This document shows positions 1 through 38,270 of a stretch of 38,270 nucleotides of DNA, piece after piece; position 1 is the stretch's first letter, and each line of letters opens with the position of its first letter. The notes beneath the pieces were generated by a model. That model had not been told where the DNA came from. It saw only the letters and a program-made list of their open reading frames with translations, and did not search any database. A program made the position numbers and the translations under genes. The DNA is from a virus. The DNA is taken from positions 1 to 38,270 of IMG/VR virus record IMGVR_UViG_3300023180_000158; one strand, given 5' to 3'.

Positions 1-2
1 GA

Positions 3-3000
3 AAGGGCCGTAAAACACAAATAGCAGGTGAAGTTGCCACAATGGTGACACTTTCTTCAGTGTTAGAAGGTCAAGTACCAACGCGTAAAGATTTTGCACA
101 TGCTGCAGTATTGATCTTTGGTATCCACTACGCAGGTAGCGGTATCAACAAACTGTACCATATCTACAAAACATACGGCATTCATCCGCGTGATATGCAA
201 ACGCTTGCAGAAAAGCGTGATGATGTAAAAGCAGACCTATTAGACCCCGATGTACAAGAACCCCGTGCATTAGGCGAACTTAACGAAGCCTTTATTAAGG
301 GTCTTGAAGAAGAAGCCAATATCAAATTGATTGAAGCACCTAAAGTAGAATTAGAGGCTAAAGTTGCTGTAGAAGGCTCTGGTTCAAGAGAAGGTATTGT
401 CAAAGCCCGTGAAGAAATCAACGGTGAGATTATTCTTAAAGTTGAGTTAGAAAATGGTGAAGTTGTACATGTTAAAGAAATTGATATTCAAACAGCACCT
501 AAAGCGGGTACTGAGCAAGTTACTGTAGGCAAAGACGGTAAGATTGAAATTACTGAAAGAGTTGAAACTAACTTCAAAGAACGTCAACAAAACGGTGAAT
601 ACAACACTGACATTGTTGAACTGCAAGTACCTAAAGAGCAATTATCAATCAAATGGAAAGAATCACCTGAAGAAATCAAGGTGCTTGATTCCACTATGGA
701 AACATACGTTGGTGAAGGCAGCGGTGGTTTTACAGCATTTGGTAGAGTAGAAGGCAATACCAAATACGTTATTGATACAACAGCATTTGGTAAAACATTT
801 GATTCTGGGTATAAAGCCCGTGCGCCACTAAGAGAAAGCCGTGATGGTAGCCCTGATGTGGTTATTGGTGAATGGGTATCGCAGCATGCACCAAAAGCAA
901 AAGAAACTGGCAGCCGTGTAGATGTAGTTTATGAAGTCACTAAAGATGGCCCATCAGGTGTTAAGGCAGATTCATACATTCTGCGTGACAACCAAGGTGG
1001 AATGTTTGCTATTCCAAAGGCTATTTATGAAGCAATACAGCAAACTAAATACATTAAAAGCGTAGATTACAAAGGCGTAACAGATTTTAAAACACCAGAG
1101 AAAACACAAATCCTATTAAGTGGTGATGTGTTGATGGTGCTTGACCAAAAGACAAGGCGTGTTGTTGCTGCATTTAAGACTGAAAAACTTAAAGGTCAGC
1201 CAGAACAACAAGCAACTAACTACTACAACACACATGTAGGTGCTAAAGACAAAGTATTTGCTGAATCAGACGTTAAAGGTGGAGCAGCAGAAGAACGTGT
1301 TTATAGCAGTAAAGGCGGTGAAGAATGGGGCGTACCTAACGAACCATCTACAGGTGGTGGTGCAGAAGTACCGCCAAACATGCCATTACTGAATTCACCA
1401 TACAAAAAATTTTACAACAACGCTAAAGGGCTAGATACATTTGATCTTGTTGAATTGGTGGAAATCCTAATTAACAAAACACCTGCAGTAGAAAAACTTG
1501 GCCCTACTCTGCGTGGTTACTTCCAGTTTGGTAAGAAAGGCAAACAAATGCCGATACCAAAGGAAGAACTAAAAGTTATTGTCAATCGTGCGTTGGCTGA
1601 AAATCCTAAAGATTTCACCATGACACTAGCGCATGAGATTGGACACCTAATTGACTACCTACCTCAAGAAACCATGAAGAAAGGTAACATTCTTGGCTCA
1701 ATGGCAGCCTTGAAAGGTTACTTGAACAAATGGATTGACGGTAAAGCAGACGGTGCAAAACCGTTAGAGCGTAAAGAAATCGAAGCCATGAAACGTGAGG
1801 CAGAGATTGAGGCCGCTAAGTTTGAGAAGAAGGTAGATAAAGAAATCACGGAAGACCTTAAAATTACTCCTCAAAAAATCCTCGACATCTTCCGTGACCC
1901 AGATATTAGAAATAAGATTGACCCTGAGTTTTATGAAGCGTTTGCTAAGTTAGACGGAAAACTCAAGAAGATGATTACGCGTAGTGCTATGCGAGGCATG
2001 ATTGACCCGCACATCAAAGCACTGGTTGATCGAATTAACGGCAAGAAACCATCAACTGAAGCAGAAGGTAAACTGTCTGAAGAAGCAGCAGAAATCTTTA
2101 AGCGTAAATTTGAAACTGAAATCCGTGAACGTGGATTGGTTAGCCGTGAAGAAATTACTACTGAATTAAAAGCACTATCACAGCAATGGAAACCATTTGA
2201 TAGAGCAGCAGACCCTAAATACACAGCATATCGTGATAATCCTAGGGAATTGATGGCTGACTTTATGATGGCGTTTTTGCTGCGTCCACAATGGACAATG
2301 GTCAACGCACCAAAGTCTTGGCAATTGTTTAACTATCACATGTACAAGCGTCCAGAAGTGAAGGCGCAGTATGAGAAGTTACAGAACCAAATTAACGCAG
2401 GTTCAGATGCACGTTACTCAGCAATGGTTACGCGTATCGCTAATAAATTTGTAGATAGTAAAACTCAAATCTTCAAAGGCATGGAAGAAGCATGGAAGCC
2501 TAACAGCCGTGATGCAATTGAGATTGATCTACTAGACACAATGGCTTGGTTCTACAGACGTTTTGGTGGACAAAACGGCATGTGGGGTAAGAACAAAACT
2601 GGTCAAAGCCGTTGGATGGACAAAGAAACGCTGAACCTAAATGCCCGTATGGAAAACTACAGGTATCGACATGCAGGTATGCAGCGTTATGCAGAAACAA
2701 TGGATGCTGAAGTAGTGCGACCAATAGAAGCAGCGGGTTACAACTCAAGCATGCTATCTGCTATGTTGTTGTTGCGTAACCTTGCGGTATCACAACAGCG
2801 TATGGGTAAAGCAAACCCAATGGGTCTATGGTCACAATTAAAGGCTATAGGCAAAGAAGGTGAAGCCATAATGAATGAGTTTGTAGGGGAGCGTACTCCA
2901 CTAGAGGCTTATCAATGGTTTGCTAAAGAACACCCACTACTAGACCAAGCAGCCACTAAATTTTATGAAATTCGTAAACGTTACTTACATCCATTGATTA

Positions 3001-5132
3001 AGGAAAGTGGTGCGTTTGACAAAGAAACACTTAACAAAATTCTGAACAACGAAGAATACATTACGTTCAATGTGTTGAAGTACGCTCTTGATAGATTGAA
3101 TAGATCAGGCGGTCAAAACATTTCATCTGCATCATTCAGTAAAAAGGCTGAAGGAACGTTGTCAGATATTGTTGACCCATTACTTGCTACGCTACAAAAA
3201 GACTTGCTCATTATGGGTGAGTTAAAGCGTAACCGTATGATTCACGATGCTATTCAATGGATGGGCAAAAACAAAGATTGGATTGAGTCATTTGATGCAG
3301 AAAAAATGGCTAAAGAAGTTGGAGGTCAATGGAAAGATAAGGTTGTTCAAAAAGCCAAGTATGTTGACAAAGGTAGAGTAGAACCTGCACCAGTAGGTAT
3401 GAAGACTGTTGCGTACATGCGTAACGGTAAATACGTTTACTATCACATCAATAAGTTTGCAGCCGTAGCATTTGAGCGTAATCCGCATGTAGCAATGCAG
3501 TGGATGAAGTACGTTCAATCGTCTAACAATTTCTTCAGAACCATCTATACAGAATACAACCCTAAATTCTGGCAAAAGAACACATTTAGAGATATTGGGC
3601 GTGCAGTTAGAAACTTGCCTAAAGCACGTTATTTCGACATAGCAGGCGGGTTTAAAAACTCATACGTCAAATATTTCTTTATGAACCTAAAGCCTACATG
3701 GAAGTCTATTTTTGGCGATAGGAAAGGTACAGAGTTAACACGTTGGATGGAAGAACAAGGTTTCCTAATTGCACAGGTAGAAGGCTATCGAGGCAAAGCA
3801 GGGGAAGCACACATTCAAAAACTGTTAGACAACAAGACCATTACGCCAGACCAGTATGTCACTGAAAAAATGATGCAGCGTCTTACTCCAAAAGAGTATG
3901 AGTCTTTGTATGACAGAACAATGGGCCGTTTTTTCCAACACATTAGTGACTTTGCTAAATTCTTGGAACGTGCGCCTAAAGTAGCGGGTGCTGCATATCT
4001 AAGAGATATGATTGCACGCGGTGAAATTAGCATGTCTACACAGGAAATGATGCTAAAAATACAAGCAGATGTAGGGTCACCTGCGTTCCTGCGTACTGCA
4101 CGGTATCATCAACTAACTAATAATATGCTGATATTCTCAAATGCTATGAAAGAAGGTATCAGGGCAGACTATGTAAGACTGCGTGAAGACCCATTGTCAG
4201 TCACAGGTAAATTTGTAGCCTACAACGTAGCACCTAAGGTGCTTCAGAAGATGATGAAATATGGTGTATTTGGTAGTGGACTGTACTGGTTCTACAAAGG
4301 CGTATCAGAATACGATGAGCAAAACTACATCGTCATTCCGATTGCTTACACCAAAGAAGGCAGACCAGTTTACTGGCGTATTCCACAGGACGAATCAGCC
4401 CGTGTGATGAATGGCTTTATTGGTCTTTTTATGGACGCTACCTTTGGTGAAGGTGAAATAGGCCCATCAAACTTCTTGAAAGCACTGGAAAGTGATGTAT
4501 TGCCTAGTATGAACCCAATCTTCCCATTCCTAAAAGATACAATAACCTTTGCTACTGGTGGCAATCCGCTTGATAATTTCAGGGGTGAGTACGCTTTAAA
4601 TGAAGATGTATGGAATGCACAGAATTCAGAAACCACCAAAGAAGCGTTAAAGTACATGTGGAATACTTATGGTGGTGGCAGTATCTACAGACTGCGTTCT
4701 GATGACCCAACAGAGATTGTTAGTGAATTAGAAGAAATATTGCGTATCCCACTAGCAGGTGAAATGGCAAATGTTTTTCTAAAGGTTGGCGAACATCCTG
4801 TTAAAATGGATATATACAAAGACCTGAAACTTTTGGACAGGGAAAAGAGCAGAGAAAACCTGATCTTTAGAGGTGCAATAAAAAAGATTTTAGACGCTAG
4901 TGATGAAAAATTAACGGTAGAAGAAATCACAGTGATTGCAAAAAGAAAAAATTATATTAAAAATAATACTTTATTGCGTAAGCAAATTGGTAAAGTATCA
5001 GGTGGAACGGATTTACTACAACTGCTATTGAGCGAAACAGATAGGAAGAAACAAGCGTTGATTATTAAAAACATACAAAACTTTGTTCAAGAAAACCCTA
5101 AAGATTTTCCACTGTTGTTTAGCGGGGAATAG
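3..5132 (+). CDS. Giant internal virion protein, C-terminal part (gene split by contig ends)
   Basis: This is the C-terminal two thirds of a gp16-like internal virion protein, expected to be ejected into the host cell with the DNA. The frame is open from the first codon; the ATG at 42 lies inside the terminal repeat and is not the true start. Joined to the frame at 36081-38270 the protein has about 2391 residues. A zincin motif HEIGH lies at 1632-1646 (residues 1226-1230 of the joined protein), and NPRELMADF about 200 residues later (E1431) could give the third zinc ligand. This part has no transglycosylase domain; that is in the N-terminal part. The remainder is long, helical and charged, typical of ejected proteins. 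The stop is followed by AGGAGGT and the tail-fibre gene 21 bases on. Zinc-peptidase activity is inferred from the motif only; the virion role follows from gene order. Confidence 0.85.
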   Translation, partial: KGRKTQIAGEVATMVTLSSVLEGQVPTRKDFAHAAVLIFGIHYAGSGINKLYHIYKTYGIHPRDMQTLAEKRDDVKADLLDPDVQEPRALGELNEAFIKGLEEEANIKLIEAPKVELEAKVAVEGSGSREGIVKAREEINGEIILKVELENGEVVHVKEIDIQTAPKAGTEQVTVGKDGKIEITERVETNFKERQQNGEYNTDIVELQVPKEQLSIKWKESPEEIKVLDSTMETYVGEGSGGFTAFGRVEGNTKYVIDTTAFGKTFDSGYKARAPLRESRDGSPDVVIGEWVSQHAPKAKETGSRVDVVYEVTKDGPSGVKADSYILRDNQGGMFAIPKAIYEAIQQTKYIKSVDYKGVTDFKTPEKTQILLSGDVLMVLDQKTRRVVAAFKTEKLKGQPEQQATNYYNTHVGAKDKVFAESDVKGGAAEERVYSSKGGEEWGVPNEPSTGGGAEVPPNMPLLNSPYKKFYNNAKGLDTFDLVELVEILINKTPAVEKLGPTLRGYFQFGKKGKQMPIPKEELKVIVNRALAENPKDFTMTLAHEIGHLIDYLPQETMKKGNILGSMAALKGYLNKWIDGKADGAKPLERKEIEAMKREAEIEAAKFEKKVDKEITEDLKITPQKILDIFRDPDIRNKIDPEFYEAFAKLDGKLKKMITRSAMRGMIDPHIKALVDRINGKKPSTEAEGKLSEEAAEIFKRKFETEIRERGLVSREEITTELKALSQQWKPFDRAADPKYTAYRDNPRELMADFMMAFLLRPQWTMVNAPKSWQLFNYHMYKRPEVKAQYEKLQNQINAGSDARYSAMVTRIANKFVDSKTQIFKGMEEAWKPNSRDAIEIDLLDTMAWFYRRFGGQNGMWGKNKTGQSRWMDKETLNLNARMENYRYRHAGMQRYAETMDAEVVRPIEAAGYNSSMLSAMLLLRNLAVSQQRMGKANPMGLWSQLKAIGKEGEAIMNEFVGERTPLEAYQWFAKEHPLLDQAATKFYEIRKRYLHPLIKESGAFDKETLNKILNNEEYITFNVLKYALDRLNRSGGQNISSASFSKKAEGTLSDIVDPLLATLQKDLLIMGELKRNRMIHDAIQWMGKNKDWIESFDAEKMAKEVGGQWKDKVVQKAKYVDKGRVEPAPVGMKTVAYMRNGKYVYYHINKFAAVAFERNPHVAMQWMKYVQSSNNFFRTIYTEYNPKFWQKNTFRDIGRAVRNLPKARYFDIAGGFKNSYVKYFFMNLKPTWKSIFGDRKGTELTRWMEEQGFLIAQVEGYRGKAGEAHIQKLLDNKTITPDQYVTEKMMQRLTPKEYESLYDRTMGRFFQHISDFAKFLERAPKVAGAAYLRDMIARGEISMSTQEMMLKIQADVGSPAFLRTARYHQLTNNMLIFSNAMKEGIRADYVRLREDPLSVTGKFVAYNVAPKVLQKMMKYGVFGSGLYWFYKGVSEYDEQNYIVIPIAYTKEGRPVYWRIPQDESARVMNGFIGLFMDATFGEGEIGPSNFLKALESDVLPSMNPIFPFLKDTITFATGGNPLDNFRGEYALNEDVWNAQNSETTKEALKYMWNTYGGGSIYRLRSDDPTEIVSELEEILRIPLAGEMANVFLKVGEHPVKMDIYKDLKLLDREKSRENLIFRGAIKKILDASDEKLTVEEITVIAKRKNYIKNNTLLRKQIGKVSGGTDLLQLLLSETDRKKQALIIKNIQNFVQENPKDFPLLFSGE
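21..146. repeat. Terminal direct repeat, left copy (circle overlap)
   Basis: These 126 bases are identical to 38145-38270. The 20 bases before them (1-20) also align with 38125-38144 but with 7 mismatches, most of them silent. The repeat is in the same reading frame at both ends, so joining the ends restores one uninterrupted gene. This indicates a circular or circularly permuted genome cut at an arbitrary point, not physical phage termini. Confidence 0.95.
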
Positions 5133-5153
5133 TGGTATGATAGGAGGTAAAAA

Positions 5154-8100
5154 ATGACTATATCGACTACAACGATCAAGAACAGTTATTCTGGCGATGG
5201 AAGCCAGACTGTCTTTGCTTACACTTTTAAAATCCTAGCGGATGCCGATATTCAAGTCATTATTCGTGCTGCCAACGGTACTGAAACTGTCAAAACTTTG
5301 ACAACTGACTACACCGTATCAGGTGCAGGTACAGCAAGTGGCGGTAACGTAACCTTTGGAACAGCCCCATCATCTACGGAAACAGTAGTATTAAGGCGTG
5401 AAACTACACAGACGCAAACTGTTGACCTAGTAGAAAATGACCCATTCACAGCAGAAACCGTAGAAGGTGCATTTGACCGATCTATCTTGATTGCACAAGA
5501 ATTGCAGGAAGAAGTAGACCGATCAATCAAACTATCGCGTACTAACTCAATGACATCTACTGAATTTACAGTGGATGCAGCAACGCGTGCTAACAAAATT
5601 CTAGCCTTTGACGGTAGCGGTGAGATTGCTGTTACTCAAGAATTAGGTACTTATAAAGGTGATTGGTCAGGCTCAACGGCTTATTATGCCCGTGATATTG
5701 TCAAAGATACTTCTACAAACAATATTTTTATTTGTAATACTGCACATACTTCTTCAGGCGCACAGCCACTTACTAGCAACACAGACAGTGCTAAATGGGA
5801 TTTATTGGTAGACGCTGCATCAGCAACATCAAGTGCAAGCGCAGCAGCATCATCAGCCACAGCATCAGCATCTAGTGCAACAGCATCGGCTGCCAGTGCT
5901 ACAGCAGCAGCAGCAAGCGAAACTGCAGCAGCGGCTTCAGAATCAGCAGCGGCAGCATCCGAATCAGCGGCAGCGGCTAGTGAGTCAGCAGCGGCTACAA
6001 GCGAAAGTAATGCGGCAGCAAGTGAAGCGGCAGCAGCAGCAATATACGACAACTTTGATGATGCTTACCTAGGCGCAAAAGCAACTGCACCTACAGTAGA
6101 CAATGACGGTGATGCACTACAAGACGGTGCATTGTTCTTTAATACTACTAGCAATTACATGATGGTCTATGATCTTGGTACTACAACGTGGTATCAATTG
6201 ACCCCAACTGTATCAGCACAAACTAACATCAATACCGTTGCAGGTATTTCTAGTGATGTAACCACAGTAGCAGGCATATCAAGCGATGTTACTACGGTGG
6301 CAGGTATTTCTGGTGACACAACAACAGTTGCAGGAATAAGCAGCAATGTAACTACGGTTGCAGGTGATACATCTAATATTGGAACAATCGCTACTAACCT
6401 TACTGGCACAGATACTATTGGCACAGTTGCTACCAACATTACTAATGTAAATAACGTTGGCACAAATATTTCAAATGTTAATACCGTAGCAGGTATTTCA
6501 TCTGATGTTACTGCAGTAGCAGGTGATGCTACAGATATTGGTACTGTTGCTACAGACTTAGCAGGTTCAGACAATATCGGTACGGTTGCTACTAACATTG
6601 CAAATGTAAATTCAGTAGCAGGCAACGAAACAAATATTAACGCTGTAAATTCTAATGCAGCAAACATCAATACAGTTGCGGGGATTTCATCAAACGTAAC
6701 TACAGTTGCGGGTATATCAGCAGATGTAACAACTGCAGCAAATAACGTTACTGATATTACAAATTTTGCAGATGTGTACATTGGAGCATCAGCAACACCA
6801 CCTACAACAAGAGCAGATTCATCAGCCCTTCAGGTGGGTGATTTGTATTTTGATACATCCACAGACACGATGAAGGTTTACTCATCTGGCGGGTGGGTGT
6901 CTACAGGGTCTAGCGTAAACGGTACAGCAGACAGATTTATTTTCACAGTATCCTCAAGTACCACCACAATTACAGGTACAGACGATTCTGGCAGCACATT
7001 AGCCTATGACGCAGGTTATGTTGATGTGTACTTAAACGGTGTCAAGATGGTTAATGGCACTGACATCACAGCAACTTCAGGTACAAGCATTGTATTTGCT
7101 AGTGCGATTGGTGCATCAGGTACAGATACCGTAGACATTATTGCATACGGCACATTTGCATTGGCTAACTTTAGCGTAGGGGATGCTAATGATGTAAGCC
7201 TTGCAGGTATTACTAACGGTCAAGTATTGGCCTACAACAGCACAAGTGGTGACCTAGAACCAACTACAATTATTTCAGATGTAGTAGGGGATACGACTCC
7301 ACAGTTAGGCGGCGATCTTGATGGTAATGGAAACACTATTGACCTAACAGGTAACACTGAATCATTTGGTCTACCAGTAGGTACTGCTGCACAAGCACCA
7401 ACTGCATCTACAAAAGAAGGTCATATAAGATACAACGCTGATGATGATACAATTTACTTTTCTAATGGTTCAAATTGGTTAAAAATTTCATCTGCTATTC
7501 CTACATTAACAAATGTTACTGGAACAATATATGCTGGTGCAACATCTACATTAACTTTAACTGGTACAAACTTTTTAACTGCAAATCTTGTCGTCAACTT
7601 TTTACAATCATCAGATGGAATTGATGAAGATGTTACTGTAACTCCTACTAGTGATACTAGTGCTACAGTTACGGTTTCTGCCGCTGTTTATAACAATGTA
7701 ACAGGTGGTAATGTAGTTACAATTAAAGTTACAAATAGTGATGGTGCAACTTCAGGAAATCAAACTACAACAGCCATAGCTTTACCTTCTGGAGGAACAA
7801 TATCGGAATCTGGCGGTTATAGGTATCACGCATTTACTTCATCTGGAACATTTACTAATACAATCAGTCAACAAGTAGAATATCTAATAGTTGCTGGTGG
7901 CGGTGCTGGTGGTTGCGCCATTGGAGGGCCTGGTGGTGGCGGAGGTGCTGGTGGATTATTACAAGGTACAACATCAACACTTTCAGTAACAGGATATTCT
8001 ATTGTTGTTGGTGCTGGTGGTGCAAATCAAGGAACATCAGGTACCCAAGTTGATAGAGTTGGAAACTCTGGAAACAATAGTTCTGCTTTTGGATTAACCG

Positions 8101-8579
8101 CAATTGGCGGTGGCGGTGGCGGCGGTAATAGTAATTCCCCTACTAGTGGTGGCAGTGGTGGAGGTGGACAAGAAAGTGACGGTACTGGTGCTTCTGGAAC
8201 TTCTGGACAAGGTAATGCTGGTGGTAATGGTAGTGAATCCAATGACTATGGCGGCGGCGGCGGAGGTGCTGGCGAAGCTGGTAACACAGATGGAAATGGT
8301 TATGGAGGAGATGGCTTAAACTATTCTACTTGGGCTACAGCAACATCTACTGGTGATAGCGGTTATTATGCTGGTGGTGGAGCAGGAGGATATCAAACTA
8401 CTGGTATTAATGGTGGCGGTCAAGGTGGAGGTGGCAGGTCATACGCTGCCGAAGATGGCGCTAGTGGAGTGGCTGGACAAGGCAATACTGGTGGTGGAGG
8501 CGGTGCTGGTGAAGTTACATCTTCATTTACAGAAGGTGCTGGCGGCTCTGGTGTTGTAATAGTAAGGTATCAATTATAG
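5154..8579 (+). CDS. Tail fibre protein, T7 gp17-like N-terminus with glycine-rich tip
   Basis: Trimeric receptor-binding fibre, 1141 residues. Residues 1-135 match the T7 tail-fibre N-terminal domain that docks on the tail tubes. Residues ~220-300 are an Ala/Ser/Glu repeat, probably a coiled stalk. Two similar modules, starting AYLGAKATAP and VYIGASATPP, each end in a pattern like YFDTSTDTMKVY and flank about 190 residues of a short repeat (VTTVAGISSN-like), probably a beta-helical shaft. An IPT/TIG-like beta domain (~780-880) is followed by a glycine-rich C-terminus of ~230 residues, as in fibre adhesins whose Gly-rich loops form a polyglycine-helix tip. Strong ribosome site AGGAGGT seven bases before ATG. 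From about 7430 the codon choice shifts to more T-ending codons, suggesting the tip was acquired or swapped. The same tip type recurs in the gene at 8974. Confidence 0.93.
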   Translation: MTISTTTIKNSYSGDGSQTVFAYTFKILADADIQVIIRAANGTETVKTLTTDYTVSGAGTASGGNVTFGTAPSSTETVVLRRETTQTQTVDLVENDPFTAETVEGAFDRSILIAQELQEEVDRSIKLSRTNSMTSTEFTVDAATRANKILAFDGSGEIAVTQELGTYKGDWSGSTAYYARDIVKDTSTNNIFICNTAHTSSGAQPLTSNTDSAKWDLLVDAASATSSASAAASSATASASSATASAASATAAAASETAAAASESAAAASESAAAASESAAATSESNAAASEAAAAAIYDNFDDAYLGAKATAPTVDNDGDALQDGALFFNTTSNYMMVYDLGTTTWYQLTPTVSAQTNINTVAGISSDVTTVAGISSDVTTVAGISGDTTTVAGISSNVTTVAGDTSNIGTIATNLTGTDTIGTVATNITNVNNVGTNISNVNTVAGISSDVTAVAGDATDIGTVATDLAGSDNIGTVATNIANVNSVAGNETNINAVNSNAANINTVAGISSNVTTVAGISADVTTAANNVTDITNFADVYIGASATPPTTRADSSALQVGDLYFDTSTDTMKVYSSGGWVSTGSSVNGTADRFIFTVSSSTTTITGTDDSGSTLAYDAGYVDVYLNGVKMVNGTDITATSGTSIVFASAIGASGTDTVDIIAYGTFALANFSVGDANDVSLAGITNGQVLAYNSTSGDLEPTTIISDVVGDTTPQLGGDLDGNGNTIDLTGNTESFGLPVGTAAQAPTASTKEGHIRYNADDDTIYFSNGSNWLKISSAIPTLTNVTGTIYAGATSTLTLTGTNFLTANLVVNFLQSSDGIDEDVTVTPTSDTSATVTVSAAVYNNVTGGNVVTIKVTNSDGATSGNQTTTAIALPSGGTISESGGYRYHAFTSSGTFTNTISQQVEYLIVAGGGAGGCAIGGPGGGGGAGGLLQGTTSTLSVTGYSIVVGAGGANQGTSGTQVDRVGNSGNNSSAFGLTAIGGGGGGGNSNSPTSGGSGGGGQESDGTGASGTSGQGNAGGNGSESNDYGGGGGGAGEAGNTDGNGYGGDGLNYSTWATATSTGDSGYYAGGGAGGYQTTGINGGGQGGGGRSYAAEDGASGVAGQGNTGGGGGAGEVTSSFTEGAGGSGVVIVRYQL

Positions 8580-8588
8580 GATAAAATT

Positions 8589-8981
8589 ATGGCTCATTAT
8601 GCAAAAATAGTAGATGGAAAAGTAACAAAAGTAATTGTTGCTGAAGCCGATTTTTTTGACACATTTGTAGATGATTCTGCAGGTGAATGGGTTCAAACTT
8701 CTTATAATACGCGTGGTGGCAAACATTATGAACCTAACTCAAATACAGAAAGTGCTGACCAAACAAAAGCATTAAGAAAAAATTTTGCAGGTATAGGTTT
8801 TCATTACGATGGCGTAGGCTTTTATGCCCCACAACCATTTAACAGTTGGACTAAAAATGAAACAACATATCTTTGGGAAGCACCATTAACTTATCCTACT
8901 GATGGTCTAGTGTATGAATGGGATGAAGATGCTTACCAAGCAGACAACACAACAGGATGGTTGGAGGTAACGAATGACTAA
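8589..8981 (+). CDS. MAHYAK-family tail accessory protein, copy 1
   Basis: A 130-residue protein starting MAHYAKIVDGKVTKVIVAEA, rich in aromatic residues (PQPFNSWTKNETTYLWEAP). It is a clear paralogue of the 115-residue protein at 10385-10732. Proteins of this type are common beside fibre genes in marine phages; function is unproven, and a fibre-tip cap or assembly factor is my inference from its place directly behind a glycine-rich adhesin. It starts 9 bases after the fibre stop with a weak AGGA site, and its end overlaps the next gene by 8 bases. Confidence 0.85.
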   Translation: MAHYAKIVDGKVTKVIVAEADFFDTFVDDSAGEWVQTSYNTRGGKHYEPNSNTESADQTKALRKNFAGIGFHYDGVGFYAPQPFNSWTKNETTYLWEAPLTYPTDGLVYEWDEDAYQADNTTGWLEVTND

Positions 8982-10371
8982 AGCAAGAGATATATCAGAC
9001 TTACTAGACGCAAGCAGCGATGTTAAATCAGCCGCTCTTGATAATGTTTCTGTAACTCCTACAGCAGTTTCAGACCAAGATAACACTTCTACAGGACAGT
9101 TTGTATTACCAGAAGGAACGACTGCACAAAGACCAGTAACAGCATATAGTGGCGCTCAGAGATATAATACTGATTTGGGTGTTATGGAATATTACAATGG
9201 AAGCGAATGGTTAAAGATTGCGGCAGAACAAGTTTCATTATCATCTATTACTGGAAATATTTATGCTGGTGTGGCTGGTTCAGACTTAACGCTTACTGGA
9301 ACTGGTTTTCTTACAGATACTCTAACTGTAAACTTTACACAATTATCAGACTCAATTGATGAGGATGTCAATGTTACTGCAACATCTGACACTGCCGCAA
9401 CTGTTACTGTTCCTAGTGCAGTATATTCTAATGTAACTGCTGGAAATGTAGTAACGATTACTGTAACAAACATAGATAACACAACAGCAAGTTTGAATAA
9501 AACTGCTCTTGCATTACCTTCTGGTGGAACAATCACAACCTCTGGTAATTATAGAATTCATACATTCACATCATCTGGAACATTTACAAATACTATTGCA
9601 TCTTTAGATGTTCAATATCTAGTTATTGCCGGAGGCGCTGGAGGCGGCGGTGATTCTGTCGGCGGTGGTGGTGGAGGCGGCGGTGCTGGTGGGTATCGAA
9701 CTAATGTTTCTGGACAAACATCTGGAAGAAACTCCTCTGCTGAAAGTGCATTAAGTCTTTCAACTGGAAACAAAACGGTGACAGTGGGTTCTGGTGGGGC
9801 TGCAAGGGCAAATGGTGGAAATTCTGTTTTCGATTCTATTACTTCTATTGGTGGTGGAACAGGTGGTGTTCAATCTGGGGCCGGTGCTTCAAATGGTGGT
9901 TCTGGTGGTGGTACTGGTCGAGATCAACTAATTGGTAGTAGAGGGTTTGGAACTGCTGGACAAGGTTATGATGGAGGTTACGGTGATGCAACCTCATGGC
10001 GGTCTGGTGGCGGTGGTGGCGGTGCCGGTCAAGACGGTGGTAACGGTTCAAATGACCAAATTGAGATGCCAAATACTTCTAGCAGTTATGGCGGTGATGG
10101 TCTTTCATCAAATATTACAGGTTCATCTGTAACTCGTGCCGGTGGTGGTGCTGGCGCTTGGTATACAGGCTCAAATAATACTATCCCACAGGGTGGCGCC
10201 GGTGGCGGTGGAAATGGTGGTAAATCACAAAAACAATTAAATGCTACAAATGGAACTGTAAACACAGGAAGTGGCGGTGGTGGCGGTGACGAAAGGTCTG
10301 GCAACGTTGCATTAACAGGTGCAGGTGGTTCTGGTATTGTCATCGTTAGATACGACATAACGGCAATATAA
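8974..10371 (+). CDS. Second glycine-rich tail fibre / tip protein
   Basis: A 465-residue structural protein. It opens MTKARDISDLLD, a common start for marine-phage fibre proteins, and lacks the T7-type docking domain, so it probably attaches to another fibre part. It then has a module ending ALQRYNTDLGVMEYYNGSEW-like (TDLGVMEYYNGSEW at ~70), an IPT/TIG-like domain (~85-180) and a glycine-rich tip (~200-460). From the IPT domain on it is homologous to the C-terminus of the preceding fibre (shared ALPSGGTI, FTSSGTFTNTI, GSGVVIVRY/GSGIVIVRY). Good ribosome site GGAGGT four bases before ATG, inside the end of the previous gene. It may be an alternative receptor-binding tip or a second adhesin on the same tail. 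Confidence 0.88.
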   Translation: MTKARDISDLLDASSDVKSAALDNVSVTPTAVSDQDNTSTGQFVLPEGTTAQRPVTAYSGAQRYNTDLGVMEYYNGSEWLKIAAEQVSLSSITGNIYAGVAGSDLTLTGTGFLTDTLTVNFTQLSDSIDEDVNVTATSDTAATVTVPSAVYSNVTAGNVVTITVTNIDNTTASLNKTALALPSGGTITTSGNYRIHTFTSSGTFTNTIASLDVQYLVIAGGAGGGGDSVGGGGGGGGAGGYRTNVSGQTSGRNSSAESALSLSTGNKTVTVGSGGAARANGGNSVFDSITSIGGGTGGVQSGAGASNGGSGGGTGRDQLIGSRGFGTAGQGYDGGYGDATSWRSGGGGGGAGQDGGNGSNDQIEMPNTSSSYGGDGLSSNITGSSVTRAGGGAGAWYTGSNNTIPQGGAGGGGNGGKSQKQLNATNGTVNTGSGGGGGDERSGNVALTGAGGSGIVIVRYDITAI

Positions 10372-10384
10372 GGAGATTATGTAG

Positions 10385-10732
10385 ATGGCACATTATGCAA
10401 AAGTAGTTGATGGTATTGTAACTAAAGTAATTGTTGCTGAACCAGAGTTTTTTGAAACCTTTGTAGATGACTCAGCAGGGCAATGGATTCAGACTTCTTA
10501 TAACACTAGAGGTGGTGTTCATTTAGATGGTGGAACTCCATTAAGAAAAAACTTTGCTGGGGTTGGTTACATTTATGATGTTGATAAAGACGCATTTTAT
10601 GAACCACAACCTTTTCCAAGTTGGACACTCAATGATACAACTTGTCTTTGGGAATCCCCTGTTGCACATCCAAACGATGGCGAAAGATACACTTGGAATG
10701 AAGAAACACAATCTTGGGATGTTGTTGAATAA
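10385..10732 (+). CDS. MAHYAK-family tail accessory protein, copy 2
   Basis: A 115-residue paralogue of the protein at 8589-8981. It shares MAHYAK.VDG, KVIVAE, FFETFVDDSAG, TSYNTRGG, LRKNFAG and the PQPF.SWT aromatic stretch, and is shorter by a missing acidic/polar insertion near residue 45. It follows the second glycine-rich protein exactly as copy 1 follows the first, so the pair was duplicated as a unit. Start chosen at ATG 10385 behind AGGAGAT; the stop overlaps the next ATG by one base (TAATG). Function unknown, tail-associated by context. Confidence 0.86.
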   Translation: MAHYAKVVDGIVTKVIVAEPEFFETFVDDSAGQWIQTSYNTRGGVHLDGGTPLRKNFAGVGYIYDVDKDAFYEPQPFPSWTLNDTTCLWESPVAHPNDGERYTWNEETQSWDVVE

Positions 10733-10971
10733 TGGATATGATGCTCTGGAATATTCTACTTACTGTAACACTTGCTTTGATAGGTTGGTGGGGCAGCAAC
10801 ATGTGGAAAGAAACACAGCGTCTATCTATCTTGTTGAATAGAACCAGAGAAGAAATAGCAAAGGAATATGTAACTAAAGCGGAAGTACATCACGACATCA
10901 ACCGCATAATAGATCGAATGGAACAATTAGATCACAAGATTGACCGTTTGATTGAAGGGATGAAGAAGTGA
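10732..10971 (+). CDS. Small membrane-anchored coiled-coil protein
   Basis: 79 residues: a transmembrane helix at ~4-21 (LWNILLTVTLALIGWW) followed by a charged helical region with KEYVTKAEVHHDINRIIDRM. It is a small family I recognise from marine podoviruses near the lysis genes. The N-terminal anchor with a soluble coiled coil is the shape of an inner-membrane spanin or lysis accessory protein, but there is no specific signature. It overlaps the previous stop (TAATG) and the next start (GTGA), so translation is coupled. Confidence 0.8.
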   Translation: MDMMLWNILLTVTLALIGWWGSNMWKETQRLSILLNRTREEIAKEYVTKAEVHHDINRIIDRMEQLDHKIDRLIEGMKK

Positions 10972-11513
10972 ATGTATGGCAAAAGATTGGATTATTTCTT
11001 ATTGCCGTAATAATCGGTGGTAACCTAGCACTTATCACAGACGCATTAGCAGAAACTAATACAATCAGCAGCACAGTAACAGGCACTACAACCGTAGACA
11101 AAACCCCGCCTACTGCATCTGCTCCCTCAATAGTTATCAATAATCAAGACGTATGTACATCTGGCACATCGGTTGCTGTACAAACGCAGATACTTGGCTT
11201 TGCGACAGGCCAGACAATTACAGATGAAAACTGTGAAAGACTAAAACTTGCACGATCATTATATGGAATGGGGATGAAAGTGGCGGCTGTGTCTGTTCTT
11301 TGCCAAGACGAACGTGTGTGGAACGGAATGTGGATGGCAGGTACACCGTGTCCATACCTAGGTTCTATTGGCTCAGAAGCCAAAGCAATGTGGGATGCTA
11401 ACCCTGAAAAGAAACCTAATTATATTGAAAAAAAAACTACGATGAAAGGTGACGATGATAAGACAGGTCTTGCTATCTTTGGTGGCCTTGCTGCTTTGTT
11501 GCTCTTACTCTAG
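10968..11513 (+). CDS. Exported protein with C-terminal membrane anchor
   Basis: 181 residues, GTG start overlapping the upstream TGA. An N-terminal hydrophobic segment (IGLFLIAVIIGGNLALI) looks like a signal peptide or anchor, followed by a Thr/Ser-rich linker and a conserved core with four cysteines (VCTSG, ENCERLKLA, VLCQDERVWNGMW, GTPCPYLG). The last 14 residues are a hydrophobic helix ending in five leucines. The family is known from marine phages in the same position but has no assigned role. Its last 59 bases also encode, in another frame, the signal peptide of the next protein. Confidence 0.82.
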   Translation: MNVWQKIGLFLIAVIIGGNLALITDALAETNTISSTVTGTTTVDKTPPTASAPSIVINNQDVCTSGTSVAVQTQILGFATGQTITDENCERLKLARSLYGMGMKVAAVSVLCQDERVWNGMWMAGTPCPYLGSIGSEAKAMWDANPEKKPNYIEKKTTMKGDDDKTGLAIFGGLAALLLLL

Positions 11514-12906
11514 CGCATACGAACAGCAATATAACGTAGGCGACACTGGGCCTAACGGGGGAGTTATAACCTCAGTTAACGTTACCTCGACACTCGATAG
11601 CACGAAAGTTGAAATCAACGCAGGGTATCAAGAAACCACAGAATACTGGAAATACCTAGAAACCATTATAGAGAAAGTAGAAACGGTTGAAACATCTACG
11701 GTCTTGGAAACTACGCAGACTGAAGTGCTTACCAAAAAAACTACCGATAACACGGTATGTTTTGGATGTGATGTATTTGGAAGCACTACTGGTGGTGTTA
11801 TCACTAACGGTAACAGTGCCGTATTTAATTACCAAGGCGGCACTATTAGTGGCACAGTAGCCCTAGAAGATTATCTAATTAAGTCAGAAATCAATCGTGG
11901 CTTTACAGTCAACGCCAGTGCAGATGTAATGACTTGCCTGCAAACTATTGGCAGCAATGTTAGTTGTTACGATGTAGGTGACCCAACTGCAGATACATTT
12001 AAGATCACAATATCTGTTACAGATGGCGTGACTAACTACAGTAATGTAACGACTCATACAATTGACTGGAATCCTGATAACTTTCAAACAGTTTACGGAT
12101 ACCTCAACGTTCCTGAAAACAATCTATCGTTAAGTGCTACAGCAACATTAGAGTTGTATGGCATAGATAATGGCTACTGGGGTGGCTACTATGGGCCAAC
12201 AGTAACCAATCCAACTATGTCGTTTACTTACGATGAAGCAGCATACATCACACAAACGATAGAGCGTCAGATACAAACTACGGTTACTGATTACATCACA
12301 TCTAATCTACTAACAGAACAATCAACACAGGAAAAAGTTTTTATAGGTGACCCAGTGCAGGACACTGTTACATCACCTGTAGAATTGGCTGCGCCAGAAC
12401 CTATTAAGGTTAAAATAGAACCAATTAGTCAAGATACTATTAAGGCTACGGTAGAAGTTAAGCAGCCTAATGGCGAAACAAAGACTGAAACTATGGAAGT
12501 TAAAGTCACGGAAATGAAGATAGAGAAGATCAAATCTTTAGATAGTGAGGCATCAGATGACAAAGAAATGGACACCGCTAGAGTTGAAGGTGATGGTTCT
12601 GGAAGTAAAGAATCCGATGCTTCTGGAGGAAAATCTGTATCTAAAGGAAAATCTAAGGGAAGTGGGGGAAACAACACTCAAGTTTACTCCACAGTTATGG
12701 AATCAGTACGTTTGGCGGTCATGCAACAATCAGATGCGGCTAGGAACTTTACTCAATATCAAAGCGTAAGCCTACCTGTGACACCGTTCTACCCGCCAGA
12801 AATTATTGATGGAGGCCAAGTCTACGATAACCCGTATGGAATGTGGTGGACTGAGGCACAGGATATGATATGGAATAATATGGTGGATATGCAATGGCAG
12901 AACTAG
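11455..12906 (+). CDS. Large exported protein of unknown function
   Basis: 483 residues from ATG 11455 (a GTG two codons earlier is possible; AAAGG precedes the ATG). A clear signal peptide: MIRQ, hydrophobic VLLSLVALLLCC, then SYSSA/YE as a likely signal peptidase I site. The mature part is Thr/Val-rich beta, includes a helical stretch YWKYLETIIEKVETVETS and four cysteines (CFGC, then C at ~165 and ~175), an acidic/basic low-complexity Ser/Gly/Lys region (~375-405), and ends NPYGMWWTEAQDMIWNN. No family recognised. Export from an infected cell is unusual for a phage structural protein; it may sit in the periplasm or envelope. Overlaps the previous gene by 59 bases and the next by 13. Confidence 0.82.
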   Translation: MIRQVLLSLVALLLCCSYSSAYEQQYNVGDTGPNGGVITSVNVTSTLDSTKVEINAGYQETTEYWKYLETIIEKVETVETSTVLETTQTEVLTKKTTDNTVCFGCDVFGSTTGGVITNGNSAVFNYQGGTISGTVALEDYLIKSEINRGFTVNASADVMTCLQTIGSNVSCYDVGDPTADTFKITISVTDGVTNYSNVTTHTIDWNPDNFQTVYGYLNVPENNLSLSATATLELYGIDNGYWGGYYGPTVTNPTMSFTYDEAAYITQTIERQIQTTVTDYITSNLLTEQSTQEKVFIGDPVQDTVTSPVELAAPEPIKVKIEPISQDTIKATVEVKQPNGETKTETMEVKVTEMKIEKIKSLDSEASDDKEMDTARVEGDGSGSKESDASGGKSVSKGKSKGSGGNNTQVYSTVMESVRLAVMQQSDAARNFTQYQSVSLPVTPFYPPEIIDGGQVYDNPYGMWWTEAQDMIWNNMVDMQWQN

Positions 12907-13352
12907 ACGTAGGTGGAGTTAAATTCAAAGGCGGCAAAGGTCTGGCTATCCTTATGGCACTGGGTACGATGATAGGTACGTTGTACGGTGGCTTTGAAGT
13001 TTACAAAGATTACATGGACATGAAGGATAAACTTGCAAACCTTGATGTGGAGGCGATTGCGGCAAGGAATGCTGTGCTTGAAACCAAATTAGAGGAGGCA
13101 ATCAGTTATGCTAAAGATATTAAAAACGACTTACGGTCAGATGTTATCGCAGTTGAAAAAGCACTGGGTGATGTTGAAGGCCGAATACGTCTTGTTGAAA
13201 GTGAGAATCGTACATCTATTCAAGACGCTAAAAAATGGTTTGATGAACGCACTGCAAACATTGATGAGAAACTTACATCAATGGAAGACAGACTTAATAA
13301 ACGTCTTCAAAGGGCGTTAGATAACCCGCTATTGAAGGACATGAAGCAATGA
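12894..13352 (+). CDS. Membrane-anchored coiled-coil protein (spanin-like shape)
   Basis: 152 residues. A conserved start MAELDVGGVKFKGGKG precedes a transmembrane helix (~17-35), then a long alpha-helical region from ~40 to 150 with heptad-like leucines (LETKLEEAISYAKDI, LTSMEDRLNKRL). The N-terminal segment is typical of a small marine-phage membrane protein family near holin and endolysin genes. The shape fits an inner-membrane spanin or lysis regulator, but that is inference. Overlaps the previous gene by 13 bases and the next by 4 (ATGA). Confidence 0.83.
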   Translation: MAELDVGGVKFKGGKGLAILMALGTMIGTLYGGFEVYKDYMDMKDKLANLDVEAIAARNAVLETKLEEAISYAKDIKNDLRSDVIAVEKALGDVEGRIRLVESENRTSIQDAKKWFDERTANIDEKLTSMEDRLNKRLQRALDNPLLKDMKQ

Positions 13353-13705
13353 CCCTAGACCCTATGACTGAAATGGAAAAATACGACACCAACGGCAACG
13401 GTAAGATAGACCCACATGAGTTGGCTGCTATTGAGTTGGAAGATAGACGTAGACGTATGTTGGATGAGGACGCACATAGAGATCAAACCAGAAAGATGGC
13501 TTGGTTCGCATTATGGGGCATGCTGCTATATCCATCAGGCGTTTTCTTTTGTGATCTATTGGGTCTTGAAAGAGCAGCAGATATTATCGGAGCAATGGCA
13601 AGTATCTACTTTGTTTCGGTAGCAGGCGTGGTATCCGTATTTATGGGTGTCACTAACCTAGTAAAGAAACGGGAGGTAACTAACTATGATAAGTCTACTA
13701 AGTAG
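13349..13705 (+). CDS. EF-hand membrane protein of the lysis region
   Basis: 118 residues. Residues ~12-24 read DTNGNGKIDPHE, a canonical 12-position EF-hand calcium loop (D-x-N-x-N-x-K-I-D-P-x-E). After a basic helix (EDRRRRMLDEDAHR) come two or three hydrophobic helices (WFALWGMLLYPSGVFFCDLL and IIGAMASIYFVSVAGVVSVFMGV). The family occurs in marine phages beside the holin. It could be a second holin-like pore or a calcium-sensing lysis timer; nothing in the sequence decides this. Start overlaps the previous stop (ATGA); its 3' end overlaps the holin start by 20 bases. Confidence 0.85.
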   Translation: MTLDPMTEMEKYDTNGNGKIDPHELAAIELEDRRRRMLDEDAHRDQTRKMAWFALWGMLLYPSGVFFCDLLGLERAADIIGAMASIYFVSVAGVVSVFMGVTNLVKKREVTNYDKSTK

Positions 13706-14090
13706 TTTAGTAGGCCCAGTAACAGGACTACTAGACAAATTCATTGAAGACAAAGATACCAAGAATAAACTGGCGCATGAAATTGCTACGATGGCTGAGA
13801 AGCAAGCCCATGAAGCAGCAATGGCACAGGTTGAAGTTAATAAAGCAGAGGCTCAACACAGAAGTCTTTTTGTTGCAGGTTGGCGGCCTTTTGTTGGTTG
13901 GATTTGCGCTGTTGCACTTGGCTATCACTTTGTACTTAATCCTATTATTTTATTCGGTGCGGGATGGGCAGGCGTTGAGATTCCTGAATTACCTGCATTC
14001 GATATGGACAGCCTTATGACTGTACTACTAGGTATGCTAGGACTTGGCGGCCTTAGAAGTTATGAGAAAGCGAAAGGACTAACTAAATGA
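13686..14090 (+). CDS. Holin, GTA_holin_3TM-type
   Basis: 134 residues. An amphipathic N-terminus and a basic/acidic helix (KLAHEIATMAEKQAHE) lead to the hallmark RSLFVAGWRPFVGWICAVAL and a second hydrophobic segment, then a C-terminal hydrophobic stretch LMTVLLGMLGLGGL with YEKAKG at the end. This pattern matches the three-TM holin family first named in gene transfer agents. It would form inner-membrane holes that free the endolysin. It precedes the endolysin gene with an ATGA overlap, the usual holin-endolysin order. Confidence 0.9.
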   Translation: MISLLSSLVGPVTGLLDKFIEDKDTKNKLAHEIATMAEKQAHEAAMAQVEVNKAEAQHRSLFVAGWRPFVGWICAVALGYHFVLNPIILFGAGWAGVEIPELPAFDMDSLMTVLLGMLGLGGLRSYEKAKGLTK

Positions 14091-14539
14091 CATTTAAACT
14101 ATCACAACGATCTATTGATCGACTAGAACCTGTCAAACCAGAATTGTTTGATGTGGTATTGGAGGCTATATCATTAACCAAAATAGACTTTGGCGTGATC
14201 TGTGGCCTCAGAACAGAGGAAGAACAGCGTGCTTTGGTAGAAAAAGGTGCAAGTCAGACTATGAAATCAAAGCATCTAACAGGTGATGCAGTAGATTTGA
14301 TGGCATACATTGATGGCAGGGGTACATGGGAACTAAACGTGTACGATGATATTGCAGAAGCAATGCGTGAGGCTGCAAGGAATCAGGGTGTACGAATCAG
14401 GTGGGGTGCTGCATGGACAGTGCCAGACATTGCTGAATGGAATCTATCTATGGAAGACGCAATGAATAGTTACATAGATGAGAGGCGTGCAGAACGTAAA
14501 AGACCATTCATTGATGCGCCACATTTTGAACTTAATTGA
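14087..14539 (+). CDS. Endolysin, M15-family L-alanyl-D-glutamate peptidase
   Basis: 150 residues, the length of single-domain M15C endolysins such as that of phage T5. The zinc motif SKHLTGDAVD gives H63 and D70, and the C-terminal PHFEL gives H146 as third zinc ligand; CGLRTEEEQRAL (39-50) is the usual substrate-cleft segment. It should cut the peptide stem of peptidoglycan. There is no signal peptide, so it depends on the holin for release. Overlaps the holin stop by 4 bases and the lipoprotein start by 1 base. Confidence 0.94.
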   Translation: MTFKLSQRSIDRLEPVKPELFDVVLEAISLTKIDFGVICGLRTEEEQRALVEKGASQTMKSKHLTGDAVDLMAYIDGRGTWELNVYDDIAEAMREAARNQGVRIRWGAAWTVPDIAEWNLSMEDAMNSYIDERRAERKRPFIDAPHFELN

Positions 14540-14673
14540 TGAACACAATACGGGGTTGGATAATACTCTGCACAATAGGATGGCTGATACTTAACTGGAT
14601 AGTTAGTTGTGCATCTAACGCAGAATACAACCATAAAAAGCACCACTCCCATCTTTCATTAAATGTTGATTGA
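14539..14673 (+). CDS. Tiny lipoprotein, possible outer-membrane spanin
   Basis: 44 residues, start overlapping the endolysin stop (TGATG). An N-terminal hydrophobic segment ends in a lipobox WIVSC (Cys24), so the mature lipoprotein would have only 21 residues, with a histidine-rich HKKHHSH stretch. Position directly behind the endolysin and lipoprotein character suggest an Rz1-like o-spanin, though it lacks the usual proline richness. Its last 59 bases are overlapped on the opposite strand by the gene at 14615-14824, marking the convergent end of two transcription blocks. Confidence 0.7.
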   Translation: MNTIRGWIILCTIGWLILNWIVSCASNAEYNHKKHHSHLSLNVD

Positions 14674-14824
14674 TGGGGTGGTCATAGTAAACGGTCAGTT
14701 TTAACCGTAGTACATCGCATAAATCAGCGATATTAAATCCCTTTATCAATGTAACATTCTGTAACATTCGTTCAGTAACAGGAATTAGATGGTAAAGACC
14801 ATCAGTATAGATAATTAAATCCAT
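14615..14824 (-). CDS. Small hypothetical protein
   Basis: 69 residues, beginning MDLIIYTDGLYHLIP and containing NIADLCDVLRLKLTVYYDHP. Not recognised. It is supported as a gene by the one-base TAATG overlap with the stop of the upstream gene (14824-14967), as seen in the other leftward operon. Last gene of the leftward SSB-exonuclease block; it runs 59 bases into the convergent lipoprotein gene. Confidence 0.6.
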   Translation of the reverse strand: MDLIIYTDGLYHLIPVTERMLQNVTLIKGFNIADLCDVLRLKLTVYYDHPINQHLMKDGSGAFYGCILR

Positions 14825-14967
14825 TACTTTTTGTCTTTTTCTTTCTGTTTTTTTCTCGCTTTTTCCATTGCTATGGCAATTGCTTGATTACGGGGCGCAC
14901 CTTCTTGACGTAAGGTACGAATGTTTTGTGCTATGGTTTTGTCACTGCTTCCGCGTTTTAGGGGCAT
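14824..14967 (-). CDS. Small basic protein, MPLK(R/K)GSS family
   Basis: 47 residues: MPLKRGSSDKTIAQNIRTLR, then QEGAPRNQAIAIAMEKARKK and a Lys-rich tail. The pattern PLK.GSS..TI..NI..LR..G.P..QA.AIA...A matches a very widespread tiny phage protein family with no firm function; it may bind nucleic acid. Start ATG at 14967 lies inside the end of the preceding gene (26-base overlap). Confidence 0.78.
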   Translation of the reverse strand: MPLKRGSSDKTIAQNIRTLRQEGAPRNQAIAIAMEKARKKQKEKDKK

Positions 14968-15181
14968 GGCCTGTCAACCTTCCTACTATCAGTTTGATTT
15001 TCTCAAGATAGACTATGGTATCCCACAATTCTTCTTGGGCATCATCTATCCACTCTAGCAGATGTTTGTCTGCGTCTGCCATAGTGCCGCCATAATCATC
15101 TAAGCCTTGATTAGAACGATCATTGGCTTTTTTGATTATAGCAGCGACTACAGGGTCTTTAGTTAATTTAAAACTCGACAT
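14942..15181 (-). CDS. Conserved phage hypothetical protein
   Basis: 79 residues from ATG 15181, preceded by GGAA. It contains DRSNQGLDDYGGTM followed by LLEWIDDAQEELWDTIVYLEKI. Short proteins with the pattern R...G...YG.TL...D.LEWL..AQEE.LD...YLEK are frequent in phages next to replication genes; their role is unknown. Overlaps the exonuclease 3' end by 14 bases in another frame. Confidence 0.78.
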   Translation of the reverse strand: MSSFKLTKDPVVAAIIKKANDRSNQGLDDYGGTMADADKHLLEWIDDAQEELWDTIVYLEKIKLIVGRLTGHAPKTRKQ

Positions 15182-16058
15182 TGTTCCAATGGCTGCAGAA
15201 CTTATTGACACTGCAGTAATGAGCGCAACGTGTATCCTCGCCCTTACGCAGTACAATCTGGCAACCTTTGCCTTCCTTCATGTTATTAGCCTCAAGATAT
15301 TTTTTGGCTTCTTCCATTGTAGGCAGCAACCTTAACGCAGACTTACGTCCATCTTTCATAATGGCGTATGTATCTGGTTTGTTCCAACGTTCATCAGGCG
15401 TACATACTGGTGGTTCTTCAACTTCCATTGCTGCTTGATGCAGGATGATACGATTAGATACATAGGTGTCCTGTTCTTCAGGTGTCCAACGTTTAATCGG
15501 TATCATAACAGCCTGCTGCTTTGGATAGTTGTCTGAAGTTAACGCTTTTAACTTAGACCAATCACGCAGTATTGCCATGATAGATAAGGACTTAACTTTA
15601 ATCTTGATCTTTGTATCCGAATTACGAATCAGCCAATCAAGAATGTTAAGTTGTGCTTCCCATTCTGGTTTACCTTTGATTGAGGCATCCATTGCAGACC
15701 ATGCAGATGTGGTCTTGAAGTCAATCAGTTGTCCATCGTGCGATAGATAGTCAAATGCGCCCGATAATGTCCATCCATGAGTCAAGTCATTCTTAACGAA
15801 TAAACGTTGCTCTGTGATGTCCTCAGTGCCTTCTGAGGCACGTTCTATGACATGGTGTACTGATTGGCCTAGCAAAGACCAGATACGGTCTGATACGTCT
15901 TCTTCTAGGGATTCCCAGTGTCGTTTGGTTAACACCGTTATGCGTGGTGGTTGCAACAAACGTGTTGCAGAAATGTCACTACCACTAGCATCATAAGGGT
16001 CATTAGTTACTGCACGTTCAACTGCAGCAGGTAAGTTTTGATTGTTTGTGATTTTCAT
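15168..16058 (-). CDS. PD-(D/E)XK exonuclease, RecB/Cas4-like
   Basis: 296 residues. RecB-family nuclease motifs are in order: GQSVHHVIE (64-72), LSGAFDYL with D103, LIDFKTTS with D113 and K115, and EAQLNIL with Q136. The C-terminus has three cysteines (C278, C282, C288 in RCAHYCSVNKFC), like the C-terminal half of an AddB/Cas4 iron-sulfur cluster; the expected N-terminal cysteine is missing, so the cluster may be absent or altered. It probably resects double-stranded ends for recombination-dependent replication or packaging. AGGGGGT lies four bases before ATG. It is directly downstream of the SSB gene. Confidence 0.9.
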   Translation of the reverse strand: MKITNNQNLPAAVERAVTNDPYDASGSDISATRLLQPPRITVLTKRHWESLEEDVSDRIWSLLGQSVHHVIERASEGTEDITEQRLFVKNDLTHGWTLSGAFDYLSHDGQLIDFKTTSAWSAMDASIKGKPEWEAQLNILDWLIRNSDTKIKIKVKSLSIMAILRDWSKLKALTSDNYPKQQAVMIPIKRWTPEEQDTYVSNRIILHQAAMEVEEPPVCTPDERWNKPDTYAIMKDGRKSALRLLPTMEEAKKYLEANNMKEGKGCQIVLRKGEDTRCAHYCSVNKFCSHWNNVEF

Positions 16059-16067
16059 AACTACCCC

Positions 16068-16682
16068 CTAAAACGGTACATCTTCATCATTGGTGAAGTC
16101 TGGTACGTCCTCACCATTGTGTTCATCCCCCAAGTCTTGAGTATCTGCTAACTCTTTAGACCTTAGAATGATGTTACGAATACCGTCAGGCAGTTTGTTG
16201 AACTCATCACGGTTACCTTTTTGGTACTCATCAATGCTGAACACCACTGATTCATGGAACTGATCTGCCAATTCCTCAGTTTTAGGTAACGGCATGATAG
16301 ATGACACACGCGGTTTACCGTTCTTACCTTCCATCACATTGAGGTAACAAGGAACGCCAACCAAGTTAGAAATATCAAAGCCTTTCTTCTCTAACTCAGT
16401 AAACGGACGGCCTCGCCATGATGATAGGTCTGAACCCAACGTTGCTTTCTCATGTAGAGATAGCGTGTAGAACTTGCTGATAGTCAGCGGCTCACCGTTG
16501 TTGTTAGACTCAGCAGGAACTTCCCAGATAATCATGCACTGGTGTTTCCATGTGGTTTGACCATCGTAGTTGTTCTCTTGCGTACCAAGATCAATGACCT
16601 TGACACATCGTGCTTTGTGTACGCCCGAAGGTACTTCAGGGTACTTGGACTCATTGTCCACTGTTTTTGCTATTAGACTCAT
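16068..16682 (-). CDS. Single-stranded DNA-binding protein (phage SSB-like)
   Basis: 204 residues from ATG 16682, chosen because AAGGAGC lies six bases upstream; an in-frame start 27 codons earlier has no such site and would run through the promoter. The core has an OB-fold-like pattern (KARCVKVIDLGTQ, TTWKHQCMIIWEV, GVPCYLNV, GKPRVSSIMPLP). The tail is acidic and ends DEDVPF, like the SSB C-terminal tip that recruits partner proteins. It belongs to a phage SSB-like family often paired with a RecB-type exonuclease, as here. First gene of the leftward block. Confidence 0.85.
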   Translation of the reverse strand: MSLIAKTVDNESKYPEVPSGVHKARCVKVIDLGTQENNYDGQTTWKHQCMIIWEVPAESNNNGEPLTISKFYTLSLHEKATLGSDLSSWRGRPFTELEKKGFDISNLVGVPCYLNVMEGKNGKPRVSSIMPLPKTEELADQFHESVVFSIDEYQKGNRDEFNKLPDGIRNIILRSKELADTQDLGDEHNGEDVPDFTNDEDVPF

Positions 16683-16719
16683 ATTTGCTCCTTTTTGTAT
16701 ATTTACTATTGGAACGGTC

Positions 16720-16748
16720 ATTATATTAACGTAGGTTACATAAGTCAA
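16720..16748 (-). promoter_or_regulatory. Sigma70 promoter of the leftward ssb-exonuclease block
   Basis: On the minus strand TTGACT (16748-16743), a 17-base spacer and TATAAT (16725-16720), close to consensus. The predicted start near 16713 gives a ~30-base leader with AAGGAGC. Two overlapping copies of the TTRAC-N4-GTYAA element fill its spacer and -35 box, so a bound repressor would block it. Confidence 0.85.
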
Positions 16749-16808
16749 GCAATTTGTTGACATAAGTTAAACAGGACTGTATTATACTTATAAGTTAACG
16801 AAGGTTAT
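16726..16808. promoter_or_regulatory. Operator cluster between ssb and cro
   Basis: Copies of a 14-bp element with half-sites TTRAC and GTYAA separated by 4 bases: 16726-16739 (TTAAC GTAG GTTAC), 16735-16748 (GTTAC ATAA GTCAA), 16757-16770 (TTGAC ATAA GTTAA), a weak 16785-16798 (TACTT ATAA GTTAA) and 16795-16808 (TTAAC GAAG GTTAT). Adjacent half-sites recur every 9 bases. Together they cover both divergent promoters. Likely bound by the adjacent Cro-like protein; the match to that protein is inference. Confidence 0.75.
16757..16785 (+). promoter_or_regulatory. Sigma70 promoter of the cro-like gene
   Basis: TTGACA (16757-16762), a 17-base spacer, TATTAT (16780-16785). An overlapping TATACT at 16783 is an alternative -10. 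The -35 is also the left half-site of an operator copy. Predicted start near 16792, leaving a ~20-base leader with AAGG before ATG 16814. Confidence 0.8.
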
Positions 16809-16813
16809 GACAA

Positions 16814-17053
16814 ATGAGTTTATTGTACGAACTTGCTAAAGAGCGAAAGACTGAGATTGTTGCCAAATATGGCGGCAGGAACTTGGCACGTTTGTTGAAT
16901 ATTAGCCATCCTGCTGTATCAAAATGGCAGGTAGTACCGCAACTGCGTGCTTACCAAATTGCAGATTTAGGTGACTTTGATCTAAACTACATCAGACCTG
17001 ATCTTGCTAACGAAATTGCCCCGCCGCCGCAGGGGGTAGACCATCAGGCTTAG
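16814..17053 (+). CDS. Cro/YdaS-like helix-turn-helix repressor
   Basis: 79 residues. Residues ~18-48 (KYGGRNLARLLNISHPAVSKWQ) form a helix-turn-helix of the P22 Cro / YdaS type, with the typical VSKW turn and V.P...AYQI just after it. The C-terminus is short and has no peptidase domain, so it is Cro-like and not a self-cleaving CI. It is divergent to ssb, with an operator cluster between them, and is followed at once by a strong terminator, so it is a single-gene unit. No CI partner and no integrase is present, so it probably times expression in a lytic or pseudo-temperate cycle. Confidence 0.88.
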   Translation: MSLLYELAKERKTEIVAKYGGRNLARLLNISHPAVSKWQVVPQLRAYQIADLGDFDLNYIRPDLANEIAPPPQGVDHQA

Positions 17054-17072
17054 GTTAAAAATACTAGCGGCA

Positions 17073-17116
17073 GGGAGGTAAGGCTTTTCTCATTGTTGGC
17101 CTGCCTCCCTTTTTTT
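17073..17116 (+). terminator. Intrinsic terminator after cro-like gene
   Basis: GGGAGGTAAGGC (17073-17084) pairs with GCCTGCCTCCC (17099-17109) as an 11-bp stem with one bulged base and one G-T pair, a 14-base loop, and a run of seven T (17110-17116). It separates the repressor gene from the origin and replication genes. Confidence 0.92.
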
Positions 17117-17126
17117 ACCCATAAAG

Positions 17127-17159
17127 TATGGCAATGCTATGGCAATGCTATGGCAACGC
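17127..17159 (+). repeat. Three tandem 11-bp iterons
   Basis: TATGGCAATGC at 17127-17137, an identical copy at 17138-17148, and TATGGCAACGC (one T to C change) at 17149-17159. Eleven bases is about one helical turn, so the copies face the same side of the DNA. Lies 180 bases upstream of the first replication gene. Confidence 0.9.
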
Positions 17160-17200
17160 CAATGGTTAACCATGTTTTTGCTAATGGCAAAAGTATCCCC

Positions 17201-17236
17201 TTCATCTTCACCTTCATCTTCACCTTCACCTTCAAC
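17201..17236 (+). repeat. Hexamer TTCAYC repeat (six units)
   Basis: Two copies of TTCATCTTCACC (17201-17212, 17213-17224), then TTCACC and TTCAAC. One strand is all purine apart from the T of each complementary unit, so strand bias is strong. It may be a second initiator or primase site, or a melting element, within the proposed origin. Confidence 0.85.
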
Positions 17237-17280
17237 TGCACCCAAGATAGAGCAGACAGAAGCCAACCTTAATTTGGTTG

Positions 17281-17309
17281 TTGACATAGGTTAACATCAC
17301 AGGTATATT
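17281..17309 (+). promoter_or_regulatory. Replication-operon promoter with operator
   Basis: TTGACA (17281-17286), a 17-base spacer, TATATT (17304-17309); predicted start near 17316 and AGG five bases before ATG 17339. The operator element TTGAC ATAG GTTAA (17281-17294) includes the -35 box, as at the cro promoter. Confidence 0.83.
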
Positions 17310-17338
17310 AAGTCATTAACAAAAATTAACAGGCAACA

Positions 17339-17731
17339 ATGAGAAAACGACAGACACATGAACAATCGCCTGCGTTCCAGTTTTACGCAAACGATTGGAT
17401 TAGCGAACCAAACAGAATGAGGATGACGCTTGAAGAACAAGGCGCATACATTCTGCTTTACTGTCATTGTTGGCGCGGATTCAAAATACCATTTGATTAC
17501 GAAGTCATGGCTAGGATGTGTAACTGCACGATTGAGAAGGTCAAGAAGATGTGGCCTAACATGCAGGACATGTTTGAACAGGTCAAAGACAAAAGCGGTG
17601 GTATTTATTTGATCTGTCTGCAAGCAGAAGAAGAACGCAAGGAACAGGCAGAGAACCGTAAGAAGCGTCAAGCAGCAGGCAGAAAAGGTGCAGAAAAACG
17701 ATGGGGTAAGGATGAGGTACAACCCGAATAG
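17339..17731 (+). CDS. DUF1376-family replication protein
   Basis: 130 residues. FQFYANDWISEPNRMRMTLEEQGAYI and the following WRGFKIPFD are the DUF1376 (YdaU-like) signature; this family often precedes or is fused to phage replication initiators. The C-terminus is very basic and Ala-rich (RKKRQAAGRKGAEKRWG), suited to DNA binding. First gene after the proposed origin, so it is a candidate initiator that recognises the iterons; that assignment is inference. Its end overlaps the primase start by 20 bases. Confidence 0.85.
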   Translation: MRKRQTHEQSPAFQFYANDWISEPNRMRMTLEEQGAYILLYCHCWRGFKIPFDYEVMARMCNCTIEKVKKMWPNMQDMFEQVKDKSGGIYLICLQAEEERKEQAENRKKRQAAGRKGAEKRWGKDEVQPE

Positions 17732-18536
17732 TCACTATGCTGTATTCATAGAAGCATTTGGAACACACCATAGTTTCCAAACGTTCTGCGACAAAGGCAA
17801 GAATCGCAGGATTATTAGACAATTACATGGCACACTTGAGGAACACCTTGAAGAACTATGGTCACTGAACAAGCAGGGTGCGGGTGTATTTTTCACTGTC
17901 AATCAGACTGATTTGCAAGGCAGGACTACAAAGAACATCACCAAAATTAGGTCAGTGTTCATTGATTTGGATGGTGCGCCATTGCCTGATAAGTTTGATC
18001 TGCAGCCCAACATCATCCTCAACACATCACCTAACAAATACCATTGCTATTGGTTAGTGGATGACATGCCAATCGAATCATTCACTTTGTATCAACAAGC
18101 ATTGGCTGCAAAGTTTAATTCAGACCCAGTTGTCAAAGACCTGCCGCGTGTGATGCGGATTGCAGGCTTTTTCCACAACAAATCAAAACCGTATCCAATC
18201 AAAATAGTCAAAGCGACATCTATAGATACGCCATACAAAATGGCAGAGATTCGTGACGGATTAGGGTTACAAAGACCACAGAAACCTGTGATTAGATCAG
18301 ACTACAAGCCTTCTATGTACCAAGGTAAATACTCAGGCACGCTTAGATATGGTGTGGGTGAGGGTGATAGACATGCTGCGTTAGTCAAGATGCTCATTGC
18401 TATACGGATGAGGGGTGAGTCAGAAGACTATGCGCGTGATGAAGCACTGAAGTTTGCCAACGCGTGTAACCCACCTGAAGACCACAATGAAGTGTTGTTT
18501 CAGGTAAAAGATATTTGGAGTAGATATGCGCCTTAG
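17712..18536 (+). CDS. RepB-like DNA primase
   Basis: 274 residues from ATG 17712 behind GGGGTAAGG; an in-frame GTG at 17688 is possible. VFIDLDG (82-88) carries the catalytic acidic pair, followed by ILNTSPNKYHCYWLVD (102-117) and RVMRIAGFFHNK (146-157), the motif set of the RepB-type archaeo-eukaryotic primase fold. The C-terminus (~210-274, GEGDRHAALVKMLIA) resembles a PriCT primase-accessory domain. It should make primers at the phage origin for host polymerase. Overlaps the helicase by 11 bases. Confidence 0.9.
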   Translation: MRYNPNSHYAVFIEAFGTHHSFQTFCDKGKNRRIIRQLHGTLEEHLEELWSLNKQGAGVFFTVNQTDLQGRTTKNITKIRSVFIDLDGAPLPDKFDLQPNIILNTSPNKYHCYWLVDDMPIESFTLYQQALAAKFNSDPVVKDLPRVMRIAGFFHNKSKPYPIKIVKATSIDTPYKMAEIRDGLGLQRPQKPVIRSDYKPSMYQGKYSGTLRYGVGEGDRHAALVKMLIAIRMRGESEDYARDEALKFANACNPPEDHNEVLFQVKDIWSRYAP

Positions 18537-20022
18537 AGATTACCAAGAAATAGCATTGGAAAACCTGCGGGAGTCAATGCGTGTAGGCAACAAACGAATA
18601 CTGTTAGTTGCTCCAACGGGTAGCGGTAAGACTGTGATTGCCAGTGCCATGATACAAGCAGCAGAACAACGATTGAAAAACTGTCTGTTTGTTGCACATA
18701 GACGGGAACTGGTGAACCAATGTTCAGATAAATTACGTCAATTTGATGTATCACATGGCGTGTTGATGGCAGGTAGGTCAGGCAACATAGGTGCAAGGAC
18801 ACAAGTTGCCAGTATTCAGACCTACACAATTCGCAAAGACAACAAATATTTTATGAAGCCCCGTGCAGACTTGATTATTCTGGATGAAGCACACCGTTCA
18901 GTCAGCAAGTCATTCCAAGATTTAATTAACGAGTATCCAGATGCCTATGTGATTGGCCTGACTGCTACACCTGTACGCAATGATGGCAAAGGTTTGGGTG
19001 GTGTCTATGATGATCTTGTTGAATGCGGAAACATACGCAAGTTGACCAGTGAAGGTTACCTTGTTCCTAACCGTGTTGTTGCACCGACTATGCCAGACTT
19101 GCAAGGTCTGAAGATTATGGCAGGTGATTATGAGAAGCGCGGCCTAAACACACGAATGAATAAACCTAAGTTAGTGGGTGACTTGGTTACGCATTGGATA
19201 CGACATGCAGAGAACAGACCAACGGTTGTCTTTGCTACATCTATTGCCCATAGCAGGTTCATAGCCAAAATCTTCAAAGACAACGGCATTCCTGCAGGTC
19301 ATGTAGATGGTGAAATGGATGAGTTGGAACGTGAAACTGTGCTGCATGATTTACATACTGGCAAAATCAAAGTGCTATCCAACTGTCAGGTTTTGACGGA
19401 AGGTTGGGATGAACCTAAAGTGTCATGCGTTGTCCTTGCCAGACCAACGAAATCGTATGGCATGTATCTGCAGATGGTGGGTAGATCATTACGCCCGTTT
19501 GAAGGCAAGGATGACACCTTAATCATTGACCATGCAGGCTGCGTTTATGAACACGGATTCCCTGAAGATGTACCTGAATGGGAACTTACGGAAGATAAAA
19601 TTACCAGACCTAAAAAGAAATCCACACCCATTGAAAAGCAGCCGTTCACCTGCACTCAATGCAATGCTGTGTATCAGCCCACCAGAGTCTACAGAACTTG
19701 CCCTGTGTGTGGTCACGCACCAACGGAAGCAGACAAAAAAGTTTTAATAAAGCAAGGCAGATTGGTTGAACTTGAGAAAGCCAAGGACGAAATCACAGCA
19801 CAAAACAAACAGGATTTTTACGCGCAACTTTTGTATCACTCTAAGCAAAAAGGATACAAGCAAGGTTGGGCAGATTGGACATTCAAAGAAAAGTTTGGGC
19901 ATTTTCCTCACAGCAAACGCGTGATGCCAATGCCTGTAGGTGATGAGGTCAAAGGCTTCCTGCGTCATCTTCAAATCAAAAAAGCCAAATCAAATGGGGG
20001 TGCTTATGTCGGAAGACGCTAA
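18526..20022 (+). CDS. Superfamily 2 DNA helicase
   Basis: 498 residues. Walker A APTGSGKT (29-36), DEAH box (120-123), motif III GLTATP, and motif VI QMVGRSLRP (316-324) define a DEAD/DEAH SF2 helicase of the ResIII/RadD type. A zinc ribbon follows (C376, C379, C392, C395), as in RadD-like helicases, then a C-terminal domain with GWADWTFKEKFGHFP, also typical of that group. It probably unwinds replication or recombination intermediates together with the primase. No hexameric replicative helicase is present. Overlaps the next gene by 17 bases. Confidence 0.92.
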   Translation: MRLRDYQEIALENLRESMRVGNKRILLVAPTGSGKTVIASAMIQAAEQRLKNCLFVAHRRELVNQCSDKLRQFDVSHGVLMAGRSGNIGARTQVASIQTYTIRKDNKYFMKPRADLIILDEAHRSVSKSFQDLINEYPDAYVIGLTATPVRNDGKGLGGVYDDLVECGNIRKLTSEGYLVPNRVVAPTMPDLQGLKIMAGDYEKRGLNTRMNKPKLVGDLVTHWIRHAENRPTVVFATSIAHSRFIAKIFKDNGIPAGHVDGEMDELERETVLHDLHTGKIKVLSNCQVLTEGWDEPKVSCVVLARPTKSYGMYLQMVGRSLRPFEGKDDTLIIDHAGCVYEHGFPEDVPEWELTEDKITRPKKKSTPIEKQPFTCTQCNAVYQPTRVYRTCPVCGHAPTEADKKVLIKQGRLVELEKAKDEITAQNKQDFYAQLLYHSKQKGYKQGWADWTFKEKFGHFPHSKRVMPMPVGDEVKGFLRHLQIKKAKSNGGAYVGRR

Positions 20023-20344
20023 AGAACAACAACTGCACAAACTGCGTGAGATTGGGCAGAAACATGCAGCCGCAAAGCGTGATGTAGTTGTGCTAGAACA
20101 CGGCAGACAAATCATGTTGTCTGATCTAATGAAGGAATACATGGTCAAAGGTGAGAAGACTGCAGCAGGTCAGGAACGTGAGGCGCGTGCTGATGAACGC
20201 TACAAAAAACACATTGAAGCGTTAGGCATGGCGATAGAAGAAGAACTCAAATGGGCATGGGAAAAGAAAATCGTTGATATTAACTTTGAAAAATGGAAGA
20301 CGAACATGATTAACCAGACCATTGAACGGAAACAATATGGCTAA
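20006..20344 (+). CDS. Small helical protein of the replication operon, unknown
   Basis: 112 residues from ATG 20006, which follows a GGGGG run. Charged and helical throughout (KLREIGQKHAAAKRDVVVLE, LKWAWEKKIVDINFEKWK). No family recognised. It lies between the helicase and the Ref-like nuclease with overlaps on both sides, so it is likely part of the recombination or replication set. Confidence 0.75.
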   Translation: MSEDAKEQQLHKLREIGQKHAAAKRDVVVLEHGRQIMLSDLMKEYMVKGEKTAAGQEREARADERYKKHIEALGMAIEEELKWAWEKKIVDINFEKWKTNMINQTIERKQYG

Positions 20345-20693
20345 GAAGGCGGCAACTGCTGAAGAAAAGAAACACATGTCACGCGTGGCTGATTTGGGTT
20401 GCATCGCCTGCGCAATATTAGGTCATTATGATTCACCTGCAGAACTGCACCACATCAAACACCAGACGGGCATGGGCAGAAGGTCTAGTCATTTTGAGGT
20501 CATTCCCCTGTGCTATCTGCATCATCGCGGAACGTATGGCTATCATCAAAGCCCTGCAGAATTTACGGGCAACTTTGGTGAGCAGAAAGAACTGCTGCAG
20601 CATGTGTTGGATTGGTTAGACTATAAAGATAAAAAAACGGGTCAGATAAATCCATCCAACCCGTTCACAAGAAATAATTTGTTTTATGAGTGA
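20337..20693 (+). CDS. Ref-like HNH nuclease (RecA-dependent type)
   Basis: 118 residues from ATG 20337, behind ACGGAAAC. CIACAILG (C22, C25), ELHHIKHQTGMGRRSSH (H38, H39), VIPLCYLHHRG (C59, H62, H63) and GYHQSPAEF match the recombination enhancement factor Ref of phage P1, an HNH nuclease that cuts single-stranded DNA at RecA-promoted D-loops. P1 Ref has a disordered N-terminal extension that this protein lacks, as do many phage homologues. It ends one base before the stop of the convergent operon. Confidence 0.88.
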   Translation: MAKKAATAEEKKHMSRVADLGCIACAILGHYDSPAELHHIKHQTGMGRRSSHFEVIPLCYLHHRGTYGYHQSPAEFTGNFGEQKELLQHVLDWLDYKDKKTGQINPSNPFTRNNLFYE

Positions 20694-21029
20694 TTACAAC
20701 TGGCTGTATTTTAGTGCGTAACCATCACCATACAGCAGATGACTCAGTTGATAGATCACATGGAAACCCATATCCATTCCACCACCTGAAACACCCATGC
20801 AACTGGTTTTGTCTTTGAATTTGTATTCCAGTGCATCACACATCAAGCGCGTCAACCAGTATTTGACAATCCTGTCCTCGCCTTCTCTAAATTCATCCTT
20901 GATGTCAAACTTGTGGAAATCCAGATGCCTATACGCACCGCTGTTTGATACCTGTTTGACGATATAGTAAATGGTATCACCTTTGTTGATGATTTCCTTC
21001 AGTTGTTCGATTGCTTTTGCTTTGCTCAT
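20694..21029 (-). CDS. Conserved phage hypothetical protein, GMDMGFHV family
   Basis: 111 residues. The C-terminal GGGMDMGFHVIYQLSHLLYGDGYALK is a strongly conserved motif in a widespread phage protein family without known function; the N-terminal half has TIYYIVKQVSNSGAYRHLDF. Last of seven coupled leftward genes; its stop abuts the stop of the Ref-like gene. Start overlaps the preceding stop (ATGA). Confidence 0.85.
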   Translation of the reverse strand: MSKAKAIEQLKEIINKGDTIYYIVKQVSNSGAYRHLDFHKFDIKDEFREGEDRIVKYWLTRLMCDALEYKFKDKTSCMGVSGGGMDMGFHVIYQLSHLLYGDGYALKYSQL

Positions 21030-21184
21030 TGTTTCATTTCCTTTCTTCTATTTGATTCGATAGCGTGCCAAATGTTTATCACGCCCCATAATGCGACTAT
21101 GATTGCATCCAGACTCGCCCCATCCCATGCAAGGAACAGGGCAAGAGTCCAGATGAATCCGCTTAACATAAAACGCCAGATCAC
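21026..21184 (-). CDS. Small membrane protein
   Basis: 52 residues if it begins at GTG 21184, whose GTGA overlaps the upstream stop; an ATG at 21169 would give 47. I prefer the GTG because every neighbour starts by such an overlap. Two hydrophobic segments, FMLSGFIWTLALFLAW and DAIIVALWGVINIW, form a helical hairpin, with a basic C-terminus (ESNRRKEMKQ). Function unknown. Confidence 0.7.
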   Translation of the reverse strand: MIWRFMLSGFIWTLALFLAWDGASLDAIIVALWGVINIWHAIESNRRKEMKQ

Positions 21185-21387
21185 AAGTCACCCGCGTTTT
21201 TCTTTTTCTGCCAATCATCAAGGCAAAGGCGCAAGCCCTCATCTAATCCCTGATAAAGTTGGTCAAGGTTAACCCGTAGATATTGGAAAGCCTCAACCCG
21301 CTGTGACGGGCTAAGACCTTTCAAATGGTCATCAACGATTGACTTGACCCAGACAGAATCTACTGACAAGAATTTATCCTGCTGCAT
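21181..21387 (-). CDS. Small helical hypothetical protein
   Basis: 68 residues, MQQDKFLSVDSVWVKSIVDD, then a Leu-rich helical region and a Lys-rich end. Not recognised. Start ATG 21387 overlaps the upstream stop by one base (TAATG), its own stop overlaps the next GTG start. Confidence 0.7.
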   Translation of the reverse strand: MQQDKFLSVDSVWVKSIVDDHLKGLSPSQRVEAFQYLRVNLDQLYQGLDEGLRLCLDDWQKKKNAGDL

Positions 21388-21965
21388 TACTGCTCCTTCC
21401 CTAGTTTCATATCTAGCAACGTTGTAAGGTCATGGTATGCAGACGATTGATGTGCGCCTACGTTCCAATCCGTTATATCCTCAACATCAAGGCCATCTGT
21501 GCCACAGTAGGCTTTTCCGTTCTTCCAGTTGTAGACAGTGAACACACGACCATCAGGAAACTTGAAAGCCCATTCACGGTCAATCTTATCCTCTGCACCT
21601 GCTCGCGGCATGTACACAAAATGCGGTTCGCCAAACACTTCAACCAGTTGCGCGTATGTGCGCTTGATGTGTCCGTGTAGGTGTGTGCCGCCTGTTTCTG
21701 TGGTCTTTTTGATGTCAGTGATGTGACGGTATTCCCTGTCCTGCATTTCAAAATGCAGCATTGTGGCAATATCTGCCGCCTTGTCCTTGTTGTAGGTCAC
21801 CAGTGCTTCAGCGAACCACTCAATTTCCTGCTTTGTAAACGTTGCAACATCTTCAGCCGTTTTACTCACCATGAACTGCGTTTCAGCCTGTGCCGATTGC
21901 ATGTCATACGATGAAGTGTCAAGACCTTCGATGTAATCCCAGTTTGCGTTTTTTGTTTTGCTCAT
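21387..21965 (-). CDS. Conserved phage hypothetical protein, 192 residues
   Basis: Start ATG 21965 is chosen for its ATGA overlap with the upstream gene. The C-terminal half (WAFKFPDGRVFTVYNWKNGK, then DITDWNVGAHQ) matches a phage family with the pattern W...F.DG...IYDWK...W.IGG whose role is unknown. The N-terminus is polar; the middle holds KKTTETGGTHLHGHI. It looks like an early accessory protein. Confidence 0.82.
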   Translation of the reverse strand: MSKTKNANWDYIEGLDTSSYDMQSAQAETQFMVSKTAEDVATFTKQEIEWFAEALVTYNKDKAADIATMLHFEMQDREYRHITDIKKTTETGGTHLHGHIKRTYAQLVEVFGEPHFVYMPRAGAEDKIDREWAFKFPDGRVFTVYNWKNGKAYCGTDGLDVEDITDWNVGAHQSSAYHDLTTLLDMKLGKEQ

Positions 21966-22168
21966 TGTTTTCCTTCCTCTGTTGTTGTTGATAAAAAGCA
22001 ATATTTAGGTTTTTTGATGTCAAAGATGTCTTCCAACTCGCCAACCTCATCAAACCCATACAATACAAACCCATCCTGCGGGTCTGTTCCCTTCTCATAC
22101 ACAACAAGATCGCACCCGCTAGGGATGCAACCTTGAAATGTGTTGATGTTCTCAATGTCGATACGCAT
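21962..22168 (-). CDS. Small acidic hypothetical protein
   Basis: 68 residues, acidic, with ENINTFQGCIPSGCDLVVYE and FVLYGFDEVGELEDIFDI. Not recognised. The spacing of beta-like segments resembles small early phage proteins. Starts by a TAATG overlap and ends by an ATGA overlap. Confidence 0.7.
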   Translation of the reverse strand: MRIDIENINTFQGCIPSGCDLVVYEKGTDPQDGFVLYGFDEVGELEDIFDIKKPKYCFLSTTTEEGKQ

Positions 22169-22365
22169 TAGAAACGTTCAGCGGCATATAAGCACGCTGC
22201 TCCGCCTAGCATAGCGACAAGGCCATAACCTATGACCATCAGCATGGTTGGTATGTCGTTCGCATACTCCATGCACTTGCCATCGCAATCATTTGCACTG
22301 CCCATGATTGACAATAGACCAATGGCGACCGCAAGGCCGCCAAATACTCTTAGAAACGTTTTCAT
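22168..22365 (-). CDS. Small two-helix membrane protein
   Basis: 65 residues from ATG 22365, with GGGAGG seven bases upstream and an ATGA overlap with the previous gene. Two hydrophobic helices, FLRVFGGLAVAIGLLSIMG and MLMVIGYGLVAMLGGAACLY, are joined by a loop with two cysteines (DCDGKC) that would lie in the periplasm. Possible early membrane-acting protein such as a superinfection exclusion factor; no direct evidence. Confidence 0.72.
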   Translation of the reverse strand: MKTFLRVFGGLAVAIGLLSIMGSANDCDGKCMEYANDIPTMLMVIGYGLVAMLGGAACLYAAERF

Positions 22366-22691
22366 TGTGTTGCCTCCCACATTGCGTTGAACTGCTCCCA
22401 CCAAGATTCCATCCAATCGTTAGCGGTGTAATCAGACACCAATTCATCATCCTCATTGCCAAAGACGATCAATGCCCAACCCTTACGCACACCATCCTTG
22501 AAGAACACTAATTCAGCAATGTCCACTGATTCGGTGTGATCTTTGATTTCGGTGTACTTTGTAGAACCCTCAACCAGTGCATCACCCTCGCAATACACGT
22601 TGATGCTGCAGCCTTCGTTCAAAGCCCATTTGATAAGATTCAAGTGCGCCTTACGCATCTGAACCGCTTGCTTTATGGTTTCGTTGTCCAT
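22362..22691 (-). CDS. Hypothetical protein, first gene of leftward accessory operon
   Basis: 109 residues. Contains KWALNEGCSINVYCEGDALVEGS and a C-terminal YTANDWMESWWEQFNAMWE rich in tryptophan. Not recognised beyond being of the small early phage type. GAGGT lies seven bases before ATG 22691; the promoter and operator are just upstream. Confidence 0.78.
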   Translation of the reverse strand: MDNETIKQAVQMRKAHLNLIKWALNEGCSINVYCEGDALVEGSTKYTEIKDHTESVDIAELVFFKDGVRKGWALIVFGNEDDELVSDYTANDWMESWWEQFNAMWEATQ

Positions 22692-22711
22692 GTTGTTTAC
22701 CTCATTGTTGT

Positions 22712-22754
22712 TTAACGTAGGTTAATTATATAACACATTCCAGAGTGTACGCAA
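22712..22754 (-). promoter_or_regulatory. Promoter and operator of the leftward accessory operon
   Basis: Minus strand: TTGCGT (22754-22749), an 18-base spacer, TATAAT (22730-22725). The operator element TTAAC GTAG GTTAA (22712-22725) lies at the predicted start site and touches the -10. The -35 is imperfect, the -10 is consensus. Confidence 0.75.
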
Positions 22755-22775
22755 GAATTTATTTTCACTTATATA

Positions 22776-22803
22776 TTGATATGCCACTACTTTAGGTTAT
22801 AAT
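22776..22803 (+). promoter_or_regulatory. Promoter of terS
   Basis: TTGATA (22776-22781), a 16-base spacer and TATAAT (22798-22803). The ATG of terS is at 22810, only six bases after the -10, so a transcript starting from this promoter would have no leader, and no ribosome site is seen nearby. Confidence 0.6.
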
Positions 22804-22809
22804 GTTGAT

Positions 22810-23223
22810 ATGAGCGATAAAACGTTGACAGATAAGCAAAAGTTATTCGTCCACTACTTTAGTCAGACGGGTAACGCAACACAGTCCGCCATCAGTGCGG
22901 GGTACTCTGCTGCAACTGCCGAACAACAGGCTTACGAACTCAAGAAGAAACTAGCCACCCAGATAGATGACGCAACACGACAGGCGTTGGGCGGTGCTGT
23001 ACCTATGGCGGTTGAGAAACTCCAAAGCCTCATCAGTGATGACAAGGTATCGCCTGCGGTCAAGTTAGGGGCAATCAATAGCATCCTAGATCGTACAGGC
23101 TACCAGACAGTCCACAAGGTAGAAGACGTAACCAAGCAACGTACAGACGAAGAACTACAGACAGAACTGAACCACCTGCTGCAATCACTCGGCGGCGGTC
23201 TAGTCAAAGAAACAGAACACTAA
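22810..23223 (+). CDS. terS: Terminase small subunit
   Basis: 137 residues. LTDKQKLFVHYFSQTGNATQ followed by SAISAGYS and TAEQQAYELKKK is the N-terminal DNA-binding signature of the Terminase_2 small-subunit family; the C-terminus LDRTGYQTVHKVE is also typical. It recognises the packaging site and positions the large subunit. First gene of the late block, separated from the nuclease-terL pair by a 370-base non-coding gap. Confidence 0.92.
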   Translation: MSDKTLTDKQKLFVHYFSQTGNATQSAISAGYSAATAEQQAYELKKKLATQIDDATRQALGGAVPMAVEKLQSLISDDKVSPAVKLGAINSILDRTGYQTVHKVEDVTKQRTDEELQTELNHLLQSLGGGLVKETEH

Positions 23224-23469
23224 ACCATCCTTCTTCTGCTTCCCTCTATTACACACATATAGGGGAAGACACATCAGGCAGCCTTGCCAATCCACCCCAG
23301 AAGAATGGTTCATTGCACACACACACGCGCATCCTGAGCAAAGCAGCCCTCATCCCTGCGGTCTTGTTAAAAGGTCACGGGCTAAATGTGTCTGCATCCT
23401 ATATACGCACACAGACAGGCATCGAATCTCACAGACGCGCCCGCCAAATCGACCCCCCACCCCCCAAAG

Positions 23470-23521
23470 TGCCTCGCCCTGCTATATACAATGGATTCAT
23501 CCGTACAGCGGAGGGCATTTT
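23470..23521 (+). terminator. Weak candidate terminator
   Basis: TGCCTCGC can pair with GCGGAGGGCA as an 8-bp stem with two bulged G, closing a loop of about 30 bases, followed by ATTTTT. The long loop and bulges make this uncertain. Confidence 0.25.
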
Positions 23522-23527
23522 TAGATA

Positions 23528-23586
23528 TTAACGTAAGTTAACGCATAGGACATTGGGGTTGTGCTAGGTTAATTTTCGGGTATAGT
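23528..23586 (+). promoter_or_regulatory. Promoter with two operator copies before the nuclease gene
   Basis: Operator TTAAC GTAA GTTAA (23528-23541) and a second, TTGTG CTAG GTTAA (23559-23572). The latter overlaps a possible -35 TTGTGC (23559-23564), 16 bases before TATAGT (23581-23586). As at terS, the ATG (23594) is only seven bases after the -10. Confidence 0.65.
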
Positions 23587-23593
23587 GTTATTT

Positions 23594-23881
23594 ATGGGTG
23601 ATAAAGCATGGAAACAGCGTGAACGACAGGTGGCTGCTTACTTTGGTGGTGAGCGTACTGCTTTGTCGGGCGGCAACGGCAAGATTACTAGGGCTGATGT
23701 CATACACGATGACCTGTTTATTGAATGTAAACTGCGTGCCAAGCATTCTGTGGTGTCATTATGGGATGAAACTAAGAAATTAGCGGATGCTGAAGAAAAG
23801 ACCCCAGTAATTGCATTATGCGAAAAAAATCGGAAAGGGTTTTGGATAATGGTACATAGTGATGATCTTGCTAAGTTATGA
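23594..23881 (+). CDS. Small PD-(D/E)XK-like nuclease (Hjc-type)
   Basis: 95 residues from ATG 23594. An early acidic residue in KQRERQVAAYFGGERT, then ADVIHDDLFIECKLR with D35, E44 and K46, has the spacing of the PD-(D/E)XK core of archaeal-type resolvases and small phage nucleases. It could trim branched DNA before packaging, a job done in T7 by the gp3 endonuclease; that is inference. Its stop overlaps the terL start (ATGA), linking it to packaging. Ordinary ribosome site absent. Confidence 0.8.
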   Translation: MGDKAWKQRERQVAAYFGGERTALSGGNGKITRADVIHDDLFIECKLRAKHSVVSLWDETKKLADAEEKTPVIALCEKNRKGFWIMVHSDDLAKL

Positions 23882-25299
23882 GCAATGAAGCATTAGCAAG
23901 GGCGTTAGAAATCGCCAAAGAATTAGAACACCGTAAAGCGACTAATCGAATGGCGCATTACGAACCCTATGACTATCAAAAAAAATTCCACAATACCATA
24001 GCGCAACAAAGACTACTTATGGCGGGTAACCGTATCGGTAAATCGTTTTCTGGTGCTATGGAAATGGCTTACCATCTTACTGGGTTATATCCAGACTGGT
24101 GGGAAGGCAAAAAATTTACGCGCCCTATACGGGCATGGGCGGGTGGCGCATCTAACGAAACTACCCGTGATATATGCCAAAAAGAACTGGTAGGGCAACC
24201 TGATGACCCTACGGCTAAAGGTACTGGGTCTATTCCACTAAGGTTAATCGGTGAAACGGTACGAAAAGCAGGTGTACCAAATGCCATGAACAGCCTTGTC
24301 ATTAAACATGTAACAGGCGGATGGTCACGATTAGCATTCAAAGCCTACGAAATGGGCAAAGAAAAATGGATGGGTGAATCGCTAGACGTTATTTGGCTAG
24401 ACGAAGAACCACCATCATCAATATATACTCAATCATTGACGCGTACTGCTGATAAAGGCGGAATTGTCTACATGACATTTACTCCAGAAAGCGGTATGAC
24501 TGAAACTGTAGCGCAGTTTGTCAATGATCTAAGGGATGGGCAGGCTCTCATACAGGCAGGGTGGGATGATGCACCACACATGACTGCCGAGGTGCGTCAA
24601 CAAATATTAGCTGCGCTACCCCCACATGAACGTAAAATGCGTGAACAAGGTATTCCGCAATTAGGTTCAGGCTTGGTATTTCCATTACCTGAAGCAGATA
24701 TGATTTGTGACCCAATTGAAATACCAGAGTTTTGGCCTAGAATTTGTGGTCTTGATTTTGGATGGGATCACCCGACTGCTGCTGCATGGGCAGCATGGGA
24801 TAGAGATTCAGATGTAATTTACATCTACGATACCTATGCAATGTCACAGGAAGCCGTGCCAATGCACGCTAGTGCTATTAAATCGCGTGGCAACTGGATA
24901 CCTGTAATATGGCCGATGGACGGAAGACAGGCAGACAAAGGTTCTGGTAAAAGTTTGACAGAGCAATATCGTAATGAAGGCGTAAACATGACGCGTGAAC
25001 ACTTTACAAACCCGCCATCAGCAGGTCAAAAAGAAGGTTCAGGAGGAATTTCTGTTGAAGCGGGGATTCAAGAAATGTATACGCGGTTTATGACTAATAG
25101 ATTGAAAATATTTAATAACCAAAGTAAGTTACTAGAAGAATTACGAATGTACCATCGAAAAGACGGTAAAATCGTATTTAAGCATGATGATGTCATATCT
25201 GCAGCAAGATACGCAATTATGTCAGTCAGAAAGGCTAGGGTTAAAAATTATGAACCAACGCAAATATATTCGGACAGTAGTTTTAATGTGTTTGCATAA
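23878..25299 (+). CDS. terL: Terminase large subunit
   Basis: 473 residues, the DNA-packaging motor. Walker A variant AGNRIGKS (49-56), Walker B VIWLDEE (171-177) with catalytic E176/E177, a coupling motif MTFTP, and an RNase-H-like nuclease with D293 in GLDFGWDHPT and a late acidic pair in HDDVISAARYA (~435). It resembles the large subunits of T7-like marine phages. Start overlaps the nuclease stop; the next gene begins 19 bases after the stop, behind AGGAAAGG. Confidence 0.95.
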   Translation: MSNEALARALEIAKELEHRKATNRMAHYEPYDYQKKFHNTIAQQRLLMAGNRIGKSFSGAMEMAYHLTGLYPDWWEGKKFTRPIRAWAGGASNETTRDICQKELVGQPDDPTAKGTGSIPLRLIGETVRKAGVPNAMNSLVIKHVTGGWSRLAFKAYEMGKEKWMGESLDVIWLDEEPPSSIYTQSLTRTADKGGIVYMTFTPESGMTETVAQFVNDLRDGQALIQAGWDDAPHMTAEVRQQILAALPPHERKMREQGIPQLGSGLVFPLPEADMICDPIEIPEFWPRICGLDFGWDHPTAAAWAAWDRDSDVIYIYDTYAMSQEAVPMHASAIKSRGNWIPVIWPMDGRQADKGSGKSLTEQYRNEGVNMTREHFTNPPSAGQKEGSGGISVEAGIQEMYTRFMTNRLKIFNNQSKLLEELRMYHRKDGKIVFKHDDVISAARYAIMSVRKARVKNYEPTQIYSDSSFNVFA

Positions 25300-25317
25300 C
25301 TTAGGAAAGGAAAAACT

Positions 25318-25629
25318 ATGGGCGGAGTAGTAAGAACTATTGCAAAAGCCGTAGGTCTAGCACCAAAGAAACCTGCACCTGCACCAGTAGTAGCGCAAGC
25401 ACCTGCACCTGCAGCGGCTAAAGCAGAAGCAAAAGCAGCAGAAGCACAAACTGCTAAAGCAGCAGCACTAGCAGATAAAGGCGCAACATTAGGCGCAGGA
25501 TATGGTGGCAGCACTATGATGACAGGAGCAGCAGGCGTTGAAGAAGAAGCAAACGTTGCTAAAACTGTTCTTGGTGGTGCTTCTCAAGGTGGAAGACGTA
25601 GACGGAAAACTAATTACGGCGCAGCATAA
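25318..25629 (+). CDS. Ala/Pro-rich head-region protein, copy 1 of paralogous pair
   Basis: 103 residues. An Ala/Pro/Lys-rich N-terminal half, then GYGGSTMMTGAAGVEEEA and KTVLGGASQGG, a pattern (T.LTG..G....A...KTLLGG) common in small proteins just upstream of T7-like portals. The protein at 26054-26266 carries the same C-terminal motif. Role unknown, probably in head or portal assembly. Overlaps the GNAT start by one base. Confidence 0.82.
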   Translation: MGGVVRTIAKAVGLAPKKPAPAPVVAQAPAPAAAKAEAKAAEAQTAKAAALADKGATLGAGYGGSTMMTGAAGVEEEANVAKTVLGGASQGGRRRRKTNYGAA

Positions 25630-26063
25630 TGATCGAAGTGCGCGTTGACGCAGAAATACGGGAGCGTGCATACGATTATATTGCGCCTAGAGCGCATATT
25701 CTGCGTGAAGCAGAAGAAACGGATAGGTTTATTTTATTTGTAGAAACTGAAACAGACGAAATATTAGGTTGTTTACTGTTTTCAGACTATGATGGACATA
25801 ACATATTTGTTCACTTGGCAATAGATGACCCAAGGGTGTGCCAACGAAGAAATATAAAATTGATGTTTGATTATGCGTTCAATCAGTGTAAATGTAGTAG
25901 AATGACAGCAATGTGTGTCAATGGATACGAAAGAAACGAAAGATTACTTGCAGGCGTAGGCTTTGTCAAGGAAGGCGTTGTTCGTAAAACTATGAAGGTA
26001 AATGGCAAATGGATTGATGCTGCCCTTTACGGAATATTAAAGGAGGAATGCAGATGGGTATGA
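25629..26063 (+). CDS. GNAT-fold protein (T7 gp13-like position)
   Basis: 144 residues. GCLLFSDYDGHNIFVHLAIDD, then a central helix QRRNIKLMFDYAFNQCKC and NERLLAGVGFVKEGVVRKTM, match the N-acetyltransferase fold (strand, helix, then the G-F-x-x-E-G end). Proteins of this type occur in T7-like phages in the virion gene block and are compared with T7 gp13; whether they acetylate anything is unclear. The acetyl-CoA loop Q-x-x-G/A is poorly conserved (VCQRRNI), so binding may be lost or changed. Confidence 0.83.
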   Translation: MIEVRVDAEIRERAYDYIAPRAHILREAEETDRFILFVETETDEILGCLLFSDYDGHNIFVHLAIDDPRVCQRRNIKLMFDYAFNQCKCSRMTAMCVNGYERNERLLAGVGFVKEGVVRKTMKVNGKWIDAALYGILKEECRWV

Positions 26064-26266
26064 AATCATCACCTGCAATGCCGCCACCTGTAGATACTTC
26101 AGTGACAGATCGTACAGCAGAGAAAGAGGCAGCGGTTGCAGAAGAAAAAGCAAAAATGTTGGCTACTAGAAAAAAAGGTCAATATGGAACTATTTTGACT
26201 TCTGGTATGGGCGTGGATGAAGAAGCCGAAACTAAGAAGACAATGTTAGGCGGAACAATTACATAA
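26054..26266 (+). CDS. Small head-region protein, copy 2 of paralogous pair
   Basis: 70 residues from ATG 26054, chosen because AGGAGG lies seven bases upstream; the ATG at 26048 sits only one base behind the site. KGQYGTILTSGMGVDEEAETKKTMLGG parallels the C-terminus of the protein at 25318-25629. N-terminus Pro-rich, middle acidic helical. Overlaps the portal start by one base (TAATG). Confidence 0.83.
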   Translation: MGMKSSPAMPPPVDTSVTDRTAEKEAAVAEEKAKMLATRKKGQYGTILTSGMGVDEEAETKKTMLGGTIT

Positions 26267-27933
26267 TGGATACTTTAACCCCTTTTGATTATGTAAAAAA
26301 ACGTCTAGGCGCAATGGAGTCTAACCGAGGTACTTGGGAAGACCATTGGCAGGAAATCCTTGACTATGTAATGCCGCGTAAGGCAGACGTTACTTTAGTA
26401 AGAGCAAAAGGTGAAAAACGTACTGAGGTTCTTTTTGACAGTACAGCAATAACTGCAAACACTCTGCTCTCAGCAAGTCTACAAGGCACACTAACTTCAC
26501 CATCATTGCCTTGGTTCTCAATTAAATTGCGTGACAAACAATCTAACGAAGATCATCAAACACAATTGTGGTTAGAAGATACCGCTAGACGTATGTATGA
26601 CGCATTTAACGATGCGAACTTCAATACTGAAGTGCATGAAATGTATCTTGATTTAACATCCATTGGTACTGGGTGTTTATTTGTTGAAGAACACAAAGAT
26701 GGGTTTAAAGACAATGGAATACATTTCAAAACATTACACATTAACGAGTTTTACATACAAGAAAATAACAATGGATTTATCGACACTGTGTACCGTAAGT
26801 ACAAAATGTCTGCACGACAAGCAGTACAAGAATTCGGTGAAGACAACCTTGGCGAAAAAATCCTAGAGGCTGCAAAAAACAAACCTGAAAAAGAATTTGT
26901 ATTTATTCATGCAGTAGAACCATCAATTGATTACAAGCGTGCTACTGGAAAAGTAGCAACTAAACTCAAATACCACAGTTGCCATGTTTGTCAGGAAGAC
27001 AAAATGGTTGTGCGTACTGGTGGTTACAATGAATTCCCATATTTAGTACCGCGTTGGTCTAAAGCAACAGGTGAAATCTATGGACGTTCACCAAGTTATA
27101 ACGCGTTACCAGATATTAAAACGCTAAACAAAGCCGTAGAAATTGGACTTAAAGCATGGGCGAAAGCAATTGACCCCCCACTTTTGGTACAGGATGATGG
27201 TGTCATTGGCAGAGTAAGAACTACACCTGCAGGCATCACAGTTATTCGTAATGACGGTGCTATCAAACCATTACAGATTGGTAGCAACTGGCAAATCACG
27301 GACATGAAAGAAACGCAGTTAAGGACTGCAATTCGTCAAGCATACTACTCAGATCAATTACAGTTGCAGGAAGGGCCACAAATGACTGCAACAGAAGTGC
27401 AGGTTCGTTATGAACTGATGCAACGTCTTCTTGGCCCAACGTTGGGAAGATTCCAAAGCGAATTTCTCAACCCGCTGATTGAGCGTGTCTTTGGCATCAT
27501 GTTCAGAGCAGGTGCGTTGCTCCCTCCACCTGACAATATCCAAGAGGCCAAGATGGATATTGAATATGTAGGGCCATTGGCACGCTCGCAGCGAATGGAA
27601 GAAGCACAAGCAATTGATCGTTTATATCAACTTGCAGCAAACGTAGCGCAGATAGACCCAACAATTATGGACAACATCAACCATGATGAAGCAATCCGTA
27701 TGCGTGCAACATTGCTAGGCGTACCTAAATCTATCTTGATTTCTAGGGAAGACGTTGCTGAGAAACGTGAAGCACAAGCACAGGCAGCAATGGAACAACA
27801 AATGATGATGGCACAACAACAGCAAGCACAAACAGGTAAGATGCAGGCTGAAGCAGCCAAAGCAGTTGCAGACCCAGATGTTCAAGATGTAATGACTGAG
27901 GCTACGCAACAGGCAGAACGGGAATTGATGTAA
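26266..27933 (+). CDS. Portal protein (T7-like head-tail connector)
   Basis: 555 residues, the usual size for T7 gp8-type connectors. Start FDYVKKRLGAMESNRGTWEDHW leads into YVMPRKADV; further typical segments are PSLPWFSIKL, YGRSPSYNALPDIKTLNK and the ERMG-like tail region with ITREDV-type SILISREDVAEKRE. The C-terminus is Gln/Met-rich (QQMMMAQQQQAQ). It forms the dodecameric ring through which DNA is packaged and ejected. Confidence 0.95.
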   Translation: MDTLTPFDYVKKRLGAMESNRGTWEDHWQEILDYVMPRKADVTLVRAKGEKRTEVLFDSTAITANTLLSASLQGTLTSPSLPWFSIKLRDKQSNEDHQTQLWLEDTARRMYDAFNDANFNTEVHEMYLDLTSIGTGCLFVEEHKDGFKDNGIHFKTLHINEFYIQENNNGFIDTVYRKYKMSARQAVQEFGEDNLGEKILEAAKNKPEKEFVFIHAVEPSIDYKRATGKVATKLKYHSCHVCQEDKMVVRTGGYNEFPYLVPRWSKATGEIYGRSPSYNALPDIKTLNKAVEIGLKAWAKAIDPPLLVQDDGVIGRVRTTPAGITVIRNDGAIKPLQIGSNWQITDMKETQLRTAIRQAYYSDQLQLQEGPQMTATEVQVRYELMQRLLGPTLGRFQSEFLNPLIERVFGIMFRAGALLPPPDNIQEAKMDIEYVGPLARSQRMEEAQAIDRLYQLAANVAQIDPTIMDNINHDEAIRMRATLLGVPKSILISREDVAEKREAQAQAAMEQQMMMAQQQQAQTGKMQAEAAKAVADPDVQDVMTEATQQAERELM

Positions 27934-28070
27934 TGAAAAAAGGTCTTTATCACAACATCAACGAAAGAAAAAAGAAAGGAATCAGCCGACCTAAATCCAA
28001 ATCTACTATTTCCGCTAACAATTACGAAAATATGAAGAAGGGATTTCCTAAGATCGGCACAAGAAAATAA
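27933..28070 (+). CDS. Tiny basic head-region protein, MKKGLYHNIN family
   Basis: 45 residues: MKKGLYHNINERKKKGISRP and a Lys/Arg-rich remainder ending FPKIGTRK. This pattern (KGLY.NIN.RKK.G.SR.....I....Y..M..GF) is a conserved short protein between portal and scaffold genes in many marine podoviruses. Function unknown, possibly DNA-binding in the head. One-base TAATG overlaps at both ends support it. Confidence 0.85.
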   Translation: MKKGLYHNINERKKKGISRPKSKSTISANNYENMKKGFPKIGTRK

Positions 28071-28303
28071 TGGCAGACGCAGAACAATTTGAAGAATTGC
28101 ACAAAGAACACACTGAGTTAGTAGAAAACTACAAACAGTGTTTTTCAACACCTGCGGGTGAAAAAGTGCTAGAAGACTTGGAGGCAGCCTACGGGAATAG
28201 AATTAGTTTTTCTTCTGACCCGTATGCAACTGCATACAAGGAAGGACAGCGTAGTTTATTTCTACGCATTAAATCAATGATAAAAGAAAGGAAAGATACA
28301 TAA
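28070..28303 (+). CDS. Bbp19-like small head-region protein
   Basis: 77 residues, acidic helical N-terminus, then SFSSDPYATAYKEGQRSLFL, the signature (F..DPY.TAY.EGQR...L.I) of a short protein family found next to portal and scaffold genes, named after Bordetella phage Bbp19. Structural role likely but undefined. TAATG overlap with the upstream gene and ends just before the scaffold ATG. Confidence 0.82.
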   Translation: MADAEQFEELHKEHTELVENYKQCFSTPAGEKVLEDLEAAYGNRISFSSDPYATAYKEGQRSLFLRIKSMIKERKDT

Positions 28304-29131
28304 ATGTCAGAAAACGCAGAGGCCGTTACCACCGAAGAACAGGTAACTCAGGAAGCGGGTACGCTACTTGGGTCTGAAGGAGTGGGCGATAACCTTGATT
28401 GGAAATCATCACTACCTGACGATCTTAAAAACGACCCTACTTTATCAAACTTTAAAGATGTAGAAAGTCTTGCTAAAACAGTTGTTCATCAGCAAAAGCA
28501 GATGGGTAACCGTATTCCGATTCCAAAAGATGACGAAGGTTTCAAAGAATTGTACGGCAAACTGGGTAGACCAGATGAACCGACAGGATATGAAACCAAA
28601 GTGCCTGAAGGCATGGAATCGTATTTTGGTGATAATGAACTAAATCAATTTAAAAATGTAGCGCACGAAATTGGTCTTAATCAAAAACAAGTAGATGCTT
28701 TGATTAACTACCAAGCAGGTGCAATTCAAGGCCAGTTGGAAAACGAACCTGCTATGCTTGCTGCTCAGAAAGAAGAAACAGAAACTTATCTGAAGCAAGA
28801 ATGGGGTCTTGATTACAGTAAAAATATTAAAGCCGCACAACGTGCATTGCAGGTTTACGGCGATGATGAAATGATGGAACTTATGAATACCACTGCAGGT
28901 AACCATCCTGCGGTAATTAAGTTGTTTGCACGATTAGGTGCTGAAGTCACAGAGGATATGACGCAAAATACGCAGAATAATACTCTAGCAGCCAATAGGT
29001 TGGACGCGCAGGACGAAATTAGTGCAACATTTGCTAATGCAAATCATCCATATTTTGATGCAAAACACCCAGACCACAGAACGGCTGTGGAACGTATGCG
29101 TCAACTCATGGAAAAAGTGCATGGTAATTAA
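28304..29131 (+). CDS. Scaffold protein
   Basis: 275 residues, acidic, Glu/Gln-rich and helical, as in T7 gp9-type scaffolds. SLPDDLKNDPTLSNFKDVESLAKTVVHQQK and GRPDEPTGYET (with PEGMESYF) are typical of phage scaffold/assembly proteins. The C-terminus has ANHPYFDAKHPDHRTAVERM, another common end. It would guide procapsid assembly. AAAGGAAAG lies before ATG. Followed by a 165-base untranslated segment before the capsid gene. Confidence 0.9.
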   Translation: MSENAEAVTTEEQVTQEAGTLLGSEGVGDNLDWKSSLPDDLKNDPTLSNFKDVESLAKTVVHQQKQMGNRIPIPKDDEGFKELYGKLGRPDEPTGYETKVPEGMESYFGDNELNQFKNVAHEIGLNQKQVDALINYQAGAIQGQLENEPAMLAAQKEETETYLKQEWGLDYSKNIKAAQRALQVYGDDEMMELMNTTAGNHPAVIKLFARLGAEVTEDMTQNTQNNTLAANRLDAQDEISATFANANHPYFDAKHPDHRTAVERMRQLMEKVHGN

Positions 29132-29140
29132 CAACTTATA

Positions 29141-29149
29141 TGGTATATT
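29141..29149 (+). promoter_or_regulatory. Possible extended -10 promoter before capsid gene
   Basis: TGGTATATT is an extended -10 (TG-N-TATATT). No good -35 lies upstream, so this is tentative. It would produce a ~140-base leader containing the folded element described next. Confidence 0.3.
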
Positions 29150-29161
29150 TGAATTACATTA

Positions 29162-29262
29162 TTAAGGCCCGTTAATCGGACAACCTTGATTGTAGGTGTG
29201 ATGCCTTAAAATCCGTTCGACAGTGCGTTAACTGTAAGGTTTCCCTGCAAAGGATAAAAACC
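29162..29262 (+). ncRNA. Structured leader RNA upstream of major capsid gene
   Basis: A closing stem TTAAGGC (29162-29168) / GCCTTAA (29203-29209) encloses two hairpins: CCG-TTAAT-CGG (29169-29179) and ACCT-TGATTGT-AGGT (29083+100, that is 29183-29197), forming a three-way junction. Downstream are ACAGT-GCGTTA-ACTGT (29220-29235) and GGTTT/AAACC (29238-29262), whose inner helix CCT-GCAA-AGG is capped by a GNRA tetraloop. No known class matched, and it is not a tRNA. Structure is seen by pairing only. Confidence 0.5.
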
Positions 29263-29296
29263 GTGAAATGTTAAACTTAAACAAAGGAGAACTACT

Positions 29297-30157
29297 ATGT
29301 CAGTAGAAATCACAACTGCTTTTGTAGAACAGTACAAAAGTAATGTGTTCCACTTGGCGCAGCAGAAAGGTTCACGTTTAAGGGATGCGGTTAGAACTGA
29401 AACAGTTACAGGTAAATCGCACTTCTTTGAGCGAATTGGTTCTGTTGCGGCTCAGAAGCGAACTTCTCGCCACTCTGATACCCCAAGAATGGACACACCA
29501 CACTCAAGACGTAAAGTCACTATGGACGATTACGATTGGGCAGATTTGATTGATAATGAAGATAAGGTAAGAATGCTTATCTCACCTCAATCAGAATACG
29601 CAATGGCAGGCGCATGGGCAATGGGCCGTGCTATGGACGATGCAATTATTAGTGCAGCAACAGGCAACGCTTTTGGCGGTGTTAGTGGCGGTACTACTGT
29701 TGCACTTCCTTCAGCACAAAAGATTGCACATGGTTCAGCAGGCCTTACTCTGGAAAAACTAATCGAAGCAAAAGAAATTCTTGATGCTAACGATGTTGAC
29801 CCAGATGAAGCACGCTATTGTGTAGTAACTTCAAAACAAATGTCTAACTTGCTTAACATCACGAAGGTAACTTCTGCTGATTACGCAAGTGTTAAAAGTT
29901 TGGTACAAGGCCAAATCGACACTTATCTAGGATTCAAATTCCTACGAACTGAGCGTCTAGGTCTTGATTCAAACTCAGACAGACAAGTTTTGGCGTTTAC
30001 GCAGTCTGGAATCGGGCTTGCTGTAGGTCAGGATGTGAACACTCGTATCTCTGAACGTGCAGACAAGAATTATGCAACTCAGGTATTTCTATCAATGACT
30101 ATCGGTGCTACGCGAGTAGAAGACGAAAAAGTTGTAGAAATCGCTTGTAACGAATAA
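29297..30157 (+). CDS. Major capsid protein
   Basis: 286 residues, of the short capsid type found in marine T7-like and BPP-1-like podoviruses: opening TTAFVEQYKSNVFHLAQQKGS, then FFERIGSVAAQKRTSRHSDTP, TMDDYDWADLIDNEDKVRM and ATGNAFGGVSGG. The C-terminal half GQIDTYLGFKFLRTERL and SERADKNYATQVFLSMTIGATR is also family-typical. HK97-fold assembly is assumed. AAAGGAGA lies seven bases before ATG; it follows the structured leader. Confidence 0.95.
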   Translation: MSVEITTAFVEQYKSNVFHLAQQKGSRLRDAVRTETVTGKSHFFERIGSVAAQKRTSRHSDTPRMDTPHSRRKVTMDDYDWADLIDNEDKVRMLISPQSEYAMAGAWAMGRAMDDAIISAATGNAFGGVSGGTTVALPSAQKIAHGSAGLTLEKLIEAKEILDANDVDPDEARYCVVTSKQMSNLLNITKVTSADYASVKSLVQGQIDTYLGFKFLRTERLGLDSNSDRQVLAFTQSGIGLAVGQDVNTRISERADKNYATQVFLSMTIGATRVEDEKVVEIACNE

Positions 30158-30170
30158 GGAGGGTTGAAAC

Positions 30171-30635
30171 ATGGCTACTGTATATTCAGCACAGAAGACC
30201 AGTTGGAGTCAAAACAACCCAACTGATCGAGTAAAAACGAACGAAATGGCAGGAAGGGTGCGAATTGCTTACGCTACTTATGAAGCGTCTTCATTAGCAT
30301 CTGGTGATGTCATTGAAATGTTCAACTTGCCTAACGGAGCAAGGATTGTTGGCGGAACTATTGCACACGATGCACTAGGTTCATCTACAACTCTCTCTGT
30401 AGGTTATGCAGCGCATACTGATTCTTCAGGTTCAGCAGTATCAGCGGGTGCAGCGGCTTTCAAAGCAGCAGCATCTTCTGCTTCAGCAGGACTTGCAGAT
30501 TGTGCAGCAACATTGGCTCTAAACTACGGTTTAGAAGTTGATGCTGATGCAACTGGTATGCCAGTAACAGTTACTATGGGTGGCGCAGCAGGCACAGGTA
30601 CTATCGTACTTAGCATGCAATACGTTACCGACTAA
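30171..30635 (+). CDS. Probable head decoration / cement protein
   Basis: 154 residues, Ala/Gly/Ser/Thr-rich beta protein: ASSLASGDVIEMFNLPNGARI, VGYAAHTDSSGSA and VTVTMGGAAGTGTIVLSM. It immediately follows the capsid gene behind GGAGGG, as does the jellyroll cement protein in BPP-1-like phages. The content resembles head-stabilising proteins; it could instead be a minor head fibre. Ends before a terminator-like hairpin. Confidence 0.78.
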   Translation: MATVYSAQKTSWSQNNPTDRVKTNEMAGRVRIAYATYEASSLASGDVIEMFNLPNGARIVGGTIAHDALGSSTTLSVGYAAHTDSSGSAVSAGAAAFKAAASSASAGLADCAATLALNYGLEVDADATGMPVTVTMGGAAGTGTIVLSMQYVTD

Positions 30636-30643
30636 GTAACATT

Positions 30644-30677
30644 AGGTTGGGGGGCGTAAAAACCCCCCTGCCTTTAT
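30644..30677 (+). terminator. Terminator-like hairpin after capsid genes
   Basis: AGG-TT-GGGGGG (30644-30654) pairs with CCCCCC-TG-CCT (30663-30673): a six-GC stem extended by three pairs across a two-base mismatch, eight-base loop, then TTATT. The short T run suggests partial termination, which would lower expression of the tail genes relative to capsid. Confidence 0.7.
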
Positions 30678-30690
30678 TAAAGGGATTAGT

Positions 30691-31269
30691 ATGGCAACAG
30701 ACGTATCAATATGTAGTAATGCTTTAAGACGGTTAGGTGATGCACCTATCACAAGTCTTACTGACGATACAGAAAGAGCGCGTCTTTGTAATGCCTTTTT
30801 CCCAGATGCGCGTGACACTGTACTACGCGCACATCCTTGGAATTTTGCGATAACTAGAGCGTCTTTGCCTCAGTTATCTGATACTCCCGCATACGGCTTT
30901 AACTACATGTATGCGCTACCAACAGACCCATATTGTTTGCGTGTGTTGGAAATGAGTTATCCAGATTACATATTCAAGATTGAGAACGATGCAACTAATG
31001 GCAGGGTCTTGCTGACTGATGAAAGTACAGCAAAGATTTTGTACATAGCGCGAATCACTGACCCAACGCTATTTGATGCAATGTTTGTAGAAACCCTTAC
31101 ATCTAAGTTGGCTGTAGATTTAGCGTATGCAATAACAGGAAGCGCACAACTACAGGCGCAGATGGAAAAAATGTATCAAGCCAAACTATCTGAAGCCCGT
31201 AGTGTTGATGGTCAAGAAGGATTTATTGATGACCTAGTTTCAACAACATTTACGGACTTTAGAAAATAA
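30691..31269 (+). CDS. Tail tubular protein A (T7 gp11-like)
   Basis: 192 residues. ATDVSICSNALRRLGDAPIT, CNAFFPDARDTVLRAHPWNF and ALPTDPYCLRVLEM are the conserved segments of gp11-type adaptors that link portal and nozzle. Overlaps the gp12-like start by one base. Rich in helices at the C-terminus (QMEKMYQAKLSEAR). Confidence 0.94.
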   Translation: MATDVSICSNALRRLGDAPITSLTDDTERARLCNAFFPDARDTVLRAHPWNFAITRASLPQLSDTPAYGFNYMYALPTDPYCLRVLEMSYPDYIFKIENDATNGRVLLTDESTAKILYIARITDPTLFDAMFVETLTSKLAVDLAYAITGSAQLQAQMEKMYQAKLSEARSVDGQEGFIDDLVSTTFTDFRK

Positions 31270-33752
31270 TGGCTAGGGTACATCCGTTTCAATCAAATTT
31301 TACAGCAGGTGAACTAACCCCCAAGTTAGCAGGTCAGATTGACTTTAAAAAATATGCTAATGGCCTAGAAACACTTGAGAACATGACTGTATTCCCACAA
31401 GGGGGTGCAGCGCGTAGATATGGCACTAAATACGTTGGCCCAGTAAAAGATCACACAGCAACAATACGTTTGATTCCATTTGAATTTAACGTTGAGCAAA
31501 GTTACATATTAGAGTTTGGTGACCAATATATCCGTTTCTACAAAGACAACGGTATTATTACTGAAAACGATAAAACAATTACAGCCATTACACAGGCTAA
31601 TCCTGCAGTAGTTACATCAGCAAGTCACGGATACAGCAACGGTGATGAAGTTATTATCACTGAAGTTGTTGGTATGACTGAGATCAATGGCAAACGATAC
31701 AAAGTAGCATCAGCATCTACAAATACTTTTGCATTGCAAGACCTTGATGGTAACAATATTGACAGCAGCGCATATACGGCATACACATCAGGTGGTGTTG
31801 GAAACAAAATATATGAAATCTCTACTAGCATTACTGAAAGCATGCTTTATGAGATTCAGTACACGCAATCAGCGGACATCATGTACATCGTGCATGAAAC
31901 GCTGCCGCCGCAAAAACTAACCCGTACAGGGCATACATCATGGACAATTGGTGATGAAACGTTTGAAGGCGGCCCTTTTTTAGACGATAACACTTCAAGT
32001 TTTACATTTACTTCATCTGCTACAGGCGTAGGCACAGGACGTACTTTAACGGCTTCTGGCGCATTTCCTGATGTTGGCACTCTAACAGGCTTCCATACAG
32101 ACGATATTGGACGTTTGGTAAAGATGAAAGATGGTTGGGGCGTAATTACAGGATATACGTCAAATACCCAAGTTACATGGGAAATTAAAAAAGATATAGG
32201 CTCTGCTGCCGCTACAACAGAATGGGCATTAGGCGCATGGTCAGAACACACAGGTTACCCGCGTACAGTATCATTTTATGAGCAGCGTTTAGTATTCGCA
32301 GGCTCAACATATTTTCCCCAAACAATCTGGGCATCCCAATCAGGGCTGTACACAGACTTTGATGCAGGCGCGGGTGACGCTGCAGATGCGTTTATTTACA
32401 CAATTGCAGCAAACAAAGTTAACGTAATTCGTTGGTTAGCACCTGCCCGTGACCTTGTTGTAGGCACTGCAGGCGGTGAATTTAAGGTAGGTAGACCTAC
32501 TGGTGAACCACTAAAGCCAGATAATGTGACAATTACGCAACAGACTACATACGGTGGATGGACTACAGAACCTATCCAAATCGGTAACGTAGTTTTATTC
32601 GTACAAAAAGAACGTAAGAAAATTCGTGAGTTTGCGTATCAATTTGAAGATGATGCGTATGCTGCGCCAGATATGTGTCTATTAGCGGAACATATTACAG
32701 GTACAGGGATTACAGACGTTACATACGCTCAAGAACCTGAAAGTATTTATTGGGCAGTGCGTGATGATGGTGTTCTATTAGGAATGACTTATAAACGTGA
32801 AGAAGACGTTGTAGCATGGCATCGTCATATCCTTGGCGGTTATATTAGTCACGAAATTGACACTGCTACAGATTTGACAGATTACGGCAGTGATAGCCTA
32901 CAAAATGGTTATTTCACAATAACAGCACATGGGTACACAACAGGTGACCCAATTATTTACGACAACAACGGCAATGATGACATCAATGGTCTTGTTAATG
33001 GTCAAACGTATTATGTGATTGCAGTAGATGCAGACACTATTGAATTAGCAAGAACTTATAAACAAGCCGTAGATCGTACCGTACATCAGATTGGTACAGG
33101 GTCAGGCACACACATTATTAAAAACCATGCCAAAGTAAAATCAGTTGCTTCAATTCCAGTTGGTGATACAACTGAAGTATGGGTTGTTGTTGAGCGTACT
33201 ATCAATGGTGAAAAAGTACAGTATGTCGAATACTTAGACCCATTACTTAACATGGATTCTACGTTGAACGGATTAGTAAATGGCACATCTGGAACACTAA
33301 CAAACTTAGACCATTTGGAAGGTGAAAGTGTACAGGTGCTAGTAGGTGATGCAGTGTATCCAAATCAGACGGTAACTAACGGTGAAATTACCGTAACATT
33401 ACCATCTACTTCAGGGTATCAAAATGTTGAGATAGGTTTAGGATATACCAGTAAAATGGTTACTATGCGTGTTGAAGCAGGAGCATCAGCGGGGTCTGCA
33501 CAAAACAGACCTAAACGATGGAATGAAGTGGCAGTTAGATTGTACGAAACTGTCGGTGTAACAATAAACGGTGACCAAGTACCTTTTAGATCATCGTCTA
33601 CACCAGTAGGGCAAAACATACCTGCCTTTACAGGTGATAAACGTGTAACTAATTTAGGTTGGAACAGGGAAGGTCAGATAACGGTTGAACAAACTCAGCC
33701 GCTACCAATGACTGTTCTTGGTATAACAGGAACGTTGGTGACCAGTGATTAA
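31269..33752 (+). CDS. Tail tubular protein B (T7 gp12-like nozzle)
   Basis: 827 residues, close to T7 gp12 in size. Opening FQSNFTAGELTPKLAGQIDF and NMTVFPQGGAARRYGTKYVG are the family signature. Two inserted repeats of an FCCH-like beta domain are seen: residues ~97-177 (ASHGYSNGDEVIITEVVGMT) and ~547-597 (TAHGYTTGDPIIYDNNGN), possibly surface decorations. It forms the tail nozzle that carries the fibres. Confidence 0.94.
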   Translation: MARVHPFQSNFTAGELTPKLAGQIDFKKYANGLETLENMTVFPQGGAARRYGTKYVGPVKDHTATIRLIPFEFNVEQSYILEFGDQYIRFYKDNGIITENDKTITAITQANPAVVTSASHGYSNGDEVIITEVVGMTEINGKRYKVASASTNTFALQDLDGNNIDSSAYTAYTSGGVGNKIYEISTSITESMLYEIQYTQSADIMYIVHETLPPQKLTRTGHTSWTIGDETFEGGPFLDDNTSSFTFTSSATGVGTGRTLTASGAFPDVGTLTGFHTDDIGRLVKMKDGWGVITGYTSNTQVTWEIKKDIGSAAATTEWALGAWSEHTGYPRTVSFYEQRLVFAGSTYFPQTIWASQSGLYTDFDAGAGDAADAFIYTIAANKVNVIRWLAPARDLVVGTAGGEFKVGRPTGEPLKPDNVTITQQTTYGGWTTEPIQIGNVVLFVQKERKKIREFAYQFEDDAYAAPDMCLLAEHITGTGITDVTYAQEPESIYWAVRDDGVLLGMTYKREEDVVAWHRHILGGYISHEIDTATDLTDYGSDSLQNGYFTITAHGYTTGDPIIYDNNGNDDINGLVNGQTYYVIAVDADTIELARTYKQAVDRTVHQIGTGSGTHIIKNHAKVKSVASIPVGDTTEVWVVVERTINGEKVQYVEYLDPLLNMDSTLNGLVNGTSGTLTNLDHLEGESVQVLVGDAVYPNQTVTNGEITVTLPSTSGYQNVEIGLGYTSKMVTMRVEAGASAGSAQNRPKRWNEVAVRLYETVGVTINGDQVPFRSSSTPVGQNIPAFTGDKRVTNLGWNREGQITVEQTQPLPMTVLGITGTLVTSD

Positions 33753-33766
33753 AGGAGGATACTGAT

Positions 33767-34213
33767 ATGGCATGGTGGGTTATACCTGCAATGGTTGCTT
33801 CTACAGCAGTCACCGTTATGGGTATCCAACAACAGAAGAAGAATCTCAGAGCCAATGACGCTTGGCGTAAATATGAGAATGAACTTAACTTCAATTACGA
33901 AAAACAAAAACGTTTAACTGAAGAAAAGAAACGTTTAAGTTTGGCGCGTGCTACATCAGGTGCATCAGGCGCACAGATGTTTACGGGCAGTAGTTTGCTT
34001 GTAGCACAGGCAGACATAGAAGAATTTGAAACAGATATGTGGTATTTGGAAAAAGGTCTATGGACTAAAACACAGGCACAAGATGCAGAACTAGCAGGTG
34101 AAATAGCCAATGCTAATTTTGCTATTGGTCAGTCATTGTTTAGTACCGCAGCCTCAGTAGGAACATATCAACAAAATCAAAAGTTACTGAACAGTAAAGG
34201 GGTGGTCACATAA
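33767..34213 (+). CDS. Internal virion protein, T7 gp14-like
   Basis: 148 residues. An N-terminal hydrophobic segment (WWVIPAMVASTAVTVMG), then a Lys/Glu helical stretch and LARATSGASGAQMFTGSSLL, ending in a helix with AELAGEIANANFAIGQ. The hydrophobic start plus helical body and its order before the gp15- and gp16-like proteins match gp14, which inserts into the host outer membrane on ejection. AAAGGAGG precedes ATG. Confidence 0.87.
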   Translation: MAWWVIPAMVASTAVTVMGIQQQKKNLRANDAWRKYENELNFNYEKQKRLTEEKKRLSLARATSGASGAQMFTGSSLLVAQADIEEFETDMWYLEKGLWTKTQAQDAELAGEIANANFAIGQSLFSTAASVGTYQQNQKLLNSKGVVT

Positions 34214-36081
34214 TGAAAATACCTCGTTATACAAGTAACTTAGGTTCAGCACCAATTCAAAGCGGTAGATCGCTAACTACAGGTGTTGGCAGCGCACAAG
34301 GCATGGCTAACTTGGGTAAAACCATGTTGGATTCTATTACGCAATTTGCGGCTGCTAAACAAGAAATTGAACTGAAACTGCGTGACCAAGAGATTACTAA
34401 TCTTAAAACATTGGCTGAAGGCGATAGTCTTATGGCGGCTAATGACTTTAATTTTGGTTTAGAGCAACGTAAAGACTACAACAATTTTCAACCTGACTAT
34501 GATGGTATGTGGAACAAACATACTGCTAAAGTCAAAAAAGATAGGTTTACTGATAAAAAAGGTAATTTTGACCAATATGCTTGGGAACAATACGAACCGT
34601 TCCATAACAAAGCATACATGCAGGGTAAAGTTGCTGTACAAGGAAATATATCTAAAGCGCGTAATGCTCAGTCTGTAACGGCTTACAATACTAATTATGA
34701 CGCTACAACGAAATCTATTGAAACATCGACATCTGTAGCACAAGTAACAGGTAACTGGCAGGAATGGGAAAACGGCACATTTGCTAAATATTCTGGTCTT
34801 GCAACATTTGACCAAGGAACATTGGCTACTGGCTATGATGAACTATTAGCCAAAAGTAACAATCAGATGATGTTATTGCAGTCTGGTGAAAATGGTAAAA
34901 CACCTATTTACAAAAACCCACAAGGCGTAACAGCAACAGATTGGTCAAAAGTAGCAGAACGTGCTGCAGACCCAACTGTCAAAATGTATGACGTACAGGG
35001 CAATGAACTTACTGTAGATGACCCTGCGCGTGCTGATTTTATTAAAAATGCACAGCAAAAGTCTGCTGAACAAGATACGTTTGATACTAACCAAATTGCT
35101 GTAAATGACAGAAATACATCAGACAGTTTTAATGCTAGGTTAGGTAAGGTCTACACTGGCGTACCTGATGCTACATTTATGGAAGATGTAAACAAATCAA
35201 ATCTATCAGGTGACCAGAAGAAAAAACTTAACGCAGATTATCTAGCGGCTATTAAAGCACTTAAAGACAAAACTAAATATTGGGATACTGCAGAAGGTCA
35301 GCAAACAGACGCTATTGTAACTGCAATGGTGTTAAGTGGTGCTATTGATACTGAAGAAGAAAAATCAGTTGTTTTGAAATTAGTTGCTGAAGGTAAGATA
35401 AAGCCTACAAGGGGCGATACGCTTGTTGGAACAATTGAGAAGCAACAAAAAGATGCTAATGCACACAAAGTATCAATGTACAAAAATGCTATAAAAGTAG
35501 TGCTAAAAGAAGCAGGCGCAGACCCTAATTTAATGGATGCAATACAAGGTCAAAATCTTGACGCTCAAAACGTAGACAGTGTACTTGCATCAATCTTTGG
35601 TAGTGGCGTAGATGCTACTGCATACACTGCTGTCAATAATTTGACACGATTGATTGCTGAAGGTGAGAAAAAAGGCATATCTATGTCAGATATGTTGCTG
35701 AACACTAAAAGCCCTCATTACATCATCAATGACATTGTTCAGGTGTACAAAGATCAAGTTAAGACTGACAAGATCAGAAACTATGAAGCCAAAGCAAAAG
35801 CCTTTATCAGTGCAGATGAAGACACTAAAAAGTTTGGCGATTACAGAATTGACCCTGTGGGTTGGGCAAATTACCAAACATCGGTACAAACAACCAATAC
35901 ACAGAATCAAGTACCCCCTAGAGGTGATAATGAAAGCATCAATGATTATCTTTTGAGATTACAGGCTTGGAATAAAAAACAAGCACAATCTAAGACAGGC
36001 TTGCCATCATTTATGCAAAGTGATGTAGTAGGCGGTACTAGCACTCAAAATATGATCGTTTTACCTACAGGGAATGAATAA
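34213..36081 (+). CDS. Internal virion protein, T7 gp15-like
   Basis: 622 residues, mostly charged helices (ITQFAAAKQEIELKLRDQEI, KKKLNADYLAAIKALKDK), few cysteines, Asn/Asp-rich. No domain recognised. Assigned as gp15-like from its place between gp14-like and gp16-like genes and one-base TAATG overlaps with both. It would form part of the ejected periplasmic tunnel. Confidence 0.83.
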   Translation: MKIPRYTSNLGSAPIQSGRSLTTGVGSAQGMANLGKTMLDSITQFAAAKQEIELKLRDQEITNLKTLAEGDSLMAANDFNFGLEQRKDYNNFQPDYDGMWNKHTAKVKKDRFTDKKGNFDQYAWEQYEPFHNKAYMQGKVAVQGNISKARNAQSVTAYNTNYDATTKSIETSTSVAQVTGNWQEWENGTFAKYSGLATFDQGTLATGYDELLAKSNNQMMLLQSGENGKTPIYKNPQGVTATDWSKVAERAADPTVKMYDVQGNELTVDDPARADFIKNAQQKSAEQDTFDTNQIAVNDRNTSDSFNARLGKVYTGVPDATFMEDVNKSNLSGDQKKKLNADYLAAIKALKDKTKYWDTAEGQQTDAIVTAMVLSGAIDTEEEKSVVLKLVAEGKIKPTRGDTLVGTIEKQQKDANAHKVSMYKNAIKVVLKEAGADPNLMDAIQGQNLDAQNVDSVLASIFGSGVDATAYTAVNNLTRLIAEGEKKGISMSDMLLNTKSPHYIINDIVQVYKDQVKTDKIRNYEAKAKAFISADEDTKKFGDYRIDPVGWANYQTSVQTTNTQNQVPPRGDNESINDYLLRLQAWNKKQAQSKTGLPSFMQSDVVGGTSTQNMIVLPTGNE

Positions 36082-38270
36082 TGGCAATAGGGATTACAGC
36101 ATCACAACTTAAAGCAGCAGGCTTTGATGATGAATCTATCCTAGGTCATATTGATGAGCAAAGACCCCTACTAAAACAAGCAGGGTTTTCTGACAATCAA
36201 ATTGATAAATTCTACGGTATTGAACGTACTACTGTTGCGCCATTGACTGATGGTGACGTTCATCCGCTGCATCAATCAGTAAATACTGAAGGCGAATCAC
36301 TTAACGCAGGTCAAGATGTAAGTAAGACTTGGGCAGAAAAGCAGGCTGAAAAGAACCCAAGTAGTGCAAATGCAAGTAATAAAGTTAACAATTCATCTAT
36401 TACGGATGAAAACAAGCCAATCAAAGAAGGTGACAGTGTTAACTTTAGTGCAAATAAAGCCATTACATCAACAGATCAAATCATAAACAACAAATCTAGT
36501 TTAGTGCCGTTTCAGAACGTACCTACACCAGATTACAACACGCAGTTATTTCAAACGATTGCTGAACAACAAGCAGCAAAAGAAAAAACTGAAGCCGAAA
36601 TGAAGGAAAAAGGTCTGATTTACTATGACCAATTATCCGATAGCGAAAGAAAAATTTATAACAGAAATCGTAAAAAACCTGTGCGTGATGGTCAACAGAT
36701 GGGTGTCATCTACAGACCAACAGAAGATGCAAAGATACCTATTCTAAATACTACGGTAACTACTGGGCCTAGCAGTATGCTAGTGCTTAATTCCATCAAA
36801 AACGCACAAAGCCTAGAAGATGATGATGTAGGCACACTGAACGAATTTGTATCATTTATTGCCAGTATTGAATCAGGCAACCGTAATATCTATAACGAAG
36901 CAGGCACAAAAGGCGGTGTATTCCAACTGTCTAATGAAGAAATGCCTAGTTTGCTTAATTATTACGGTAATGTGGCAAAAGCAAGTAATCCAGATTGGAA
37001 GATGCCAAAATGGATGGAACTGGCTTATACGCATAAAGACCCTACAAAACTATCACTAGATGCCCAACGTGCATTGGCGTTGATTAAAATATCAATGAAC
37101 CCTGAAGCACAGGCATATATCTTGAAAGGTGCTAGGGGTGATAAAGATGCACTGACTGCGCTGTACACAGATTACTATAACCCTGCGCCTAAAACAGAAT
37201 TTGTTGTAGATCAAAAAAAATTGGCTGCATGGGAAGCAAAAAACGAAGATTTCCTAAAACGTTCTGATAATCAAACAGCAATTGCCAAGTCTTTGTTAGA
37301 TCAAATTGACAACAATATAGGCGATGTAGAAAAAGCAAAAGAATCACTTGCTTATCAAGAAGAATTGTTAAAAGGCTTAAAGAAAGAAAATGAGGCTTTA
37401 GAGGCTGAGTACAAAGAAATAACAGGTGCAAATTTTGTGCCTCAAAAGGGGCGTGATGAAACTATATTCAAAGAACGTGTAAATTCATTTATGGGTTCGT
37501 GGAATACTTTGAATTATGAGTATTCTTTACCAGAACTTGCTACATGGTCTTCATCAAACCTAAGACCAGAAGATGATGATTGGTGGATTACCAAATACAT
37601 CAAGGATTCAAGCGTAGGTAAGAAGTTTATTAAATACACTGGTGGTGCGGGTGATCGAAACGTATTTGGCGCAGGTTACCAACTATCTACACTAGGTCTT
37701 ATTGAGGCATACCACACTGCAGTAACAGTAGACGATATAGACCCACAACAAGCCTATGAACAAATCTTTATGCACCAAGCACAGAATTTCCCACAAGAAA
37801 TAGTGCAAAGTGCCGTTACGCTAGTAAATGACCTACCTGTTATGGGCCTAGGTTTTGTTGGTGGATTAGGTATTGGTGCGGGAACAACAGCCGCCACTGG
37901 TGGTGCTGCAGCCCCCGCGACTCCCTTTATAGCAATGGGAACAGCGTTTGGTCTACCAGAAACTATCCGTGATGTTTACATGCGTGCCATGATGAATGGT
38001 GAAGTCAACGATTTTGATGAATTGCTTGATGAAATCATGCGTGTGCAGACACTAAAAACATTTGGTAAATACACAACTGTAGGTGCTGCAACATACGGTA
38101 CAGGTAAATACATTAAAGGATTAGGCGGTGGACGTAAGACACAGATAGCAGGTGAAGTTGCCACAATGGTGACACTTTCTTCAGTGTTAGAAGGTCAAGT
38201 ACCAACGCGTAAAGATTTTGCACATGCTGCAGTATTGATCTTTGGTATCCACTACGCAGGTAGCGGTATC
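36081..38270 (+). CDS. Giant internal virion protein, N-terminal part with transglycosylase-like domain
   Basis: 730 codons open to the window end; continues at 147 after the circle overlap to give ~2391 residues (T7 gp16 has 1318). Residues 1-45 (LKAAGFDDESILGHIDEQ) are a small repeat-like segment seen in phage internal proteins. Residues ~255-370 resemble a lytic transglycosylase: FVSFIASIESG (putative catalytic E264), KGGVFQLS, YYNPAP. A coiled coil follows (~397-450), then a Gly/Ala-rich hydrophobic region (~578-627) that could insert in a membrane. The domain should open peptidoglycan for DNA entry, as in T7 gp16. Start overlaps the upstream stop by one base. Confidence 0.88.
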   Translation, partial: MAIGITASQLKAAGFDDESILGHIDEQRPLLKQAGFSDNQIDKFYGIERTTVAPLTDGDVHPLHQSVNTEGESLNAGQDVSKTWAEKQAEKNPSSANASNKVNNSSITDENKPIKEGDSVNFSANKAITSTDQIINNKSSLVPFQNVPTPDYNTQLFQTIAEQQAAKEKTEAEMKEKGLIYYDQLSDSERKIYNRNRKKPVRDGQQMGVIYRPTEDAKIPILNTTVTTGPSSMLVLNSIKNAQSLEDDDVGTLNEFVSFIASIESGNRNIYNEAGTKGGVFQLSNEEMPSLLNYYGNVAKASNPDWKMPKWMELAYTHKDPTKLSLDAQRALALIKISMNPEAQAYILKGARGDKDALTALYTDYYNPAPKTEFVVDQKKLAAWEAKNEDFLKRSDNQTAIAKSLLDQIDNNIGDVEKAKESLAYQEELLKGLKKENEALEAEYKEITGANFVPQKGRDETIFKERVNSFMGSWNTLNYEYSLPELATWSSSNLRPEDDDWWITKYIKDSSVGKKFIKYTGGAGDRNVFGAGYQLSTLGLIEAYHTAVTVDDIDPQQAYEQIFMHQAQNFPQEIVQSAVTLVNDLPVMGLGFVGGLGIGAGTTAATGGAAAPATPFIAMGTAFGLPETIRDVYMRAMMNGEVNDFDELLDEIMRVQTLKTFGKYTTVGAATYGTGKYIKGLGGGRKTQIAGEVATMVTLSSVLEGQVPTRKDFAHAAVLIFGIHYAGSGI
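38145..38270. repeat. Terminal direct repeat, right copy
   Basis: Identical to 21-146 (126 bases, offset 38124). The preceding 20 bases differ from the left end at 7 positions while keeping the protein frame (residues GGRKTQIA here, KGRKTQIA at the left). The window ends within the codon frame of the giant internal protein. Confidence 0.95.

Follow-up and report, generated by a model that had tools for sequence, protein, structure and literature searches.

A probable iteron-type replication origin upstream of a DUF1376 gene in a marine phage

The region between cro and the DUF1376 operon

The window, that is, the whole stretch of DNA analysed, is a virus record of 38,270 bases from a marine phage. 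Among isolated phages, Pelagibacter phage Baldr is the closest to it, with DNA about 67% identical over 45% of the query region. At each end of the record (1-5132 and 36081-38270) the sequence breaks off within a single reading frame of great length, as would be seen if a circularly permuted, near-complete genome had been opened in a giant gene, which was likened to the 2,330-codon protein of Baldr. The genes around the region of interest are the following:

16814-17053, plus strand: cro-like repressor gene (P22_Cro, PF14549, E 1.7e-11)
17339-17731, plus strand: DUF1376 protein of 130 aa, proposed origin-binding initiator (PF07120, E 2.4e-7; PHROG primosomal protein)
17688-18536, plus strand: RepB-type primase (PF16793, E 1.6e-11)
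18526-20022, plus strand: superfamily 2 DNA helicase (PF04851 and phrog_16)

An earlier, sequence-only reading had placed a set of repeats in empty DNA ahead of the DUF1376, primase and helicase genes, and the gene calls agreed that the region from cro to DUF1376 is intergenic. A candidate origin module made of iterons, an inverted repeat, a hexamer array and a CAAGATA box was delimited there, at 17127-17249:

17127-17159, plus strand: three 11-bp iterons TATGGCAAYGC (consensus NATRGCNNNGC), seen as tandem 11-mers in the sequence
17160-17181, plus strand: two more, diverged units, CAATGGTTAAC and CATGTTTTTGC, assigned from the 11-bp phasing in relatives
17176-17192, plus strand: inverted repeat TTTTGCTAATGGCAAAA, the part of the module that relatives conserve best
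17201-17242, plus strand: strand-asymmetric hexamer array (TNCANC)7
17243-17249, plus strand: CAAGATA box at the end of the module, conserved in relatives

The three iterons (TATGGCAATGC twice, then TATGGCAACGC with a single change) constitute the strongest lag-11 repeat of the entire 38-kb record, and a 16-base version of the hexamer array with two mismatches allowed was matched 6 times in the window vs 0.14 expected. The three in-phase repeats and the array of seven units were thus where the sequence-only reading had described them, but the phased set goes further than the three units that it counted, as six 11-bp units run from 17127 to 17192 and terminate in the conserved inverted repeat, which it had not listed. 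The 12-bp palindrome ATGGTTAACCAT that it included is present at 17162-17173, mostly within the unit CAATGGTTAAC, but lies outside the conserved element. The AT content of the iteron part and of the array was 54-60%, the AT-rich stretch being the promoter (17275-17325).

Promoters and Cro-type operators

The segment originally proposed, 17117-17280, contains the module, while the bases beyond it (17281-17329) hold the promoter of the DUF1376 and primase genes with two Cro-type operators. The sites found on this and the neighbouring promoters were:

16726-16739, no strand: Cro-type operator TTAACGTAGGTTAC within the leftward promoter (16748-16720, minus strand), by operator motif
16757-16770, no strand: Cro-type operator on the -35 of the cro promoter (16757-16785), by operator motif
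16795-16808, no strand: operator-like TTAACGAAGGTTAT 3' of the cro promoter, fitting TTAAC-N4-GTTAa
17281-17309, plus strand: promoter of the DUF1376-primase-helicase operon, with operator TTGACATAGGTTAA at 17281-17294
17316-17329, no strand: operator-like TTAACAAAAATTAA downstream of the DUF1376-operon promoter, with a similar site in L004-L012

The operator TTRACNNNNGTTAM had 9 matches in the window vs 0.66 expected, and operators of the form TTAAC-N4-GTTAA were located on the cro, leftward and DUF1376-operon promoters, plus at 22712 and 23528. The latter two are perfect palindromic operator-like sites, TTAACGTAGGTTAA (22712-22725) and TTAACGTAAGTTAA (23528-23541), far from cro; the first of them adjoins a leftward promoter region.

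Conservation of the module in relatives

For the comparison of conservation, 78 primase relatives were fetched from IMG/VR. Nearly all those with enough upstream DNA had one module, in the arrangement cro - module - DUF1376, and the order of its parts was iterons, inverted repeat TTTTGCYAATGGCAAAA, seven bases, YCTTC, hexamer array, CAAGATA and promoter. The array was found in a single copy per contig, on the coding strand of DUF1376. One contig, L003, was identical to the window over the cro-DUF1376 intergenic region and represented it in part of the comparisons. The module was retained down to about 55-60% primase identity; the repeats therefore persist in relatives that keep the replication genes, as the sequence-only reading had asked to be checked. 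Its other check, GC skew, spoke neither for nor against an origin, and the skew was rejected as evidence, since across the window it follows the direction of transcription.

In the noncoding modules NATRGCNNNGC was counted 49 times, in 29 of the 32 modules, vs 1.2 in shuffled sequences. The ends of the units in 29 diverse modules kept to an 11-bp phase with one-base slips, as 37 and 29 fell at two adjacent phases vs 0-4 at each of the other nine. By contrast with the rest of the module, the palindrome ATGGTTAACCAT was absent from relatives except for the near-identical contig L003/L081/L188, so that its proposed role as a component of the origin was rejected.

Some variation was detected among the modules. 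The sequence of the array changes, being TATACC-like in L064 and purine-rich in some of the cases embedded in genes that are described below. In L069 (3900-4180), (GTAA)n repeats stand in place of the hexamer array and CAAGATA is retained. A tRNA-like insert (GGTGTTGTAGTTCAACGG...), judged by eye, lies between the cro terminator and the iterons in L014 and L015. Extra genes were found between the promoter and DUF1376 in L026 and L002, with the module unbroken.

Association of the module with DUF1376

In the relatives L037 and L054 cro, primase and helicase are kept, and both DUF1376 and the module are missing, the primase lying directly 3' of cro (L037, 5610-5901; L054, 4029-4303); neither has the array, and in L054 DUF1376 is missing across 34.6 kb. 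As these two phages are related (84-88% identical over long stretches), their joint absence counts as one event. The module was missing only where the DUF1376 gene was missing, as in these two, or where the upstream flank was unavailable. In L064 the module adjoins DUF1376 and cro is located elsewhere.

A scan of IMG/VR with the pattern of the inverted repeat matched 67 viral contigs, and all those with enough downstream DNA (63/63) had a DUF1376 gene on the same strand further downstream. In L172 and L213 the inverted repeat was inside a longer DUF1376 gene, and the remaining two had too little downstream sequence. Among contigs of bacterial genomes one of four matches (L229) had the same arrangement; the other three, without array or DUF1376, were dismissed as chance.

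Iterons within DUF1376 genes

Full-length DUF1376 genes were gathered from viruses and gammaproteobacterial genomes, and 26 dissimilar genes were scored. NATRGCNNNGC was embedded in frame in 21 of them (36 copies), right after a GA..RW motif and about 340 nt past the start of the gene; 1000 codon shuffles gave 0.96 copies on average and never more than 5. Phased pairs in tandem amounted to 27 vs 0.085 in codon shuffles, and the lag-11 identity of the embedded region reached z = 11 against the same control. Since a unit of 11 does not fit a whole number of codons, this periodicity points to the DNA, and not the peptide, as the object of selection. The embedded iterons are usually followed by a low-complexity array, as in the window. 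The presence of the iteron inside DUF1376 genes of unrelated phages ties it to the DUF1376 protein rather than to cro or the promoter.

Direct searches of phage databases returned only Baldr and three distant DUF1376 phages; in the two of the latter that were inspected, from Plectonema and Paracoccus, the iteron was not clearly visible. The most distant member inspected was ydaU of the Rac prophage, with repeats of its own in the linker, where other DUF1376 genes hold the iterons. These TGTTCAAACA/TGTTTGAACA-like repeats lie in L331 at 4999-5120, and those like TGTTCAAACA numbered 7 vs 0.27 in codon shuffles, an optimistic figure because the pattern was chosen after viewing the sequence. Rac has an active origin, oriJ (PMC3945230), for which the linker repeats are a candidate location.

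The DUF1376 protein

DUF1376 is a widespread phage domain without known function, and its family is classed as primosomal in PHROGs. The protein of the window scored 31.5 bits with the PF07120 profile, over the curated cut-off of 30.1. No sequence match to the RepA_N profile (PF06970) was detected in it, DUF1376 alone being found, nor any match to the Phage_rep_O (lambda O) profile; a PDB sequence search with the DUF1376 profile yielded weak matches to unrelated proteins and nothing else, and no family for DUF1376 proteins was found in NCBIfam. In the literature searched, mostly at the level of titles and abstracts, no work on an origin role of DUF1376 was found.

An AlphaFold model of the protein (mean pLDDT 80.7) was compared with folds in the PDB, and six of the nine best matches were RepA_N plasmid initiators (4pql, 4pta, 4pt7 and 5kbj (iteron DNA)), with weak scores (E 5e-3 to 2.5e-2, TM about 0.46). 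Among viral models, the matches were other DUF1376 proteins, a phage replisome organiser, RepL and RepA-type proteins.

Interpretation of the module as a replication origin

What the comparison of sequences shows is a module with an 11-bp phase and a link with DUF1376, the joint absence of both, and the in-frame embedding elsewhere. Two traits by which an iteron-type origin is recognised were found, as several phased direct repeats are present (six 11-bp units, with the phase test) and they lie next to or inside the proposed initiator gene and are lost with it. The module at 17127-17249 is very probably the replication origin, with DUF1376 as its initiator. In this, the proposal of the sequence-only reading gains support from conservation, co-absence and embedding in DUF1376 genes, its palindrome apart.

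In the mechanism that we propose, DUF1376, as a putative small winged-helix protein, would bind the 11-bp phased iterons and the terminal inverted repeat along one face of the helix. The hexamer array beside them, with its strand asymmetry, would be where DUF1376 opens or marks the DNA. The RepB-type primase and the superfamily 2 helicase from the same operon would then be loaded at the array. Because the operon promoter bears Cro-type operators, Cro would be expected to shut off synthesis of the initiator through them.

Alternatively, the iterons and the inverted repeat could be an operator by which DUF1376 (or Cro) controls its own promoter, with the origin elsewhere. The position of the module in the window clade, 30-150 bp upstream of the operon promoter, would suit such a role, but an operator for a promoter is implausible where the iterons lie some 340 nt inside the DUF1376 gene, the Cro sites have a different motif (TTAAC-N4-GTTAA), and in L026 and L002 the extra genes part the promoter from DUF1376 and leave the module intact. 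We regard this explanation as unlikely.

A role of the pyrimidine-rich TTCAYC array in Rho utilisation, to stop transcription reading through from cro and unrelated to replication, is very unlikely. Lambda has a Rho-type termination site, tR1, after cro, and in favour of this reading the strand between cro and the next operon is C-rich and G-poor here; however, where other phages have the array within the DUF1376 gene its counterpart is translated, in some lineages that counterpart is purine-rich, and the array accompanies DUF1376 and not cro, so that this reading was disfavoured. Finally, that the array with ATGGCAAAA would be a small coding gene (MAKVSPSSSPSSSP...), on the grounds of a frame that in the window has no stop over about 36 codons starting at 17185, is extremely unlikely and was rejected, as the frame stops after three codons in L008 and L012, is broken by indels in L053 and L074 and is a different one in L048 and L050.

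If the module is the origin and DUF1376 its initiator, an origin-binding function could be assigned to this domain, and NATRGCNNNGC in an 11-bp phase, just after GA..RW or just upstream of the gene, would be a recognisable marker by which the replication origins of many marine and proteobacterial phages and prophages that are uncultured could be located from the sequence. The DUF1376 modules would also be a test case for the movement of an origin out of, or into, the initiator gene.

A putative antisense RNA from the cro terminator

The hairpin that follows cro carries a loop complementary to the start of DUF1376, and its core recurs at leftward gene starts:

17072-17117, plus strand: terminator of the cro transcript (hairpin, then T run), proposed as a regulatory RNA of its 3' end (fold -21.4 kcal/mol, z -2.2)
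17085-17098, plus strand: loop of the hairpin, UUUUCUCAUUGUUG, antisense to the DUF1376 start region over 14 nt without mismatch (reverse complement of 17334-17347)
17334-17347, plus strand: antisense target CAACAATGAGAAAA over the DUF1376 start codon, complementary to the loop at 17085-17098
21025-21033, minus strand: AACAATGAG at a leftward gene start, possible target of the loop RNA (matches loop core)
21961-21969, minus strand: AACAATGAG at a leftward gene start, possible target of the loop RNA (matches loop core)
22701-22709, minus strand: AACAATGAG in the leader of the first leftward gene, possible target of the loop RNA (matches loop core)

The sequence AACAATGAG is common to the DUF1376 start and these three leftward starts or leaders, and the loop core CTCATTGTT occurs five times in the window, including the loop itself, vs 0.74 expected. 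In L055, two leftward starts, GGAGGATAGACAATG, match the loop of that contig.

Hairpins were present in the same position, after cro, in relatives, and in those of the same group the loop matched its target over 10-14 bases. Both sides have changed together in L090 (loop TTTTCATTGTTTC, target GAAACAATGA). In two other lineage groups the complementary pairs are quite different in sequence from that of the window: the loop of L014, TTTCCTTATC, pairs with GATAAGGA in the ribosome-binding region, and that of L052/L055/L059, TCTATCTTCC, pairs with GGATAGA or AAGGTAG. The hairpins were located by a local-hairpin method and the loops then set by hand, by eye, which weakens the comparison between families. 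With such loops, a loop's own target beat all the targets of other groups for 4 of 7 loops in family A (the closest), 3/3 in family C and 3/3 in family F, although the pairing in L031, of family C, was weak (-4.3 kcal/mol), no better than with shuffled loops and thus of little weight; the preference was not clear in the rest of A, nor in B, D, E and G.

A loop complementary to a translation start that recurs with a different sequence, as expected of a 3'-end antisense RNA, was therefore found with these hand-set loops, and we propose that loop and target diverge among lineages while their complementarity is kept. There is about an even chance that the cro mRNA ends in a regulatory RNA that pairs with the start of the initiator gene and with the three leftward early starts in the window. 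Such an RNA would damp the initiator and limit the initiation of replication, and a single transcript would act on the early genes twice, through the repressor of their promoters that it encodes and by blocking their translation. This would make the DUF1376 system also a test case for RNA control of a phage initiator. As the loops were chosen by eye, this finding is weaker than that of the origin.

Comparison with known replication systems

In lambda the iterons are inside the initiator gene O, downstream of cro, under Cro control. The DUF1376 genes with embedded iterons share this arrangement, whereas in the window the iterons are upstream of the DUF1376 gene and it is in other DUF1376 phages that they are inside it. 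Lambda iterons have another length and sequence than those of DUF1376, and primase and helicase are phage-encoded here, whereas lambda P loads the host DnaB.

The RepA_N initiators, those of pSK41 and pTZ2162 and PLE RepA, have a winged-helix N-terminal domain that is the nearest solved fold to DUF1376, with a weak likeness. In pSK41 the origin is part of rep, with central iterons that encode a dispensable linker (PMC5703833), much as full-length DUF1376 genes also carry iterons within the initiator gene, and the RepA of the Vibrio cholerae PLE binds repeats at its own origin (PMC7145576). However, DUF1376 differs from RepA_N in its sequence, which does not match PF06970, in its 11-bp phased NATRGCNNNGC iterons and, in the window clade, in consisting of the N-terminal domain only, with the candidate origin in noncoding DNA upstream. 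The Rep of pSK41 is under antisense-RNA control (PMC5703833), whereas the antisense RNA proposed here would come from the cro terminator and is not a counter-transcript. The ydaU gene of the E. coli Rac prophage, likewise annotated as DUF1376, has its own repeat cluster in the linker, of another sequence than NATRGCNNNGC.

Short strand-asymmetric direct repeats beside initiator sites are found in the DnaA-trio, the ATCA repeats of Vibrio cholerae ori2 and the 13-mers of RK2 (PMC10797057). The array of the window has a different unit, TNCANC, and its position suggests a similar role in origin opening. The best reading of these likenesses is that an iteron origin with DUF1376 would resemble lambda O/ori and pSK41 rep/ori, in another protein family.
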